Made by a program: the position numbers and the translations under genes. DNA of 64,000 bases from Fibrobacter sp. UWR4. Its GTDB lineage: Bacteria > Fibrobacterota > Fibrobacteria > Fibrobacterales > Fibrobacteraceae. The notes below the pieces were generated by a model. It ran no database searches and was not told the origin of the DNA. It saw only the letters and a list, made by a program, of their open reading frames with translations. The stretch lies in contig NZ_QGDU01000004.1 of the NCBI RefSeq assembly GCF_003149045.1, forward strand, positions 1-64,000, read 5' to 3'. This document shows, piece after piece, positions 1 through 64,000 of this stretch (its first letter is position 1; every line of letters starts with the position of its first letter).

Positions 1-136
1 GAACAATCGGCCGAGAAAACGACTTGGATTTCTCACCCCATTAGAGTATATTTCTAGGCAAGTTAAACAAATTTACTTGGCGACTTAAATTCGCCTTTTG
101 TCTATATTTCCCAAAGAATTGCTATATGGAGCCTCT

Positions 137-1684
137 ATGAAACTTTTGCTGACTTGTCTTGCTACTGCATCTTTATTGCTCGTTGCGTGCAACGAAGAAA
201 AGTCTGCAGAAGGTACAAAAGCGCCACAGCTGGATGTTCAGAAGAATACGATGGAAGTTAAGGCTGAACCTCAGCCTGCCGATGACGTGCTGGAAGACGC
301 TTCTGACCTGAAGTCTTTGCTTGTCATGAAGGTTCGCCGTAAGATTGGTGAAGTTTTCGTCCTGAAAAAAGGAATCGGTGATGCGTGGAAGAATGTTCGT
401 TCCGGTCAGAAGATGGTTGAGGATGACCGTGTACGTACGGAAGTTGAATCTGAAGTAGTACTTGCTTCTATGGATGGCTCTGTATTGCAGATTGACGAAA
501 AATCCGATGTTACCCTGAAAGTTGCGGATGATGAAAAAAGTGGGAAAGTATTTTGGATCAATATAAATGGTGGTAAGGTTTATTTTGATATCCAGAAACA
601 AAAAAGTGCCATGTATAAGTTCAAGACGGGTACAGCGGTTGCCGCAATTCGTGGTACTGCGGGATTCGTTGGAAATGTAAAGGGGAACACGGTGGCTTCC
701 TTGAAGGAAGGTAAGGTGGATGTGACTAATGCGTCTGGTAAAACCAGCCGTATTGTCCAGAAGCAGACGATCCTTGTGGATGAAAAGGGTAAAACCAGGA
801 TGCTCAATCTTGCATCCTCTGGTACTCAGCATTTGTCTAAAGCGATAGATTCCCTCGCTCAGGAAGACCCTGGCAAGGTTGAGTCTGTGGATGTCCTGGA
901 GAAGTCCTTGAAAACATTTGATGTTTCCTATGCAAAGCGTCAGAAGGCCTTCGATAAGAATCTTAAGTTTAATACGGAACAGATCAGTTCCAGAATCTAT
1001 GTTCCTTCTGTGACTTTGACGGCCCGTGTCACTCCTGGGGTTATCGTTTCTGTGTGGGGTGAATCGGATACGGTAGGTGCAAACGGAATCTACTCCAAAA
1101 CCTTTACCTGGGCGGATGACGCTTATGGTACAAAGCGCTTCCTGGCAAGTTGCGGTGATGGCTCCGTGGAACTTCCTTGCTACATGTGGGTGACCGAATA
1201 CGTTTCTGTTGAACCGAGTGCTGTAGCAGAAGACTCTGCAAAGTCCGAAGTGGAAAATGGTCCCGCCAAGAAGATGAACCTTTCTGTAAAGTTGGGGGCG
1301 CGTACGGAAAAAGTCCATTTGGATTTGCCGGCAACTTCCTTAAATTCCAACTTGAAGATTAGTCTTGCTGGTATTTCTACCGGTGACCTGGATAATCTTA
1401 AGTCCATTGAAGTTCGTCGTGGTGGCAAGATTGTGGAAACCATTGGTGAAAGTGATTTGACGTCCTTGACGTACGAAGTTCCTATTGAAATCGAACGAAA
1501 TAAGATTGCTGATTTTGAAGTCGTCGTTTCTGCGAAGGATGGAAAGAAATACCGTGCCAAGAAAACCTATGAGGTCTATTGCCTGGTGTCGAACCATCCA
1601 GGTGGAAAGGCTCGAAATTCTGTGGTCCCCCAGGACCAGGAATACGAACGCTTGAAGCAAAGCGGTGGCTTGTCTAAGGAATAA
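137..1684 (+). CDS. FecR-domain lipoprotein
   Basis: Predicted 515-residue exported lipoprotein. The ATG at 137 is preferred over the upstream TTG at 98 because it directly begins a lipoprotein signal peptide with lipobox LLVAC (Cys18). Residues of about 65-200 have the FecR-type pattern: a region on raised values and thresholds (DRVRTEVESEVVL), a short segment on a glucan-like GGKVYFDI strand, and the hallmark TAVAAIRGTAGF. FecR domains are beta-rich periplasmic modules, known from iron signalling but common in envelope proteins of unknown role. The rest (about 260-515) matches nothing I recognise and looks like Ig-like or beta-sandwich repeats. It heads a three-gene operon; the next gene starts 25 nt downstream. 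No sigma/anti-sigma partner is adjacent, so a signalling role is not supported. Domain call likely; function unknown. Confidence 0.75.
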   Translation: MKLLLTCLATASLLLVACNEEKSAEGTKAPQLDVQKNTMEVKAEPQPADDVLEDASDLKSLLVMKVRRKIGEVFVLKKGIGDAWKNVRSGQKMVEDDRVRTEVESEVVLASMDGSVLQIDEKSDVTLKVADDEKSGKVFWININGGKVYFDIQKQKSAMYKFKTGTAVAAIRGTAGFVGNVKGNTVASLKEGKVDVTNASGKTSRIVQKQTILVDEKGKTRMLNLASSGTQHLSKAIDSLAQEDPGKVESVDVLEKSLKTFDVSYAKRQKAFDKNLKFNTEQISSRIYVPSVTLTARVTPGVIVSVWGESDTVGANGIYSKTFTWADDAYGTKRFLASCGDGSVELPCYMWVTEYVSVEPSAVAEDSAKSEVENGPAKKMNLSVKLGARTEKVHLDLPATSLNSNLKISLAGISTGDLDNLKSIEVRRGGKIVETIGESDLTSLTYEVPIEIERNKIADFEVVVSAKDGKKYRAKKTYEVYCLVSNHPGGKARNSVVPQDQEYERLKQSGGLSKE

Positions 1685-1709
1685 AATTTTTAAGAGGGAA
1701 TAGGTTATA

Positions 1710-2675
1710 ATGATGAATAAAATTCTAGCTTCTTTCGCCCTGGTAGGCGGTTTTATGCTGGTATCCTGCGCAGATACTCCCAAGAAACAGGATAACGATG
1801 CTGTTCGTGAACGAGCCAAGACCGCTTATGCAGAAATCAAGTATGAAGAGGAGGGAGTGCAGAAGGCTGATGTGAAGGATACAGAGTCCGCTCCTACGAT
1901 TCAGATTTCTAACGCCAAGTTTAAGACCATTCCCACCGTTCTTGTTGCACCGGCCCTTACAGGCAAGATGAACGCAAGTATCGACGTGGTTCGCAAAAAT
2001 CCTCTGGCAAAGACTGCCATGGAAGTGATTAACGCTTACCTTACGAATCGAGACTATAAGGTGGTTAGCCTTGAAAGTCAGGCTCAGCTGGACGAAGTAG
2101 TGGACTTGCAGTCTTCCATTGCTGGTAACGATGAAGACTTGGCTTATGTGGCGGGCCTATCCGTGGGTGCTGATATCAATATCACTTATTCTGGTTCCAT
2201 TCAGGAAAATGATATTGTTATTGACTTGAATGCTAGCGAAGCCTCTACGGCAAATCTTCTGGCTAGTGAATCCGTCCGTATGAAGAACGATGGTAGTGAA
2301 TCCCAGAGAGTCCTGGTCCAGAAATGCATGCAGCAGGCTATTGTGGGTCTTGAGAATAAGGTCCGTGAAAAGCTTGCAGCCCAGCTGGATCAAGGGGTGC
2401 AATATAAGGTGGTTGCCCATCTGACTGGCGAATTTACGGACGATCAGGCGGAAGAAATTTCCAACATGGTTTCTTCCCAGATTCGTAAGAAGTTCAGCAA
2501 GATGCAGGTGATTTCCATGAGCCGAAACACCTACGATTTGATGTTGACCGTGGATCCTGCCCAGTATGAAGACGCCCAGATGGTTTATTCAGTTTTTTAT
2601 GAAGACCTGAAGGACCTTGCTAAGGTTCGTAAGCAGAACATTACTAAGAAATTGATTATTCTGGAAATTCAGTAA
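1710..2675 (+). CDS. exported lipoprotein, CsgG/LpoB-like fold suspected
   Basis: A 321-residue protein with a lipoprotein signal (lipobox LVSC, Cys20). A GAGGGAA ribosome-binding site precedes the tandem ATG codons at 1710/1713. Residues ~70-160 (TIPTVLVAPALTGKM ... GADINITYSGSI) have the pattern of a value-and-regulate nucleotide-free CsgG/LpoB-like alpha/beta domain, seen in outer-membrane assembly lipoproteins; this is inference from pattern only. The C-terminal ~110 residues (QYKVVAHLTGEFTDDQAEEI) look like a second small alpha/beta domain. It is the middle gene of an operon with a FecR lipoprotein upstream and an LPP20-like protein downstream, whose start codon overlaps this stop by one base. 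Specific function unknown. Confidence 0.65.
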   Translation: MMNKILASFALVGGFMLVSCADTPKKQDNDAVRERAKTAYAEIKYEEEGVQKADVKDTESAPTIQISNAKFKTIPTVLVAPALTGKMNASIDVVRKNPLAKTAMEVINAYLTNRDYKVVSLESQAQLDEVVDLQSSIAGNDEDLAYVAGLSVGADINITYSGSIQENDIVIDLNASEASTANLLASESVRMKNDGSESQRVLVQKCMQQAIVGLENKVREKLAAQLDQGVQYKVVAHLTGEFTDDQAEEISNMVSSQIRKKFSKMQVISMSRNTYDLMLTVDPAQYEDAQMVYSVFYEDLKDLAKVRKQNITKKLIILEIQ

Positions 2676-3862
2676 TGAATAAGATGAAGAAATTTTTGAC
2701 AGCAGTAATGCTTGCGCCTGTGATTTCGATGGCCGCTAATGTGGTTTCTTATACAGCGACCTCTACGGTATCTCAGAAGGATGCGGATAAGAAAGCCATG
2801 GAAGGCGTTGCCATGCAGATCAGTTCTTCTGTAAAAGCGTCCATGGAATCCGTGAAGACGGAAGACAGGGATGGTAATGTCCAGTCTACATTCACCAGCA
2901 AAAAAACGGTGGAAAGTAATGTCCTGCTGAAGGGGGCTAAGATTAAGGTTGGTCCGAAACAGAAGGGTGCTTATACATCCACGGTTTCTGTGGATTTGGA
3001 CCAGCTTTCTTCTGCAATTTTGCTGGATCTAACCAAATTACAGAAAGAGATGAAATCCAAGGATTCCATTATACGCCTGGATATGTTGGACCGAGATTAT
3101 CGCAAGATGTCTGGCGACATGATTCAGTTGGAAAAGCTGGTGGATTCCTATAGTTTGCAGTTGGAAAATCTTTCCTTTATTCAACCGGTGGAGAAGGAAT
3201 TTCTGTTGGAGTCTACCTTAGGGGAACTTACGGAATTTCTCATGTCCTCTATGCAAACCATTTCCATGGAAACTGATTTGACCAGCGAAGCCTTGGTGGT
3301 GACGGTCAAGGATTTTGCTGGACCTATTGTGAATTTCCCGATTATCCTGACGCAGGACAAGAAAGATCTTGTAACGGAAAAAACCAATGCAGAAGGTGAA
3401 GCTGTTTTCTCGCTGAAGGATGTGATGAAGAAGAAGCCTAGCGGCGAAGTGACTGTCCATCCGGATATGAACTTCAAGTTTGTACGTCAGTCGGCCTTGA
3501 TTACTAAGACGGTTAGTTATCAATCAGAAAAGAAGGGCTGCAAGTACAACTTCAGCTGCCTAGGTGAAGTTGCCGAATGTGGGGCTATGCAGCGGTTCCT
3601 GGGGGATGCAGGCTTGAACGTTTCATCCGAGTACGGCTTGCCTGGGTTGGATGCTGTATTGTCTTTCTCTGACAAGGCTAATTCGGCAAAGACTCTCTAT
3701 ACGTCTAGAGGAACGATTACCCTTAGATATGGTTCAACTGAATTGGTGGAACAGACTCAAGGTGTGGGCAAGGATCCGGAATCCGCCCATATTAAGGCTA
3801 TCACAAAGCTTCCTGCAACAAAGATTCTAAACACCTTCGCAACGAAAGACTGCAGTAAATAG
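2675..3862 (+). CDS. LPP20-like exported protein
   Basis: A 395-residue protein with an ordinary signal peptide (basic MNKMKKF, hydrophobic core, cleavage near SMA-A). Residues 22-115 resemble LPP20/FlgP-type domains: a strand (VVSYTATSTVS), a helix with the pattern KDADKKAMEGVAMQISSSV, then a strand ending in YTSTVSVDLDQL. The middle contains a coiled-coil-like stretch and an Ig-like section (VVTVKDFAGPIVNFPIILTQ). The C-terminal 110 residues resemble the LPP20-like part again (ESAHIKAITKL). The ATG overlaps the upstream stop (TAATG), so the three genes at 137-3862 are translationally coupled. A strong bidirectional terminator follows. No catalytic motif is visible; an envelope assembly or structural role is inferred from company only. 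Confidence 0.65.
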   Translation: MNKMKKFLTAVMLAPVISMAANVVSYTATSTVSQKDADKKAMEGVAMQISSSVKASMESVKTEDRDGNVQSTFTSKKTVESNVLLKGAKIKVGPKQKGAYTSTVSVDLDQLSSAILLDLTKLQKEMKSKDSIIRLDMLDRDYRKMSGDMIQLEKLVDSYSLQLENLSFIQPVEKEFLLESTLGELTEFLMSSMQTISMETDLTSEALVVTVKDFAGPIVNFPIILTQDKKDLVTEKTNAEGEAVFSLKDVMKKKPSGEVTVHPDMNFKFVRQSALITKTVSYQSEKKGCKYNFSCLGEVAECGAMQRFLGDAGLNVSSEYGLPGLDAVLSFSDKANSAKTLYTSRGTITLRYGSTELVEQTQGVGKDPESAHIKAITKLPATKILNTFATKDCSK

Positions 3863-3884
3863 GTCCGCTTGGATACGAAAAAAA

Positions 3885-3912
3885 TCCTGGGTTTTCGCCC
3901 AGGACTTTTTTT
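3885..3912. terminator. bidirectional intrinsic terminator
   Basis: A 7-bp stem (TCCTGGG / CCCAGGA) with a 6-nt loop is flanked by A7 on the left and T7 on the right. It can end both the lipoprotein operon (plus) and the aconitase gene (minus), which converge here. Confidence 0.85.
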
Positions 3913-3947
3913 ATGGGTAACCGCGGCCTTTCCACCGCAGCTTCCGA

Positions 3948-6221
3948 TTACTTGTTGTTGAGCTTAATCAAGTTCAGGGCGGAACCGGCCTTGAACCATG
4001 CCCACTGCTGATCGTTGTAGGTGTGGTTCAAAGTGATATTGTCGACGGAGCCGTCCTTGTGGTGGGCTACCAGAGTGAAGGGCTTGCCCGGAGCAAAGGC
4101 GGTGAGACCCTGGATGTCGAACACATCCTGTTCCTGAATCTTGTCGTAATCGGCAGGATTTGCGAAGGTGAGGGCCAGCATACCCTGCTTCTTCAGGTTG
4201 GTTTCGTGAATACGGGCGAAGCTCTTCACGATCACGGCCTTGACGCCCAGGAAGCGGGGTTCCATGGCAGCGTGTTCGCGGCTGGAGCCTTCACCGTAGT
4301 TTTCGTCACCGATCACGATGGAGCCTGTGCCCTTGGCCTTGTAAACCTTGGCCAGTTCCGGAACTTCCTTGTATTCGCCACACTGGCAGAGAACCTTGTT
4401 GGTTTCGCCATTGAATGCGTTCACGGCACCGATGAGCATGTTGTTGGAAATGTTTTCCAGATGACCGCGGTAGTTGAGCCACGGACCAGCCATGGAGATA
4501 TGGTCGGTGGTGCACTTGCCCTTGGCCTTGATCAGGATGGGGGCACCGGCGATGTCCTTGCCGTCCCATGCGGCAAAGGGTGCCAGAACCTGGAGGCGCT
4601 TGCTTTCGGGGTTGATGCTCACGGTAATGGAGGAACCGTCTTCTGCAGGAGCCTGGAAACCGGCGTCCTTCACGTCGAAGCCCTTAGGCGGCAGTTCGCA
4701 CTGTTCAGGAGGATCCAGCTTAACAGCCTTGCCTTCCATGTTCACGAGAGTGTCGGTCATGGGGTTGAAACGAATGTCGCCAGAGAGGGCTGCAATCACA
4801 GCCATCAACGGAGAGGCGACGAAAGCGTGGGTGTTGGGGTTGCCATCGGCGCGCTTTGCAAAGTTACGGTTGAAGGAGTGAACGATGGTGTTCAGTTCCT
4901 TCTTGTCGGCTCCTGCACGGTCCCAACGGCCAATGCAAGGACCGCAGGCGTTGGTCATGATGGTTGCGCCAAACTGCTTGAACAGGTCGATGAGACCGTC
5001 GCGTTCTGCAGTGTAGCGGACCTGTTCGGAACCCGGGTTGATGATCAGCGGGCACTTGGGGGTAAGACCCTTGGCCAGAGCCTGCTTGATCATGCTTGCT
5101 GCCATGAACAAATCTTCGTAGCTGGAGTTGGTGCAGGAACCGATGAGGGCTGCGGAAACAACAGGAGTGGATTCCGGCTTAGCTTCAGTTGCCTTGATGG
5201 ATTCTGCCATGTCGGTAACGGCAAATGCGCGGTCCGGGCTGAAGGGACCATTGTAATGGGGAACGAGGGTGGAAAGGTCGATTTCCACAACGCGGTCGAA
5301 GTACTTTTCCGGTTCGGCTTCAACTTCCGGGTCTGCCTGGAGGTAAGAAGCGATCTTGTCGGCGGCTTCGGCAACTTCTGCACGGCCGGTAACCTTGAGG
5401 TAACGGCTCATGGAATCATCGTAGCTGAAGGTAGAGCAGGTGGCACCCACTTCTGCACCCATGTTGGCGATGGTAGCCTTGCCGGTAGCGGAGAGGCTAC
5501 GTGCGCCTTCGCCGAAGTATTCAATAATAGCGTTGGTGCCGCCCTTAACGGTGAGGATGCCAGCTAGCTTCAGGATGATGTCCTTAGCGGTTGCAAAGCC
5601 CTGGAGCTTACCGGTGAGCTTCACACCGATCATCTTCGGGTACTTCAATTCCCAGGGGAGGCCAACCATGGCGTCCACAGCGTCAGCACCGCCAACACCG
5701 ATAGCCAGCATGCCGAGACCGCCTGCGTTCACTGTGTGGGAGTCGGTACCGATCATCATACCACCCGGGAAGGCGTAGTTTTCGAGAACCACCTGGTGAA
5801 TAATGCCTGCGCCCGGAAGCCAGCAGTCAATGCCGTACTTTGCGGAAACGGACTGGAGGAAGTCGTACACTTCCTTACTGTCGGACTTTGCCTTGGGAAG
5901 GTCAATTTCCACACCTTCCTTGGCGATGATCAAGTGGTCGCAATGTACAGAACTTGGAACAGCGACCTTGGATTTTCCAGCAGTTGTAAACTGGAGGAGT
6001 GCCATCTGGGCGGTTGCGTCCTGCATGGCAACGCGGTCCGGGTTAAATTCGGCAAAATCAGTACCACGAACATACTGCTTGGATTCTGCACCGTCGATCA
6101 AATGGGTGTAGAGAATCTTTTCTGCAAGGGTGAGGGGGCGGCCAAGGAGCTTGCGGGCGCCGTCAACGCGGGCTGGCATCTTGGCATAGACCTTCTGGAT
6201 CATGTCGAAATTGAAAAGCAT
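3948..6221 (-). CDS. acn: aconitate hydratase
   Basis: Isomerises citrate to isocitrate in the TCA cycle, in the cytoplasm, using a [4Fe-4S] cluster. The protein is 757 residues, the length of mitochondrial-type aconitases rather than AcnA (~890) or AcnB (~865). Visible signatures are [32 protein letters not shown] and CGPCIGRWD, which supply the three cluster cysteines. The C-terminal swivel domain carries [16 protein letters not shown]. The start at 6221 is set by the ribosome-binding site GAGGTAACT directly before ATG; a longer reading to 6314 would pass through the leader and an upstream terminator. The first ~105 codons, the leader and the terminator upstream are duplicated at 7054-7457. 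The gene symbol is given generically, because the subfamily naming (acnA or aco) varies. Confidence 0.95.
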
Positions 6222-6261
6222 AGTTACCTCGTTAAATTTTAACGGTCTAAATTTAGAAAAA

Positions 6262-6293
6262 TCAAAAAATCGGTTGGATTTCTCCAACCGATT
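6262..6293 (-). terminator. intrinsic terminator of the 6330-6956 gene
   Basis: On the minus strand an 11-bp stem (AATCGGTTGGA / TCCAACCGATT) with a GAAA-type loop is followed by T6. It lies between the lipoprotein stop and the aconitase leader, and is one end of the duplicated block. Confidence 0.8.
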
Positions 6294-6329
6294 ATATTGC
6301 AAAATTTGTGCCAAGAATTGAAGTGAAAG

Positions 6330-6956
6330 CTAGTTGCAGTTATCCGGGATATCCAGGGTGTAGGAACCGTCTGCTTTGAAAAGGGTGTCGGGGACGCAAG
6401 ATGGCTCCTCGAAAGCGTCGTTGCCGGCGGGTACTTCGTAGTCAAGGTCTTTTTGCTTACATTTCTTGATAGCCTGTTCCTTTGTCCTCGCGATTGCGAT
6501 AGAATCGGACACTGTATATGAACCGAATGCGACTTCTTTGATGTAATCATCTTCGCAAACCACGTACGCACCATTGGCTGTATCAGCGCTTTGGGTCATT
6601 TGGTTACACATGTCTTCCATGGTCATTTTTGTATAAGGTTCCATGCCGACGAAAACAGTTACTGTGATGCTGTCGTTTTTGATGAGGTTGCGGTATATGG
6701 CCTTGATTTCAAATCCTGATTGAAATTCAATGGAGGATTCAATGACTTCATTTCCTTTTTCATAAACGGAACATTGGAATCCATTGATGGAATCGCCTTT
6801 GGCAACTGAATAAATTTCACTTCCGTAACCTGCAGGATTGTTAGCCCAGCGCTCGGGGAAAACGCCGCTGGTTTCATCGGCATCGGTGCCGCTGGAACAG
6901 GCGTTGATTAATGCGATGGCGAATGCGCTAACCCAAATAAACTTTGACTTGATCAT
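6330..6956 (-). CDS. hypothetical lipoprotein
   Basis: A 208-residue lipoprotein (lipobox LINAC, Cys20 from the ATG at 6956). The start is uncertain: AGGAGG lies 11 nt before this ATG but only 5 nt before an in-frame TTG at 6962, which adds two residues (MT). The mature part is acidic, has eight or so cysteines likely paired in the periplasm, and holds no motif I recognise. Its neighbours are unusual: it sits between a truncated aconitase duplicate upstream and the intact aconitase downstream. The gene therefore probably arrived with, or was flanked by, the duplication. Real gene likely (own ribosome-binding site and terminator); function unknown. Confidence 0.7.
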   Translation of the reverse strand: MIKSKFIWVSAFAIALINACSSGTDADETSGVFPERWANNPAGYGSEIYSVAKGDSINGFQCSVYEKGNEVIESSIEFQSGFEIKAIYRNLIKNDSITVTVFVGMEPYTKMTMEDMCNQMTQSADTANGAYVVCEDDYIKEVAFGSYTVSDSIAIARTKEQAIKKCKQKDLDYEVPAGNDAFEEPSCVPDTLFKADGSYTLDIPDNCN

Positions 6957-6999
6957 AGTCAAATAAACCTCCTAATTTCTGTATGCAAAAAAAATAGAA

Positions 7000-7037
7000 A
7001 AAAAAAGTCCTGCGATTGGATATGCGGGACTTTTTAA
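7000..7037 (-). terminator. intrinsic terminator after the aconitase fragment
   Basis: Minus-strand stem GTCCCGC / GCAGGAC (one G-T pair) with a 10-nt loop is followed by a T9 run. It begins right at the stop codon of the 110-codon aconitase fragment, so the truncated frame is a neatly closed transcription unit. Confidence 0.75.
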
Positions 7038-7370
7038 TCAATATTTGTTTGCGATTTCTACACCTTCCTTGGCGATAATCAAGTGGTCGCAATGTATAGA
7101 ACTTGGAACAGCGACCTTGGATTTTCCAGCAGTTGTAAACTGGAGAAGTGCCATCTGGGCGGTTGCGTCCTGCATGGCCACACGGTCCGGATGGAATTCG
7201 GCAAAATCCGTACCGCGAACGTACTGCTTGCTTTCTGCACCGTTGATCAAGTGGGTGTAGAGAATCTTTTCTGCAAGGGTGAGGGGGCGGCCAAGAAGCT
7301 TGCGGGCACCGTCAACGCGGGCCGGCATCTTGGCATAGACCTTCTGGATCATGTCGAAATTAAAAAGCAT
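7038..7370 (-). pseudogene. truncated 5' duplicate of aconitase
   Basis: A 110-codon frame whose first ~105 residues match the aconitase N-terminus almost exactly (three substitutions: HLID to HLIN, EFNP to EFHP, SSVH to SSIH), then diverge into ANKY and stop. The same ribosome-binding site (GAGGTAACT) and leader precede it. I count about 19 nucleotide differences over ~310 nt against three amino-acid changes. Most of the divergence therefore happened under selection on protein sequence, in a full-length copy or in another strain, before truncation. It lacks all cluster cysteines and cannot be an active aconitase. It may still be transcribed and translated, because a TATTTTTG promoter-like motif precedes it and a terminator closes it. 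Confidence 0.85.
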
Positions 7371-7399
7371 AGTTACCTCTGTTTGTTTTTAACGAACCA

Positions 7400-7430
7400 A
7401 AAATAAAAAATCGGCCGGGAAAATCCGTCC
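7400..7430 (-). terminator. intrinsic terminator of the 7468-8658 gene
   Basis: Minus-strand stem TCGGACGG / CCGGCCGA (one mismatch) is followed by T6ATTTTT. It is the counterpart, within the duplicated block, of the terminator at 6262-6293. Confidence 0.65.
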
Positions 7431-7467
7431 GATTGTTTGCAAAATTTATGCCAAGAAGGGTATTGTT

Positions 7468-8658
7468 TTACGGAATAACTGGGGTGAAAGTAATTCCTGT
7501 AATCTGATGGCTCTGGATTTCTCCATAGCAGCAGGGGAATTCTTGATTGACAATGGGGCTCGCGTCCTTAGAGGTGACAGGATCCAGGGTTATAGTCACC
7601 TGGATGGTATAATCCTTGCCTATTTCAGCATTGCTGCAAGTAGCTCTTGTGGTAATGGGCTTATCGCTCTTGCCGATCAAGATGCTGTAATTGCATTCTT
7701 TCTCTGCTTCGGGATCGTCATTGTGAGCGAGAGCCATATCCTGAATCTTACCGTAGAAATCAAGAGTGATGGTCTCTCCACAGGATGCTTCCTCACGGGA
7801 TTTCTGGGTGGGAGTCATCAAGTAGATAGAGGACGTGCAGCTAATGCGTTTGATTTTCACATCAGGTTGGAACAGCTGGAGAATTCTAAAGTTTTCCATT
7901 ACAGCGGGAGTGCAACCGTCGGAGACTTTTTGAATATCCTTGGGAGTATTGTTCTCGTCGAAGGATAAGGCGCCGCAGAAGGAATCGCTAAGTTCCTTTA
8001 TCTGGAATTCGTCAATGGAACCATTTTCTGTCTGGATGGAAACATTTAGTGTTCCTCCATTTCCTTCTTCGCAACAACAGTCGGAACAGCCCATATTGTC
8101 TAGGGATGTTTGGTAGTAGGGCGTAAGCTTGGTGCCGGTAATGGTTCCTTCCATGCTGGAGAATTTCTGTGCACTTTCATTCACTACAATTTTATTTCCG
8201 GTAGTGTCCTGAAGGCATGTAACCTTGGCGATATCCATAGAACTGGAAACCTTAAACTGGAATTCCGTTGCTCTTTCTGGAAGGGTCGCCATGATGGCTC
8301 CCGCGTATTCTGCAGAGGAATCCTGCTGGTCCGTTACGTTAGCGGTCCACCAAAAGTTTCCACGCGTGAATTCATTGGCTCTAGATGTCAATTTCTTGAA
8401 TTCGTCTACAGTAGGGAGGCGGTAGCCGCTGGGACATGCACTGACTGCATCAACCCAGGTGTAATGATTCGCTACGACTTCGTTAATTTCCTTGACGGAG
8501 TCAACCAGTGTAATCAGGCGTGCTGTTGATAGGTAATCTACTGCACTCTCCTTTACTGCACCCGAAGTTTTTTCGGGAGCCTTGTCCTTGGAGGACTTGT
8601 CCCCACAGCCCAAAAGAGCGATCAGGGTTGCGAGCGTGACGAAACTTAGCTTTTTCAT
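7468..8658 (-). CDS. lipoprotein with Fibrobacter major-paralogous-type domain
   Basis: A 396-residue lipoprotein (lipobox LLGCG, Cys18). Residues ~60-130 read YTWVDAVSACPSGYRLPTVDEF ... NFWWTAN, the pattern (CPxGxRLPTxxE, then WWxA) of the F. succinogenes major paralogous domain, an expanded family in Fibrobacter. It is a relative of formylglycine-generating-enzyme-like folds, of unknown function. The remaining ~250 residues contain a CSDCCCEEG cysteine cluster and further cysteines but no recognised domain. ATG at 8658 starts the signal peptide directly. Only about 86 nt separate it from the divergent helicase start. Family call moderately sure; function unknown. Confidence 0.75.
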   Translation of the reverse strand: MKKLSFVTLATLIALLGCGDKSSKDKAPEKTSGAVKESAVDYLSTARLITLVDSVKEINEVVANHYTWVDAVSACPSGYRLPTVDEFKKLTSRANEFTRGNFWWTANVTDQQDSSAEYAGAIMATLPERATEFQFKVSSSMDIAKVTCLQDTTGNKIVVNESAQKFSSMEGTITGTKLTPYYQTSLDNMGCSDCCCEEGNGGTLNVSIQTENGSIDEFQIKELSDSFCGALSFDENNTPKDIQKVSDGCTPAVMENFRILQLFQPDVKIKRISCTSSIYLMTPTQKSREEASCGETITLDFYGKIQDMALAHNDDPEAEKECNYSILIGKSDKPITTRATCSNAEIGKDYTIQVTITLDPVTSKDASPIVNQEFPCCYGEIQSHQITGITFTPVIP

Positions 8659-8744
8659 GCGTTACTCCACTCAAAAAACTTTTTCGTAGTATAATGCCAA
8701 ACTATTTAAAATATAACAAGATTAGTTTTTCTATCTTCTTAATC

Positions 8745-11252
8745 ATGGCTAATATTGTAGATGGAAGTGTTCTTGATAGAGAGTTGAATGCGGAACAGGC
8801 CGCTGCCGCAAAGAAAATCGATGGCCCCATGCTGATTTTGGCTGGCGCAGGTTCGGGAAAGACCCGTGCCATTACCTATAAGATTGCCCACATAGTCTCT
8901 TGCCATCATGTGGAGTCTGACCGGATTCTTGCAGTGACCTTTACCAATAAGGCCGCCCGCGAAATGAAGGATCGTATCCAGAAGTTGCTGGATTGCAGGA
9001 TGAACTTTAGCTGGATGGGGACGTTCCACTCTGTCTGCCTTAAGTTGCTGAAACTCTGCCTTTCCAAGGAATCCGTGGTTGCAGCCATGTCCGATTCCAG
9101 TGGCAAATGGTTTGACGGCAATTTCTCCATCTATGACGATGACGACCAAAAACGTATCCTCAAGGAAATCATGAAGGCGGATAATGAAAATGTGGAAGCC
9201 TCCGACATCAAGAAGGTTCATTCCGCCATTTCCCGCTATAAGAATACCGTCCTTTACAAGGGAGGCGTTGCGACCCTGCAGACTCCCGAAGTGGCGAAGA
9301 ACCGTGCGGATTATCCTGACGAAGAGCTGCGTGCCAAGTATTATGGTTTGTACCAGAAGAAATTGAGAGAATCCAATGCCATGGATTTTGACGATCTTCT
9401 GTTCAATACGGTTCTCCTGTTGCAGCGTCTTCCCAAACTTGCCGAACAGTTGTCGACGCGCTTCCAGTATGTAGTGGTGGATGAATACCAGGATACGAAC
9501 GATGTTCAGTACGAATTGCTGAAGCTCTTGATTAACGAGCAGCGTAACGTGACTGTAGTGGGGGATGACGACCAGAGTATTTATGGTTGGCGAGGCGCCA
9601 ATATCAAGATTATCCGCAATTTCCACCAGGACTTTGCACCTGTGACTGTGGTTAAGTTGGAAAGGAACTACCGTTCTACGTCCAACATTGTCCAGGGAGC
9701 TGGTTCCGTCATTGCCCATAATATCCGTCCTGAGGGCATGGAGAAAGTGGTGTTCTCCAAGGAAGAAGCTGGAGAACTGATTCATGTCTGTAACTTTATG
9801 GACGATCGTGGCGAAGCCTCTGCCATTGCGGATACCATCGCCAAGGCTGGGCCTGATTTCTACTCCAGGACGGCTGTATTCTACCGCACCAATGCACAGT
9901 CCCGTGCTCTTGAAAAAGCCCTGAACGATCGTCGTATTCCGTCCGTGATTTTCGGGGGAACCCGCTTCTGGGACCGTAAGGAAATCAAGGATGTCCTGGC
10001 TTACTTGCGTCTTCTTTCCAATGATCGCGATGATGCCGCTTTCCTTCGAGTCATTAATACACCGCCTAGAGCCATCGGTAAGACGACTGTCGAAAATATC
10101 CTGGAAAAGGAGCGCCTGGGGGAAGGCTCCTTCTGGGAGAATCTCCTGGAAGAGGCAAATGGCCTTGGACGCTCGGCGCCCAAGCTCCGCGGCTTTACGG
10201 ATTTGATCCTTACCTGGAAGGACTTGATTATGGCTGGTGAAACTCCGCTGCCTATTCTTGCGGAACGGATCATCAATGATATTGGTTATAAGGAGTTCCT
10301 CCGCAAGGAAGATGAAATTACTGCCGATGAACGTATCGGCAACCTGGACGAAATGGTGAACGCCATCCGCGAATTTGACGAAGACCATCCTGGCGCTACC
10401 CTGGAAGCCTTCCTTCAGGATATTTCCCTCCTAACTGATGGAGACAAGAAGGTGGATACATCCAAGGGGCTGGTGCCCCTGATGACGATTCACATGGCCA
10501 AGGGCTTGGAATTTAACACAGTCCATATTGCTGGATGTGACGAGGAAATTTTCCCGTTAGTCCGAGGCGGCATGATGATGTCTTCTCAGGAACAGAATGA
10601 GCAGATGGAAGAAGAACGCCGACTGTTCTACGTAGGCTGTACCCGTGCGGAAAAGGTCCTTTACCTGTATCATGCAGAACGTCGATTCTTCCAGGGGAAT
10701 ATCCGCCCCTTCGCACCGTCCAGATTCCTGAAGGAATTGGATCCTTCTGTAGTGGATGTTCATGATCGTAGAGATGGTTTTGGTGGCGGTTTTGATGACT
10801 TCAATCAGGATTACCCTCGCCAGGGAGGCTTCTCTAGGCCTATGCGTCCTAGCTTCCCGTCGTCTTCGTCTTTCCCGAAGCGACCTGCTTCTCCCAGCGG
10901 GTCTTTCTCAAGGTCCAGTGGCTTCGGCGGTGGCAATGGATTTAATAACGGCTTTGGTCGACCGGCTCCTGTACCTCCCTCCATCAGGAAGAACGACCGT
11001 CGCATTGTGTTCAAGAATCCGGTGACGGTCCCCAATCCGGCAGCAAAACCCTCCGGTCCTCGCGTTGTATTCGATGAATTCAGCGAGAATCCTTTCCAGA
11101 ACGGAGTGAAGGTTCGTCACGTAAAGTATGGTGTCGGTACGGTGATGAACTGTTACGGTACTGGGGATAATGCCCGTGTGGATGTTGTTTTCGGGGATAA
11201 TGTAACCCGTACGATCGTCCTGAAGTACGCAGCCCTGCAAATTGTGAAATAG
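8745..11252 (+). CDS. pcrA: UvrD/PcrA-type ATP-dependent DNA helicase
   Basis: Superfamily 1A 3'-5' helicase for repair and replication-fork maintenance. The 835-residue protein shows Walker A LAGAGSGKTRAI, Walker B DEYQDTND, motif III VVGDDDQSIYGWRGA, motif V TIHMAKGLEFNTVHIAG and motif VI EERRLFYVGCTRAE. A Gly/Pro/Ser-rich linker (residues ~690-780) leads to a C-terminal PcrA/UvrD-type Tudor module (VRHVKYGVGTVMNCYG). The ATG at 8745 is preferred over 8694 because the latter overlaps a TATAAT sequence and would add 17 atypical residues. Neither has a clear ribosome-binding site, and TATCTTCT lies 5 nt before 8745. It could be called uvrD; the Tudor-bearing C terminus and lack of a nuclease domain exclude AddA/RecB. 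Confidence 0.92.
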   Translation: MANIVDGSVLDRELNAEQAAAAKKIDGPMLILAGAGSGKTRAITYKIAHIVSCHHVESDRILAVTFTNKAAREMKDRIQKLLDCRMNFSWMGTFHSVCLKLLKLCLSKESVVAAMSDSSGKWFDGNFSIYDDDDQKRILKEIMKADNENVEASDIKKVHSAISRYKNTVLYKGGVATLQTPEVAKNRADYPDEELRAKYYGLYQKKLRESNAMDFDDLLFNTVLLLQRLPKLAEQLSTRFQYVVVDEYQDTNDVQYELLKLLINEQRNVTVVGDDDQSIYGWRGANIKIIRNFHQDFAPVTVVKLERNYRSTSNIVQGAGSVIAHNIRPEGMEKVVFSKEEAGELIHVCNFMDDRGEASAIADTIAKAGPDFYSRTAVFYRTNAQSRALEKALNDRRIPSVIFGGTRFWDRKEIKDVLAYLRLLSNDRDDAAFLRVINTPPRAIGKTTVENILEKERLGEGSFWENLLEEANGLGRSAPKLRGFTDLILTWKDLIMAGETPLPILAERIINDIGYKEFLRKEDEITADERIGNLDEMVNAIREFDEDHPGATLEAFLQDISLLTDGDKKVDTSKGLVPLMTIHMAKGLEFNTVHIAGCDEEIFPLVRGGMMMSSQEQNEQMEEERRLFYVGCTRAEKVLYLYHAERRFFQGNIRPFAPSRFLKELDPSVVDVHDRRDGFGGGFDDFNQDYPRQGGFSRPMRPSFPSSSSFPKRPASPSGSFSRSSGFGGGNGFNNGFGRPAPVPPSIRKNDRRIVFKNPVTVPNPAAKPSGPRVVFDEFSENPFQNGVKVRHVKYGVGTVMNCYGTGDNARVDVVFGDNVTRTIVLKYAALQIVK

Positions 11253-11272
11253 CCTTATTTTGCAAACTGTTG

Positions 11273-11306
11273 TTGACATGGGTCGGACTTATTTTTGCTA
11301 GATTAA
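11273..11306 (+). promoter_or_regulatory. candidate gatC promoter
   Basis: TTGACA at 11273 is followed after 20 nt by TAGATTAA (in TGCTAGATT). It lies just after the helicase stop and 28 nt before the gatC start. The spacing is longer than usual, so the call is tentative. Confidence 0.4.
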
Positions 11307-11334
11307 GACCGTAAAGAAATGAAAAAGAGGCTTT

Positions 11335-11622
11335 ATGCTCGAAAATAGTGAAGTTTTGAAATTGGCTAAGCTGTCTCGTCTCAGCGTTTCTGAAGAAGAA
11401 ATTCCGGCTCTCAAGGGCCATCTGGACAAGATGCTCGCTCATCTGGATGCCCTCAAGGCTCTGGATCTCTCTCATGTGGAACCGATGACCGCTGTTGAGA
11501 ACGGCGCTACCATTCTTCGTGAAGATGTTCCCATGCAGGGTTTTTCTCTAGATCAGGCTTTTGCTAACGCCCCGGCAGTGGAAAACGACCACTTTGCCAT
11601 TCCTAAGGTTATTGGCGGCTAG
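11335..11622 (+). CDS. gatC: Asp-tRNA(Asn)/Glu-tRNA(Gln) amidotransferase subunit C
   Basis: Small stabilising subunit (95 residues, normal length) of the GatCAB complex, which converts mischarged Glu-tRNA(Gln) and/or Asp-tRNA(Asn). Family features: LAKLSRLSVSEEEIPALKGHL near the N terminus, LSHVEPMTAVENGATILREDV in the middle, and a C terminus ending in ENDHFAIPKVIGG. ATG at 11335 follows AAGAGG. gatA and gatB are not in the window, so the complex is encoded at separate loci. kdsB begins 34 nt downstream. Confidence 0.95.
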   Translation: MLENSEVLKLAKLSRLSVSEEEIPALKGHLDKMLAHLDALKALDLSHVEPMTAVENGATILREDVPMQGFSLDQAFANAPAVENDHFAIPKVIGG

Positions 11623-11656
11623 TCTTTCTGGCCTGCTGTAGCCTTTTCGGAGTCCT

Positions 11657-12397
11657 ATGGCTGTACATTGTATCGTTCCTGCCCGTATGGGTTCTTCCCG
11701 GTATCCCGGGAAGCCTTTGGTGAAGATTGCTGGCAAGGAAATGATTATCCGCACTATGGAGAGAGCTCTCCTGGCGGAATGTTTTGATCGCATTATCTGT
11801 GCTACCGACGACGACCGTATTGCGGAAGTCGTTTCTAATGCTGGTTTTGAATTCATCCTGACTGGTCCTGCAAGTACGGGGTCGGATCGTGTGGCTGATG
11901 CCGCCCGAGCTCTGGGATTGGACCTGGTGGTCAATCTCCAGGGGGACGAACCGTTGGTAGAGCCTTCGGTTCTTTCGGATGTTGCTCTTGAACTGGAACG
12001 CCATCCGGACTGCTGGGTGACGGTAGCTTGCCCTCTGAATCCTGCCGAAGCCATGGTAAAGACCGTGGTGAAGGTCCGTGTGGATGGCCACATTGCGGTT
12101 GACTTTACCCGTGAAGTCCCTCCGGCTGAAGTTTCCCGATGGTTCCAGCACCAGGGAATTTACGCCTATTCCCGACTTGCCCGTGAGGAGTTTGCTTCCC
12201 TTCCGCAGAGTCCCGTAGAACTGGAGCGGTCTCTGGAGCAAATGCGCATTCTGGGGAAACGTCCCATTCGTATCGTCCAGAGTCCCTACGCTTCTGTTTC
12301 AGTAGATGTTCCTGGCGATGTTTCCGCTGTGGAATCTTTAATACATTCGGTTACTCCCTTCCGTATTGAACCGGGAGTAGCCCATGAACGGCCCTGA
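11657..12397 (+). CDS. kdsB: 3-deoxy-manno-octulosonate cytidylyltransferase
   Basis: Activates Kdo to CMP-Kdo for lipopolysaccharide core/lipid A synthesis in the cytoplasm, consistent with a Gram-negative envelope. The 246-residue protein (family ~250) shows the nucleotide-binding PARMGSSRYPGKPL at the N terminus, ATDDDRIAEV, LTGPASTGSDRVADA and LVVNLQGDEPLVEP. The late motif HQGIYAYSRLAREEF is also standard. Its last codons overlap the start of the downstream comEA-like gene by 14 nt, so the two are probably cotranscribed. Confidence 0.95.
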   Translation: MAVHCIVPARMGSSRYPGKPLVKIAGKEMIIRTMERALLAECFDRIICATDDDRIAEVVSNAGFEFILTGPASTGSDRVADAARALGLDLVVNLQGDEPLVEPSVLSDVALELERHPDCWVTVACPLNPAEAMVKTVVKVRVDGHIAVDFTREVPPAEVSRWFQHQGIYAYSRLAREEFASLPQSPVELERSLEQMRILGKRPIRIVQSPYASVSVDVPGDVSAVESLIHSVTPFRIEPGVAHERP

Positions 12398-12845
12398 GAA
12401 AAAAGTTGTCTACCTGGCGTTCTGCCTGTTTGTCGTGGGGGTGGTTGTTCGCGTCCTTCCTTGGGGCTTGCCGTCCATAGATTCTTTCCAGATCGAGGAT
12501 GTTGCGAATAAATTAATTGCTCCTGTAGGGGATTCGGTTCCTCCTGCATGGAACGAAACTCCATCCGAAGGTTTCGTTTCTTTCGAAAAATCCCATAAGG
12601 ATTCATCAAAAGTCGAAAAAAAAGAACGGAAAAAGAAGAAAAAGGTGCAGTTACCCCTGCATATAAATACGGCCTCTGTGGATGATTTGTGCGCTCTAAA
12701 TGGGGTTGGACCGAAGCTTGCCGAAAAGATTGTGGCACAAAGAGAGGCGAAAGGACCCTTTAAAAACCCTACAGACTTGAAAAAAGTGCCTGGAATTGGG
12801 AATAAAAAGCTGGAGGCTATACTACCTGGGGTGATTTTTGATTAG
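12384..12845 (+). CDS. ComEA-like helix-hairpin-helix protein
   Basis: A 153-residue protein with one N-terminal membrane segment (VYLAFCLFVVGVVVRVLPW) and a lysine-rich linker with a run of basic residues (about 70-85). Its C-terminal double helix-hairpin-helix domain reads INTASVDDLCALNGVGPKLA ... KVPGIGNKKLEAILPGV. This layout (membrane anchor, linker, tandem HhH) is that of ComEA, the periplasmic DNA receptor of natural competence; short HhH proteins of this type also occur without proven competence. It overlaps kdsB by 14 nt and is followed by PilM/PilN-like genes, which would fit a DNA-uptake or pilus role. ComEA function is inferred. Confidence 0.75.
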   Translation: MNGPEKKVVYLAFCLFVVGVVVRVLPWGLPSIDSFQIEDVANKLIAPVGDSVPPAWNETPSEGFVSFEKSHKDSSKVEKKERKKKKKVQLPLHINTASVDDLCALNGVGPKLAEKIVAQREAKGPFKNPTDLKKVPGIGNKKLEAILPGVIFD

Positions 12846-12884
12846 TTTTGTAAAGTAAAATTTTAATCATAAGTCGTTGAGTAT

Positions 12885-13799
12885 ATGAGTGATACGAAAT
12901 TATACCTAGGTATTGAAGTTGCAGACGCTTCTCTGAAGGTAGCCCTTTTGGATGGTACGGAACGTCGCGTTCTGAAGACTGCCATTCTGGAAACCGAAAC
13001 CAGCCCGCTGGTGGACGTCTACGCTTTCGAAGTGGTGCTTCAGGAATGGATGAAGTTTATCAACGTGGAAAACGTTGATGCAGTTTCTGTTTCCATCCCT
13101 GCGTTCCGCTCTATTATCCGTCAGGTTTTTGTTCCCGCCGAGGCTTCCAAGAATCTGGATGACTACTTGAAGTGGTACGTTTCCCTCATAACCAACGCCG
13201 ATGATGGTGTTTACGTCATTGATTATCAAATCATGAAGGGCGATGACTCCCTGGGCTATACGGTGATGCTGATTGCGGTACGTCGTGAATGGGTGGACAA
13301 TCTCCGCAAGGGCTTCCGCAATAAGTCCCTGACTCCGAAATCTTTGGATGTAGATGTCCTGTCCTTGATGAACCTGATGGACTTTGCAGAACAGGTTTCT
13401 GAACTGGGATGCGTGGTTAAGGCCGACTATGCCGGTGTTACCATGGTGTGGCTTACGAAGGATAATCTCCAGGCCATGCGTTGCGTGTCCACGTTGAACC
13501 TGGTGAACAAGTCCAAGGAAGAAGCTTACCAGATACTTGCCGATGGCATTGCCGAACAGATTCGTCTTGCTAAGGAAGAAAATTCAGCAATTGACACCAA
13601 GATGGTGAACCTCTGCGGTGAAATGGCTAGCGATCTTTCCTTTGTGGAAACCCTTCGCCAGAAGCTCAGCGATTGCCAGCTGGTGATGTTGGATTCCTTC
13701 TCTAACCTTCGACTGCCGGTGGAAGCTGAAGATGCTGCTGCCGTACTGTGCTGTTCCGGTGCAATCGGTGCAGCCCTTAATGTGATGGAGGGTGTATGA
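12885..13799 (+). CDS. PilM-like actin-fold protein
   Basis: A 304-residue cytoplasmic protein with no signal peptide. The N terminus LYLGIEVADASLKVALLDG is the phosphate-1 loop pattern of the PilM/GspL-cytoplasmic actin-like family (consensus LGIDIGSSSVK). The pattern of later strands (GCVVKADYAGVTMVWL; GIAEQIRLA) also fits. Identity to textbook PilM is evidently low. The stop overlaps the start of the next gene (ATGA), and that gene has a PilN-like short cytoplasmic tail plus one membrane segment, as expected for the PilM-PilN pair of type IV pilus or type II secretion inner-membrane platforms. Other pilus genes (pilO, pilP, pilQ) do not follow. Confidence 0.6.
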   Translation: MSDTKLYLGIEVADASLKVALLDGTERRVLKTAILETETSPLVDVYAFEVVLQEWMKFINVENVDAVSVSIPAFRSIIRQVFVPAEASKNLDDYLKWYVSLITNADDGVYVIDYQIMKGDDSLGYTVMLIAVRREWVDNLRKGFRNKSLTPKSLDVDVLSLMNLMDFAEQVSELGCVVKADYAGVTMVWLTKDNLQAMRCVSTLNLVNKSKEEAYQILADGIAEQIRLAKEENSAIDTKMVNLCGEMASDLSFVETLRQKLSDCQLVMLDSFSNLRLPVEAEDAAAVLCCSGAIGAALNVMEGV

Positions 13800-14812
13800 T
13801 CCATTTGAATTTGATCGACGCCGCTGAACGTCTTTCTACTGTTGAAACTGTATCTCCGGTTCATGTTACCAGTGTTGCGGAACTGAACAAGAGAGGCCGT
13901 AAGAAGGCAATGACCTTTGCTGTTGCCGCCCTGTTTGCCGTGGTTGGTTTCAGCTGCTTCCTGAGTGTGAATGGGGTTCCTGATCCTCTGCAGGGACTTT
14001 TCCCCGCAGCCTACCTGGATTTGATTGGCGCTGAAGACCCGACTTTGACCGAAGTTCGTAGTCAGACTGGCTTGCGGACTTCTGCTGGCGGTTCGCTGGA
14101 AGCGATGGCTGCAAATGCTGCTGCCTATGCTCGTCAGCGTGAATCCATGACTGCAAAGCAGATTGTTGGTGAAATCAATCCCAAGGCTCTGTATGATAAC
14201 AAGAAGCGTACGGACTACAATTCCTACCTGCCCTTGGAAAAGGTGTCTTACCAGAAGGCTTCCTTCGGTCAGTTTATCGCTTTCCTGAATACAGCTACTC
14301 CGGATGACATTGGGTTCTCCGACTGTATTTATAAGGCTCCGAACTTCTTCTACGTCCGTGGCGTTGCTGTGAAGCCGCCTTCCCAGCGCGCTTTCCTGGA
14401 TCGCATGAAGGCTGTTAGCTCCAACTTCAAGACACCTTCTCTTCCGGAAAACGCTCCTGCTACCGACATTACTGCTTACGGTCAGTATAACGTGAACAAC
14501 GTAAAGCTGAACACCGTCACCCAGTTTGTTCCTAGTGCGGAAGTTGCTAATGAAGTGAAGAACTTGAAGACCATGGCATCTTCCGTGAAGGTTCAGCTGG
14601 CTGGCTTTGAAAAGCCTGTCATTGAAGACTTTGGCGTGTATAAGCGCTATACTTTCAATGTGACTTCCGGTGCTGATTTTAGCGATCTCCAGGCATTCTT
14701 TGCTGCCTATACGGCTTCTGCCGCTCGCGTAGGTATCCAGCAGATCGAAATGAAGTACGCAAAGAAGGATATTCAGTCCTCTATGCGCTTCGAAATGTAC
14801 GTCGTTCCCTAG
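13796..14812 (+). CDS. PilN-like inner-membrane protein
   Basis: A 338-residue protein beginning with IHLNLID, close to the INLLP motif by which PilN tails bind PilM. A basic stretch follows (NKRGRKK), then one membrane segment (residues ~39-60, FAVAALFAVVGFSCFLSV), then ~275 periplasmic residues. It is longer than usual PilN (~180-200). The extra periplasmic region, with a repeated pattern near residues 150-200 and 255-335 (FGQFIAFLNT / FSDLQAFFAA), suggests two ferredoxin-like modules, as if PilN and PilO were combined. Start ATG overlaps the upstream stop (ATGA). Pairing with the PilM-like protein is the strongest evidence; function is inferred. Confidence 0.55.
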   Translation: MIHLNLIDAAERLSTVETVSPVHVTSVAELNKRGRKKAMTFAVAALFAVVGFSCFLSVNGVPDPLQGLFPAAYLDLIGAEDPTLTEVRSQTGLRTSAGGSLEAMAANAAAYARQRESMTAKQIVGEINPKALYDNKKRTDYNSYLPLEKVSYQKASFGQFIAFLNTATPDDIGFSDCIYKAPNFFYVRGVAVKPPSQRAFLDRMKAVSSNFKTPSLPENAPATDITAYGQYNVNNVKLNTVTQFVPSAEVANEVKNLKTMASSVKVQLAGFEKPVIEDFGVYKRYTFNVTSGADFSDLQAFFAAYTASAARVGIQQIEMKYAKKDIQSSMRFEMYVVP

Positions 14813-14824
14813 TAGATCATCAAG

Positions 14825-15379
14825 ATGCCTATTCGAATTACCGGAGGCACCTTGAGGGGACGTAACGTCCCTTCGCCTGATACATCCAAGACTAGGCCTA
14901 CAGCGTCCCGCACCCGCGAGGCCCTGTTCAATATTTTGCAGGGTGTAGAAGGTTTCCGCATGCTGGACCTATTCTGCGGGACCGGCATTATGGGAATCGA
15001 AGCGATTAGCCGTGGTGCTGCTTCTGTTACTGCAGTGGAAATGTCAAAGGTTCAGGCCAAACTTGTCCAGCAGGCCTACTCTTCCTTGAAACTGGATAGT
15101 CAAGTTAATTTGTTGGTAACAAGTGCGCTGACTTTATCCAAGGACGTCCTTTGTAAGGATGAAGGCTTTGACCTGATTTATGCGGATCCTCCTTTTAAGG
15201 ATATGGAATATCCGGATCTTCGCCCCTTCTGGGACTGGCTCAATCCGGGCGGAGTCGCTGTGTTTGAAGCTCCCAGCAAGAATTTACCTGCATGGGCCAA
15301 GGAAGCCGAAGCCAACGATCTTTTGCAGATTAGGAAGTATGGCGAATCCTCCTTGCTTCTGTACCGCAAAACTTTGTAA
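14825..15379 (+). CDS. rsmD: 16S rRNA (guanine966-N2)-methyltransferase
   Basis: Methylates G966 of 16S rRNA using S-adenosylmethionine. The 184-residue protein is normal length. Motifs: RITGGTLRGRNVPSP and TRPTASRTREALFNIL at the N terminus, the SAM-binding MLDLFCGTGIMGIEAISRGA, and the catalytic YADPPF (D/N-PP-F/Y, N-methyltransferase type). coaD starts 3 nt after the stop, the very common rsmD-coaD arrangement, so both are probably one operon with the upstream PilN-like gene (12-nt gap). Confidence 0.95.
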   Translation: MPIRITGGTLRGRNVPSPDTSKTRPTASRTREALFNILQGVEGFRMLDLFCGTGIMGIEAISRGAASVTAVEMSKVQAKLVQQAYSSLKLDSQVNLLVTSALTLSKDVLCKDEGFDLIYADPPFKDMEYPDLRPFWDWLNPGGVAVFEAPSKNLPAWAKEAEANDLLQIRKYGESSLLLYRKTL

Positions 15380-15382
15380 TTT

Positions 15383-15910
15383 ATGGCTGTGAAATCCGAA
15401 AAGAAAATAGCTGTTTTTGCTGGATCCTTCGATCCTTTTACCGTTGGTCACTTGGACCTGGTTACCCGCGGTTCCAAACTGTTTGATGAACTTTGGGTTC
15501 TCGTGGCGGTGAATACGTCCAAGAAATATATGCTTTCCATGGAATCCCGTGTAGCGCTGATTCGGAAAGCCTGTACTGGAATCAAGAACGTCAAGGTTGC
15601 CCTGTTTGAGGGCCTTACGGTGGATTTCATGAAAAGTGTGGGTGCAACGGTTCTTCTTCGCGGTGTCCGTAATGGTTCCGATATGGATTATGAACTTTCC
15701 GTGGATTGGAACAACAAGTTGCTTTATCCAGAGTGCGAGACTGTTTATCTGTCTTCCTCCAGGGATCACCTGATGGTAAGTAGTTCTGTTGTTCGCGAGC
15801 TTTTGAAGTGTGGCCTGGCGGAATCTGCCGATGGACGGAAAAAATTGAAGCCCTATGTGCCAGCCTGTATTTTGAATGACCTGGTAAATGAATTCAAGAA
15901 GAACAAGTAG
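15383..15910 (+). CDS. coaD: pantetheine-phosphate adenylyltransferase
   Basis: Penultimate step of coenzyme A synthesis: transfers AMP from ATP to 4'-phosphopantetheine. The 175-residue protein carries the nucleotidyltransferase motif GSFDPFTVGHLDLVTRG (TxGH box), the conserved LLRGVRNGSDMDYEL, and SSSRDHLMVSSSVVREL near the C terminus (usually STxxSFISSSLVKE). It lies 3 nt after rsmD and 6 nt before the rhomboid gene, within a tight operon. Confidence 0.95.
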   Translation: MAVKSEKKIAVFAGSFDPFTVGHLDLVTRGSKLFDELWVLVAVNTSKKYMLSMESRVALIRKACTGIKNVKVALFEGLTVDFMKSVGATVLLRGVRNGSDMDYELSVDWNNKLLYPECETVYLSSSRDHLMVSSSVVRELLKCGLAESADGRKKLKPYVPACILNDLVNEFKKNK

Positions 15911-15916
15911 CTGTTT

Positions 15917-16816
15917 ATGAGACCTTTTAAGTTTTTACCGAAGTGCCTTCGTGTTCTGTTGATTGCCAATGCCGTTGTTTTTGGCATTGCCTTTGTTGTG
16001 GGTGGAATCCTTGGGTTGCATCTGAATATTCCCGGTGTGGGTTACGGCAATGTCCGTGATATTATTGCTCACTTTGGCGCCTTCTGGCCTACGGATCCCC
16101 TGCAGGTTTGGCGCTATGTGACTTATATGTTTGTCCATGTGGATTTCTGGCATTTCCTGTTTAATATGCTGATGCTATGGATGTTCGGATCCGAAGTTGC
16201 GGACATGATGGGCTCCAAGCATTTTACGGGAATGTATTTCTTCTGCGGTATTTTTGCTGCCATTTTCAGCCTGATCATGTGTGTCCTTGGCTTGACCTAC
16301 AATCCGATCATTGGTGCTAGTGGCGCCTTGATGGGAATTTTTGTAGCCTACTACAAATTTTTCCCCAACCGAATGCTACTCATGTTCTTCTTTTTCCCCA
16401 TGCGTATTAAGTATGCCATGTGGTTCATGGTGGCGATTGACGTTCTTATGGCTCCTTCCGGCGATGGAGTTGCCCATTTGGCTCATCTGGGCGGTGTCGT
16501 GGGTGGCTTTATCTATATGCGCCTTTATGAGGGTGGCTTTGGTGGCTTGCTGTCCAAGGTGGAACGCGCGGCAAAGAATGCCCGCGGTCCCAAGTTCAAG
16601 ATGAATGATGGTGGCCAGGCTTATGGCAATACTCGTTCTTCTCGTCATTCCGACGAACCGATTGAAGGCGAAGTCTTCGATATGGATGAAGATAAACGTA
16701 TGGACGAAATTTTGAAAAAGGTGAACCGTGAAGGAATCAATTCCCTTACGGATTCAGAACGTCAGTTCCTGCTGCGTGCTGGTGAGCGAATCCGCCGTCG
16801 TCGCGGAGGCATGTAA
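15917..16816 (+). CDS. rhomboid-family intramembrane serine protease
   Basis: A 299-residue multi-pass inner-membrane protein with about six hydrophobic segments between residues 10 and 210. The catalytic serine is in GASGALMGIF (GxSG) and the partner histidine in HLAHLGGVVGGF; an HxxxN pair occurs in HFLFNMLMLWMFG. It should cleave single-pass membrane proteins within the bilayer; substrates cannot be inferred. A soluble tail of ~95 residues follows the last segment, with an acidic then arginine-rich end (RAGERIRRRRGGM), so the tail is likely cytoplasmic. The stop overlaps the start of the PfkB gene by one base (TAATG). Confidence 0.9.
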   Translation: MRPFKFLPKCLRVLLIANAVVFGIAFVVGGILGLHLNIPGVGYGNVRDIIAHFGAFWPTDPLQVWRYVTYMFVHVDFWHFLFNMLMLWMFGSEVADMMGSKHFTGMYFFCGIFAAIFSLIMCVLGLTYNPIIGASGALMGIFVAYYKFFPNRMLLMFFFFPMRIKYAMWFMVAIDVLMAPSGDGVAHLAHLGGVVGGFIYMRLYEGGFGGLLSKVERAAKNARGPKFKMNDGGQAYGNTRSSRHSDEPIEGEVFDMDEDKRMDEILKKVNREGINSLTDSERQFLLRAGERIRRRRGGM

Positions 16817-17778
16817 TGAAGAAAATTCTTGGTGTGGGCGCTGCCCTCGTTGATATTCTTGCAAACGTCAGTGACGAATGGATGGAAGCCCAGGGTGTAC
16901 AGAAAGGCGGCATGAATGCTGTTGACTGGCCCCAGATGGAAAAATTTCTGAGCAGCCTGAAAAAGTCTATACGCGTTCCTGGCGGATCCACTTGCAATAC
17001 AATGGTTGGTATTGCCAAACTGGGTGGAAATGCGTCCTTCATTAGTAAAGTGGGGGATGATGAACTAGGTCGCCTGTTTAAGGAACATCTGAAAAATTCT
17101 GGTGTGGAATCCCGCATGGGAATTTCGGATGTTGCGACTGGCTGCGTATTTTCTGCAGTGACTCCCGATGCCCAACGTTCCATGTGGACCTATCTTGGGG
17201 CGTCCAGTAACTTGGGCGAGGCGGATTTTTCCAAGACCCTTTATGAAGGCGTAGACTTGGTCTTCGTTGAAGGTTATAACGCATTTAACACCGAATGCTT
17301 CAAGAAGTCCCTGGAACTTGCTCATGAGATGGGAATTGAAACGGCTTTGGATTTCAGTTCCTTTGGGGTGGTGGATGCATGCCGCAAGACTTTTGATGAA
17401 CTGTTCGAAAAGAAGATGATTGATATCATCATCGCGAATGAAGATGAGGCTTATGCCTATGCTGGCGTGAGGGAAGAGGCTGCTCTTGATGTTCTTGCCA
17501 AGAAGGCCAAGGTGGCTGTGGTAAAGATTGGCAAGCGTGGCGCCTTGATCGCTAAGGATGGCAAGATAACTCGTGTTCAGGCGGGCTCCGCTAAGGCTAT
17601 TGACACAACGGGTGCAGGCGACTTGTGGGCGTCGGGCTTTATCTATGGCTATATGAACGGCTGGGATATGGAACGTGCAGGTAACTTAGGCAGTATCGTT
17701 TCCAATGAAGTTGTTCAAGTGATGGGTGCTCAAATTCCCGAAGACGGCTGGCAGCGCATTTTGGCTGCTCGTAGTTAA
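16816..17778 (+). CDS. PfkB-family carbohydrate/nucleoside kinase
   Basis: ATP-dependent ribokinase-fold sugar or nucleoside kinase, 320 residues. Visible: the N-terminal GVGAALVDILANV, the substrate motif GGSTCNTMVGIAKLGGNASF ending in KVGDDELG, and the catalytic/ATP signature DTTGAGDLWASGFIYG near residue 265. Sequence style resembles adenosine-kinase-like bacterial members, but the substrate cannot be read from the sequence. It closes the operon rsmD-coaD-rhomboid-pfkB and is followed by an intrinsic terminator. Confidence 0.9.
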   Translation: MKKILGVGAALVDILANVSDEWMEAQGVQKGGMNAVDWPQMEKFLSSLKKSIRVPGGSTCNTMVGIAKLGGNASFISKVGDDELGRLFKEHLKNSGVESRMGISDVATGCVFSAVTPDAQRSMWTYLGASSNLGEADFSKTLYEGVDLVFVEGYNAFNTECFKKSLELAHEMGIETALDFSSFGVVDACRKTFDELFEKKMIDIIIANEDEAYAYAGVREEAALDVLAKKAKVAVVKIGKRGALIAKDGKITRVQAGSAKAIDTTGAGDLWASGFIYGYMNGWDMERAGNLGSIVSNEVVQVMGAQIPEDGWQRILAARS

Positions 17779-17819
17779 TAATTACTCAAAATTAGACCTA
17801 CTACGGCGTAATCACAAAA

Positions 17820-17845
17820 AGTCGGTTAGCAAAACCGGCTTTTTT
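17820..17845 (+). terminator. intrinsic terminator
   Basis: A 7-bp stem GTCGGTT / AACCGGC (with a G-T pair) and AGCAA loop is followed by T6. It ends the rsmD-pfkB operon. Confidence 0.8.
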
Positions 17846-17880
17846 ATTATATCTTAAGGAAGTATAAGTTGGAGGTGTTT

Positions 17881-18956
17881 ATGAATATGGTAAAGAGTGT
17901 TCTGCTTGGTGGCCTTGCTTTGGCTACGTCTGTTTTTGCAGAAGATGATAGAAAGAATATCTGCGATGAATTGGGAACGGATGTGGTAAACCTGAAGCTC
18001 GCCTATGTGGACGAAACGAAATGGCTAGGGGATTTTGCGTTGACTTCAGCGGAATCCCATAGTACTGTTCGTCATGAAACACTGGATCAGATGAAAGCCA
18101 TTGCAAAGGAATTTCCTTATAAGATTCCTTATTCCGTGGATGCGGGGTGCCTTGTCCAAAAGCAGGTGACTTATTCCTATCTGCAGTGGAATGAAAGCAA
18201 AAAGCAATGGGCAGAAAATAGTGAAAATCATGACTTTGCTACAACCATTCTGGATATCCATGGCAATAGAACAGAAACATACGATTCTACCAATGCGTAT
18301 AATCTGCTGATTGTTCGTGCCCATAATGAAACCTGGATGAAGAACCTTATGGTCCGGATGAATTGTTCGTTTCCAAGACTTACGAGCTTGCTTTTGAAAG
18401 TTGGTTCGCTACGGCAAAGACAGAAGAGATTAAACCAGTTGTTATTGATGGTGTTACTTATTCTGCCAAATATTTTTATTTCGGATATTCCATGTCTCAG
18501 GATTCCCTGAAAGCTGTAACAGGGGCCCTTAATTCCGTGAATCATCCTGAAGGAGTCGATAAGGTTGAACTTCAGATTTTCCATGCCATTATGAAGGATC
18601 CTAACAGAAAGATCCCTGTGGCGGAATCATCCTCTAGCCAGATGTCTGTAGTGCAGTCCTCCAGTTCTGCATTTGTTGTTTCCTCTAGTAGTGCTGCTCC
18701 TGTTGCATCGTCTTCCAGTGAACAGCTTGCGGAGTCCTCCAGTAGTGAATCTCTCGTGGAGTCTTCCTCTAGCGAAATGACTGAACCTCCGCTGGTTCTG
18801 AAGTCCCTGCAGGTTGCTCCCGCAATTTATGGCGCCCGTCAGGTGCGTCGTCTGGATGGTTCCGTGGTGAAGTCCAACGACGCCATGAAACCGGGTGTGT
18901 ATTATGTGCAGGGAATGGACGGTCTGTGGAAAAAACAGCTGGTAAAGACCCGTTAA
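17881..18956 (+). pseudogene. frameshifted secreted protein with poly-Ser linker
   Basis: The N-terminal part (signal peptide MNMVKSVLLGGLALATSVFA, ribosome-binding GGAGG at 17871) is read in one frame to about 18330. From ~18333 the sensible coding continues one frame back (LDEEPYGPDELFVSKTYEL...) to a stop at 18956. The first frame would otherwise end at 18510 in a leucine-rich tail of poor quality. One lost base near 18327-18333 explains it; restored length is ~358 residues. After ~230 residues there is a linker with six SSSS blocks, typical of Fibrobacter secreted proteins. The last ~65 residues (QVRRLDGSVV ... MKPGVYYVQ ... KKQLVKTR) resemble a type IX secretion C-terminal sorting domain. 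It may be a real mutation or an assembly error. Confidence 0.75.
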
Positions 18957-18998
18957 ATAGACGTGGTCTCGGATTACTCGCTTTTATATATTGACGGT

Positions 18999-19412
18999 AT
19001 GGTGTTCAAGAGCCTTGTAACGTTCCTTGCGGCTATTGCTTTGGTGTGGTCGGTTTCCTTTGCGGAGGAACCGACTTTTGCCGATTCTGCAAGGACTGCT
19101 GAACTTCTGGAAGAAATCTCCATTCGCGATAGCGTGATGGCTCTGCACGACAGTTCCTGTGCTGCAGAAAAGGATTCTCTTCGCTTCGCTATGAAAATGG
19201 AAAGTTCCATGTGCGAAAGCTGGAAACAAAGTTACGATACCATGAAAAAAAATTACGGGGAATGTAACCAGGCATTGAGAACTGCCAAAGAAGAAAATGA
19301 AAATAAGGTAAATGAAGCAGAAAAATCCAATAGTTCCTCGGTGATTGTGCCGACCAGTACTTTTCTGGGGGGCCTTGGTATTGGCATGCTTCTGTTCTGG
19401 CTGTTTTTTTGA
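18999..19412 (+). CDS. hypothetical membrane-anchored coiled-coil protein
   Basis: A 137-residue protein. The ATG at 18999 begins a clean signal-like segment (VFKSLVTFLAAIALVWSVSFA); the GTG at 18963 would bury it behind 12 residues. The middle (residues ~30-110) is charged and helical, likely a coiled coil, with cysteines at regular spacing. The C terminus (TFLGGLGIGMLLFWLFF) is a membrane segment, so the protein would span the periplasm tethered at one or both ends. No family recognised. It sits 42 nt after the frameshifted secreted gene and 21 nt before the next gene, in the same direction. Confidence 0.55.
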   Translation: MVFKSLVTFLAAIALVWSVSFAEEPTFADSARTAELLEEISIRDSVMALHDSSCAAEKDSLRFAMKMESSMCESWKQSYDTMKKNYGECNQALRTAKEENENKVNEAEKSNSSSVIVPTSTFLGGLGIGMLLFWLFF

Positions 19413-19433
19413 ATAGGATTTTGCTGGGTTAAG

Positions 19434-20852
19434 ATGAGACTTGGAACGGTTCAAATGGCGCTAATGGTGCTGCTCGCCTGCGGCGCAACTACTTTTGCGA
19501 AAAAAGCGAAGAATGAGTCTTTTGAAAAGGCGAACGTGTTGCAAGGTCCCTTTGTCAAAGGGGATGTTCTTGAAGAGTTCTCCCGCATTGAATTAAAGAC
19601 CGCAGAAATTGCCGCCTATATGCCTGCCACGAAAAAGCTGTTCGTGGTGGGGGATGAAAATGTGATGGAAGTGGTGGACTTGTCCAATCCCAGAAAGCCG
19701 AAACGTACGGAGTCCTTTATGCTGGAAGGGGAAGCTACCAGCGTTACGGCCCACGGAAATTTCGTGGCGGTGAGCCTGCTTGCAGACCCTGCCTGGGAAC
19801 GGGGTAATGTTGAATTGCTGGAAGTTTCAAATGGATCGATCCGTAAGGTGGGGGTGTACGGTGTCTGCTACCATCCCGACATGCTGACCTTTACCCCCGA
19901 TGGCAAGAAAATTCTGGTTGCCTGCGAAGGCGAACCCAGCGAAGACAAGCTGCACGATCCCGAGGGGGGCATTGCCATTCTGGATATGGACTTGATTTCT
20001 CAGGAAAAAAATCCCGTGATAACGATTCCACTTCACGAAGCTGATTTTGAACCGGAATATATTACGGTTTCAAAGGATTCGAAGATTGCCTGGGTTAGCC
20101 TGCAAGAAAACAATGCACTTGTTCGCGTGGATGTGGAACACGCCTATGTGGATACGATATTTGACCTGGGCTTCGTGGATCATACCCAGAAGGGGTTTGC
20201 CCTGGATGCGGTAAAGGATGGCAAAATCCGCATCGAAAATGCGAACATCCGAAGCCTTCGCCAGCCCGATGGAATCAAGGCCTTTGAAGTGAATGGCAGA
20301 ACCTTTGTGGCAACCGCCAACGAGGGGGATGACATGGAAAAGACGGATCCCCGGTTTGTAAAAATTGCTTGCGGTGACGATAAGGATTGCAAACTTATAA
20401 ATGGTACCCGTTCCATTTCTCTCTTTGATGGCCATACTGGAGAACTTGTCTGGGATTCCGGAGAAATTCTTGAAAAAACTTTTGCGGAAGTTGCTCCCCT
20501 ATACTTTAACTGGAATTCCAAAAAAGGAAAAGTGAATTTAGAGAAATGGACGGATTCCCGCAGTGATGACAAGGGCTGCGAACCGGAAAACGTCACTGTA
20601 GGTAAAGTGGAAAATCGCCTGCTTGGTTTCGTGGGTCTCGAAAGAATGAGCGGTATCGCCACCTTTGACTTTACCGATATTGGTGTCAACGGCAAGATGC
20701 CGAAGTTGGTTGGCTACTACATGGACCCCAAGGATCGTGGCCCCGAGGGTGTGCTTTTCATTGATGCCGAGCAAAGTCCTGAACCCGGAACCGCACTGCT
20801 GGTAGTCGGCTACGAATACAGCAAGACCCTTGTGATTTATAAAGTGAAGTAA
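19434..20852 (+). CDS. exported choice-of-anchor-I-like beta-propeller
   Basis: A 472-residue protein with an N-terminal signal peptide (MALMVLLACGATTFA; start at 19434, or the internal ATG at 19455). It has LVIVD-type propeller repeats (MEVVDLSNPRKPKRTESF), the pattern CYHPDMLTFTPDGKKILVACEGEP, and RQPDGIKAFEVNGRTFVATANEGDD. The last two are hallmarks of the choice-of-anchor I / mesenchyme-glycoprotein-like family, alkaline-phosphatase-associated extracellular proteins. Role in this organism is unknown; phosphate-related activity cannot be shown from the sequence. It is followed by 229 nt without a gene. Confidence 0.75.
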   Translation: MRLGTVQMALMVLLACGATTFAKKAKNESFEKANVLQGPFVKGDVLEEFSRIELKTAEIAAYMPATKKLFVVGDENVMEVVDLSNPRKPKRTESFMLEGEATSVTAHGNFVAVSLLADPAWERGNVELLEVSNGSIRKVGVYGVCYHPDMLTFTPDGKKILVACEGEPSEDKLHDPEGGIAILDMDLISQEKNPVITIPLHEADFEPEYITVSKDSKIAWVSLQENNALVRVDVEHAYVDTIFDLGFVDHTQKGFALDAVKDGKIRIENANIRSLRQPDGIKAFEVNGRTFVATANEGDDMEKTDPRFVKIACGDDKDCKLINGTRSISLFDGHTGELVWDSGEILEKTFAEVAPLYFNWNSKKGKVNLEKWTDSRSDDKGCEPENVTVGKVENRLLGFVGLERMSGIATFDFTDIGVNGKMPKLVGYYMDPKDRGPEGVLFIDAEQSPEPGTALLVVGYEYSKTLVIYKVK

Positions 20853-21081
20853 ACTCGACATTCTGAAAAGACGATGAAGTTGATAGAATAATTCTGAATT
20901 TAATCCGACTTTCTGTAGGGAACCCAAAGTTTATTTAGCGTTAAAAATTTGAAATAAATCTTGTTAGGGGTTTGTGTGTCGATGTGGAACGACTCCAGCG
21001 AAGCCGGGTGAAGCCGAAGGCGATGGAACCGAACGGAGAATCAATATTCTTGGCGCGGAGATGTCGCCCTACGTTCTACAG
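20853..21081. other. intergenic region between convergent genes
   Basis: No coding frame or tRNA seen. It contains a section at ~20985-21030 with GAAGCCG repeated (CGAAGCCGGGTGAAGCCGAAG) that could be a degraded interspersed repeat. An inverted repeat CGTTCT / AGAACG at 21072-21091, without a T tract, overlaps the hrpB stop. Confidence 0.4.
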
Positions 21082-23586
21082 CTAGAGAACGGCCTCCGGC
21101 CATGGGTGTTTGGGGTAGCGTCCCCTCAGTTCCTTGCGTAATTCTGGGTAGGTGTTTTTCCAGAAACCCGTAAGATCCCAGGTCTTTTGCATACTGCGGA
21201 AATTGGGGGCGAGGATGTCATAACGGACTGGCAATTTTCCGTCAGCAATCCTGTGTTCGCCTGTAATGGGCGATGCCTTTCCAGAGGCTCGATCCACCTG
21301 CATAAAATCCTCGATGCGGGCAGAAACTTCGATGAGGACGCCTTCTGCGCTTTGTGTCATGAGGTTGCTGCCTGGTGTTCCTGGCTCAGGGACATCGACT
21401 TCCTGATAGCTGTAGCGGGCTTTTTTCCCGTTGGGTAGCGTATAATGGTCGGGGAAAGTTTTTGAAAGCCAATTCAACATGGACTTTCCAAAGTATTCCT
21501 CCACAATGTTGCGATAACGATCTTCGTTAATATCTCGAAGAAGGAATACGCCATCGGTAAACTCATCGAAGATCAATTCCATATCTTCTTCATTGAATTC
21601 CGGTAGCCCAAATTCAGGATAGAGCTTTGCCGCAAGACGCATCTTGATGAGCAATGTCTGTACGTTTTCCGTCAGGAATTTTCCGTCCCAATTTTCCTTG
21701 GCGAGTTTTTCCTTCCAGGCTTCTACGGTCAGTTCCTTCAGTTTGGAAAGAACTGCAGGGGAGGCCTCCTGAGGGAGTATTTCCCGTTCAGAAGATCCTT
21801 GAATTTCCTTCCCGATAAAACGTTCCTGACCACTGCGCCATAGCAATTCGTAACGGGCGGGTTCGCTGTCGTTTACAAGCATTTCCTTGGGGACTGGAAC
21901 GTAGAGATTGACGCGAAGTTCAGATTTGGATCCGCCACCAGTTCTAAGCATGGATAAACTGATGATGGCGTAAGGCGGTTCCGTTACCTGCAAACGGATG
22001 ACGTTTCCGTTATCCAGCTTGTATACGCCACCATTCTGGGATGCCGATGGTGTTGCTACTCTATCGGGATAGGAATGGAGTAGCGTGCGGATCAGTTGCT
22101 GCTGGTCATCATTTTTGGAGGTAGCCTCGTTCCCGAATACACTTTTGCGATAGTCTTGCAGTTGCCTTAACGTATAAGAGACTTCGCGAGGTGCGCCTGA
22201 ACCCTTTAAGGTATCGCTAGCTAAGGTAATGAGGTTTAGAGGCTGCTTGGATTTCTGGACGAATTCCGTACCGGAATGAATCCATGCCATGGCGGCCAAA
22301 GTCAAGTCGGGTAAATCGGATGCTTCTTTGGCGGTTGCAAGAATCAATGCCAGCGGAATGTCCGTTACCGGTGTGCGGATTGCCTTTTCGCCAAGTTCCG
22401 TAATGGCGCCAGCTTCCAGCATGCCGAAGCCTTCTAACAATTTTAAGGCGGCTTGCTTTCTATTCTCGGGAATGTCCGTAGGAAGTGCTAAGTTTCCCAC
22501 CTTCTTTTCGAGGGAGGCCTTCTGTAGGAGTAATTCGGAAGGTTCAATCTGAGTGACTTCGGGAATGATTCCCTGAGGCATTCTCTTTTCTGTTTCTTCA
22601 CTCCATAGACGGATGGCGCAACCGTTCTGGGTTCGTCCTGAACGTCCGGAACGCTGGATGGCGTTCTGCATGGAGATTGCGGATGTGCGTAAAACGTTTA
22701 CTTTCTCGCTGTCGTCATATTCACTGACTCGTTCAATACCGCTGTCCACCACTCCGCTAACATTCGGGACGGTGATGGATGTTTCTGCAATGTTGGTGGT
22801 GAAGATGACTCGAGGTCTTTCCGTTTCCTCGAAAATGCGATCCTGGATGTTTCTTTCCTGGCCACCAAAAAGATCCAGGTATTCTGCCGCCTGATTTCCC
22901 AATGCTTCTTCGGCTGCCGTATGGCAGCGCATAATTTCACCCTTGCCTGGTAAAAATACAAGCGTTGTTTTCCAGACGTCATTTAGTTTTAGAGTGCGTA
23001 ATGCCTTGATGACTTCTGCTTCCAGGGTGTTGCCTGTGGTGGGATTCTGGTGCAAAATCTGTACCGGATAAAGGGGATGACCCAGTTCCAGACATTTTAC
23101 GCCTAGGGTGTTTTCCATTTCCGTCCGGTTCAGCTTGGCGCTCATGACCGCAATTCGGGGACCGCCCTTGAGTAGGTAGCTGAAAAGCAAATCCATGTCC
23201 GCCTTGCGTTCGTGGTATTCGTCGAAAACGACCCAGTCCGCTTCCATTTTACCGTGAAGCAGTTCCTGCAAAAAGTTGCCGTAGGTCTGGAAAAGGATTT
23301 TTGTTTCTGCGGATTTGCAACTGTCCTGACGAACTTGGTAGCCGACGGTCTTGCCGCAGCTTTCCTCGTGAAGTTTTGCGGAATACTGGGCTAGGGAGAT
23401 GGCTGCAATTCGTCTGGGCTGCAATACCACAACACGGCCTTCGCAATGTCTGGAAAGAAACCAGGGAATGTAGAGGGATTTACCTGAACCCGTGGGGGCT
23501 TCCACCAAAAGATTTCGGTGCTCGCCGATGGCTTGTTCCAGCTTTGATTCTTCTTCTGCGATAGCAAGGTCTTTGTAGTGACGCAT
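21082..23586 (-). CDS. hrpB: ATP-dependent helicase HrpB
   Basis: DEAH-box superfamily 2 helicase, 834 residues (family ~810-840). Motifs: Walker A EAPTGSGKSLYIPW, QPRRIAA (motif Ia), DEYHER (motif II), VMSAKL (motif III, usually SAT), FTTNIAETSITVPNV (V) and QRSGRSGRTQNG (VI). The C-terminal half has the HrpB-specific region ending in LRGRYPKHPWPEAVL. The biochemical role of bacterial HrpB is poorly defined, probably RNA or nucleic-acid remodelling. The start MRHYKDLAIAEEE matches family length. A TATATTTT sequence sits one base before the ATG. It is not part of an obvious operon. Confidence 0.92.
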   Translation of the reverse strand: MRHYKDLAIAEEESKLEQAIGEHRNLLVEAPTGSGKSLYIPWFLSRHCEGRVVVLQPRRIAAISLAQYSAKLHEESCGKTVGYQVRQDSCKSAETKILFQTYGNFLQELLHGKMEADWVVFDEYHERKADMDLLFSYLLKGGPRIAVMSAKLNRTEMENTLGVKCLELGHPLYPVQILHQNPTTGNTLEAEVIKALRTLKLNDVWKTTLVFLPGKGEIMRCHTAAEEALGNQAAEYLDLFGGQERNIQDRIFEETERPRVIFTTNIAETSITVPNVSGVVDSGIERVSEYDDSEKVNVLRTSAISMQNAIQRSGRSGRTQNGCAIRLWSEETEKRMPQGIIPEVTQIEPSELLLQKASLEKKVGNLALPTDIPENRKQAALKLLEGFGMLEAGAITELGEKAIRTPVTDIPLALILATAKEASDLPDLTLAAMAWIHSGTEFVQKSKQPLNLITLASDTLKGSGAPREVSYTLRQLQDYRKSVFGNEATSKNDDQQQLIRTLLHSYPDRVATPSASQNGGVYKLDNGNVIRLQVTEPPYAIISLSMLRTGGGSKSELRVNLYVPVPKEMLVNDSEPARYELLWRSGQERFIGKEIQGSSEREILPQEASPAVLSKLKELTVEAWKEKLAKENWDGKFLTENVQTLLIKMRLAAKLYPEFGLPEFNEEDMELIFDEFTDGVFLLRDINEDRYRNIVEEYFGKSMLNWLSKTFPDHYTLPNGKKARYSYQEVDVPEPGTPGSNLMTQSAEGVLIEVSARIEDFMQVDRASGKASPITGEHRIADGKLPVRYDILAPNFRSMQKTWDLTGFWKNTYPELRKELRGRYPKHPWPEAVL

Positions 23587-23622
23587 AAAAATATACAGAG
23601 GGATTCAGGGTTCAGTTCTTAT

Positions 23623-23657
23623 AAGAAAAGCAGAACTGCTATTGCAATCCTGCTTTT
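23623..23657 (-). terminator. candidate terminator of the 23681-24148 gene
   Basis: On the minus strand AAAAGCAGGAT ... GTTCTGCTTTT forms a GC-centred stem with an 11-nt loop and ends in TTTTCTT. It lies 24 nt after the stop. Confidence 0.5.
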
Positions 23658-23680
23658 TCAAAAGTCTTGAAAAGCTTTTG

Positions 23681-24148
23681 TTATGCTCTGGGGTAGCGGA
23701 GCTTTTCGCCAGTAGCGATGTCGTTGTAGGGCTTCTTGCCGTCACGGAGCTTCTGGTTGATGACCAAGTTGTCGATACGGCGGCGGAGACCCTGTTCAGT
23801 CTTGCAGAAGAAGTAAGCGACCTTGTTGGTGCCGGGAACCAGGAACATGGCCAGCTTGTACTTTGCCTTGACAGCGTTGCGGAAAAGCTTCATGTCTTCC
23901 TTGTTGGGCAATACGAAGTTGCGACCTTCCTGAACTTCACAGATCATGTCGGCGTCCAGGAGCAGGGCCTGGGACTTTTGCTTGAGAGCTGCAAAGTTGG
24001 GTTCGGTATTCTTCTTGATTGTTTCAAGGCTGAATGCGCCACCGCCTTCCTTCAGGGCCTTACGGACACCGCGGACGGCAAAAATGACAACAACAAGGAC
24101 AACAACGATGAGAAGTACCCACCAGTAGTTGGAAAGAAAATCTAACAT
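23681..24148 (-). CDS. hypothetical single-pass membrane protein
   Basis: A 155-residue protein with one N-terminal membrane segment (NYWWVLLIVVVLVVVIFAV) followed by a ~125-residue soluble domain rich in basic residues (KALKEGGGAFSLETIKKN; YFFCKTEQGLRRRIDNL; ending in EKLRYPRA). ATG at 24148 follows GAGGTCCT, a good ribosome-binding site. It is alone between the hrpB gene and a divergent outer-membrane gene. No family recognised. Confidence 0.65.
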   Translation of the reverse strand: MLDFLSNYWWVLLIVVVLVVVIFAVRGVRKALKEGGGAFSLETIKKNTEPNFAALKQKSQALLLDADMICEVQEGRNFVLPNKEDMKLFRNAVKAKYKLAMFLVPGTNKVAYFFCKTEQGLRRRIDNLVINQKLRDGKKPYNDIATGEKLRYPRA

Positions 24149-24296
24149 AGGACCTCGCTTTTTCTCCTAAATTCAGTGCCAAAGATAGAAAAATGAAAGA
24201 ATGTGTTGTCTATGAAATGAAGTAATTGACGCGATTTTTATGAAATATATAGAGGTGGAAGGGATATTTTCTATTATTGTGGGTAATAGAGGAATC

Positions 24297-25634
24297 ATGT
24301 TTTTCAATTTTTGGAAGAAATTTGGTTTGAAAGGCTTGAGTGTAGCGACTGCGCTTGCACTTTCTCCTTTGCATGCCCAAGATGTTTCCTCCCAGGATTC
24401 TGTTGCAATTGGCGGTTGCCCTGAAGGAACGGTTCTTACGGGAATTGCTCTGGAGGGGTTGGAAAATACCAACCCGAGGGTGATTCATCGCGAACTTTTA
24501 AACAAGGTGGGGGAGGCGTACTCCTCTGAAAAGTTCCAGGCGGAAAAACATAAGCTGGAAGATTTGGACTTGTTCACGGATGTCGCTTTAAGTTGCGATG
24601 GAAATGGTGTTGCCCATTATCAGTTTAAGGAAATTTTCCGCTGGATTCCCGCCCCTGCAGGAAAGTCTACGGATCGCGATGGCCTGATGATTGGCCTAGC
24701 CCTGGCAAACCTGAATGTGCTTGGTGAAGATATCCGAGTGGAAGTGCAGTACCGCACTACGCTTGATCCGTTCCTCGAGAATAATGAGTATGCCTTGTAC
24801 GCAAGCTCTCCTTATTTGTTCGGGTTGCCGTTAGGCTGGAACTTTGAATTCCTGAGAACCGATAGTTGGGACGACTTACGTACTTTTCAGGATAATAGCT
24901 ATCTAGCGGATCTGGATTTGGATTACGAGGTAAGGCCTGGTCTCTCCTTATTGGGAACGATGGCGCTTCGTTACTTGTATGGTGCTGCGGGATTGCCAGA
25001 ACTGGGCCTCGGCTTTGCCTTTGACTTCCGCGATAGTAAACTGGATAGTCGCCGGGGAGTCTATTTCGAATATATGTTGACACACGTCGGATATGGGGAT
25101 GATCATGAAATAGATTGTAAAGAAGGTCCTTGCGATGATCTGGGGGGTGAAAACTTCAATGAATTCCTGATAGACGCTCGTGCCTATTTCACTTTATGGC
25201 GTTTTGTAACAGGGGCAACAGCCCTGGTCCGCTATCGTCCTGGTGATGTGGAACGTTATGATTATTTCTACCATGGTGGTGCCAATACTTTCCGTGGCCA
25301 TGAGGCGAGTTCCGATAGGCTTGGCGTCCATGAAGCCTTGTTGACTTTGGAAGAACGTTTTGTCCTAAGGGAACGTAAGCCAGCTTCCTTGTGGGGTATC
25401 AATTTTTTCTACGGTCTTCAGCTTGTTGCTGGGTTGGATGGCAGCCTACTGTGGGATAAGGGCCGTCCTAGCTGGGACAATTACGAAGGTGCTGTCTATG
25501 GCGGTCTCCATCTGGTGATTCCCGCACTGGACCGCGTGCGTTTTGAGGTGGGGTACAGCCCTGACCGCAAGGAGCCTAAGTTCTACTTCGGTCTCTTCGA
25601 TCGTGCGACCACAGCACGTTGGCGAAACAGGTAA
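24297..25634 (+). CDS. Omp85/BamA-family outer-membrane protein, one POTRA
   Basis: A 445-residue exported protein. ATG at 24297 (GAGG 5 nt upstream) precedes a signal peptide ending around LHAQD. Residues ~40-105 form one POTRA-like module (TVLTGIALEGLENTNPRVIHREL ... KLEDLDLFTDVALSC). The rest is a 16-strand-type beta-barrel with the L6-loop motif GGANTFRGHEAS and a late FEVGYSPDRKEPKFYFGL. It resembles short BamA/TamA/patatin-associated Omp85 proteins; BamA itself has five POTRAs, so this is an accessory member. It may insert or export specific partners. No neighbour suggests which. Confidence 0.8.
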   Translation: MFFNFWKKFGLKGLSVATALALSPLHAQDVSSQDSVAIGGCPEGTVLTGIALEGLENTNPRVIHRELLNKVGEAYSSEKFQAEKHKLEDLDLFTDVALSCDGNGVAHYQFKEIFRWIPAPAGKSTDRDGLMIGLALANLNVLGEDIRVEVQYRTTLDPFLENNEYALYASSPYLFGLPLGWNFEFLRTDSWDDLRTFQDNSYLADLDLDYEVRPGLSLLGTMALRYLYGAAGLPELGLGFAFDFRDSKLDSRRGVYFEYMLTHVGYGDDHEIDCKEGPCDDLGGENFNEFLIDARAYFTLWRFVTGATALVRYRPGDVERYDYFYHGGANTFRGHEASSDRLGVHEALLTLEERFVLRERKPASLWGINFFYGLQLVAGLDGSLLWDKGRPSWDNYEGAVYGGLHLVIPALDRVRFEVGYSPDRKEPKFYFGLFDRATTARWRNR

Positions 25635-25690
25635 CAGTGAATAGTGAAGGATGTAACCATCCCGAAATCAAAAGCGCTTGCATCTTGCTG

Positions 25691-25724
25691 CTCTAGCCCC
25701 TAGAACCTAGTCTCTAGCCCCTAT
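25691..25724 (-). repeat. CTAGGGG-type short repeat
   Basis: In minus orientation this reads as four imperfect 8-nt units of the form CTAGRRNC/GGGG (AGGGGCTAGAGACTAGG...). A second copy occurs at 34530-34563 on the plus strand. It lies in the 215-nt gap between the Omp85 gene and ppa. Confidence 0.6.
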
Positions 25725-25763
25725 ACTGGTGAAAAATGATCGATTGTTCGTTCGGGAAAATCC

Positions 25764-25793
25764 TTGACTTTCTGTAAATAAATGCTAAATTTT
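25764..25793 (+). promoter_or_regulatory. candidate ppa promoter
   Basis: TTGACT, 16 nt, then TAAATTTT(TG). This fits the Bacteroidetes-like form TTG-N19-TAnnTTTG. It lies ~57 nt upstream of the ppa start, with a GAGGAG ribosome-binding site in between. Confidence 0.6.
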
Positions 25794-25849
25794 TGTTACA
25801 TATACTGAAAAACAAAAATGCGGGCTCGTGGTGAGCTCGAGGAGACCTA

Positions 25850-26440
25850 ATGTCAATTAACTACTTGGACCTGCCCATTGGCAAGAAGTATCCCTACGAA
25901 GTGGATTGTGTTGTTGAAATTGGTAAGGATACTAACCTCAAGTACGAATACGATGAACGTTTGCATGTGTTCCGTCTGGACCGTTGCCTGCTTAGTTCCA
26001 TGAGCTATCCCTGTACTTATGGTTTTATTCCCAGCACCAAGGCCGACGATGGTGACGCCCTGGATATGCTGATTTATAGCCCTGCATCCATGATGACCGG
26101 TACTGTTTGCACTTGCCGTGTGATTGGCGCTCTGGATATGACCGACGGTGGCAAGAAGGACTATAAGGTTCTTGGTGTTCCCGTATTCAATCCTCGTCCC
26201 ATTAAGGACATTACCGATGTGGACCAGATGTTTTTGCGCATTACCAAGAACTTCTTCCAAAACTACAAGGAACTGGAAGGTAAGGATGTTCAGATCGGTG
26301 AATGGAAGAACGCTGAATTCGCTCGTGAGAAAGTGATTGTCGCTCATCGTGCCTACTATCAAAATCAGGTGCAGATACCGGAAACTTGCTACCAGGAACC
26401 GGAAGCAAATGATCATCTTCCCCCTGAGGAACTGATTTAA
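25850..26440 (+). CDS. ppa: inorganic pyrophosphatase
   Basis: Family I soluble pyrophosphatase hydrolysing PPi to phosphate, driving biosynthetic reactions. 196 residues. Metal and substrate residues are visible in YEYDERLHVFRLDR, PCTYGFIP and DDGDALDMLI. The usual signature has P or E where Ala occurs here (DGDALD), a tolerated variation. The start at 25850 follows GGAGACCTA; a terminator follows the stop. Confidence 0.93.
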   Translation: MSINYLDLPIGKKYPYEVDCVVEIGKDTNLKYEYDERLHVFRLDRCLLSSMSYPCTYGFIPSTKADDGDALDMLIYSPASMMTGTVCTCRVIGALDMTDGGKKDYKVLGVPVFNPRPIKDITDVDQMFLRITKNFFQNYKELEGKDVQIGEWKNAEFAREKVIVAHRAYYQNQVQIPETCYQEPEANDHLPPEELI

Positions 26441-26459
26441 TGTTTTATGTTTGCTGAAG

Positions 26460-26486
26460 GACACCTGGATTTATCCGGGTGTCTTT
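26460..26486 (+). terminator. intrinsic terminator of ppa
   Basis: ACACCTGG / CCGGGTGT stem with a 6-nt loop, followed by CTTTTGCTTTTTG. It lies between ppa and the PEGA-domain gene. Confidence 0.75.
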
Positions 26487-26503
26487 TGCTTTTTGACTGG
26501 TTT

Positions 26504-28402
26504 ATGCGTAAATTTTTCCTTTTCTTAATGTTCATTCTTGTGACAGGGGCTTTCGCCAAGACCCTGGTTGCCGTGGTTGAAACCAAGGCTGCGAATGATG
26601 TATTGACTAAGGAAGAAAAGTTCTTCGTAACGGATAAGCTGCGTGAGATTGCGAACCAGACCTTGCCTGCCTATCAGGATTTTAGCATCATGACTCGAGA
26701 AAATATCGAAGTGATGCTACCTCCGGGGAAGACTATCGAGGAATGTGAGGGAAGTTGCCTTGCTGAAACTGGACGTAATATTGCTGCTGATTTTATCGCC
26801 CAGGCACGAGTGGGACGTTTTGCCGAGAAGCTTACCCTTACGGTGGAAATGTATGAAACTAAAACGGGCAAATTGGTCTCCAGCTTTACAGGTACAAGCG
26901 ATGATGCCGTAACTCTCCTGGATGTAATCGAACGTGAAGCGGGCAAACTTTTCCAGAAAATAAAGCGTGGAAAAGACGATGCCGCTGGTTATGTAGGACC
27001 GGATGGTTTTTCTGAGTTTTCTGATGGAGAGTCCTATTCTGCACAAAGGTCCCGCTTTGTTATTGTGCCGGTAAACAGCGATCCTGAAGGGGCTCTCCTG
27101 AGTGTTGATGGAGATCCTGTTCCTAATTGTAAGGAGACACCCTGTAAAATCCAGCTGGAGGCGGGTTCCCATCGTTTTTCTCTTGTGGCGGACATGTATC
27201 AGAAAAAGGATTCGATTGTTGACGTTCAACAGGGAACTGTTATTGAATTTAGATTGAAACCTCTCTTTGGTATTCTAGATGTGGATCCTTCCTTTGAGAA
27301 GAATTATTACTTGAATACATCTACTTATGCGACCTTGGATGGTGATTATATTGAACTGGGTGAAAATCGTCTGAAGCCTGGATCTTATGATCTGAAGGTG
27401 ACCAATGACTGTTATGAGTCCATGTCTGCAACGGTTACTGTGAAAACGGGTAGCCAGCTTAAATTTGACAGGATGATGAAAGCTGCGAAGGGCGGGCTCA
27501 CCTTAAGTGCAACCCGGGATAATGAACCTGTGGAAGAACCGGTTTATATCGATGGAAAATACGTGGGACGAACTCCTTATAGTGGTACTGTTCCTGTTTG
27601 TGCTTCTGTTACCATCGGGGATGATTTTGATGAAGTACCTGTGACGATTCCCTATCATGACGATGTGAGCTATACTTACCAGTTTGCGTCTCGTAAGTCT
27701 TACGAAACCTCCTATAGGGAAATGGATGGGGATGACTATAGCTATGCGCCAAGTGCTGTTGCCACAAGGGCTAGAGGTACTCCTCGCCGTTCTGAATCCC
27801 GTGTGAATTCTTCAGAAACGACTCAGGATAACTCATCTAGTGCGGTGAGTGAATCGGGTGGATATTTCCAGGTCCTGCTGGGTTTTGGTTTGGATTTGCC
27901 TCTAAGTGAAACCGCGTTCGATGATACCGGTCTTGATTTTATGCTGGGCCAATATTATGTAGAGGCATTTTTTGGCTGGAAGTCCAGCAGTGGTGTGTTT
28001 TTGGGCTTAGGCGGTGGCTTCGGTGTTCATGATCCTCTTGTCATGGATTCGTCTTCGTCTGATGGATACAATGATTATTATGGTGGATTGTCGGAAGACG
28101 AAGCAAACGATATGCTGCCTTCTCCATCTCTTGCTTTCTTGCTTTCTGCAGAGTTGGGCGTAGACTTTAAAATGGATGCAGATAAGTATGACGTTGCGGT
28201 AGGTTTGCGCGGTACAGCCGTTTTCAGCGAATGGCCAGCTTTTTCTGTAAGTTTTTTCTTTGAGATGATGTCCTTTATAGGAATGGAATTAGGATACACC
28301 ACAATTACAGGTGATGACTTGTGGGAAAGTGGCGGTGGTGTTTCCATTAAGATGTATTTCAGATTCCCAGGACGTCCTGGGGTTGTTTTTGGAAAGAAGT
28401 AA
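26504..28402 (+). CDS. PEGA-domain protein with N-terminal CsgG/TolB-like domain
   Basis: A 632-residue exported protein. The ATG at 26504 directly begins the signal peptide (RKFFLFLMFILVTGAFAKT); an upstream TTG-like extension would run through the ppa terminator. Residues ~20-160 (VAVVETKAANDVLTKEEKFF ... SFTGTSDDAVTLLDVIEREA) resemble CsgG/TolB-N-like periplasmic domains. Two PEGA-like modules follow (SDPEGALLSVDGDPVPNCKE; EEPVYIDGKYVGRTPYSG). A poly-Ser/Thr stretch precedes a C-terminal region with alternating aromatic strands (LLGFGLDLPLSETAFDD ... MYFRFPG), likely an outer-membrane barrel. No operon partners; function unknown, envelope location inferred. Confidence 0.7.
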   Translation: MRKFFLFLMFILVTGAFAKTLVAVVETKAANDVLTKEEKFFVTDKLREIANQTLPAYQDFSIMTRENIEVMLPPGKTIEECEGSCLAETGRNIAADFIAQARVGRFAEKLTLTVEMYETKTGKLVSSFTGTSDDAVTLLDVIEREAGKLFQKIKRGKDDAAGYVGPDGFSEFSDGESYSAQRSRFVIVPVNSDPEGALLSVDGDPVPNCKETPCKIQLEAGSHRFSLVADMYQKKDSIVDVQQGTVIEFRLKPLFGILDVDPSFEKNYYLNTSTYATLDGDYIELGENRLKPGSYDLKVTNDCYESMSATVTVKTGSQLKFDRMMKAAKGGLTLSATRDNEPVEEPVYIDGKYVGRTPYSGTVPVCASVTIGDDFDEVPVTIPYHDDVSYTYQFASRKSYETSYREMDGDDYSYAPSAVATRARGTPRRSESRVNSSETTQDNSSSAVSESGGYFQVLLGFGLDLPLSETAFDDTGLDFMLGQYYVEAFFGWKSSSGVFLGLGGGFGVHDPLVMDSSSSDGYNDYYGGLSEDEANDMLPSPSLAFLLSAELGVDFKMDADKYDVAVGLRGTAVFSEWPAFSVSFFFEMMSFIGMELGYTTITGDDLWESGGGVSIKMYFRFPGRPGVVFGKK

Positions 28403-28404
28403 AA

Positions 28405-28435
28405 AAGAAAAGGCACCTGTAAAGGTGCCTTTTGA
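28405..28435. terminator. bidirectional intrinsic terminator
   Basis: AAGGCACCT / AGGTGCCTT stem with GTAA loop, A-run to the left and TTTT to the right. It lies between convergent genes. Confidence 0.8.
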
Positions 28436-28457
28436 AATATGGTTCTGGTAGATTCCG

Positions 28458-29360
28458 CTAGAAAATGCGAACTTTTACGGGCAACTTGCTGGTGATCTTC
28501 TTAGCGACGGATTCCATAAATTCCTTTTCCAAGGGGAGTACATCCGGGGTTGCCGTTTGGCGAATAACCGTGTATAGCTGAACTTCGACGAAATGTTCCG
28601 GGCGGGTGCTATAAATTCGAGCCAGGTTCTGGATGTAGCTTTCAATTTCTGCGTCGCTAGGTGTTTCGCCCTTGATGGAACAGAGCATTGTCTGGATGCA
28701 GATGGGATGGCGCTGGATTGCCTTTTCCAAATTGGAAAGAATGTTGTCGAACTTTACTGCGGAACGGTTCATTTTCTTGTACCATTCTTCCGTACCGGCG
28801 TCCAGCTTTGCCCAGATTTCACCGTCATTTTCCAACAGGATGGAAAGGGCGTCTTCCACGGAATCGCGACCTAGTTGGCTTGCGTTAGTGATGAGACGCA
28901 ATTTGAAAGAGGCTGGGTTCAGCGGATCTGTGGAACCGACATGACGTTCCTGGTACTCTTGCTGGATGATTCGCATGCGCTTGCAGACTTCTGCGAATTC
29001 TTTCACGATGGTGGATTCTCCGTCTCCGGAAAGGCAAAGATCCTTGATGATTTTCTTATCGTCGGCAACCTTACCGAAAAAATCACACTTGGCGAACTCG
29101 CCGGATTCGTAGAACAAGACGAACTGACGGAGTTCCTTTTCCACTTCGTCCACATTTACGGGAACGGAGGGGTGACCTTCCTGGGGACCGCTTTGACAAT
29201 AGGCGCAGGCAAAGGAACATTTGTGGTCAGGATTTAGATTGACGCCAATGGATAAGCCTCCAGCTCTACGACTAATGACGGGATAGACCCACTTGTTGTC
29301 TTTCCACATGCGAGAGTGGTCGCTCCATGCGGCAATCAAAGCTTTTTCTTGTTCTGTCAT
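28458..29360 (-). CDS. radical SAM protein
   Basis: A 300-residue radical SAM enzyme. The cluster motif is CSFACAYC (C-x3-C-x2-C) in GVNLNPDHKCSFACAYCQSG. Downstream come LSGDGESTIVKEF (the GGE-like motif, here SGDGE) and LRLITNASQL. The family is the 'radical SAM protein' group with N-terminal WSYPVISRRAGGLSIGVNL-like sequence, of undefined substrate. The start MTEQEK at 29360 is supported by a TATATTTG motif 5 nt before the ATG (suggesting a leaderless mRNA) and by removal of an atypical 22-residue extension. It is divergent from the next gene with only 47 nt between start codons. Confidence 0.85.
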   Translation of the reverse strand: MTEQEKALIAAWSDHSRMWKDNKWVYPVISRRAGGLSIGVNLNPDHKCSFACAYCQSGPQEGHPSVPVNVDEVEKELRQFVLFYESGEFAKCDFFGKVADDKKIIKDLCLSGDGESTIVKEFAEVCKRMRIIQQEYQERHVGSTDPLNPASFKLRLITNASQLGRDSVEDALSILLENDGEIWAKLDAGTEEWYKKMNRSAVKFDNILSNLEKAIQRHPICIQTMLCSIKGETPSDAEIESYIQNLARIYSTRPEHFVEVQLYTVIRQTATPDVLPLEKEFMESVAKKITSKLPVKVRIF

Positions 29361-29365
29361 GACCG

Positions 29366-29373
29366 CAAATATA
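29366..29373 (-). promoter_or_regulatory. TAnnTTTG motif abutting the radical SAM start
   Basis: TATATTTG on the minus strand, then CGGTC, then ATG. This matches the FCB-type minus-7 consensus exactly, and places the predicted transcription start at about the start codon, implying a leaderless transcript. Confidence 0.5.
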
Positions 29374-29395
29374 AAAAAGGTTCCGTGATTTATGC

Positions 29396-29403
29396 TACAT
29401 TTT
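29396..29403 (+). promoter_or_regulatory. TAnnTTT motif 4 nt before the start at 29408
   Basis: TACATTTT, then CTAC, then ATG at 29408. It is divergent from the minus-strand motif at 29366-29373. If used, transcription starts at or next to the ATG. Confidence 0.45.
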
Positions 29404-29407
29404 CTAC

Positions 29408-30571
29408 ATGCAATTGCGAAACACAATGAAGTTTATCCTGGCGTTATTGGCTGGCTCTATTGCTAGTTATGCCGATGGCATTTCAACTGAAGCTCTTTCA
29501 AAAAATGGTGCAGTTACCCGTGACCGCCAATTGATGGAAATTGGAGATGTGCTGCTTGCTGGTCGTGGCGGCTATATGGATTTCGGATTCTACTATACAC
29601 CGTTTTCCGATCAGAATCCCCTGAAAAGCCAATATGGGGTACACGATGGTTTTGCCTTTAGGCATCATTTGGGGGCATTTGCCGCTGGGGAAGTCGCCCC
29701 GCAGAAGTATCTGGGGGCCTTGCTCTGGTTTGATCGTTCCGGTTGGGATGGGGAAGATTTCTTCTTTTTCCCTCAGTACAATGATTTTTCCATTCAGCGA
29801 TCTGTAACTACCTGGGGCGTTACCTATGCCGACCGAAAAAATTATTTCGGAGTTGCCGCCGGTATGCAGCACCAGAACATGGAACATGTAGGTGTTGTGT
29901 ATGGGAAGGAAAACGACTCTTTGGCATATAGCTGGGCTTACTTGCGTTTTGGAAAGGTAAGTGTGAGCGGTAACTTCTATAAGACGGACTGGCAGAGCGT
30001 TCATCTGTCTTTGGATTTGGAGCACCGTTCCATACTTGAAGACAAAATCATCAAGTACAAGGGCTGGAGGGATTATCTGCCCAACATTGATGTCGGCTAC
30101 TATAATGGCGATGAGGAAGAGAACCGCCTTAGAGTCATCTGGAATCAGAACCTCTATAACCAGCGTGTTTATGGGGAAATCGCCTACGACTTCCTGCCTG
30201 ATGTAGAATTCCATTCTGCTGCGTTGAAATATTATCCAGACCCTTCCAGACTTTTCGGCATGGAAGCAACTTGCATTCGTCGTGGCATTCGTAGCGGTTC
30301 TAAGGATTTGCTATGGGGTGGTGCCATCGATTTGGTGTTTGCCCGTATTGCTTACAATTCTTCTTATGACTATGATCATTTCTTTGGTTCCAAGGGGACT
30401 TTCCTTGTTGAATTCAAGGTGAGCCTGGATTATCTGGATGGCATGGTCTTTGGCCGAGGAGCTCCTCAGGCAACTCCTATGGAAACAAATATCCTGAAGG
30501 AAAAGAATAAGCCTAAGGAGAAGTCCCTGGAGGCTACTGGTATCCGTTTTGAAAATGGAGGGAACAAGTAA
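29408..30571 (+). CDS. hypothetical outer-membrane/exported protein
   Basis: A 387-residue protein with a signal peptide from the second ATG (29426: MKFILALLAGSIASYADG) or the first (29408). Sequence is rich in aromatic beta-strand alternation (GYMDFGFYYTPF; FFFFPQYNDFSIQRS; VGVVYGKENDSLAYSWAYLRFG), as in outer-membrane beta-barrels or surface-exposed beta proteins. No family recognised. The last residues are charged (KEKNKPKEKSLEATG). Its stop overlaps the start of a small lipoprotein gene by one base (TAATG), so the two are coupled. Confidence 0.6.
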   Translation: MQLRNTMKFILALLAGSIASYADGISTEALSKNGAVTRDRQLMEIGDVLLAGRGGYMDFGFYYTPFSDQNPLKSQYGVHDGFAFRHHLGAFAAGEVAPQKYLGALLWFDRSGWDGEDFFFFPQYNDFSIQRSVTTWGVTYADRKNYFGVAAGMQHQNMEHVGVVYGKENDSLAYSWAYLRFGKVSVSGNFYKTDWQSVHLSLDLEHRSILEDKIIKYKGWRDYLPNIDVGYYNGDEEENRLRVIWNQNLYNQRVYGEIAYDFLPDVEFHSAALKYYPDPSRLFGMEATCIRRGIRSGSKDLLWGGAIDLVFARIAYNSSYDYDHFFGSKGTFLVEFKVSLDYLDGMVFGRGAPQATPMETNILKEKNKPKEKSLEATGIRFENGGNK

Positions 30572-30945
30572 TGCGTAAGATTTTTGCTTTATCATTTCTT
30601 CTTCTCCCTGCTCTTTCCATGACGGGGTGTCTATCGCACTGGTTTATGGATACGGAAAGTCGTCTCCAGGTGGAAAATGGTATGGAAGATATGACCATTT
30701 ACTCCCTGGATGTGCTTTCGGAGGATAGTTCCACCTATGAAAAGTGGATCGATGAAAGTATTGAACCGGGCGATCGTAGCCATGTAGCTGCTGCGGACTG
30801 GGTGGGCGAATTCAATATTCGTCTTCGTTATGGCAAGGCTGATGGAGATACGCTTCAGAATATCCGAAAAATGGAGATTTCTGGCGGTAGTATGTATCTT
30901 AAAATCACTGCTGAAGACGATTCTTTGGTCTATACGTTCAAGTAA
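30571..30945 (+). CDS. small hypothetical lipoprotein
   Basis: A 124-residue lipoprotein (lipobox LSMTGC, Cys20). The mature domain (about 100 residues) reads as a small all-beta domain (RLQVENGMEDMTIYSLDVLSE ... MYLKITAEDDSLVYTF), similar in style to transthyretin- or Ig-like fold lipoproteins. Translationally coupled to the upstream outer-membrane-like protein, so a complex between them is plausible. Function unknown. Confidence 0.6.
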   Translation: MRKIFALSFLLLPALSMTGCLSHWFMDTESRLQVENGMEDMTIYSLDVLSEDSSTYEKWIDESIEPGDRSHVAAADWVGEFNIRLRYGKADGDTLQNIRKMEISGGSMYLKITAEDDSLVYTFK

Positions 30946-30951
30946 AAGAAC

Positions 30952-30959
30952 TATCTTTG
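30952..30959 (+). promoter_or_regulatory. TAnnTTTG motif before smc
   Basis: TATCTTTG followed by GACTGCT and the GTG start of smc at 30967. With the start 7 nt after the motif the leader would be only about 3 nt. Confidence 0.45.
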
Positions 30960-30966
30960 GACTGCT

Positions 30967-33900
30967 GTGCAGATTACAAAGTTAAAGATTTTTGGTTTTA
31001 AGTCCTTTGCTCAGAGGACTGAAGTGAACTTCCCGACGAAGGGTCTTACCGCTGTGGTGGGTCCCAATGGTTGTGGTAAGTCCAACATTACGGATGCGAT
31101 CCGTTGGGTGCTTGGCGAACAGAAGGCCGCGGCACTCCGTATGGGCAAGATGCAGGACGTGATTTTCAGTGGTACGGAAGAACGTGCCGCTATGAGTCTT
31201 GCAGAAGTTTCCATTGTGATCGATAATAGCGATGGAACCTTGAATTCTGAATATTCCGAAGTGATTGTTACCCGTCGTGTCCATCGAGACGGTACGGGTG
31301 AATACCTGATTAATAACCAGGAATGCCGTCTTCGCGACGTCCATGCCTTGTTGTTTGACTCTGGTTTGGGTTCCAGTACCTACTCCCAGATGAACGCCGA
31401 CATGATCAAGGCCGTTCTTTCGGATAAGGCCGATGACCGCCGAGTTCTTTTTGAAGAAGCTGCTGGCGTGAGCAAGTATAAGCAGCAGCGCAAGGAAACC
31501 CGCCGCCAGTTGGAACGAGTCCAGATGGATATGGACCGTGTGGAAGACAACCTGCGCAGTGTCCGCCGTTCTGTACGTCAGTACGAAACTCAGGCAGAAA
31601 AGGTTAACGAGTATAAGCGTTTGAGCAAGCGTCTTCGTGAACTGGACTTGTCTGTCAGTATCGACAAGTTTGAAGACATGAAGGAAGGTCTTGGTACGCT
31701 GGAAACGACCACCAAACGTATGAATCACGAGGTGGAAACGGCCAAGACGAACGCAACCGTCCTTCAGACGAAGATTGACGAAAAGAAGCTTTTGATCAGC
31801 GAAGACGAAACCGCCTATCGCGACCTGGAACGTGCTGTCCAGACGGCAACCATCGAGTTGAACGATCTGGATAACCGCATTATGCGTATCCGTGATGTGA
31901 TTTCCACCCTGGAAAATGCCAACGATAAGGCTCAGGATGAAATCAATCAGAACCAGACTAAGATCCAGGACCTGACAGACGAGCAGGGCCGACTGGAAGA
32001 AGAAAATCGAGTTCTCAGTTCCGATAGCGACATGGACGAAATGAACGCCCTGCTGGAACGGGAACGTGAAACTCTCCAGGTCATGCGTGATAAGCTGGAT
32101 GACTTGCGCCAGCAGTCCAGGGAACTGTCCAACGAACGTTTGCAAGCTACCCAGAAGGCAAATGCCTTGAAGAGCCGCTTTGAACGTATGGATGCAGAAT
32201 CCTCCATTTTGCAGGGAAATCTGGAAAAATGGAACGGCGAACTGGCTACCCTTAACGGTCAGAAATCCGAAGCGAATGAAAAGCTGCAGGATATCCAGCG
32301 CCAGGTTGATGAAGCCAATCAGGATGTGGAACGCCTGAATGAACAGAAGTCCACCCGCGAAGAACGTCTGGATAGTGAACGTGCTGATTTGGCTGAAGCT
32401 CAGAAGAAACTTCAGGATTTGACTAACGAGAAGACTCGTCTTCAGTCCCGTATCGATGTGCTCCAGAGTGTGGCGAATGAAGGTACGGATGCAAGCCGCT
32501 GGCTTGTGGAAAATAAGGCTGAACTGATTGGTGGACTTCTTTCTGAACGTATTGAAGCTGCTGCAGAATATGCATCCTATGTGGAAGCCGCACTTGGAGA
32601 CTTGATGGATGCTGTCATTGTTGCCAACGATAGTGCCGTAATTGACATCGTGAACTCCATGAAGGGTTACAATGTGGGACAGGCACTCCTTGCCCTGGTT
32701 GGCGATAGCGCTCCTGCCTATAACGGCTCTGTGGATGGTGCAGGTGTGGTTGGCTGCCTTAACAAGTTTGTTACCGCCGATGCAGAAATTGCTTCCTGGC
32801 TGTCCGGTATTCTTTCACGCTACTTTGTGGTGGAAAATCTGGATGTAGCGATTTCTCTTGCCAAGAGCATGAGGGACCAGGATCTTTGCTTTGTGTGCCC
32901 TGACGCCATTGTGCGTACCAGCGGTCTTGTTTCCAGCGGTGCGGCTACCTCTGGAGCTCTTTCCCGCAAGAACGAAATTGCCGATGCGAATGCCTTGCTG
33001 GAAAATGTACTGGCAGATATTGAAACCCAGAACGAAGAAATTGCCCGAATCCAGGATCTGGTGGATGAAGATGTCCAGATGCTGGATTCCCTGGTGGATG
33101 AAATTCGGGAAAAGACGGATGTCGTTCGTGGTAGTTCCGCTCAGGTTTCCATTCAGAACAACGTGATTGCTGGTTGCGACCGCCGTATTGGGCAGCTGGA
33201 AAGTGAAATTCGTAACGCACAGGCAAAAATTCAGGAAGCTGCTGATTCCAAGAATAGCGATGTTGAACTGAACGAAGCAAACGCCGCAGTTGAACGGGTG
33301 GAAGTTGATTATGCCCGTGTGAACGATGAACTGACGGAACAGGACACCATCTTCCGCGAAAAGGAAGAGGATGTTCGCGAATTGGAACGTGCCGCTCAGG
33401 ACAAGAACGCTAAACTTACTCAGAACTCTAGCCGCTTGAGCAACATTCACGACCAGATTGAGTTTTTGGAAAATTCCAATCGCACTCGTATGGGCGAAAT
33501 CCAGACCAATAGCGAATCCATCGAGAAGAATCGTGTGGATGAACAGGAACTTGCTGGCCAGCAGCAGTCCAAGGATTCCGCTCTTCGTGAATTGGAAAAT
33601 CAGCGTGACCTTGCTCGTGAAAAGTACGAACTGGTTTCTGGTGATTTGGATGACTGGCAGAAGGAAGTAAACCGCCTTCGTGATGACATGATCGAGAAAA
33701 TGCACGAGTTGAATGATGTGGACCGCCGTCAGCAAGCCTTGCAGGCTAATTTGGACCGTCTGGTGGAACGCATTACCAACGAATATACCTTCGACCTGTC
33801 CAATCCTCCTGATGAATTTGAACGTGTGGAATATAGCCAGCCGGAAGCGGATCGTGAAATCCGCGAACTTCGTGGCAGGATCAAGGATCTGGGGCCCATC

Positions 33901-34524
33901 AACGTCAACGTGATGGAAGATTACGAAGACGAAAAGAAGCGCCTGGAAGAAGTGGAAAAGCAGTTCGACGATCTGGACCGCGCCCGTGCAAGCCTTGACC
34001 GTACCATTACCAAGCTGGATGATATCGCCCGCCAGCGTTATCTGGATACTTTCAACCGTATTCAGAAAAACTTCCAGTTTGTGTTCAGTAAACTGTTCCT
34101 GAACGGCGAAACCAAGATGAGCCTTGTGGAAAAAGTGGACGAAATGGGCAAGCCCATGGATATCCTGGATGCGGACATCGAAATCAACGTCCGTCCTACC
34201 GGCAAGAAGATGCGTGGCATCAAGGCTTTGTCCGGTGGTGAACACGCCTTGACCGCAACGGCATTGCTGTTCGCCATCTATATGGAAAAACCGTCTCCCT
34301 ACTGCGTGCTGGACGAAGTGGATGGTCCTCTGGATGATGCAAACGTCGGTCGTTTCATGGCTCTTCTCCGTGAATTCAGTAAGCAGACCTTGTTCATCGT
34401 GGTGACCCATAACAAGCGTACCATGGCTGAAGCCGATATGCTCTATGGTGTGACCCAGGAAATTAAGGGTATTTCCCGTATTGCTAGCGTCCAGCTGGCA
34501 GATGCAACAAAGTTCGCGATGTAG
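30967..34524 (+). CDS. smc: chromosome segregation ATPase SMC
   Basis: Core ATPase of the bacterial condensin that organises and segregates the chromosome, with partners ScpA and ScpB (not in window). 1185 residues, normal length. Head: Walker A GPNGCGKSNITDAIRWVLGEQ. Two coiled-coil arms (residues ~170-500 and ~670-1020, rich in E/K/Q heptads) flank the hinge (~510-670, LIGGLLSERIEAAAEYASYV). C-terminal head: signature SGGEHALTATALLFAI (~1088) and Walker B YCVLDEVDGPLDDANVGRF. The GTG start gives MQITKLKIFGFKSF, the standard beginning. No ribosome-binding site; a TATCTTTG motif lies 7 nt before the GTG. Confidence 0.95.
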   Translation: MQITKLKIFGFKSFAQRTEVNFPTKGLTAVVGPNGCGKSNITDAIRWVLGEQKAAALRMGKMQDVIFSGTEERAAMSLAEVSIVIDNSDGTLNSEYSEVIVTRRVHRDGTGEYLINNQECRLRDVHALLFDSGLGSSTYSQMNADMIKAVLSDKADDRRVLFEEAAGVSKYKQQRKETRRQLERVQMDMDRVEDNLRSVRRSVRQYETQAEKVNEYKRLSKRLRELDLSVSIDKFEDMKEGLGTLETTTKRMNHEVETAKTNATVLQTKIDEKKLLISEDETAYRDLERAVQTATIELNDLDNRIMRIRDVISTLENANDKAQDEINQNQTKIQDLTDEQGRLEEENRVLSSDSDMDEMNALLERERETLQVMRDKLDDLRQQSRELSNERLQATQKANALKSRFERMDAESSILQGNLEKWNGELATLNGQKSEANEKLQDIQRQVDEANQDVERLNEQKSTREERLDSERADLAEAQKKLQDLTNEKTRLQSRIDVLQSVANEGTDASRWLVENKAELIGGLLSERIEAAAEYASYVEAALGDLMDAVIVANDSAVIDIVNSMKGYNVGQALLALVGDSAPAYNGSVDGAGVVGCLNKFVTADAEIASWLSGILSRYFVVENLDVAISLAKSMRDQDLCFVCPDAIVRTSGLVSSGAATSGALSRKNEIADANALLENVLADIETQNEEIARIQDLVDEDVQMLDSLVDEIREKTDVVRGSSAQVSIQNNVIAGCDRRIGQLESEIRNAQAKIQEAADSKNSDVELNEANAAVERVEVDYARVNDELTEQDTIFREKEEDVRELERAAQDKNAKLTQNSSRLSNIHDQIEFLENSNRTRMGEIQTNSESIEKNRVDEQELAGQQQSKDSALRELENQRDLAREKYELVSGDLDDWQKEVNRLRDDMIEKMHELNDVDRRQQALQANLDRLVERITNEYTFDLSNPPDEFERVEYSQPEADREIRELRGRIKDLGPINVNVMEDYEDEKKRLEEVEKQFDDLDRARASLDRTITKLDDIARQRYLDTFNRIQKNFQFVFSKLFLNGETKMSLVEKVDEMGKPMDILDADIEINVRPTGKKMRGIKALSGGEHALTATALLFAIYMEKPSPYCVLDEVDGPLDDANVGRFMALLREFSKQTLFIVVTHNKRTMAEADMLYGVTQEIKGISRIASVQLADATKFAM

Positions 34525-34529
34525 TAGTT

Positions 34530-34563
34530 TAGGGGCTAGGGGCTAGGATCTAGGGACTAGGGC
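34530..34563 (+). repeat. CTAGGGG-type short repeat
   Basis: Begins 6 nt after the smc stop: TAGGGGC, TAGGGGC, TAGGATC, TAGGGAC, TAGGG in tandem 7-nt units. A related copy is at 25691-25724 in the opposite orientation. It ends 2 nt before the next start codon. Confidence 0.65.
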
Positions 34564-34565
34564 TG

Positions 34566-35513
34566 ATGGCGCCAAGCGCAAAAGAAAATTTTGAAAAGGA
34601 GTCAAGGACATCATCCTTGAAGGGTTTTGTTTTTGGCTGCCTTGCTGGTGTTAGCTACGGCACCAATCCTTTGGGTGCTCTACATTTGTATAAGGAAGGC
34701 TTTTCTCCTGATACCGTTCTCTGCTATCGTTTTGCGTGGGCGGTACTCCTTCTTGCCTTGCTGATGGTCTTTGGCGGAAAAGGATCAACGAAGAAAAAAT
34801 CACTAGCGGAGACATTCTGCGTCAAGAAAAGGGAACTCCCTGTACTGATTATTCTAGGAATACTTTTTGCAGCCTGTGCCTTGATGCTTTTTGCCTCCTT
34901 CAATTATATGAGTGCAGGACTTGCCAGCACCTTGCTGTTTCTTTACCCTATGGAGGTGGCCTTGATTATGGGGCTGTTCTTTAAGGAAAAAATGACGGCT
35001 AAGGTGGCTGTGTCCATAGGACTTTCCCTAGCTGGAGTGGTTCTCCTGTATCGTGGGGGAGAAGGGGGTGAAGCCCTGAGTACCGTTGGTGTTCTGTTGG
35101 TAATCTTGTCTTCGCTTTTCTACGCAATTTATATTGTGGTTGTGAACAAGGCGGATTTGCAGATGGGTTCTGTCAAACTCACTTTTTATGTGATGCTTTT
35201 CTGCCTTATGTCTTTGTTGGTTTATTCAATTTCCTTTGGTTCTGGAATCCCTCCTGTTCCGGCAAATTTAAACCAGCTGGGCTGGGGCTTTATGCTGGGG
35301 CTTGTGCCGTCTGTCATGTCCCTGGTGTTTATGGCCAAGGCGGTAAAGTTGGTTGGCTCTACACCTACAGCCATTATGGGCGCTCTTGAACCATTGACTG
35401 CCGTTGTTATTGGCGTTATGGTTTTTGGAGAAAATCTTACGGGTCGCCTGATGGCAGGAATCATCCTGATCCTTGTGGCGGTAACTCTTCTTGCTATTAA
35501 GAAGAAAGCCTAA
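34566..35513 (+). CDS. EamA-family (DMT) transporter
   Basis: A 315-residue inner-membrane protein with about ten hydrophobic segments in two homologous EamA halves (first ~25-155, second ~170-312). The N-terminal segment FGCLAGVSYGTNPLGALHLYKEG and the pair ALMLFASFNYMSAGLASTLLFLYP / SLVFMAKAVKLVGSTPTAIMGALEPLTAVVIG are typical. Such proteins export metabolites or drugs; substrate unknown. The start directly follows the CTAGGGG repeat, and the leader of this gene is therefore made of the repeat or the gene is cotranscribed with smc. Confidence 0.85.
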   Translation: MAPSAKENFEKESRTSSLKGFVFGCLAGVSYGTNPLGALHLYKEGFSPDTVLCYRFAWAVLLLALLMVFGGKGSTKKKSLAETFCVKKRELPVLIILGILFAACALMLFASFNYMSAGLASTLLFLYPMEVALIMGLFFKEKMTAKVAVSIGLSLAGVVLLYRGGEGGEALSTVGVLLVILSSLFYAIYIVVVNKADLQMGSVKLTFYVMLFCLMSLLVYSISFGSGIPPVPANLNQLGWGFMLGLVPSVMSLVFMAKAVKLVGSTPTAIMGALEPLTAVVIGVMVFGENLTGRLMAGIILILVAVTLLAIKKKA

Positions 35514-35538
35514 TAGCCTTCCCTTTGTCATCTAGAAC

Positions 35539-35573
35539 CGATGCATGCTGATATAGGCCTGCATCGTTTTTTT
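35539..35573 (+). terminator. intrinsic terminator
   Basis: CGATGCA / TGCATCG stem with a 14-nt loop, then T7. It closes the transporter gene just upstream of the MoxR operon. Confidence 0.75.
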
Positions 35574-35581
35574 AAAAGCAT

Positions 35582-35589
35582 TATATTTA
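35582..35589 (+). promoter_or_regulatory. TAnnTTT motif 4 nt before the moxR start
   Basis: TATATTTA, TAGC, ATG (35594). Same spacing as at hemA and recQ, so a leaderless start is suspected. It lies immediately after the preceding terminator. Confidence 0.45.
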
Positions 35590-35593
35590 TAGC

Positions 35594-36505
35594 ATGATCA
35601 AATCTTTAATGAATGCTTTGAATAACGTCTTGCTGGGCAAGAACGATACGGTAGAACTTTTGACCATGGCTCTTCTGGCGGATGGTCATGTGTTGATCGA
35701 AGATGTGCCTGGTACAGGGAAGACCACTTTAAGCAAAGCTCTTGCGGCGGCCTGTGGTGCTGATTTCGCACGTATTCAGTTTACTCCTGATCTTTTGCCT
35801 GCCGATGTGACAGGTGGTGCTGTATTTAAGGCTAATACTGGAGATTTTGAAATCAAGAAGGGGCCTGTCTTTACTCAAATCCTTCTGGCGGATGAAATCA
35901 ACCGTGCATCTCCGAGAACCCAGAGTTCCTTGCTGGAGGCCATGGAAGAACGTCAGGTTTCCCTGGAAGGGGAACGTCACAAGCTTCCTGAATTGTTCAT
36001 GGTGCTGGCTACGGAAAATCCGGTGGAATTTCATGGGGTGTTCCCGCTGCCGGAAGCCCAGATGGACCGATTCATGGTTCGTATTTCCGTCGGGTATCCT
36101 ACTGCGGAAACGGAACTGGATATTCTGCGTTCCCATCGTGAAAGCCGCCCTATCGATAGTGTTATGGCGGTGACTACTCCGGATGAAATTCTTGCTGCCC
36201 GCAAGAAGGTTTCTGCAGTTCATATCGAGGAATCCCTGGAACGCTACATTGTGGCTCTGGTGCAGGCATCCCGAAATGACGGGGGAGTACGCCTGGCGGC
36301 AAGTCCTCGTGCAGGTTTGAATCTTGTGCGTATGGCGCAGGCTTGCGCCTTTATTCAGGGCAGGGATTTTGTGAATCCGGATGATATTCAGCGCGTGTTT
36401 TTCCCGGTCATGGAACATCGCGTTTTCGCAAAGGACAGTGCGACGCCGGATGCGTCTAGAAATATCTTGCAGAATATCCTGAAGAACGTAAGCATCCCGA
36501 AATAG
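35594..36505 (+). CDS. MoxR-family AAA+ ATPase
   Basis: A 303-residue MoxR ATPase. Walker A GTGKTT in LIEDVPGTGKTTLSKALA, Walker B LLADEINRASPRTQSSLLEAMEERQV, sensor ATENPVEFHGVFPLPEAQMDRFM, and a C-terminal lid domain (RAGLNLVRMAQACAFIQGR). MoxR ATPases act as chaperone-like factors for partner VWA or DUF58 proteins; here the next gene encodes DUF58 and the third a transglutaminase, a widespread three-gene arrangement. The start lacks a ribosome-binding site. Confidence 0.93.
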   Translation: MIKSLMNALNNVLLGKNDTVELLTMALLADGHVLIEDVPGTGKTTLSKALAAACGADFARIQFTPDLLPADVTGGAVFKANTGDFEIKKGPVFTQILLADEINRASPRTQSSLLEAMEERQVSLEGERHKLPELFMVLATENPVEFHGVFPLPEAQMDRFMVRISVGYPTAETELDILRSHRESRPIDSVMAVTTPDEILAARKKVSAVHIEESLERYIVALVQASRNDGGVRLAASPRAGLNLVRMAQACAFIQGRDFVNPDDIQRVFFPVMEHRVFAKDSATPDASRNILQNILKNVSIPK

Positions 36506-36514
36506 GGTTCGCCA

Positions 36515-37753
36515 ATGTTTTCCTTCCTTAAATGGTTTGCAGATGCGGTTCCCCGTGCGCCCAAGCGTCCGGGGCTCCTGATGCGTCTGTACTATTTCTG
36601 GCAAGAATACTTTACCTCCCCAGGTCGCGCCGCTGCTGCACTTTTCCCTGTGGCGATGATGGCGGGTGGTATTCCTGGTTTTTGGGCTGCCTGGGTGTTT
36701 TGCGGTCTGGACTTTTTGCTGTTCCTGGGAATGGTTCTTTCCCTTTTTGCGACTGCTCGCCTTACGAAAATTTCCATAGATGATGTTTCTGTAACGCCTG
36801 TTTTTGAAGGTCAGACATCCAAGGTTTCTGCGGTGGTTTCCGTTCATAAATCTTCTGTAGATTCTGTCTTGTTGTCCTGTTTCCGATTGGATCCGTCCCT
36901 TAAATGCGAGGAAATGGATTATACCTCCATCTCCATTAAGGATGGCTCGAAAAAGCTGGAATGCTTTATCCGTACGACCCGTAGAGGGGCGTTCCCGCTG
37001 AAGAATATTTCTGCAAGTGTGCCTGAAATTATGGGCCTGCTTCGCAATCCCTTTGATTTTCAGGGAACATCTGAATTGCTGGTGTATCCTCGTCCGGTAA
37101 AGGTGGGGGCATTTCCTTTTTTGACTTCTGGAGCAAGCGGGGCTGTATTTGCTCCTCTTCTGATGCCTAGCCTTACTCGGGGCATGAACTTTGTTGGGGT
37201 TCGCGAATACCGGGAAGGAGATTCCCTGAGGGATTTGCATCATAAGGCTTTTGCCCGATATGGCCGCCCCTTCACCAAGGAATTCGAGACGGAGCGAGGC
37301 GCCGGTGCAATCCTCGTGCTTGATACGGTGGCTCCCTCCATGTCCAGCCGTGCCTATCTGGAAGATGCCATGCGGCTTGCAGCAGGTATAGGACGCTGGA
37401 TGTTGGATCAGAATATTTTAGGACGTTTCTTCATTGATGACGAGGAAATTTCCATTCAGGGGCTTGCTGGTCATGACCGTATGGAAAGCCTGCTTGAATC
37501 TCTTTCCCGCATTGCGCCCGCAAGGATTGTCGGTGGGAAAAAGTCTGGCCCCTGGTCCCCAGCGGCACGCCCGATGGATCCGGTACTTCGCATTGGCCTT
37601 TACCCGAAGGATGATGCGCTAATCCATAAGCACATCATCGTTTCCTCCAGTAAGAATCCTGACTTTAAGTCGGAACATCCGGATAATACTCTCTTTGTGG
37701 ATTCCGCAGAAATAGCCTCCGCTCTCGACCGGGAGAAGGAGGTGAACCTGTGA
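36515..37753 (+). CDS. DUF58-domain protein
   Basis: A 412-residue protein with two N-terminal membrane segments (~35-75, AAAALFPVAMMAGGIPGFWAAW and FLLFLGMVLSLFATARL). It continues with an extracytoplasmic-like Ig stretch and then the DUF58 signature (NFVGVREYREGDSLRDLHHKAFARYGRP ... GAGAILVLD), which precedes a von Willebrand A-like fold. Partner of the MoxR ATPase upstream (9-nt gap) and fused translationally to the next gene: its TGA overlaps the GTG start (GTGA). The exact job of MoxR-DUF58-transglutaminase modules is not established. Confidence 0.88.
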   Translation: MFSFLKWFADAVPRAPKRPGLLMRLYYFWQEYFTSPGRAAAALFPVAMMAGGIPGFWAAWVFCGLDFLLFLGMVLSLFATARLTKISIDDVSVTPVFEGQTSKVSAVVSVHKSSVDSVLLSCFRLDPSLKCEEMDYTSISIKDGSKKLECFIRTTRRGAFPLKNISASVPEIMGLLRNPFDFQGTSELLVYPRPVKVGAFPFLTSGASGAVFAPLLMPSLTRGMNFVGVREYREGDSLRDLHHKAFARYGRPFTKEFETERGAGAILVLDTVAPSMSSRAYLEDAMRLAAGIGRWMLDQNILGRFFIDDEEISIQGLAGHDRMESLLESLSRIAPARIVGGKKSGPWSPAARPMDPVLRIGLYPKDDALIHKHIIVSSSKNPDFKSEHPDNTLFVDSAEIASALDREKEVNL

Positions 37754-39696
37754 TTCGTCATGAAATTGTAGATGTGCGCTATGTGGCTAGGGTGTTGTTC
37801 CTTTGCCTGACTTCCCTAAACTTTGGGAATACTTTTGGCTGTATTTGGCTTGGAATTCTATTTGCACTTTATTTCCTGGTTGTCGGAGTCCAGAATACTT
37901 CTAGCCGTAGGGATTTTTCCAAACGTCCGAAATTCAAGAAACTTCCTGTCTATTTGGCCATTGTTCCTCTGGCGATGTATTGGATGATCACCCCTGGGGT
38001 CCAGAATGGCGTGAACCCTTCTATGGTGTTCTTGCCTGGACTTTACCTCCTGTTCCTTACGGCCTTGCAGGAGCGAAGCCGTGGCAATGGTGGTTTCGAG
38101 GTCTTTGTACATTTTGATGGCTTGCTTGTGTTGATGAGCAGCTGCTTCCAGGCACCCCATGGGACGTTTCCCATTGTACTCACAGGACTTTTGCTTCTTT
38201 TGGTAAGCGGAAGCAGACGGGGAACCGCTTTCTACAAGTATATCCTTTTTCTGCTGTTGTTTGCCGCACTTGGAGGAATCTCCTATGGTGGATGGCAGCA
38301 TTGGAAAAACAACCGTAATGGTGGTGGTGGATGGGCTGCCGAATACGAGAAGAAAAATCGAATGATGGGTTTTGATCCCATCGCTTCTCTAGGGTCTTTT
38401 GGTGAAAGCTATAATTCCAAATACAATAATCAGGTGGTCCTTCGAGTGTGGGATGAGAATCCCCCTAAGTACATGGTGGCCGCTCGATATTCTACATACT
38501 CCGTAGGATCATGGAAACTACCACGGACTCCTGCGAAGACTCTTACTCCAAGCTACTACCAGGTGGATTATCCTGTGATGGAAGTGGTGGATTCCATAAC
38601 CCGTCAGGGTGCGGAACGAATTTGGGTGCAATCTACGTTGGATAATTTCGGTTTCCTGTTTGCGCCTAATGGTGCTGTAGGTTTTTCTGCGAAGGATATT
38701 GATTCCCTGCAATATTTCTCTGGTGGCATGGTTACGGGATTGAACCAGAACGGAACCCGTTCCGATTGGAACTATTTTGTCTGTAAGAATGCTGAATGCC
38801 CTGTTCCCAGTGAACTTGCCCAGCCTGATTCTGCCGACCTGCACGTTTCTCGTCTTTATGAAAGTCTAGTTGATAGCGTTGTTGATGCGATGAACTTACG
38901 CGGCGATTCTGGATTTGTAGTCCTGGAAAAAGTAAACGATTATTTTTCCGCAAATTTCCAGTACTCCCTGCAAATTCCGGGACTAGAAAACCGGCGTTAT
39001 TCCAGTGGACGGATTGATCCCCTCTATGTATTTTGGAAAAATAAGCAAGGTTATTGTGAATATTATGCCTCTTTGTCGGTATTGGTTTTACGACGCATGG
39101 GAATTCCCGCTCGTTATGTAACAGGCTTTGCCCGGCCTGAGATTTCCAAAGGGAGCCCCTATGGAATTTACCGAAGGAAAAACGCTCATTCCTGGGTGGA
39201 AGCCTATGTGGGTAACTCCTGGTACATCTTTGACCCGACGCCAGTCATTGTCAATGGAAAGGAAGTTGAACCGTCCTGGATTGCCAATTTCTTAGAAGGT
39301 GTTCAGGCAAGATTTGCCAAGTGGAGCCATGCCCTTAAGGAAGGGGAGTGGAGAAACGCTCTAGACAGCTGGCAAAATTATGTTCAGACTGCGTCAGATA
39401 GCCCCTTGACTTACGGGATTATTTTCCTGCTAGTCCTTACGTTGGTTGGCCGTCGGGTTTATGTCGCTCACCGTCATAAGCCTAGGAATATTTCCGCTAA
39501 TTCCGCATTGGCCAAGGAGTGGGCCCGTAAGTTGACGCAGGCGGAGTACCAGCTTTCTCGCGTGGAACTTCGCCGGGACGCAGGAGAAACCGTGGGACAT
39601 TTCCTTGCGAGAATAAAAAAGCAGCCCCTGGAAGGGAAGGCTGCTCTTGCGCGGAAAACTCTAGAAGACTACGAGCTGAACCGCTGGACTCTGTAA
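37750..39696 (+). CDS. transglutaminase-like membrane protein (TgpA type)
   Basis: A 648-residue protein with about five to six N-terminal membrane segments (residues ~10-185), a central transglutaminase-like domain, and another C-terminal membrane segment (~565, YGIIFLLVLTLVG). The catalytic residues are visible: Cys in NKQGYCEYYASLSVLVLRRMG, His in NAHSWVEAYVG and Asp in WYIFDPTP. Family resemblance is to TgpA/DUF3488. The GTG start overlaps the DUF58 stop. Together the three genes form a MoxR-DUF58-transglutaminase operon; reaction on envelope proteins is inferred. Confidence 0.9.
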   Translation: MIRHEIVDVRYVARVLFLCLTSLNFGNTFGCIWLGILFALYFLVVGVQNTSSRRDFSKRPKFKKLPVYLAIVPLAMYWMITPGVQNGVNPSMVFLPGLYLLFLTALQERSRGNGGFEVFVHFDGLLVLMSSCFQAPHGTFPIVLTGLLLLLVSGSRRGTAFYKYILFLLLFAALGGISYGGWQHWKNNRNGGGGWAAEYEKKNRMMGFDPIASLGSFGESYNSKYNNQVVLRVWDENPPKYMVAARYSTYSVGSWKLPRTPAKTLTPSYYQVDYPVMEVVDSITRQGAERIWVQSTLDNFGFLFAPNGAVGFSAKDIDSLQYFSGGMVTGLNQNGTRSDWNYFVCKNAECPVPSELAQPDSADLHVSRLYESLVDSVVDAMNLRGDSGFVVLEKVNDYFSANFQYSLQIPGLENRRYSSGRIDPLYVFWKNKQGYCEYYASLSVLVLRRMGIPARYVTGFARPEISKGSPYGIYRRKNAHSWVEAYVGNSWYIFDPTPVIVNGKEVEPSWIANFLEGVQARFAKWSHALKEGEWRNALDSWQNYVQTASDSPLTYGIIFLLVLTLVGRRVYVAHRHKPRNISANSALAKEWARKLTQAEYQLSRVELRRDAGETVGHFLARIKKQPLEGKAALARKTLEDYELNRWTL

Positions 39697-39701
39697 AGAA
39701 A

Positions 39702-39726
39702 AGCCGAACTGAGTTCGGCTCTTTTC
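39702..39726. terminator. bidirectional intrinsic terminator
   Basis: AGCCGAAC / GTTCGGCT stem with TGA loop, flanked by AAAGAAA on the left and CTTTTCTT on the right. It separates the convergent transglutaminase and lipoprotein genes. Confidence 0.8.
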
Positions 39727-39729
39727 TTG

Positions 39730-40311
39730 TTATTTCTGGTTTGCGGGAATGGAGTAGACTTCGGTGTAGAAGGAAAGGAAATCTTCCTTGACGCCAAGAG
39801 AGGTGGTCACCTGGTTGGCGGTCAGCCAGACGCGACCCACGTCCATTTTGATTGTTGCTCCATCGTTGGTCATGGTCGGGTCGAAGCTAAGAGTCTTCTT
39901 ACCGATGCACAGGTTGCCACGGGTAATGGACAGCTTGACTGTAGGGCCTTCTACGTTGAACATACCTTCGATGGGATTACAGTCGGGATTGCCGTAGTTC
40001 ATGTCGTTGGGGGACAGGGCCAACTTAAACATGTCGGTCTTGACCACTGCGCCGGTAGACTTTTTTTCCTTGTCCACGTAGAACTGCAGGGAACCTGGTG
40101 CTCCGCTAAAGTTCAGGCCTTCCGCATAATCCTTCTTTTCCCTGCTGACGACGCCATTGAAATTCCAGGTACCCATGAGGCAATCGCGGCTGACGCCTGC
40201 GGCGCACAGTTCTGCCTTGGTAGGATCTGGTTCTTCTGCATCGCTGCAGCCAGAAAGGACTGCCAGGGAGGCAAGGCTAGCAAAAGCAAGCATCTTAGTA
40301 AACTTTTTCAT
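39730..40311 (-). CDS. hypothetical lipoprotein
   Basis: A 193-residue lipoprotein (lipobox LSGC, Cys22; ribosome-binding GAGGAGATAT just before the ATG). The mature domain after ~45 (LMGTWNFNGVVSREKKD ... LQFYVDKEKKSTGAVVK) reads as a lipocalin-like or small beta-barrel fold, starting with the WNFNG pattern. Four cysteines in the mature part may pair. No homologue recognised. Confidence 0.65.
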   Translation of the reverse strand: MKKFTKMLAFASLASLAVLSGCSDAEEPDPTKAELCAAGVSRDCLMGTWNFNGVVSREKKDYAEGLNFSGAPGSLQFYVDKEKKSTGAVVKTDMFKLALSPNDMNYGNPDCNPIEGMFNVEGPTVKLSITRGNLCIGKKTLSFDPTMTNDGATIKMDVGRVWLTANQVTTSLGVKEDFLSFYTEVYSIPANQK

Positions 40312-40400
40312 ATATCTCCTCAGAATTTTTACTGAATATAAGAAAATCTTTTTTTTACAGCACGATTATTGACTTTATTTTACTTGCGTTTTAAGGCTTT

Positions 40401-40432
40401 TTTGCCCGGTATCGTGATTTTTTTTATATTTC
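40401..40432 (+). promoter_or_regulatory. promoter TTTG-N20-TATATTTC
   Basis: TTTG at 40401 and TATATTTC at 40425 with exactly 20 nt between, the spacing of Bacteroidetes-type minus-33/minus-7 promoters. It serves the lipoprotein at 40490. Confidence 0.6.
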
Positions 40433-40448
40433 CCTACGAAAAAACGAG

Positions 40449-40472
40449 GTATAACCGTCTGTTGGGTTATAC
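40449..40472 (+). promoter_or_regulatory. inverted repeat in the 5' leader
   Basis: GTATAACC / GGTTATAC, 8-nt loop, immediately upstream of the AAGGAG ribosome-binding site of the 40490 gene. Could be a leader hairpin affecting translation or a regulator site. Function unproven. Confidence 0.4.
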
Positions 40473-40489
40473 TTGATAAGGAGTCAAAG

Positions 40490-41776
40490 ATGAATATTAA
40501 GAAGCTTGCGCTGGGAACTCTTGCCCTCGCTTTTGTAGCTTGCAATACCGAAAGTAATTCTGACGTGGTAAAGGTGAACGATAAAACCACCGACGATCAG
40601 AAGTTCGCATACATGCTGGGTGCTCAGTTTGCAGGTCAGAGCGCAACTACCATTCCTCGCCAGATGGGCGAAGAAATCCATGTAGATGCTCTGGTTCAGG
40701 GTATTCTGGATAACGAAAAGGCTGTTGCTGATACCTCTTTCAAGTTCCAGATTCCTATCGATACTCTCCATGCGCTGAACAATCAATACTATGCAATTGC
40801 TCGTGAACGTTCCGAAAAGGCTCGTCCGGATAGCGCAACTCTTGCCAGCTTCAATGGTGACTATGCTAAGATCCAGGCTTATGTTGATTCTATTCAGAAC
40901 ACTCTGCCCATCAATCCGGCTGACCCTCAGTCTGGTATTCCCATGAAACTTTCTATGGAATCTAGCAACAACCTGAAGATGTCCTATCTGCTTGGCTTGC
41001 AGTTCGATACTCAGCTTCTTTCCGTGGGCAAGGTCCTGGAAATGACCCTGGATTACAACTACTACATCCTGGGTATTCGCGATGCTATTGCCAAGGTCAA
41101 GGATTCCAGTTTCATCATGCAGATCCCGCAGGATACTCTGCAAGCTATCGGCCTCCGTTACCAGAAGAAGGCCGAAGAAAAGCGAGCTGAAGCCCGTAAG
41201 AAGTTTGAGGATGAACAAAATGCCCTGATGGAAAAGGTGAAGTCTTTCAAGGGTGATACTCTTGCCAACGGCATGCCCCAGAAGATGAATTACACCGTTA
41301 AGGTTACCGGCATCACGAACAAGGTGGAAGACTTGAGCTCTTATGCTGGTAAGTCCCTCCTGGTATTCTACTTCTCTGCAACTTGTGGCCACTGCCAGCA
41401 TGCAGCTCCCCAGGTTTATGAAATTGCCAAGGCTTTTGCTGACAAGGGCCTGACCACTATTGCTGTTGCTAGCGGTGGAAACAACAAGACCGGTATCCGC
41501 AAGTTTATGGACAACGCCAAGTGGGGTGACGAAATGAACGTGGTCTGGGATGAAACCCGTATCTTTGGTGAACTCTATAGCGACGGCTACGTTCCCAAGC
41601 TCTATGTGGTGAACCCCGATGGCACCTACAAGCTTTACGCTGCCTTCGAAAACGACAAGGAAACCATGAAGAGCGATATTGAAGCTCTCCTGAAGGGTAC
41701 TCCTGTTGTCTGGAATCCGGAACCTCCTAAGACGGATGAAGCTCCTGCTGCCGCACCTGCTCCCGCTGCAAAGTAG
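40490..41776 (+). CDS. lipoprotein with two FKBP-N modules and a thioredoxin domain
   Basis: A 428-residue lipoprotein (lipobox FVACN, Cys18). Residues ~35-110 (KFAYMLGAQFAGQ ... MGEEIHVDALVQGIL) and ~160-235 (LKMSYLLGLQFDTQ ... DYNYYILGIRDAI) both match the helical FKBP-type N-terminal (Mip-like dimerisation) module. No FKBP catalytic domain follows; instead a thioredoxin fold (residues ~268-405) with active site CGHC at 299-302 in SATCGHCQHAAPQVYEIAK. The last ~20 residues are Ala/Pro-rich. A periplasmic disulfide or redox helper anchored by lipid is the best inference. Good ribosome-binding site AAGGAG. Confidence 0.8.
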   Translation: MNIKKLALGTLALAFVACNTESNSDVVKVNDKTTDDQKFAYMLGAQFAGQSATTIPRQMGEEIHVDALVQGILDNEKAVADTSFKFQIPIDTLHALNNQYYAIARERSEKARPDSATLASFNGDYAKIQAYVDSIQNTLPINPADPQSGIPMKLSMESSNNLKMSYLLGLQFDTQLLSVGKVLEMTLDYNYYILGIRDAIAKVKDSSFIMQIPQDTLQAIGLRYQKKAEEKRAEARKKFEDEQNALMEKVKSFKGDTLANGMPQKMNYTVKVTGITNKVEDLSSYAGKSLLVFYFSATCGHCQHAAPQVYEIAKAFADKGLTTIAVASGGNNKTGIRKFMDNAKWGDEMNVVWDETRIFGELYSDGYVPKLYVVNPDGTYKLYAAFENDKETMKSDIEALLKGTPVVWNPEPPKTDEAPAAAPAPAAK

Positions 41777-41789
41777 TAGATGAAATTTG

Positions 41790-41826
41790 GGCGCGCCTTC
41801 TCAGTGATGGCGCGCCTTGTTTTTTG
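41790..41826 (+). terminator. intrinsic terminator
   Basis: GGCGCGCC, 11-nt loop, GGCGCGCC, then TTGT6. Each arm is itself a palindrome. It ends the thioredoxin-lipoprotein gene. Confidence 0.8.
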
Positions 41827-41845
41827 AAATCTGTTCGAGTTTGAT

Positions 41846-43765
41846 ATGAGTGCAATTCTTGCGCAATATGATGTTGTTGTAATCGGTGGTGGCCATGCTG
41901 GTATCGAAGCTACGCACGCCGCCTGGAAAATGGGCGTCAAGACAGCCATGCTTACCATGGATATTGACGCTATTGGACGAATGAGCTGCAATCCCGCTGT
42001 AGGTGGTGTTGCTAAAGGCCAGATTGTCCGCGACATCGATGCGCTGGGAGGCCTTATGGGCTTGCTCACGGATAAGGCCGGTATTCAGTTCCGTATGTTG
42101 AACATGAGTAAGGGGCCTGCTGTATGGGGCCCTCGAGCCCAGTGCGACATGAAGTATTACAGTGAGGTTGCCAAGGAAGTGATTACAAGCCTTCCTGGCC
42201 TGGATGTACTTCAGGGTGAATTGGCCTCTTTTGAACGTATGGAAGATGGACGACTGGAATTGACTTTGCTGGATGGCAAACGTTATATTACCAAGTCTAT
42301 TGTTATTACGAGTGGAACCTTCCTTGCTTCGAAAATGTTTACCGGTCTGGAATCCAGTATCGGTGGTCGAGTAGGGGAGCCTAGTTCTGATAAACTGTCT
42401 GAATGTCTCCAACGTTTTGGAGTGGCGCTGCGTCGCTTGAAGACTGGCACTCCCAGCCGCCTGGACCCTGATTCCATTGATTTCAATGAGTGCGAAGTTC
42501 AGCGTGGGGATGATTGCCCTTGGCCTATGAGCGACCGCCATCTGGATAATTCTGTTCCAGGCTTTAATGCGGACTATTTCTGGGGCGACCCTAAGAATCA
42601 TTTTGTTCGTAACGATTGTGTTTGCTGGATTACCCGAACGAACATCAAGACTCACGATATCCTTCGTAGCGGTTTCAAGGATAGCCCCATGTTCAGCGGT
42701 CGTATTCACGGTAAGGGCCCTCGTTACTGCCCCAGTATCGAAGACAAGATTAATCGCTTTGGGGACCGTGATGGTCATCAGCTGTTCCTGGAACCGGAAC
42801 AGGCCGACATTGGACGCGTGTATATTAACGGATTTAGCTCCAGCCTGCCTGCGGATATCCAGCTGGCCGCTATTCATACCATTCCTGGTTTGACCCGTGC
42901 CCGCGTGCTGCAAATCGGTTATGCGGTGGAATATGATTCCGTGGATGCAACCCAGCTTTACCCGACTTTTGAATGCAAGAACGTGCCGGGCCTTTATTTT
43001 GCCGGTCAGGTTTGCGGTACCAGTGGTTACGAAGAAGCCGCTGGTCAGGGCCTGATGGCTGGCATTAACGCTGCCCTTAAGGTGAAGGGGGAGGAACCCC
43101 TCATTCTTGGACGTTCCGAAAGCTACCTGGGGGTCATGGTGGACGACCTGGTCAATGTCCTTCTGGATGAGCCCTACCGTATGTTCACCAGCCGTGCGGA
43201 ATACCGTCTGTTCCTCCGTAGTGACAATGCGGATGCCCGCCTGAAGGAGCATGCAAAGCGAATTGGAATGCTTTCTCCTGTGGATTATGATGACTGGATC
43301 CGCCGTAAGCAGCTGATGGAAGACCTGAAGGTGCGTCTGTCTAGCGAATCCGCCCTGCCGGAAGAGGCCAACAAGGTTCTTGAAGCTGGGGGCCAGGCGC
43401 TTGCAACGGAACGAACCCGCTGGATGAACGTGCTCCGCCGTCCGGGAATTGACCCTGAAGTATTTTTCAAGGTGGCTTTGCCGGATGTGGAAATCTCTCG
43501 TCGCGACCAGTGGAACATGTACGCGGAAGAAATTTATGCCGGATTCTTTGACCGTCAGGCCCGCGAAATTGACGACCAGAAGAAGATGGAATCCGTAAAA
43601 TTGTCCCCGGATTTGGATTATATGGCCATTTCGGCCATCAGTATTGAAAGTCGCCAGCGCTTAAATGCTCAAAAGCCCCTCACTTTGGGCCAGGCAAGCA
43701 GAATTCCGGGGGTCCGCCCTGCCGATATTACAGTTTTGGCCCATTGGCTGGAAAATCGAACATAG
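41846..43765 (+). CDS. mnmG: tRNA U34 carboxymethylaminomethyl-modifying enzyme MnmG
   Basis: FAD-dependent subunit that with MnmE modifies wobble uridine in several tRNAs. 639 residues, normal length. Visible: N-terminal dinucleotide fold VVVIGGGHAGIEATHAAW, signature MSCNPAVGGVAKGQIVRDID, KGPAVWGPRAQCDM, and second signature GQVCGTSGYEEAAGQGLMAGINA. The C-terminal helical domain begins at ~540. mnmE is not in the window. It has no strong ribosome-binding site before the ATG at 41846. Confidence 0.95.
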   Translation: MSAILAQYDVVVIGGGHAGIEATHAAWKMGVKTAMLTMDIDAIGRMSCNPAVGGVAKGQIVRDIDALGGLMGLLTDKAGIQFRMLNMSKGPAVWGPRAQCDMKYYSEVAKEVITSLPGLDVLQGELASFERMEDGRLELTLLDGKRYITKSIVITSGTFLASKMFTGLESSIGGRVGEPSSDKLSECLQRFGVALRRLKTGTPSRLDPDSIDFNECEVQRGDDCPWPMSDRHLDNSVPGFNADYFWGDPKNHFVRNDCVCWITRTNIKTHDILRSGFKDSPMFSGRIHGKGPRYCPSIEDKINRFGDRDGHQLFLEPEQADIGRVYINGFSSSLPADIQLAAIHTIPGLTRARVLQIGYAVEYDSVDATQLYPTFECKNVPGLYFAGQVCGTSGYEEAAGQGLMAGINAALKVKGEEPLILGRSESYLGVMVDDLVNVLLDEPYRMFTSRAEYRLFLRSDNADARLKEHAKRIGMLSPVDYDDWIRRKQLMEDLKVRLSSESALPEEANKVLEAGGQALATERTRWMNVLRRPGIDPEVFFKVALPDVEISRRDQWNMYAEEIYAGFFDRQAREIDDQKKMESVKLSPDLDYMAISAISIESRQRLNAQKPLTLGQASRIPGVRPADITVLAHWLENRT

Positions 43766-43785
43766 ACAGAGGGTAAATTTTTTAT

Positions 43786-43793
43786 TATCTTTG
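43786..43793 (+). promoter_or_regulatory. TAnnTTTG promoter motif
   Basis: TATCTTTG, exact match to the FCB-type minus-7 consensus, 34 nt before the start of the small basic protein, leaving a normal leader with AGAGGTAT ribosome-binding site. Confidence 0.55.
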
Positions 43794-43827
43794 GCCCGTC
43801 AATTAACATTATTACAAGAGGTATATC

Positions 43828-44157
43828 ATGGCAGAAGAAAAAGTTGAAGAAGTTAAGGTTGAAGCTGCAGAAGCTAAGGTAGAAGCAAAGACTGAAGTTA
43901 AGGCTGCCGATAAGAAGAAGGCTCCCTTCAAGAAGGGTGGCAAGCGTCCGTTCAATGGTAAGCGTGGTGGCAAGTTCGGTGCTAAGGCTCCGGCTGCTAA
44001 GGCTCCCAAGGTGTTCAGCGATTCTCTCGAAGATCGTTTCCCTGCACTCGCTGCAAAGCTGAAGAAGCAGATTGAAGACGGTATCAAGCAGAAGATCAAG
44101 GATGCTCAGAACGACCCCAAGGTCGCTGCAGCTTCCAAGAAGTTCGCTGACAAGTAA
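43828..44157 (+). CDS. small lysine/alanine-rich protein, unknown
   Basis: A 109-residue protein. The first ~35 residues are alternating E/K/V/A repeats (VEEVKVEAAEAKVEAK), the middle is a very basic Lys/Gly/Arg stretch (KKKAPFKKGGKRPFNGKRGG), and the last ~40 form an amphipathic helical region (SLEDRFPALAAKLKKQIEDG). Composition resembles histone-H1-like, ribosome- or RNA-associated small proteins, and codon use is heavily biased as in highly expressed genes. It has its own promoter-like motif, ribosome-binding site and strong terminator. No family recognised. Confidence 0.75.
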   Translation: MAEEKVEEVKVEAAEAKVEAKTEVKAADKKKAPFKKGGKRPFNGKRGGKFGAKAPAAKAPKVFSDSLEDRFPALAAKLKKQIEDGIKQKIKDAQNDPKVAAASKKFADK

Positions 44158-44188
44158 TACCTCTACTTTTGGTTCTTTCCAAGAAAAA

Positions 44189-44220
44189 AGACCTCCGGTT
44201 ATAGTCGGAGGTCTTTTTTT
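44189..44220 (+). terminator. strong intrinsic terminator
   Basis: AGACCTCCG / CGGAGGTCT stem, loop of 8 nt, then T7. It closes the small basic protein gene. Confidence 0.85.
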
Positions 44221-44235
44221 ATGTAAAAATTTTTG

Positions 44236-44243
44236 TAACTTTT
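44236..44243 (+). promoter_or_regulatory. TAnnTTT promoter motif
   Basis: TAACTTTT followed by G, 30 nt before the LpoB-like start; the AAAGGAG ribosome-binding site lies in between. Confidence 0.45.
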
Positions 44244-44273
44244 GAACCAGAAAATTACTAAAGGAGAAATATC

Positions 44274-44882
44274 ATGCGTAAACTTTTCTGTCTTCTCGCT
44301 CTGGGTATGAGTCTTTGCCTGATTGCTTGCGGTGGCGGCAATAGCAAGAAGGTGACCCGTCTGGACGCAGGTTCTACTACTGACCTTTCCGGTAAGTGGA
44401 ATGATACCGACTCCCGTCTCGTTGCCGAAGAAATGATTCCCAGCTGCTTGAACAGCGGCAAGATTTCCAAGGCTATTGCCGAAATGGGCCGTACTCCCAC
44501 TGTCGTTATTGGCAAGGTGAAGAACAAGAGCCACGAACATATCAGCGTCGAAACCTTCATCAAGGATATGGAACGCGTCCTCATCAATTCTGGCGAAGTG
44601 GACTTCGTTGCCGGTGCAACCGAACGTCAGGCTCTCCGTGATGAAGTGATGGATCAGCGTGGCAACGCTACCGAAGAAACCGCTAAGGAACTTGGCATGG
44701 AAACTGGCGCAGACTGGATGCTCACTGGCTCCATCAACACCATCGTCGACCAGGAAGGTGGCCAGGCTGTAATCTTCTACCAGGTTGACCTGGAACTCAC
44801 CGATCTCCAGAGCCACAAGAAGCTGTGGATTGGCGACAAGAAGATCAAGAAGTTCATCTCCAGAGATGCTGCAAAGCTTTAA
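44274..44882 (+). CDS. LpoB-like penicillin-binding-protein activator lipoprotein
   Basis: A 202-residue lipoprotein (lipobox LIAC, Cys19; AAAGGAG ribosome-binding site). The mature sequence matches the LpoB family: DLSGKWNDTDSRLVAEEM, PTVVIGKVKNKSHEHIS, TFIKDMERVLINSGEVDFV, REALGADWMLTGSIN-like (ETGADWMLTGSINTIV) and VDLELTDLQSHKKLWIGDKKIKK. LpoB activates the transpeptidase of PBP1b in E. coli from the outer membrane; the partner here is not visible in the window. Many genomes keep several such paralogues with other roles. Confidence 0.85.
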   Translation: MRKLFCLLALGMSLCLIACGGGNSKKVTRLDAGSTTDLSGKWNDTDSRLVAEEMIPSCLNSGKISKAIAEMGRTPTVVIGKVKNKSHEHISVETFIKDMERVLINSGEVDFVAGATERQALRDEVMDQRGNATEETAKELGMETGADWMLTGSINTIVDQEGGQAVIFYQVDLELTDLQSHKKLWIGDKKIKKFISRDAAKL

Positions 44883-44897
44883 TCGGTTTTCTTGGAG

Positions 44898-44925
44898 TCA
44901 TTCTGAGCGTAAGCGAAGAATCTAG
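44898..44925 (+). repeat. TCATTCTGAGC...GAAGAATCTAG repeat
   Basis: A 28-nt copy (TCATTCTGAGCGTAAGCGAAG then AATCTAG) downstream of the LpoB-like gene. The arms ATTCT / AGAAT can pair. Other copies are at 50824, 62844 and 63762. Confidence 0.7.
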
Positions 44926-44935
44926 GTTCTTAATG

Positions 44936-44967
44936 AAAGGCGCGGCTTCGGCTGTCGCCTTTTTTTG
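44936..44967 (+). terminator. intrinsic terminator
   Basis: AAAGGCG ... CGCCTTT stem with a GC-rich loop, then T7. It separates the LpoB-like gene (and repeat) from the tetrapyrrole cluster. Confidence 0.75.
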
Positions 44968-44984
44968 TTGCTGTTTATAATTTC

Positions 44985-44992
44985 TACATTTG
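44985..44992 (+). promoter_or_regulatory. TAnnTTTG promoter motif of the heme cluster
   Basis: TACATTTG, exact consensus, 31 nt before the ahbC start and right after the terminator. No clear minus-33 element. Confidence 0.5.
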
Positions 44993-45023
44993 ATACCGTA
45001 GAAATTAAACCGCGAGTGATTTA

Positions 45024-46196
45024 ATGATCAGTATTACCAAGCTTTTGATGGATGCTCCTAACTATGGAGACCAACTTCGTTACACCCCCAAGGCTCACGA
45101 ATCCAAGAACGGTGTTTCTGAAGGCCGTGGCCCGGTAGTGGTATGGAATTGCACCAAGACCTGTAACTTGAAGTGTGTTCACTGCTATGCACGTTCTGAA
45201 GCTATCAAGTATCAGAACGAACTTACCCACGAAGAAGGCTTGGCTCTCATTGATCAGCTTGCGGAATTTAACGTTCCCGTGATTCTGTTTAGCGGTGGCG
45301 AACCGCTGCTCCGTCCGGATTTCTTTGAATTGGCCAATTATGCTGCCAGTAAGGGAATTCGCCCCACCATTTCTACCAATGGCACCTGCATTACTCCGGA
45401 TGTGGCTCAGAAACTGAAGGATATGGGCGTTGGCTATGTAGGCATTAGCCTGGATGGGAACGAGTCTACTCACGACAAGTTCCGCGGTAAGGAAGGTGCC
45501 TACCAGTTGGCTATTCGCGGTATTCGTAACTGCGTGGCAACTGGACAGAAGGTTGGCCTCCGCTTTACCATCACCAAGGACAATTTCCGCGATCTGAATT
45601 CCATTTTCGACCTGATTGAAGCTGAAAATATCGATCGCGCCTGCTTCTACCATCTGGTCTATAGTGGCCGAGGCAGTGGCATTGTGGATCATGACCTGAC
45701 TCATGAAGAAAGCCGTGAAGTAATGGACCTGATTATTGATCGCGTTCTTGATTTCAAGAAGCGTGGCCTGAACAAGGAAATCCTGACGGTGGATAATCAC
45801 GCTGATGCAGTGTACCTCTATCAGCGCATGAAACGAGAAGATCCGGAACGCGCCAAGAAGATTCTTGAACTGATTCAGTGTAATGGCGGTAACCGCAGCG
45901 GCATGGCTTTTGGTAACATTGATAGCATTGGCAATGTCCATCCGGACCAGTTTACTCAGTACATTACCCTGGGTAACGTTCGTGAACGCAAGTTCGGCGA
46001 TATCTGGACGGATGAATCCAATCCCATTATGGCTGGCCTCAAGAACCGCAAGCCCCTCCTGAAGGGACGTTGCCCCAAGTGCGCCTTCCTGAATCTCTGC
46101 AATGGTAACTTCCGTACCCGTGCAGAAGCTGTTACGGGCGACTTCTGGGAAATGGATCCGGCCTGCTACTTGACTGACGACGAAGTGGTGATTTAG
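45024..46196 (+). CDS. ahbC: 12,18-didecarboxysiroheme deacetylase (AhbC)
   Basis: Radical SAM enzyme that removes the two acetate chains of didecarboxysiroheme to give Fe-coproporphyrin III in the siroheme-dependent heme route. 390 residues. Sequence start MISITKLLMDAPNYGDQLRY is AhbC-like. The cluster motif is VVVWNCTKTCNLKCVHCYARS (CxxxCxxC) and the C terminus has a SPASM-like second-cluster region (GRCPKCAFLNLCNGNFRTRA, plus MDPACYL). The homologue NirJ (heme d1) is similar, but no nirS, nirF or nirN accompanies it, and fused siroheme decarboxylase follows 8 nt downstream. AhbC is therefore preferred; AhbD would lack this N terminus. Confidence 0.82.
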   Translation: MISITKLLMDAPNYGDQLRYTPKAHESKNGVSEGRGPVVVWNCTKTCNLKCVHCYARSEAIKYQNELTHEEGLALIDQLAEFNVPVILFSGGEPLLRPDFFELANYAASKGIRPTISTNGTCITPDVAQKLKDMGVGYVGISLDGNESTHDKFRGKEGAYQLAIRGIRNCVATGQKVGLRFTITKDNFRDLNSIFDLIEAENIDRACFYHLVYSGRGSGIVDHDLTHEESREVMDLIIDRVLDFKKRGLNKEILTVDNHADAVYLYQRMKREDPERAKKILELIQCNGGNRSGMAFGNIDSIGNVHPDQFTQYITLGNVRERKFGDIWTDESNPIMAGLKNRKPLLKGRCPKCAFLNLCNGNFRTRAEAVTGDFWEMDPACYLTDDEVVI

Positions 46197-46204
46197 ACGA
46201 GAGA

Positions 46205-47239
46205 ATGTCGGATTTAGAACAACGTATTCTTGATGTTATCCAAGATGGCTTTCCTGTCGTGGAGCGCCCTTATGCTGCTATTGCGGATTTGCTGAATAGG
46301 AGTGCTGCAAGTCTTGCTGATGGATGTCGGCATTTGCGGTGTTGTTCTGAACAGCAGGTTTTTGATGTTGTCGAATCCTTGCGTTCCTCGGGCGTAATCC
46401 GTCGCATTGGGGGCGTGTACGACACGAAGCGTCTTGGTCTGGTCAGTCGCCTGTGTGCAGGAAAAGTTCCCGAAAATCGGCTGGACCAGTTTGCCGCTAC
46501 TGTCATGGAAATTTCCGCTATTACCCACAATTACATTCGCTCTCACGAATACAATGTGTGGTTTACCGTGATTGCGGAAAATGAAACGGCGCTCCAGACC
46601 ATTATTGAAAATCTCTGCGGGTTGACTGCTTTGCATGACGTCCATTCCATGCCTGCCAGGAAAATGTTCAAGATCAATACCGTGATGACTCGGCAGTCCT
46701 GTTCGCAGAAATCTTCAGGAACAAACCCTATGGGTCATGCTGGGGAAACTCAACATCAGCTGCTGACGCATGAAGACAAAATCCGAATTCGTTTGCTGAG
46801 CGGCGATATTCCTCATACTCTGACTCCGTTTAAGGATGTGTTCCAGAACGCGAGATTGTGCGAATCAATGTGCTTTGTTGATTTCTTGGATTGTGCTCGT
46901 AGGGATATTTCTGAAAAACGCATGCGTCGTTTTGGCGCTGTCCTGCGTCATCAGCAGGCGGGCTTCCCTTACAATGCCATGGTCTGCTTTGATGTAGGGG
47001 AAAATGCCTCCGAGGCTGGTGCAAAATTGGCGGCCAACCCTCATGTGTCTCACTGCTACGAACGTCCACCTTTTGAAGGATTTCCCTACAATGTTTACGG
47101 GATGTTCCATGCCCAAAGTGAAGATGAATTGTCCAGATTCGTCCAGGAGGCCGCAGAAACGCTTGGAAACCCGAAGTACGCGGTTCTTCATTCCCTGAAG
47201 GAATTAAAGAAAACGAGCTACAAGTATTTTGCGGAATAG
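46205..47239 (+). CDS. ahbAB: fused siroheme decarboxylase (AhbA-AhbB)
   Basis: Decarboxylates siroheme to 12,18-didecarboxysiroheme. Two AsnC/Lrp-like halves lie on one 344-residue chain. The first half (1-~165) has the wing SSGVIRRIGGVYDTKRLGL and the active-site-like HNYIRSHEYNVWFTVIAENE; the second (~190-344) has MRRFGAVLRHQQAGFPYNAM and the motif HCYERPPFEGFPYNVYGMFHA, ending in SLKELKKTSYKYF. In most organisms AhbA and AhbB are separate subunits. The first half also carries an extra, cysteine-containing insertion (GCRHLRCC, residues ~41-48) in the HTH region. Between the halves is a serine-rich linker (SCSQKSSGTNPMG). Heme d1-type NirDL fusions are the alternative reading. Confidence 0.8.
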   Translation: MSDLEQRILDVIQDGFPVVERPYAAIADLLNRSAASLADGCRHLRCCSEQQVFDVVESLRSSGVIRRIGGVYDTKRLGLVSRLCAGKVPENRLDQFAATVMEISAITHNYIRSHEYNVWFTVIAENETALQTIIENLCGLTALHDVHSMPARKMFKINTVMTRQSCSQKSSGTNPMGHAGETQHQLLTHEDKIRIRLLSGDIPHTLTPFKDVFQNARLCESMCFVDFLDCARRDISEKRMRRFGAVLRHQQAGFPYNAMVCFDVGENASEAGAKLAANPHVSHCYERPPFEGFPYNVYGMFHAQSEDELSRFVQEAAETLGNPKYAVLHSLKELKKTSYKYFAE

Positions 47240-47325
47240 GCAAAGACGAATTCTCCGGTAGTATTTTCCCGAAGGCTGGCATTAAAAATAGAGAATACAA
47301 GTAAAATACCTTAAGGCTATTTTTC

Positions 47326-47333
47326 TACATTTG
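47326..47333 (+). promoter_or_regulatory. TAnnTTTG motif 4 nt before hemA
   Basis: TACATTTG, then GGCC, then ATG at 47338; exact consensus. In the 98-nt gap between ahbAB and hemA, so the hemA-hemB part may be a separate, leaderless transcription unit. Confidence 0.55.
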
Positions 47334-47337
47334 GGCC

Positions 47338-48630
47338 ATGCGTAAGATTTACATGGCAGGAATGAATCATAAGGTGGCGGAAATTGCCGTCCGAGAGAAG
47401 TTTTACATTCCCATGGATGTGAAAACCGAAGCTCTCAAGAATAATCCTTTTGATGAACTTTTGATTCTTGCCACTTGTAACCGCACGGAAGTTTATGTGG
47501 CCTCTGATCGAACTCTGGAACAGGATGAACTGGTCCGCTATGTTTGCGATCTTGCTCATCAGAAGTACGAGGATTTCGTCCAGTTCTTTTATTGTTCTGA
47601 AGGGGATGCGGTTGTCCGGCATGTGATGAATGTCTGTGCTGGCCTTGACTCAGTGGCGGTGGGCGAGGATCAGATCCTTCACCAGATTGGCCGCGCTTAC
47701 GAAACTGCTCATCAGCATGGCACAACGGGAAATAGCCTGAATAAGCTTTTCCAGAGTGCAATCCATACTACAAAACGGATCAAGACGGAAACCAACTTGA
47801 GTAAACTCAGTTGCAACATTCCGTTCCTGGCCATGAAACAGGTTCAGAAGACTTTTGACGACCTGGAAAATCGTTCCGTGTACATTGTTGGCCTAGGGGA
47901 AATGGGTTCCCTGATGCTCAAGTACGTTCAGGAAAATACCACCAAAATTTTTGCCAGCAGCAGGACGTTCGCCAATGCAGAAAAGTTTGGGGATGTGCTG
48001 ACTCCAGTTCCTTTTGAAAATCGCTACAGTGTGATGGGTAAGGCGGATGTAATGATTCTTTGCAGTGCCTGCCAGGAACCTATTGTCACGAAAAGTGAAT
48101 ACAAAAAGAATGTCATGCCGACTCAGGTCGGCATCGGCTGTTCCAATAAGCAATTGGAAAGGAATCGACTTGTCATAGATTTAGGCAGTCCGCGAAATGC
48201 GGAAGCGTCTATTGGTGAATTGCCGGGCGTCCAGTACGTTTGCGTGGATGACCTGGAAAAGATAGTTTCTGAAAATCGTCGACTTCGCATGATTGAACTG
48301 GAAGCCGCCCAGAGGATCCTCCAGGAAGGTATTGAAGAATTCCTGCAATGGTATCGCATGGATGACGTGGCCAAGCAAATCAATATCCATGCAAGTCAGA
48401 TGGTTTCTACTGCCGAAGAGGAGTGTGAAAAACTTCTCCGCTCCATGCCTGATTTGTCTGCCGAAGATTCTGAACGCATCAGGATGATGTATGTCCGTTT
48501 TGCAAAGAAGATGGCCAACGATTATTTGTACAAGGTGAAAGCTGAAAACTCCGCTGAAGATGTAAAAATTTTCCTGGATTGTCTTGATAAAGTCATGCTG
48601 ACGAAAACCGGCATGACGGGGGTAAAATGA
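47338..48630 (+). CDS. hemA: glutamyl-tRNA reductase
   Basis: First committed step of tetrapyrrole synthesis by the C5 route: reduces Glu-tRNA to glutamate-1-semialdehyde with NADPH. 430 residues. Visible: start MRKIYMAGMNHKVAEIAVRE, catalytic-cysteine motif LLILATCNRTEVYV, GEDQILHQIGRAYETAHQ, NAD-binding VYIVGLGEMGSLMLKY and LVIDLGSPRNAEASI. No ribosome-binding site before the ATG; a TACATTTG motif sits 4 nt upstream. Its stop overlaps hemC (ATGA). The partner hemL is not in the window. Confidence 0.95.
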   Translation: MRKIYMAGMNHKVAEIAVREKFYIPMDVKTEALKNNPFDELLILATCNRTEVYVASDRTLEQDELVRYVCDLAHQKYEDFVQFFYCSEGDAVVRHVMNVCAGLDSVAVGEDQILHQIGRAYETAHQHGTTGNSLNKLFQSAIHTTKRIKTETNLSKLSCNIPFLAMKQVQKTFDDLENRSVYIVGLGEMGSLMLKYVQENTTKIFASSRTFANAEKFGDVLTPVPFENRYSVMGKADVMILCSACQEPIVTKSEYKKNVMPTQVGIGCSNKQLERNRLVIDLGSPRNAEASIGELPGVQYVCVDDLEKIVSENRRLRMIELEAAQRILQEGIEEFLQWYRMDDVAKQINIHASQMVSTAEEECEKLLRSMPDLSAEDSERIRMMYVRFAKKMANDYLYKVKAENSAEDVKIFLDCLDKVMLTKTGMTGVK

Positions 48631-49592
48631 AATTAAGAATCGCAACCCGAAAGAGTGCGCTTGCTCTGGCTCAGACAACCATGGCTGCAGACGAAATCGT
48701 TGCGGCTAACGCAGGACTGGCTTACGAACTGGTATCCATGACTACCGAAGGGGACCGCCGTCTGGACAAGTCCCTCGCTAGCTTTGGTGGTAAGGGTGTT
48801 TTCATTAAGGAACTGGAAGTCGCTCTTCTTGAGGGCCGTGCCGACATTGCAATTCATAGCCTCAAGGACATGCCTGCAGAGGTGCTGCCGGAATTCAAGC
48901 TGGCTGCAGTTCTTAAACGAGAAGACCCGCGAGATGCTTTCCTTGCCCGCGGCGGTGCTGCAGGCGTGAAGTTCATGAATCTGCCTGCAGGTGCAAAAGT
49001 AGGTACAGGAAGTGTCCGTCGCGTAGTACAGCTGAAGGCCTTGCGTCCGGATCTGGAATACGTGCCTATCCGCGGAAATATTCAGACCCGTATTTCCAAG
49101 CTTTCTGAATTGGATGGCGTTGTTCTTGCTGCCGCAGGCCTTAAACGTATGGGCCTTGAAGATCAGGTAACGGAATATTTTGATACGGACAAGATGCTTC
49201 CTGCAAGTGGGCAGGGAATTCTTGCCATCGAGACCCTTGCAGACCATGCAGAAAACTTGCAAGGTCATGCCGACGAATGTCTGCATCAGCTGTCCTATCC
49301 CGAAATTCAGGCAATCCTCTCCCGTGTTAACCACATGGAAACCTTTTGCATTGCCGTTGCGGAAATGGCTTTCCTGAAGGCTCTTGATGCAGGCTGTCAG
49401 TTCCCAGTGGCAAGTTTTGCCGAGTATGGTCACGGAACCTTGAAAATTCGCGGCATCTATTGGGATGAATCTAGCAAACGTCTTCTTCGGGCGGAAGATT
49501 CCGCTCCTTTGGATATTGGTGCTGAATCCGCTTTGCTTTGTGCAAAATCACTAGGCGTGAGTCTTGCTGGGAAAATTAGGAATCAACTTTAA
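48627..49592 (+). CDS. hemC: hydroxymethylbilane synthase
   Basis: Porphobilinogen deaminase polymerising four PBG into hydroxymethylbilane. 321 residues. Visible: LRIATRKSALALAQTTMAAD, GGKGVFIKELEVALLEGRADIAIHSLKDMP, REDPRDAFL, GTGSVRRVVQLKALRPDLEYVPIRGN, and the dipyrromethane cofactor cysteine in DAGCQFPVAS (Cys257). The ATG overlaps the hemA stop by 4 nt. Next gene starts 65 nt downstream. Confidence 0.96.
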   Translation: MKLRIATRKSALALAQTTMAADEIVAANAGLAYELVSMTTEGDRRLDKSLASFGGKGVFIKELEVALLEGRADIAIHSLKDMPAEVLPEFKLAAVLKREDPRDAFLARGGAAGVKFMNLPAGAKVGTGSVRRVVQLKALRPDLEYVPIRGNIQTRISKLSELDGVVLAAAGLKRMGLEDQVTEYFDTDKMLPASGQGILAIETLADHAENLQGHADECLHQLSYPEIQAILSRVNHMETFCIAVAEMAFLKALDAGCQFPVASFAEYGHGTLKIRGIYWDESSKRLLRAEDSAPLDIGAESALLCAKSLGVSLAGKIRNQL

Positions 49593-49657
49593 AAAAGAAG
49601 ACTTCTACATTGGGATTTGAAATTTCCACAGATATTCCATTTATTTCTAAATTTGGA

Positions 49658-51313
49658 ATGATGAATGGAAAAGTTTATTTGATTGGTGCGGGTCCTGGTG
49701 ATCCGGGATTGTTCACCCTGAAAGGGAAGTCTATTTTGGAGGCGGCCGATGTGGTCGTCTATGATCGACTTGTTTCCCCCTCGATTCTGGCTTTTTGCAA
49801 TGAAAAGGCTAAAATGGTGGATGTGGGCAAGATGCCTACACATCATAAGGTGAAACAGTCCGAAATCAATAAACTGCTGGTGAAGTTCGCCCAGGAAATG
49901 CCTGGGGCAACCATTGCTCGCCTAAAGGGCGGAGATCCCTTTGTTTTTGGAAGAGGCGGTGAAGAAGGCCTTGAACTGGTCGAGGCTGGAATTGAATTTG
50001 AAGTGGTTCCTGGCATTACATCAGCCATTTCCGTTCCTGCCTATGCAGGTATTCCTGTAAGCCATCGTGGAATTGCAACGAGCTTTCATATTATCACAGG
50101 CCATGAACGAGAAGATGGTGAGGCCGGTGGCCTTGATTTTGACGCGCTAGCCAAGTGCCCGGGTACTTTGATTTTCCTTATGGGCATTTCCAATATGGAA
50201 ACGATTTCCCGACGCTTGATCGAATGCGGTAAGGATCCTAAGACACCTTTGGCTTTTATTGAAAAGGGAACCACTCCTTATCAGCGTACAGTGACCTGCA
50301 CTTTGGAAACGGCAGGGGAGACTATTGTCCGTGAAAATGTGACCGCTCCTGCTATTACCATTATGGGCGGTGTGGTGGAACTGGGTAATACACTTGCCTG
50401 GCGAAAGAAAATGCCGCTCTCCGGTAAGCGTCTTGTGGTGACCCGCGCTGCAAAACAGTCTAGCGGAATCACTGCTCGATTGACCGCTCTCGGTGCCGAA
50501 GTCATTGAAACACCTATGATCGAGACTCGTGGGGTTGAACCTCGCGTTGGTTCTTTGGACGGGAATGTTGCAGATTTTGCGGACCTTGCAAACTTTGATG
50601 TCCTCGCATTCACAAGTACGAATGGCGTAGAAAGTTTCTTCGAATCTTTGTTCAAGGCGGGCTTGGATATTCGTGTCCTTGCGGGTAAGAAAATTGCTTC
50701 TGTGGGTAAGATCACCGAAAAGAAACTGCAGGAACGAGGCATCCGTTGCGATTATGTTCCTGAGGATCATACGGGCGAAGGGCTGGGCAAACTGCTTGCT
50801 TCGATGTGTGCTTCCGTCCCGTGTCATTCTGAGCTATACGAAACTAAGAACTTTAGTTCTCAAGTTGAGTTATGCCCTTTGGGTAGAAGCACGAAGTGCG
50901 AAGTCGAAGAATCTAGCATTGACGAGTCCCGCATTCTCCTGTTGCAGGGCAACCTGGCAGACGACACTCTGACGACTCTTCTCCCGAAGGCTATCCGCTG
51001 GGTGGTTTATGAAACCCTTCCGGTAACTGAAATGCCTGACTGGAAACGTGAAGCGGTCGCTACTGCAGACGCTGTGGTATTTGCAAGCTCCAGCGCCGTG
51101 GAGAATTTTGTGAAGTTGCTACCTCAAAGCACCGAAGGTGTGATCTCAATCCCCAGCGCGCAAAGCCCTCGCTTAGCGTTCTCCATCGGTCGCATGACTA
51201 CCGCCACAGCAAAGAAGTATGGCTTTGAAGTGGTTGAAAGCGAAGAAACCACCATGGATTCCTTGGTGAAGAAAGTTGTAGAATATGAAAGTTGTCCTGA
51301 TCATCGCGCATAA
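49658..51313 (+). CDS. cobA-hemD: fused uroporphyrinogen-III methyltransferase / synthase (CobA-HemD)
   Basis: Bifunctional 551-residue enzyme. Residues 1-~245 are SUMT/CobA (GKVYLIGAGPGDPGLFTLKG, VVYDRLVS, RLKGGDPFVFGRGGEE, VVPGITSAISVPAYAGIP), which make precorrin-2. Residues ~255-551 are HemD (VTRAAKQSSGITARLTALGAEVI; TSTNGVESFFESL; VFASSSAVENFVKLLP). Within HemD a 31-codon in-frame segment (50824-50916) is made of an interspersed repeat. ATG at 49658 (or 49661) suits CobA, in preference to TTG at 49610 upstream; TAAATTTG is 2 nt before it. Its end overlaps the next gene by 29 nt. Fused CobA-HemD is known from other anaerobes. Confidence 0.93.
   Translation: MMNGKVYLIGAGPGDPGLFTLKGKSILEAADVVVYDRLVSPSILAFCNEKAKMVDVGKMPTHHKVKQSEINKLLVKFAQEMPGATIARLKGGDPFVFGRGGEEGLELVEAGIEFEVVPGITSAISVPAYAGIPVSHRGIATSFHIITGHEREDGEAGGLDFDALAKCPGTLIFLMGISNMETISRRLIECGKDPKTPLAFIEKGTTPYQRTVTCTLETAGETIVRENVTAPAITIMGGVVELGNTLAWRKKMPLSGKRLVVTRAAKQSSGITARLTALGAEVIETPMIETRGVEPRVGSLDGNVADFADLANFDVLAFTSTNGVESFFESLFKAGLDIRVLAGKKIASVGKITEKKLQERGIRCDYVPEDHTGEGLGKLLASMCASVPCHSELYETKNFSSQVELCPLGRSTKCEVEESSIDESRILLLQGNLADDTLTTLLPKAIRWVVYETLPVTEMPDWKREAVATADAVVFASSSAVENFVKLLPQSTEGVISIPSAQSPRLAFSIGRMTTATAKKYGFEVVESEETTMDSLVKKVVEYESCPDHRA
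50824..50916 (+). repeat. TCATTCTGAGC repeat inserted in-frame in hemD
   Basis: A 93-nt (31-codon) copy starting TCATTCTGAGCT and ending GAAGTCGAAGAATCTAG. It has inner inverted repeats AGAAC / GTTCT and a GCACGAAGTGC palindrome. It is longer than the 28-nt copies, and encodes a serine/cysteine/glutamate-rich insert between two conserved parts of HemD. Confidence 0.7.
51121..51150 (+). repeat. CCTCAAAGC 30-mer repeat, copy A
   Basis: ACCTCAAAGCACCGAAGGTG then TGATCTCAAT. Core CACCGAAGGTG is palindromic. Lies inside the hemD part of the fused gene; two more copies are at 52231-52290. Confidence 0.55.
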
Positions 51314-52277
51314 CTGCATCCGTCCGGGCGCTTACCGCGGTTTCGAAACCGTATTGGATCGTCTCCGTCACGATATGCCTGATGCTCGCATCGCAAGCAC
51401 CAGCCTTGTGGATTTGGACAACGACCTTCGTGCCCTTTTGCGTGAGGATGTGGAGTCGGTGACGCTGTTGCCCTACTTGCTATTGAATGGACAACATTCC
51501 AAAGGGGATATTCCCGCAATTGTTGCTAACGCCCAGAAGGATTTCCCTCAAATTCCAATGACGCTTTTGCCGCCTCTTGGTGAATGGGATGGCTTTGCGG
51601 ATATGGTTGTGAAGCAGGTCTGTAAGGTGAATGAATCTCCTTTCTCCTCAAAGGCCCGAAGCTCCGACCTCAAGCCACAAAGCGTCACGAAATCATCCCT
51701 CTTCGCCATCGAAGTGAATCTGGAAGGCAAGAATGTTCTTGTGGTTGGTGGGGGCCGTATTGCCCTTCGTAAGGTGAAGACTTTGATTCCTGCAGGAGCC
51801 CGCATTACTGTTGTTGCGCCTCAGTTTGATCCTGAGTTTCACATCCTTGCGTCGGAACTTTCCGATCCCGATAAAATCGTCAATCATCAATTGGCGATCG
51901 TCAATTTGGTCGAGCGTCCCTACGAATCTTTGGACCTTCGTGGAGTTTCCATGGTGTTTATCTGTACGGACCAGCCTGTGGTAAATGCTCAGGTCAGCAA
52001 CGATGCCCGTGCCCGACGCATTATGGTGAATAATGCCTGCGATTATCTGGACGGTGATTTTATTGTTCCCGCAAGAATGGACTTCGGTGAAAATATTACC
52101 GTCACCGTTTCTACCCGTGGCCGCGCCCCCAGTCTTGCAAAGAAATTAAAACAGAAAATCCAAACGGATTGGGCTGAAGACCTAGTTCTACTAGAAAAGT
52201 CTTTTACAAGTCAAGTTGATGATAATCAGCAACCTCAAAGCGGCAACGCCGCGTCCTCACCCCTCAAAGCGCCGTAG
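51285..52277 (+). CDS. sirB-met8: fused sirohydrochlorin chelatase (CbiX/SirB-like) and precorrin-2 dehydrogenase
   Basis: A 330-residue fusion. Residues 1-~115 resemble CbiX/SirB-type chelatases (VVLIIAHNCIRPGAYRGFET; VTLLPYLLLNGQHSKGDIPA, with the expected histidines). Residues ~140-320 are the CysG-N/Met8-like dehydrogenase (NVLVVGGGRIALRKVKTLI; VFICTDQPVVNAQVSNDARA; VNNACDYLDGDFIVPARMDF). Together they would oxidise precorrin-2 and insert iron to give siroheme on one chain. Start at 51285 overlaps the previous stop by 29 nt. The junction (~116-138) is a Ser/Lys/Arg-rich linker. The last residues (QSGNAASSPLKAP) are encoded by repeat elements. Confidence 0.85.
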   Translation: MKVVLIIAHNCIRPGAYRGFETVLDRLRHDMPDARIASTSLVDLDNDLRALLREDVESVTLLPYLLLNGQHSKGDIPAIVANAQKDFPQIPMTLLPPLGEWDGFADMVVKQVCKVNESPFSSKARSSDLKPQSVTKSSLFAIEVNLEGKNVLVVGGGRIALRKVKTLIPAGARITVVAPQFDPEFHILASELSDPDKIVNHQLAIVNLVERPYESLDLRGVSMVFICTDQPVVNAQVSNDARARRIMVNNACDYLDGDFIVPARMDFGENITVTVSTRGRAPSLAKKLKQKIQTDWAEDLVLLEKSFTSQVDDNQQPQSGNAASSPLKAP

Positions 52278-52290
52278 GTGCGCCCTCAAA
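52231..52290 (+). repeat. CCTCAAAGC 30-mer repeats, copies B and C in tandem
   Basis: Two tandem 30-nt units (52231-52260 and 52261-52290), both beginning with CCTCAAAGC and ending around CCTCA, with palindromic cores GCGGCAACGCCGC and GCGCCGTAGGTGCGC. The stop codon of the fused chelatase gene lies in the second unit. Confidence 0.65.
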
Positions 52291-52298
52291 CTTAAATT

Positions 52299-53267
52299 AT
52301 GATTATACGTCCTCGTCGTTTACGCCAAAATGAAGTCATCCGCAATATGATTGCGGAAACCGCAGTGAATCCCGCTTCCCTCATTTACCCCATGTTCGTG
52401 GTTGAGGGGGAAGGTGTTAAGGAAGAAATTCCTTCCATGCCTAACCAGTTCCGCTTTTCCATTGACGAACTGCTGAAGGAAATGGAATCTTTTGGTCCTC
52501 TCGGCCTTAAGTCAGTATTGCTGTTCGGTATTCCCGACCATAAAGATGAAATGGCTACGGAAGCCTACGATGAAGATGGTATTGTCCAGCGAGCAATCCG
52601 CGCTATCAAGGCTAAGTTTCCGGAAATCTACGTGGTGACCGATGTTTGCCTTTGCGAATACATGAGCCACGGTCACTGCGGCATCATCAAGAATAATGAT
52701 GTGGATAACGACCCGACCTTGGAACTTCTTGCAAAGACTGCGGTCTCTCAGGCTGCCGCCGGTGCGGACATGGTGGCTCCCAGCGACATGATGGATGGTC
52801 ATATTACTGCCATCCGTGAAGCTTTGGACGAAGCGGGCTATACCAACACTCCCATCATGGGTTATAGCGCCAAGTTCGCCAGCGCCTACTACGGACCTTT
52901 CCGTGATGCCGCCGATTCCGCACCCCATTTCGGCAATCGCAAGACTTACCAGATGGATGTCCGCAACGGTCGTGAAGCCCTTCACGAAGTGGAATTGGAT
53001 TTGGAAGAAGGTGCCGATATTGTGATGGTGAAGCCGGGCCTCGCTTTCCTCGATGTACTCCGCCAGACTGCTGAAGTCAGTAACGTTCCTGTTGCCGTCT
53101 ACAACGTCAGTGGTGAATACTCCATGGTGAAGGCTGCCGCCAAGATGGGCTGGATTGATGAAGATGCCATCATTCGCGAAAACCTCATCGCTTTCAAGCG
53201 TGCCGGTGCTGACATCATCATTACCTATCACGCCAAGGATGCCCTGGAAAAAGGCCTGCTGAAGTAA
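52299..53267 (+). CDS. hemB: delta-aminolevulinate dehydratase (porphobilinogen synthase)
   Basis: Condenses two 5-aminolevulinate molecules to porphobilinogen. 322 residues. Visible: [18 protein letters not shown], the zinc-type metal motif [41 protein letters not shown] (first Schiff-base lysine) and [15 protein letters not shown] (second). It closes the tetrapyrrole cluster; the start lies 21 nt after the chelatase stop. Convergent with the recombinase gene, with 13 nt between them and no visible terminator. Confidence 0.96.
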
Positions 53268-53280
53268 GTTGGACAATTGC

Positions 53281-54219
53281 CTATTTGTCGCTGCGTTCTC
53301 GAGGATGGAACGACTTGTGTTCCTGCTTGATAAATTCTTTATCTACGTGAGTGTAAATTTGGGTCGTGCTAATATCGGCATGGCCTAACAATTCCTGGAG
53401 CACTCGCAGATCCATTCCCGCTTCCAGACAATGAGTGGCAAAACTGTGCCTAAAGGTGTGTGGCGAAACTTGCTTGGTCAGGTGAAGCGTGTGCTGTTGA
53501 ACTATTTTCCAGGCGCCCATACGGCTCATGGGATTCCCTCGGGAATTCAGGATGACATTGTCGGTGGAAGGATGGGTGAGGGGGCGTCCGACTTCGATCC
53601 ATTCCTTCAGGTTTTCCTTGGCCTTGGAACCTAGCGGGATTAAACGTTGCTTATTTCCTTTGCCGATGGGGGTGAGCCATTCGTTATCCAAGTCCAATTG
53701 AGCCAGCTTGATGTTCAATGTTTCTGAAATGCGAAGGCCGGCACTGTACATCAATTCAAATAGGGCAGTGTCCCGCAAGGGATTCTTTCCCTGGGCTGCG
53801 CTTTCAAATACGCTATCAACTTCTTCACGAGTCAAGTATTGCGGTAGGTAATGGCCGAGTCGGGGCGTTGCCAGCATGGATTCTGTGCTGAAGTCGTACT
53901 CGCCCTGGTTCTGCATGTATTTCAAAAAACCGCGGAGGCTGGAAAAATGACGGGCAACGCTTGTGGCTGCATATACCTCCTGATCTCCGTCTCGGCTTTT
54001 GGATGTATTGTCCTGCCCTTTAACCTTGTTAGCCATGGTAGTGAGGAACAGGTCCAGTTTTTCCGGAGTTAGATCTTTTAGGTCGATGGCAGATTCGTCC
54101 AGCCATGTAACAAAATGTCTCAGGTCCTCCTGATAGCTCTGGATGGTCATGGGCGAAAGGTTTCGCTCTACTCCCAGATAAGCCAGAAAGGCGTCAAGGC
54201 GGTTGGAATTCTTGCTCAT
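53281..54219 (-). CDS. xerD: XerC/XerD-type tyrosine recombinase
   Basis: A 312-residue site-specific recombinase, the length of chromosome-dimer-resolving XerC/D. N-terminal SAM-like core-binding domain (DAFLAYLGVERNLSPMTIQSY). Catalytic residues: Arg in LMYSAGLRISETLNI, Lys in IGKGNKQRLIPLG, H-x-x-R in VSPHTFRHSFATHCLEAG, His in LQELLGHADISTTQIYTHV with the tyrosine. Whether it is XerC or XerD cannot be decided from this alone. The start at 54219 (MSKNSNRLDAF) is chosen over longer frames. TATTTTTT lies 5 nt before the ATG. It lies next to tRNA-Lys genes but no integrated element is visible. Confidence 0.88.
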   Translation of the reverse strand: MSKNSNRLDAFLAYLGVERNLSPMTIQSYQEDLRHFVTWLDESAIDLKDLTPEKLDLFLTTMANKVKGQDNTSKSRDGDQEVYAATSVARHFSSLRGFLKYMQNQGEYDFSTESMLATPRLGHYLPQYLTREEVDSVFESAAQGKNPLRDTALFELMYSAGLRISETLNIKLAQLDLDNEWLTPIGKGNKQRLIPLGSKAKENLKEWIEVGRPLTHPSTDNVILNSRGNPMSRMGAWKIVQQHTLHLTKQVSPHTFRHSFATHCLEAGMDLRVLQELLGHADISTTQIYTHVDKEFIKQEHKSFHPRERSDK

Positions 54220-54252
54220 GTCAAAAAAAATAACTTTTTTTACCGAAATCCC

Positions 54253-54283
54253 TTGCCAAGGTCCTGGAATAATTCTAATATTG
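54253..54283 (+). promoter_or_regulatory. promoter of the first tRNA-Lys
   Basis: TTGCCA, 17 nt, TAATATTG. It ends 27 nt before the tRNA and gives the right distance for a short leader. Confidence 0.6.
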
Positions 54284-54310
54284 TGCCCGTCGATGAGACA
54301 AAGCGACAAT

Positions 54311-54383
<73 letters not shown>

Positions 54384-54387
54384 CTAA

Positions 54388-54403
54388 GCTCTCGAAAGGG
54401 AGC
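54388..54403 (+). repeat. GAAA-tetraloop hairpin between the tRNAs
   Basis: GCTCTC GAAA GGGAGC. The core CTCGAAAGGG recurs at 54431-54440 and in the terminator after the second tRNA, suggesting duplication of the tRNA with its downstream terminator. Confidence 0.5.
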
Positions 54404-54466
54404 GTAAAAGCGACAGACAAAGATAAGCGCTCTCGAAAGGGAAACGAACTTTGAAACTTCGACTTT

Positions 54467-54474
54467 TATTTTTG
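54467..54474 (+). promoter_or_regulatory. TAnnTTTG promoter motif of the second tRNA-Lys
   Basis: TATTTTTG, exact consensus, 17 nt before the tRNA start. Confidence 0.5.
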
Positions 54475-54491
54475 CGATCGTTACCAACAAT

Positions 54492-54564
<73 letters not shown>

Positions 54565-54570
54565 CTAAAA

Positions 54571-54597
54571 AGATCACTCGAAAGGGTGGTCTTTTTT
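54571..54597 (+). terminator. intrinsic terminator of the tRNA-Lys genes
   Basis: GATCACTC GAAA GGGTGGTC (with G-T pairs) then T6. Confidence 0.8.
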
Positions 54598-54779
54598 GTT
54601 GTATGTTCTATTTGGTATGTTTTCTTGCAAGAAGGCTTGTTTTGACTCATAAAAAATTAGAGTTTAATGATGATGCATTATCAATGGGTTTGTTTTGTCC
54701 TATCCATTGATGAAATTGTAAGAAAAAACTATCTTTTTATGACGATAGAGTTAAACTTTTAACAAGTTGGTTGCACTCA

Positions 54780-55703
54780 ATGAAAATTGTATTGCCTGTT
54801 GCTGGTAACGGATTGCGACTCCGTCCTTATACGGAGAATGTTCCGAAATGCTTGCTTCCCGTTGCCGGAAAGACGATTTTGGATTGGATCGTAGAGGATT
54901 CCCTTTTTCTGAAGCCTGCTGAAACTGTTTTTATTACAGGTTACAAGGCTGATGTCGTTGATGATTTTTTGAAGAATCGCACAGAATGGGGAAATACTCG
55001 TACGGTGCTGCAGGCTAATCCTCAAGGGTTGGGTGAAGCAATTAGTCTTGCCCTTCCGTACGTTGAAGACGATGAACCGCTTTTGATTATTTTGGGTGAT
55101 ACCCTTTTCGAAGCTGATCTTACTGTGCTGGAGCATGCTCAGGACAATATTCTGTACACCTACAAGGTGGACGATCCTCGTCGCTTCGGTGTCGCTGTAA
55201 CCGATAAGGACGGTCGCATTGAACGCCTGGTGGAAAAACCTCAGGAATTTGTCTCCGACGAGGCTATTGTTGGTATTTATTACATCAAGGATACCAAGGT
55301 TCTAAAGGAATCCCTGAAGTACCTTATGGACAATAATATCCGTACCAAGAACGAATTCCAGCTGACGGACGCCCTGGAAATGATGATTCAGAAGGGTTGC
55401 TCCTTCCGTACCGCTCCTGTTGCTAAGTGGCTGGATTGCGGTCTTGCAGAAACCTTGCTGGAAACTAACGCAATCGTTTTGAATCGTAATGACAATTCTG
55501 CGGAAGCAGACTTTGAGGGTTGTGAAATCATCGCTCCTTGCTATATTGGCAGGGATGTCCGTATGGTCAACTGCAAGATTGGTCCTAACGTGTCTATCGG
55601 TGATGGCTGCTTTATCGAGAACAGTTCCTTGCAGGATGTTGTCGTCTGGGACGGCGTAAAGATTTCGGACAAGCAGTTGGATAACATCATTATCCACGAG
55701 TAA
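54780..55703 (+). CDS. sugar-phosphate nucleotidyltransferase with hexapeptide tail
   Basis: A 307-residue NTP-transferase. Nucleotide-binding GNGLRLRPYTENVPKCLLPVAGK at the N terminus, LGDTLFEADL around residue 100, and a C-terminal left-handed beta-helix (residues ~235-300: DFEGCEIIAPCYIGRDVRMV, NCKIGPNVSIGDGCFIENSS). This resembles dTDP-glucose or mannose/GlcNAc-1-P nucleotidyltransferases; the sugar cannot be assigned. The ATG at 54780 is used; an upstream TTG (54771) would add three residues. No ribosome-binding site is visible. Confidence 0.85.
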   Translation: MKIVLPVAGNGLRLRPYTENVPKCLLPVAGKTILDWIVEDSLFLKPAETVFITGYKADVVDDFLKNRTEWGNTRTVLQANPQGLGEAISLALPYVEDDEPLLIILGDTLFEADLTVLEHAQDNILYTYKVDDPRRFGVAVTDKDGRIERLVEKPQEFVSDEAIVGIYYIKDTKVLKESLKYLMDNNIRTKNEFQLTDALEMMIQKGCSFRTAPVAKWLDCGLAETLLETNAIVLNRNDNSAEADFEGCEIIAPCYIGRDVRMVNCKIGPNVSIGDGCFIENSSLQDVVVWDGVKISDKQLDNIIIHE

Positions 55704-55714
55704 AATTGGGTGAG

Positions 55715-55734
55715 TTAAGGCGGTTTCGCCTTAA
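55715..55734 (+). terminator. hairpin after the nucleotidyltransferase gene
   Basis: TTAAGGCG GTTT CGCCTTAA, 8-bp stem, 11 nt after the stop. No T tract, so it may be an RNA-stabilising stem rather than a terminator. Confidence 0.4.
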
Positions 55735-55745
55735 TGCATATAGAG

Positions 55746-55772
55746 ACGGCTCCCTTTAGGGAGCCGTTCTTA
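55746..55772. terminator. intrinsic terminator between convergent genes
   Basis: ACGGCTCCC / GGGAGCCGT stem with TTTA loop, followed by TCTTAT. Lies between the nucleotidyltransferase gene and the DUF748 gene. Confidence 0.7.
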
Positions 55773-55791
55773 TATCGTTTTATACAGGGAA

Positions 55792-58200
55792 TTACTGAAC
55801 GTCCAGCTGGACCTTGTAGGCCGGCTTGCCTTTGTAGTTCACCAGGTCCTTGCGAGGTGCGGTAATGACCTGCAGGTTTTTCTTGGTTACGCCCTTCTGC
55901 TGCTGGAGAACCTTCAGCATTTCCTGGTTGCGCTTGTCTGCCATAGCGAGGATTTCCTTTTCCAGGGCGGTGCGGTTCAGATCCTTGGAGTGAACCTGGG
56001 CGTATGCAACGAAGAGGCTGTCCTTGTCTTCAATGGCGATGATTTCTCGTTCATCCAGTTCATTAAGCGTCGACTTGCCGGTCTTTTCCCTGTAGAAATC
56101 TGTCTTCAGCTTGCGGGTGCGGAAGGCATCAACAGTCTTCTTCAAGTTGAAACTCTGAACGAAGGTCATCTTCAGTTTGGGATCGGCCGTGACGGACTGG
56201 ACCATCTTGCCCGCCTTGTCGAACTGTTCGCTTTCGAAGCTTACGTTCATGGGGTCGATAAGCACTTCGTCATTCTTACCTGTGTTGATTCCAAGTGCCC
56301 CTGCGCCGGAATTTGCCAAATTGCCCACCAGCTTGAGGGGTGAAACAGCAACCTTGATCAGCAGGTTCATGACTGTTTTCCAGATAATTTTGCCGTAGGA
56401 AAATTCCGGATCCTGGAGGTTTCCCTTTACAGGAACATCGAACTGAATTTTGTCATCCTTATCCTTCAGGATGTACAGCCCGATCTTCATGGGAACGGTA
56501 AATTCCGGATCCGTGTTGGGGTCCTTGTCGCCTACGTCGATGTTGTAGATGTCGATGGTGTTCTTGCTGTCAATTTCGTACTTGTTGATCTTGTTGTCGC
56601 TTGCGAAAGCAAGAGTGCCTGCACTGATGGGATAGCCTGTAAAGTGATGACTATAGGGGGTAAAGTGCTTCAGGGCCAGGTTCTTGACACTGATGTAGGC
56701 GTCCATGGTGCTCATGTCGGAAATGGCACCCTTGTACTTGACGCTTACGCTGCCTCCATCAGGGAAGGAAGCGTTCACGTTGACGGAACAGGGGGTGTCG
56801 AAATTGATATTGTTTCCGGAAACAGTAATGTTGCTGACATTGAAGGAGAACGGTGTCTTGAGGGTTGCGTCATTAGCGGTGAAGTTGGTGTTCTTGACCA
56901 GCAATTTGTTCAGCATGAACTTTAACGGTTTGGCGGCTTCAGTGGGTTTCTCTTCTTCTGCCTTTGCTGCGGCTTGGGCGGTAATTGCCGCTGCGGAAGG
57001 ATCTGTCGGGGCGTCGGCAACAGTGACTGAATCGGTCATGTCCACAGCTGTGCTGGCGGAATCGTTTTCAGAAGCTGCGTTGGAGTTGCTCTTGAGAAGA
57101 ACGTCGAAATTGGTCCCTTTCTTGAACATGTCGAAATGGGCGTTAACACCGTCTACAACTACGGAATCCACTCGAATGTCCATGTCGTTGATGTTTGCCT
57201 TGGCAATGCCTACATCAAGTCGGTTCAGACTGATTGACTTGCCGGAAGTTTCCGTAAGGATGATATTGTCCAGGGAAATATGTCCCTTTACATCGGAGTT
57301 GATGGGCTCATTGACATTGCCGGTTACGTCCAGGTCTACATCCAGGTTTCCTCCAAAATCCTTATAGGTGAGGAAATCCTTCATGTAGGGCTTTGCGCAG
57401 GCCAGACTGAACTTGTGGAGGCCTACAGCTACGTTGAAGTTGGATGTTTCCATATTGAACAGAAACTTGACATTCAAGTCTCCACCGTCGGCAAACTTGA
57501 GGGTGAGTCCAATGTCCGTATCCTGGTTGCTGAAGTGGATGGCGGGAATCAGCAGGGAGAAATCCACCAACTTAAATTTGGAACCCACCTTCTGGTCCTT
57601 GTAGATAATATTGCTCTTTTCGATGGCGATGTTATCGATGGCGAGGCTCAATCCGTGAAGTGCTTCGGAAACGCTATTGCTAATGTTGATGGTATCCGAC
57701 TTGGCGGAATCTGTCTGGACTGCTGCAATAGTATCGATGACGGGTGCGGATTCGGTGACATTGGAGTCTGCTGCAGTTGTATCTGTTGCGGCGACTTTCT
57801 GGAGAATGTCGCTGAAGTTGAACTGGTCTCCATTCTGAATAACCTGGGCGTAAAGTCCTTTCAGGTAGATTTCGCTGACGCAGATTTCCTTGGAAAGGAG
57901 ATGAGAGGGATCCAGATTGATCCTGAATTCCTCAAAGCCTACAAAAGGAGTCTTGCCGTCCTGTTCAAAAACGGTCAGAGAATCAATGGACAATGTGAAG
58001 GAGCTGAGACTCAGGCTGATATCGCTGATTTTTACATTACGTCCAATGAGCTCCTGGGAATGTTCCTCGATATAGCTTCTAACGAAGGAGGGCGCTACCT
58101 TTATGGCGCTGAACAGGATGACTACAAGAATTCCTAGGATGATCAGGAACTTGTAACGTTTCTTGAGGGACCAAAACAGCTTAAACGGATTGTACTTCAT
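55792..58200 (-). CDS. DUF748/AsmA-like membrane-tethered protein
   Basis: An 802-residue protein. One N-terminal membrane segment (FLIILGILVVILFSAIKVA), then repetitive beta-strand sequence of the AsmA/DUF748 type (RNVKISDISLSLSSFTLSIDSLTVFEQDG; LSLAIDNIAIEKSNIIY; GGDLNVKFLFNMET). An Ala/Glu/Thr-rich low-complexity insert lies at about 370-420 and a charged helical region near the end (LNRTALEKEILAMADKR). AsmA-like proteins are long periplasmic lipid-transfer or envelope-homeostasis proteins; this role is inferred. Upstream motif TATTTTAG lies 5 nt from the ATG. Confidence 0.78.
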   Translation of the reverse strand: MKYNPFKLFWSLKKRYKFLIILGILVVILFSAIKVAPSFVRSYIEEHSQELIGRNVKISDISLSLSSFTLSIDSLTVFEQDGKTPFVGFEEFRINLDPSHLLSKEICVSEIYLKGLYAQVIQNGDQFNFSDILQKVAATDTTAADSNVTESAPVIDTIAAVQTDSAKSDTINISNSVSEALHGLSLAIDNIAIEKSNIIYKDQKVGSKFKLVDFSLLIPAIHFSNQDTDIGLTLKFADGGDLNVKFLFNMETSNFNVAVGLHKFSLACAKPYMKDFLTYKDFGGNLDVDLDVTGNVNEPINSDVKGHISLDNIILTETSGKSISLNRLDVGIAKANINDMDIRVDSVVVDGVNAHFDMFKKGTNFDVLLKSNSNAASENDSASTAVDMTDSVTVADAPTDPSAAAITAQAAAKAEEEKPTEAAKPLKFMLNKLLVKNTNFTANDATLKTPFSFNVSNITVSGNNINFDTPCSVNVNASFPDGGSVSVKYKGAISDMSTMDAYISVKNLALKHFTPYSHHFTGYPISAGTLAFASDNKINKYEIDSKNTIDIYNIDVGDKDPNTDPEFTVPMKIGLYILKDKDDKIQFDVPVKGNLQDPEFSYGKIIWKTVMNLLIKVAVSPLKLVGNLANSGAGALGINTGKNDEVLIDPMNVSFESEQFDKAGKMVQSVTADPKLKMTFVQSFNLKKTVDAFRTRKLKTDFYREKTGKSTLNELDEREIIAIEDKDSLFVAYAQVHSKDLNRTALEKEILAMADKRNQEMLKVLQQQKGVTKKNLQVITAPRKDLVNYKGKPAYKVQLDVQ

Positions 58201-58221
58201 ACTTGCTAAAATAGAAATGTT

Positions 58222-60081
58222 TTAGTTTTCGTTAATCACGTCCAGGAAATCCTTGCCGTATTTGCTGAGCTTCATTTGACCAATTCCCGGCACCTCGGCA
58301 AGTTCCGTAAGGCATGTGGGGCGCCTGTGGACGATTTCCAGCAACACTTTATCGCTGAAAATCACATAGGGCGGAACGCCGGCCTTGTCCGCCAAATTCC
58401 TGCGGTGTATGCGCATTGCTTCGAATAGGGTTGCATCGCTGCCTTCCAGTTCTTCCTTTGCGCTGAGGCGAACGTGTGTGGGTTCGCTTGCTGATTTCCC
58501 GAAGGATTTCTTACCGGTGGATTTTTCCTTCGGGGCGACCATTTCGTCTGTTACCAGGGCCAGCTCGATCTTCTTTTCACCAAAGAGAACCTGTTTTCCA
58601 AATTCTGTAATTCGCAAAGTTTTCTGATCGGTATAGCTCATGGTGAGGCATCCCAGGTGAATCATTTGCTGAATGTAGGCTCTCCATTTTTCGGCGGGCG
58701 TTCCACTGCCCACCCCAAAGGTTTTCAGCTGGTCGTATCCTCTAGTGATGATATCGAAACGTTTAGAACCCCGCAGGATGTCTATGATCATGGCGGCATT
58801 TTCCTGCTCGTGGGTTCGGGCGATGGCGCTCAACGCCTTTTGTGCCAGGATGGTGCCGTCAAAACGTCTGGGAGGATGGCGGCAGATATCGCAATTTCCG
58901 CAATTGTCTTCCTTGATTTCGCCAAAATATCCCAGCAGGATTCGTCTTCTGCAGATGAGACTTGTAGAATAATGCTGGATTCGGGCCAACTTTTCCAATT
59001 GGAGGTTGCGTTGGGCTGCATCCGGGCAATCCTGGGCGAATTTCGCCAACTGGACAACATCCCCGTCTGAATAAAATAATAGGGTGTCCGCCGGCAATCC
59101 GTCGCGACCTGCTCGACCAATTTCCTGGTAGTAGCCTTCCATATTTTTCGGGGTGTTATAGTGAATCACGTAACGAATATTACTTTTGTCGATCCCCATG
59201 CCGAAGGCGATGGTGGCACAAATCACTCGGGTGCGGTCAAAGAGGAAATTGTCCTGGACTCGAGCTCTTTCTTCGGGACTCATCCCTGCATGATAGGCTT
59301 CCGCATGAATCCCCTCCTTTGCCAGTTCGTCTGCAACGGTTTCCGTCGACTTTCGGGATAGGCAGTAGATGATGCCAGCCTCATTTCGACGATCGTTAAT
59401 AAAGTCCACGATCTCGCCTAACTTACTCTTTTTCGTATAGTTGGCCTTTACCGTCAGGGATAAATTCTTGCGGTCGAAACTATCCTGGATCAGGTTTTCC
59501 TGGGGTATGGAAAGCTGTTGCAGGATGTCCTCTCGGGTAATCGCATCCGCGGTTGCCGTCAGGGCGAGCATGGGTACGCCGGGAAAATTTTCCCGCAGTT
59601 TAAAAAGCTGGGTGTATTCCGGACGGAAATCGTGCCCCCACTGGGAAATACAGTGGGCTTCGTCAATCGCGAACATGGAAACGTTGCCCTGTGGCAACAG
59701 ATGGTCCATTTCAAAAGTCAGGCGTTCCGGCGAGATGTACAACAGCTTGAGTTCGTCCCTGCAAAATGCCTTGCGGATTTCTGCGGCTTCTTCCGTGGAG
59801 AGGCCGCTATTCAGTGCCGCTGCCGCAATTCCGTTTTCCTTCAGGGAGTCTACCTGATCTTTCATCAGGGCGATTAGGGGCGAAACTACCACGGTGCACC
59901 CGTCAAATACGAGCGCAGGAATCTGGTAGCAGATGGATTTGCCTCCGCCGGTGGGCATTAAGGCTAGAGTATCTTTTTTGTCTAAAACTTGCAGAATGAC
60001 TTCTTTCTGCTTCGGGCGAAAATCGTTAAACCCGAAATATTCTTTCAGTTTCTTTAGGGCGACATCGTACAATTCGTTCAT
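58222..60081 (-). CDS. recQ: ATP-dependent DNA helicase RecQ
   Basis: 3'-5' helicase in recombination and fork repair. 619 residues. Visible: Q-motif FGFNDFRPKQ, Walker A MPTGGGKSICYQIP, DEAHCISQWGHDFRPEY, TATADAI, QEIGRAGRDGLP, a zinc-binding cysteine set (CRRRILLGYFGEIKEDNCGNCDIC), winged-helix RQC and C-terminal HRDC (ELAEVPGIGQMKLSKYG). A TATATTTA motif lies 4 nt before the ATG, suggesting a leaderless mRNA. Possibly cotranscribed with the DUF748 gene that ends downstream (21-nt gap). Confidence 0.94.
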   Translation of the reverse strand: MNELYDVALKKLKEYFGFNDFRPKQKEVILQVLDKKDTLALMPTGGGKSICYQIPALVFDGCTVVVSPLIALMKDQVDSLKENGIAAAALNSGLSTEEAAEIRKAFCRDELKLLYISPERLTFEMDHLLPQGNVSMFAIDEAHCISQWGHDFRPEYTQLFKLRENFPGVPMLALTATADAITREDILQQLSIPQENLIQDSFDRKNLSLTVKANYTKKSKLGEIVDFINDRRNEAGIIYCLSRKSTETVADELAKEGIHAEAYHAGMSPEERARVQDNFLFDRTRVICATIAFGMGIDKSNIRYVIHYNTPKNMEGYYQEIGRAGRDGLPADTLLFYSDGDVVQLAKFAQDCPDAAQRNLQLEKLARIQHYSTSLICRRRILLGYFGEIKEDNCGNCDICRHPPRRFDGTILAQKALSAIARTHEQENAAMIIDILRGSKRFDIITRGYDQLKTFGVGSGTPAEKWRAYIQQMIHLGCLTMSYTDQKTLRITEFGKQVLFGEKKIELALVTDEMVAPKEKSTGKKSFGKSASEPTHVRLSAKEELEGSDATLFEAMRIHRRNLADKAGVPPYVIFSDKVLLEIVHRRPTCLTELAEVPGIGQMKLSKYGKDFLDVINEN

Positions 60082-60085
60082 ATTT

Positions 60086-60093
60086 TAAATATA
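60086..60093 (-). promoter_or_regulatory. TAnnTTT motif 4 nt before recQ
   Basis: On the minus strand TATATTTA, AAAT, ATG (60081). Same distance as at hemA and moxR. Confidence 0.45.
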
Positions 60094-60227
60094 GCAAAAG
60101 TGAACGAATGTGCAGGTATGTCTAGGTGGGTTTTCCTAAAAATAGACGCTTTTTCACGTTACTATACGGTTTGTTTTCTTTTGTAAACATTTGCCGTACG
60201 TTGCGTAAGACCGGCTACTAAATCTAG

Positions 60228-60846
60228 TGCGGTGACGAGGACACCGTTTACGTATGGAATGGAACCGACGGTGCTGATGGTAAGGATGGTGTTGACGGTA
60301 AGGATGGAGCTGATGGAAAAGATGGCGTCGATGGAAAGGATTTATCTTCCTGTACGCTTGTTTCCAGCACTGAAGTCAACGGCTTTGATGTTCTCTGTGA
60401 TAATCAGTTTATTGGCTACTTGCTCAATGGCGAAAACGGCAAGGATGGTGCTCCTGGTAAGGAAGGTCAGGATTTTATGCCCTCCAGCTCTAGCTCCAGC
60501 GTTGTAGAACTTTCTGAAGCATGTAAGACTTTGCGCGCTACAAAGAATGAATTCGTTCCTTTGGAAAACGTATTTGATTGCGTGCTTCCTAATGAAAAAG
60601 TTGTGTTTGTATCGAGAGATTAATCTTAAGGCCTATGAATGTGACAATAATTGGGGACAGTGTGTGTTCCAACATTGGCCCAACTATCTTTCTGGTGCCG
60701 CCATTATTGTTAATGAAAATGATGAAAGGGTTTTTGTTCCTGTACGTGGCCTAGAAACAGGATATTTGGGCTTCCATTGTCCCAATAACAGCGATTATAA
60801 TGGACTTTATAGTTGCAAAAAATGGGAAAAAGACGTTGGATGGTAA
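60228..60846 (+). pseudogene. decayed collagen-like secreted protein gene
   Basis: No start: the frame opens after a stop at 60225 with CGDEDTVYVWNGTDGADGKDG..., about nine Gly-X-Y triplets of collagen type. It then passes a cysteine-rich spacer (LSSCTLVSSTEVNGFDVLC), a second Gly-X-Y run (NGENGKDGAPGKEG), a six-serine linker and a domain starting LSEACKTLRATKNEF. It stops at 60623. Coding sense continues from ~60605 in another frame (REINLKAYECDNNWGQCVF ... KDVGW) to a stop at 60846. The 5' end (signal peptide) is lost and one frameshift has occurred. Gly-X-Y plus serine-linker architecture is typical for Fibrobacter surface proteins. Confidence 0.75.
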
Positions 60847-60882
60847 GGCGATAGAATGCCTTGCCGACTTTGAACTAATTAA

Positions 60883-60921
60883 AAGACCTGGGACAAAGTC
60901 CTGGGTCTTTATTTTTTTTGC
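60883..60921 (+). terminator. intrinsic terminator after the collagen-like remnant
   Basis: AGACCTGGGAC / GTCCTGGGTCT (two wobble pairs) with AAA loop, then T-rich tract. It persists though the gene is broken. Confidence 0.75.
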
Positions 60922-61023
60922 GTCCTATTTTATTGTTCAAAAGTTTGCTTTGATGCCATCGTGCAAATACAGTCAATAAACTGCACTTTCATAGTCATAC
61001 AAATAGGCTTGACAGAGCCATTT

Positions 61024-61911
61024 CTAGGCGGATTTCTTTTCTCGGGTAAGGATCAGTGTGATGATTTCCAGGACTAGGAAACTTCCGCTAATAACGAGAA
61101 CCGCATTTCTAAAGTCTGCGGTAGGGACAAATGCGTTCAGAGCTACAAAGGCCACCGGGCATATAACTGCGAACTTGAATCGTCTTTTAATGAAAAGAAC
61201 ATACAGGATTAATGCCAGTATGGCTGCTGTAAAGAATAGAATGGAAGATTCCATGGGGATCGCTTCCAGAGTATCCTCCAGGGCAATGAACAGCAGGCCG
61301 ATCTGTTGTACCAGCAACGCAAGAATTGCAAGGCCGATACCGACGATTCGCAGAATATGGATATTCTCGTTTTTTAGGCTGATAAAGAAGTTCTGGATGG
61401 CGCCGCCTGCCTTCTGGGATTGTCCCGTAACGGAAAGTTCCAGGAAAATGGTGGGGAGGGAAAGGATTGCTGAAAAGTTGGCGCAACCCTTGGCGATGTC
61501 TGCTCCCATGCCATACCAGGAAAGATGCTGGGTAGTGTAGAATAGGGAGGCGAATGCTACAATGGGGATGAACAGGGCAGGAATCCAGGTGAATCCCTTG
61601 CACTTGTAAGCACGAATCAGGTAGACCAGGGAGAATGCCAGGGCTGCCAGGGTGATAAGAATCGCTTCGTAGTTGAAGGTGGCGCTAATATGTTCCAAAC
61701 CTTTACCGAAATCATAATCGTGACCGCTGGTCCATCCGTTAATTACCGTAAAGGCCGTTGCAGCGATGTTCAATACCAAGGTAAAGATGATGAACACCAT
61801 GGCGAAAACTCGCAGCGGGTGCATCTTCTTGCTGTTCTCGCGGATTGCTTCCTTGGAGGAAAAGTCCTTGAGAACATTGACCGTTTCATTCTTGATTTGA
61901 TTCAGTGCCAT
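61024..61911 (-). CDS. hypothetical multi-pass membrane protein
   Basis: A 295-residue protein with about seven to eight hydrophobic segments after a 35-residue cytoplasmic tail (NQIKNETVNVLKDFSSKEAIREN). No motif or family recognised. The N-terminal ATG at 61911 is the obvious start. Divergent from the nucleotidyltransferase at 61964, with 52 nt between start codons. Confidence 0.6.
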   Translation of the reverse strand: MALNQIKNETVNVLKDFSSKEAIRENSKKMHPLRVFAMVFIIFTLVLNIAATAFTVINGWTSGHDYDFGKGLEHISATFNYEAILITLAALAFSLVYLIRAYKCKGFTWIPALFIPIVAFASLFYTTQHLSWYGMGADIAKGCANFSAILSLPTIFLELSVTGQSQKAGGAIQNFFISLKNENIHILRIVGIGLAILALLVQQIGLLFIALEDTLEAIPMESSILFFTAAILALILYVLFIKRRFKFAVICPVAFVALNAFVPTADFRNAVLVISGSFLVLEIITLILTREKKSA

Positions 61912-61950
61912 GGGGTAAGCCTGTTAAGTTTTCTCGGTGCACTAATATAC

Positions 61951-61958
61951 TATTTTTT
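61951..61958 (+). promoter_or_regulatory. TAnnTTT motif 5 nt before the start at 61964
   Basis: TATTTTTT, ATGCT, ATG. Another case of the motif abutting a start codon, so a leaderless transcript is suspected. Confidence 0.35.
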
Positions 61959-61963
61959 ATGCT

Positions 61964-62836
61964 ATGAAATCCAATGATTCAGAAGTGTTGAACGTTCTTA
62001 TTCTTGCTGCCGGCCTTGGTACACGCCTGCGTCCCTTGACCAGCGATGTTCCCAAGCCTCTTGTACCTGTGGTGGACAAGAGTATCTTGGAACAGCAGGC
62101 AATTAAGGCCCGCGCCATTGGCAACGTTCGTCTCCACGCCAATGCCCATTACCTTGCGGACCAGATTGTGGCCGAAGGGGGGCGCCTGGGTTTTGAAAAG
62201 GTTTGGGTTGAACCTGAAATTTTGGGAACTGCCGGCCCCCTTAAGAGAATTTATAATGAAGGTTACCGCGGTGGATTGTTGATCATGAATGGCGACGCTT
62301 ATTGCGGTTTTGACCTGAAGGCTTTCGTAGAAAATGCAAAGGCCGCATTTGCTGCTGGTGCGCAGAATGGTGCTGCCCCGGGTGTGGCTTTGCTTGCCGT
62401 TGATTTCCCCAAGGTGAATACTTTCCGCGTAGGGAAGGATGGTCGCCTGAACGGTGTAGCTGGTCGCTTTGGTTTGGATGAAGGCCGTGCTGCCACATTC
62501 TCCGGCGTATCTTATTACAGCGATGAAGCGTTGGCTCGCATCAAGGATGGCGAGTTCGATATTCGTGAATTCTGGAAGCAGGAAATTGCCGCGGGCCGCC
62601 CGCCCTATGTGGACATGAGCCAGCTGAATGCCACCTGGATTGACATGGGCTCTCCGGAAGGCTTGTGGGATGCTACCGCAGCCCGCCTTAAGGAACTTGG
62701 AGTGGACTGCTGGGATAGTGCCGCCTTGACGGTGGACGCCGCGAAACGCTCCATCGTGTTCGCTGGCGCCGAAGTGGGCGAGGGCGAAAACATTGAAAAC
62801 GGAATCCGCGGTAAGGATTTCTGCTGGAAGATTTAG
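61964..62836 (+). CDS. NTP-transferase (MurU/mannose-1-P guanylyltransferase-like)
   Basis: A 290-residue nucleotidyltransferase. AAGLGTRLRPLTSDVPKPLVPVVDK is the nucleotide-binding motif; LGTAGPLKRIYNEGY, LIMNGDAYCGFDL and TWIDMGSPEGLW follow. The N-acetylmuramate-1-P uridylyltransferase MurU and mannose-1-P guanylyltransferases share this layout; substrate not assignable. A second, hexapeptide-tailed member is at 54780. Confidence 0.82.
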   Translation: MKSNDSEVLNVLILAAGLGTRLRPLTSDVPKPLVPVVDKSILEQQAIKARAIGNVRLHANAHYLADQIVAEGGRLGFEKVWVEPEILGTAGPLKRIYNEGYRGGLLIMNGDAYCGFDLKAFVENAKAAFAAGAQNGAAPGVALLAVDFPKVNTFRVGKDGRLNGVAGRFGLDEGRAATFSGVSYYSDEALARIKDGEFDIREFWKQEIAAGRPPYVDMSQLNATWIDMGSPEGLWDATAARLKELGVDCWDSAALTVDAAKRSIVFAGAEVGEGENIENGIRGKDFCWKI

Positions 62837-62843
62837 GCTGACG

Positions 62844-62923
62844 TCATTCTGAGCGAACACACTGTGTCATCCTGAGGAGCAAACACTGTGTCATCCTGAG
62901 GAGCGAAGCGACGAAGGATCTAG
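62844..62923 (+). repeat. TCATTCTGAGC-family repeat cluster
   Basis: Three consecutive units: TCATTCTGAGCGAACACACTG (62844), TCATCCTGAGGAGCAAACACTG (62867), and TCATCCTGAGGAGCGAAGCG then ACGAAGGATCTAG (62891-62923). The second and third start exactly 24 nt apart. ATCCT / AGGAT arms can pair in the last. Confidence 0.7.
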
Positions 62924-62947
62924 AACGTTTTGAATTAAAGGAAGAAT

Positions 62948-63754
62948 ATGAGAAAATTTAGAGTCGTTTTAGTAGAACCGGAACACCCTCACAACGTAGG
63001 CTTTGTTGCCCGCGCCATGCATTGCTACGCCCTGGATGAACTGTACATCGTTTACCCCAAGCGTAACAAGGTTATTGAAAATTCCTACCACACTGCAGCC
63101 AACAGCCACGACATTCTGGACAAGGCTACTATCGTCCATACCTTCCAGGAAGCCATCGGCGACTGCTCCTGCGCAGTAGCTTTCAGCCGCCGTATTTTCG
63201 GCAGCGCCATCAAGCATTGCATGGTTCAGGATCTTTCTGAAATGTTGCCGGAAGATGGCACCATCGCTTTGGTGTTCGGTCGTGAATCCTGCGGCCTTGC
63301 TCTTGAAGAAGTGAACGCTTGCACCTACCAGTGCGAAATTCCGGTGCCGGGCTTGATGAGCTTGAACCTGGGTCAGGCTGTTTCCATTTCCCTTTATGAA
63401 CTGTGCCGTTCTGGCGCCTTGGCAAATGGTGAAGGCCGCGCCAAGCGCGGTTCCAAGGGGGCCTGCGAAACCCAGCCCGCCACCATCGATCAGATCAACG
63501 GCTTCAAGAAATTCCTGGACCGCTATTTGACCGGTCAGTATCACGACCAGGCCTGGCGCGACAACTTCCTGAATACCTTGCTCCAGCGACTGCACCCCAC
63601 CCGCAACGAATTGAGCGCCTTGTTTGGCTTGCTCCGTAACGTGGCGGGTAAGCCCGCCCGCCTGGAACAGGCTGAAGACCGTGCCGCAAAGGCTGCTGCC
63701 GCAAAAGCCGCAGAAGCAGCCTCCGTTGAAAATTCGGAATCTGCGGATAAGTAA
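62948..63754 (+). CDS. TrmJ-type SPOUT RNA methyltransferase
   Basis: A 268-residue RNA 2'-O-ribose methyltransferase. Visible SPOUT motifs: EPEHPHNVGFVARAM (motif 1), VFGRESCGL (motif 2) and PVPGLMSLNLGQAVSISLYEL (motif 3, the knot). The family methylates position 32 of tRNAs (TrmJ). The C-terminal extension (residues ~165-268) is alanine- and lysine-rich at its end (KAAAAKAAEAASVENSE). AAAGGAAGAAT precedes the ATG. Confidence 0.85.
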   Translation: MRKFRVVLVEPEHPHNVGFVARAMHCYALDELYIVYPKRNKVIENSYHTAANSHDILDKATIVHTFQEAIGDCSCAVAFSRRIFGSAIKHCMVQDLSEMLPEDGTIALVFGRESCGLALEEVNACTYQCEIPVPGLMSLNLGQAVSISLYELCRSGALANGEGRAKRGSKGACETQPATIDQINGFKKFLDRYLTGQYHDQAWRDNFLNTLLQRLHPTRNELSALFGLLRNVAGKPARLEQAEDRAAKAAAAKAAEAASVENSESADK

Positions 63755-63761
63755 AAACACG

Positions 63762-63789
63762 TCATTCTGAACGAAGTGAAGAATCCAAG
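63762..63789 (+). repeat. TCATTCTGAGC-family repeat
   Basis: TCATTCTGAACGAAGTGAAGAATCCAAG, a single 28-nt copy between the TrmJ-like gene and dut. Confidence 0.65.
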
Positions 63790-63796
63790 GGAAAAC

Positions 63797-64000
63797 ATGG
63801 CTTCCAAAAAAATCACTATTCAATATCTTGACGACTCCATTCCTCGTTTGGAATACATCGGCGGAAAGTCCGACTGGGTCGACCTGAGTGCGGCAGAAAC
63901 CGTGACCCTGAGGAAGGGCGAGTTCAAACTGATTCACCTGGGCGTTGCCATGAAGTTGCCCGAAGGCTACGAGGCGCACCTTGCACCCCGCAGTTCCACC
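63797..64000 (+). CDS. dut: deoxyuridine 5'-triphosphate nucleotidohydrolase (partial)
   Basis: First 68 codons only; the gene continues beyond the window. The N terminus [14 protein letters not shown] and the conserved [11 protein letters not shown] (motif 2 of trimeric dUTPases, LxPRSS) are visible. The enzyme removes dUTP and makes dUMP for thymidylate synthesis. The ATG follows GGGAAAAC, a weak ribosome-binding site. Confidence 0.88.

Follow-up and report, generated by a model that had tools for sequence, protein, structure and literature searches.

Single-chain siroheme decarboxylase AhbAB of Fibrobacter and a palindromic repeat in its loops

The ahbAB locus and its product

The window, a stretch of 64,000 nucleotides from Fibrobacter sp. 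UWR4, carries on its plus strand the gene ahbAB (46205..47239). Its product of 344 residues joins both halves of siroheme decarboxylase, AhbA and AhbB, on one chain, as a sequence-only reading of this DNA had proposed. Residues 6-159 match the NCBIfam model of AhbA with 161.5 bits (cut-off 140) and residues 195-341 that of AhbB with 185 bits (cut-off 125); every one of the 51 rows in alignment A1 reaches E<=1e-10 with both models. Pfam recognises a NirDL-like helix-turn-helix (HTH) domain and two stretches of AsnC-like ligand domain. The AlphaFold2 model, made from a 51-row alignment of the window and locus proteins, has a mean pLDDT of 91.5. The halves are connected, again as first read, by a linker at about residues 160-187 (46682..46765, plus strand; delimited from alignment and model), which is the least confident part of the model, with pLDDT below 50 at residues 165-175. 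Fused siroheme decarboxylases are already known.

The gene lies among genes of heme synthesis, all on the plus strand where coordinates are given. Upstream is the radical SAM gene nirJ1 (AhbC-like, 45024..46196; TIGR04054, 680.6 bits, cut-off 650). Downstream follow hemA for glutamyl-tRNA reductase (47338..48630; TIGR01035, 280.2 bits), a hemC-like gene, a cobA-hemD fusion whose ORF contains an in-frame palindromic repeat (49610..51313), a fusion of CbiX and precorrin-2 dehydrogenase for siroheme synthesis (51285..52277) and a hemB-like gene; the two fusions were identified by profile matches and the hemC-like and hemB-like genes by eye. NirJ2 is encoded away from this locus in the same genome (526.6 bits, cut-off 500), where NirJ1, NirJ2, CobA-HemD and CbiX-precorrin-2 dehydrogenase represent the remaining siroheme-to-heme route. 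A search for HemE (E<=0.001) was negative in this genome, which is rated 99.99% complete, and positive in 7 of 14 control genomes. Since NirJ1, NirJ2 and the siroheme genes are present and HemE was not found, heme is likely made via siroheme here, as far as gene content tells. The neighbouring genes are unevenly conserved: NirJ1 is 97.7% and 99.0% identical in loci L002 and L003, against 65% and 64% for AhbAB (blastp). The junction of CbiX and precorrin-2 dehydrogenase (about residues 115-140) looks by eye like a degraded repeat oriented the other way.

Is this chain really AhbA-AhbB, or a NirD-NirL enzyme of heme d1 synthesis? The best structural match is the fused NirDL of Hydrogenobacter thermophilus, which is named for heme d1 synthesis and, like the window protein, has both halves on one chain. 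In the phmmer ranking of PDB sequences NirDL (4ch7) precedes two Desulfovibrio AhbA/B chains and weak Lrp-like regulators, and Foldseek places 4ch7 and 4czc at the top (TM 0.70 to 4ch7 by query length) and 4czd after them. However, each half passes the equivalog cut-off of its own family, and in the Foldseek alignments the halves are 35-36% identical to the chains of 4czd, as against 26% for NirDL (4ch7, 4czc). Furthermore, ahbAB adjoins nirJ1 and heme genes, with NirJ2 elsewhere in the genome. A NirD-NirL identity, which would have overturned the earlier reading, is thus judged very improbable from profiles and identity. The AhbA/AhbB of Desulfovibrio desulfuricans (4czd, 4un1) share both halves and the fold with the window protein at 35-36% per half, but consist of two chains instead of one.

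For the siroheme decarboxylase reading, the histidines provide a further argument. According to a comparison of heme-binding barrels, siroheme decarboxylases of solved structure have a histidine on beta-2 in each of their two domains (PMC4835899). H108 and H283, which lie in model strands 106-112 and 281-286 and are unvarying across 51 AhbAB rows, match these histidines and were therefore counted in favour of siroheme decarboxylase. The two Lrp/AsnC-like halves would form one barrel with siroheme bound between them, and one beta-2 histidine per half (H108, H283) would serve to take off two carboxyl groups. Judging from the families, the product would then pass to NirJ1 and NirJ2 and on to heme.

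A lengthened turn with cysteines

Relatives were collected to place the protein in its genus (G000 denotes the window's genome, other G labels genomes of relatives, L labels loci and P0001 the window's AhbAB). P0001 is matched in 88 of 167 Fibrobacterota genomes and, within the genus Fibrobacter, in 70 of 80 (one genome per species). The gene was taken from 70 of the 88 matching genomes and from 17 named loci, all titled Fibrobacter, giving 87 loci; after exclusion of two two-chain loci and of nine exact duplicates, 76 single-chain sequences remain, the window's included. Beyond Fibrobacter, AhbA and AhbB are encoded on one chain in some cases and on two in others. A quick IQ-TREE tree of AhbAB was computed with the insert columns excluded; support is poor for 27 of its 73 inner branches.

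The AhbA half contains a variable insert at its HTH turn, at about residues 33-47 (46301..46345, plus strand), with borders that depend on the alignment. The sequence-only reading had noted some 11 extra residues here; the excess is real, although its size is closer to 15. The phmmer alignment with Desulfovibrio desulfuricans AhbA (4czd_A), which lacks residues at this site, has a gap of 15 columns here, and the region 31-49 holds 19 positions in the window protein against 4 in 47 of the 76 sequences (range 4 to 54). In the AlphaFold2 model the HTH helices span residues 22-37 and 49-62, and the extra residues form the end of the first helix and the following loop. The motif GCRHLRCC, reported by the same reading, occupies residues 40-47 and is indeed placed by the structure prediction in the turn between the helices, with cysteines C41, C46 and C47.

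Three cysteines within seven residues of a predicted loop could bind a metal or an Fe-S cluster, or act as a regulatory redox switch. Conservation speaks against such a site, which was rejected for that reason. The C....CC pattern occurs in the window's protein alone (1 of 76); the equally long insert of a sister (L002) has zero cysteines and aligns loosely with the window's; the close relatives L004 and L005 are without the insert, and Desulfovibrio AhbA has no residues there (the NirDL alignment begins only at residue 48). Any cysteine in the turn region is found in 15 of the 76 sequences, at unrelated positions, and L029, also with three, has another spacing. A metal-binding or redox role is accordingly hardly credible, and of the two options first offered, metal or neutral, the second is favoured. 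Nor is there a cysteine motif conserved in other Fibrobacter, as 49 of the 76 sequences lack the long turn altogether. By its sequence record, the cysteine-bearing loop is probably neutral and not a metal site.

The turn itself changes rapidly. It carries 0 to 50 extra residues among the 76 distinct sequences, exceeding 8 positions in region 31-49 in 27 of them, and the quick tree requires a minimum of 13 switches between long and short, of which starred branches force at least five. Among the nearest relatives of the window, L003 carries a repeat, L002 an insert free of cysteine, and L004 and L005 none, which points to a tolerated, drifting loop. The HTH in the AhbA half has probably lost its DNA-reading role, which may be why the turn, the linker and two places of the AhbB half accept extra residues in the alignment.

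A palindromic repeat in ahbAB and in other genes

The genome of the window harbours a dispersed palindromic repeat with the core GTCATYCTGAG(n)GAAGRATC. It is matched 67 times in G000, or at 63 places once four nested matches are merged, and the reversed control is matched nowhere; the pattern is present in 79 of 80 genomes of the genus as against 7 of 87 other Fibrobacterota genomes. In the window, pattern matches on the plus strand include an intergenic copy upstream of nirJ1 (44897..44922), a cluster of copies (62843..62920) and a variant copy with CTGAAC (63761..63785). In 30 copies, one place being counted twice, GTC is preceded by C in 17 and by T in 12, giving a CGTC or TGTC end in 29 of 30; the stem starts with AT by the pattern itself, and a tail of C+CA follows in 20 of 30. 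By eye, the stem of the 25-bp form measures 9 bp, two positions being mismatched, and its loop 3 bases; longer forms occur. The window contains other repeats as well: two direct copies of about 414 bp, 88.6% identical (5905-6317 and 7054-7457), and two of about 100 bp, 93% identical (54306-54400 and 54487-54586), the latter adjoining a tyrosine recombinase-like gene (named by eye).

These features recall the CGTC-type repetitive extragenic palindromes (REPs). As a survey of REPs describes them, they have a terminal CGTC or TGTC, AT at the first stem positions, CCA tails, a stem of 8-9 bp and a loop of 4-5, are apparently without a dedicated transposase, have intragenic copies in several species and include RPE-4 and RPE-6 of Rickettsia (PMC3733652). 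The Fibrobacter repeat, likened to them by description, shares the end and the in-frame intragenic copies and appears to share the AT start and mostly the CCA tail (PMC3733652; PMC2229807), but differs in an inner hairpin of variable length and in lying at four places of one enzyme genus-wide. Fibrobacteres is not one of the five phyla that the survey names for CGTC repeats, and the word Fibrobacter is absent from its main text (PMC3733652).

What could move the repeat? A RAYT, a tyrosine transposase flanked by REP, was considered and rejected: G000 has a single Y1_Tnp match, and the 3.4-kb locus around it contains no exact half-motif of the repeat. We take this match to resemble IS200 TnpA.

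Within the ahbAB genes the repeat recurs. A search of the 76 sequences, allowing two and one substitutions in the two repeat ends, gave 34 matches in 24 sequences against one in the reversed control. On the coding strand are 32 of the 34, in 22 sequences; the two opposite-strand matches (L034, L046) sit in conserved columns and were therefore counted as chance. The 32 copies fall at four places: the AhbA HTH turn (2, in L003 and L029), the linker (15 sequences of 76, the window's not among them), the AhbB HTH turn near residues 216-224 (2) and the AhbB barrel domain near 266-270 (13). Two reading frames are used, xHS.. in 17 cases and VI.. in 15, and peptides such as RHSEDRRDEES, CHSERSEE-like ones and VILSGAKNL recur in the inserts of different relatives. 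Exact copies of the repeat stand in ahbAB of G064 (C1:858044-858068 and 858344-858374) and G061 (C108:4909-4948). With ahbAB masked, 28 of 189 insert segments match DNA elsewhere in the collected loci or in the window (E<=0.01), some of these matches being short or to other repeats. As a control, nirJ1 gave 0 repeat matches in 52 whole or partial genes.

The copies also keep the reading frame. A length of 1 mod 3 is found in 30 of the 32 copies, that is in all 30 with clean ends, against 73 of 161 genome copies listed; the test left out L029 (38 bp, imperfect end) and L057 (23 bp, shortened), both 2 mod 3, and its p-value of 1e-9 is only rough because the copies share descent. The comparison set, some of it in genes, comprises 63 copies of G000, 50 of the 52 of G060 and, among the 123 of G064, the 48 listed, exclusive of the two in its ahbAB. 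A hydrophilic peptide is insufficient as a cause of the strand bias: the used frame VILSG.. has a mean hydropathy of +0.36 and the antisense frame ILR..QDD one of -0.27. In 26 of 30 copies neither the used nor the antisense frame is closed by a stop, and the antisense frames are open as often as the coding-strand ones. In the relatives, tolerant places of AhbAB are repeatedly occupied by a REP-like palindrome on the coding strand and at a frame-keeping length, probably through insertion.

The repeat lies in other heme genes too. The cobA-hemD ORF of the window contains a 91-bp copy (50823..50913, plus strand; sequence matches), at about residues 405-435, encoding the peptide CHSELYETKNFSSQVELCPLGRSTKCEVEES, and the insert segment of L071 matches this gene at 50821-50887 with 91% identity. 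CobA-HemD, matched in 73 of 80 genomes, was compared in 30 rows (the window and 29 relatives). The peptide core ELYETKNFSSQVELCPLG is located in one loop in the window and in two loops in the sister G096 (L139); the cores ELYETKNF/TKNFSSQ/VELCPLG occur once in the window and twice, at different loops, in L139, while the remaining 28 rows lack them. Copying of the element best accounts for finding one peptide in two loops of a single protein. In relatives, coding-strand copies are found in hemA and hemC of L033, in hemC of L032 (L033:10831-10870, L033:11948-11978 and L032:6062-6098 for these hemA and hemC copies) and in cobA-hemD of both. The gene hemA was tried as a repeat-free control and dropped, with one match in 13 segments plus the copy in hemA of L033 (a skipped duplicate).

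By a crude ORF caller, intragenic copies number 12 on the same strand and 5 on the opposite one, and copies between co-oriented ORFs 11 in the same direction and 3 in the opposite. Four of the five opposite-strand cases (two each in L032 and L033) lie within plus-strand hemC, cobA-hemD, hemA and cobA-hemD, and their antisense ORFs are therefore spurious; the fifth, L117 of G000, lies in the middle of a predicted antisense frame of 257 aa. L090, with a copy in a predicted antisense frame of 119 aa, also goes against the trend. The G000 sample covered 30 repeat loci (29 distinct) out of the 67 matches, with frames taken from stop to stop. In eight of them (L093, L097, L099, L101, L111, L112, L113 and L114) the copy is on the coding strand of an open frame of 347-799 aa, in L111 and L112 inside its first 50 residues. 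Pfam identifies repeat-bearing G000 frames as an EF-G-like GTPase, a glycosyltransferase, a nucleotidyltransferase, a Fib_succ_major protein, an acyltransferase and a DUF7149/DUF7814 protein with a methyltransferase match under the cut-off; for L101 and L114 it finds nothing. The EF-G-like GTPase (L097:636-2684, minus strand, G000) contains two in-frame repeat peptides, one found by pattern and one by eye. In L102:1501-1549 and L112:1501-1525 (G000) the repeat forms, by eye, the start of Fib_succ_major lipoprotein-like signal peptides.

Origin of the insert and its meaning

The insert of the window's own AhbAB gave no repeat match in its own genome, in the ahbAB repeat-pattern search or in the insert-segment search, and the idea of a recent repeat copy was therefore rejected. 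Instead, the ancestor of G000, G096 and G099 could have had a REP-like palindrome at its HTH turn, of which the insert is a decayed remnant. G099 (L003), the nearest tree row by path, bears a clear repeat (CHSERSVSEVEES) at the same site, and the insert of L002, of the same length, aligns loosely with that of the window; yet the window's insert has no repeat-like match, and the insert is absent from L004 and L005, which belong to the same starred set. Alternatively, the turn may have lengthened through ordinary slippage or helix extension, independently of repeats. Among the 27 lengthened turns, 25 are without a recognisable repeat, and many extend the preceding helix with LN..; G041 (L060), an order-level relative, has a long turn in a genome without an exact repeat match, so a turn can lengthen without the repeat. 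L003 and L029, however, have recognisable repeats at exactly this site. We put slippage or helix extension at about an even chance. As the insert has no repeat match and L060 of G041 shows the other course, descent from the repeat is possible for the window's cysteine insert, at somewhat below even. AhbAB is very probably a working single-chain siroheme decarboxylase, and its cysteine insert would be a neutral, fast-changing filler of a repeat-tolerant site.

The wider reading is speculative and on present evidence rather unlikely: a Fibrobacter REP family, still mobile and oriented with transcription, would act as a genus-wide natural mutagen by loop insertion, its copies being coding-strand, in register and frequent in loops of AhbAB and CobA-HemD (also in HemA and HemC of relatives) and decaying into novel loops such as the cysteine loop of the window.

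Intragenic REPs are known from other phyla (PMC3733652). Among the literature titles listed, none mentions such repeats in Fibrobacter genes, which is weak evidence of absence; looking for the repeat peptides in papers likewise found nothing, and the main text of the S85 genome paper contains neither 'palindrom' nor 'in-frame' (PMC3079729).

Protein-coding palindromes are best studied in Rickettsia. As for AhbAB itself, there is little new, as fused enzymes are known and the cysteines look neutral; it is the source of the inserts that matters. In seventy Fibrobacter genomes, one per species, a single enzyme has 32 in-frame copies that can be recognised, spread over four sites. These suffice to ask which loops tolerate insertion and how strand and frame are filtered, and also whether repeats may give rise to new protein sequence in gut bacteria with a life outside host cells.
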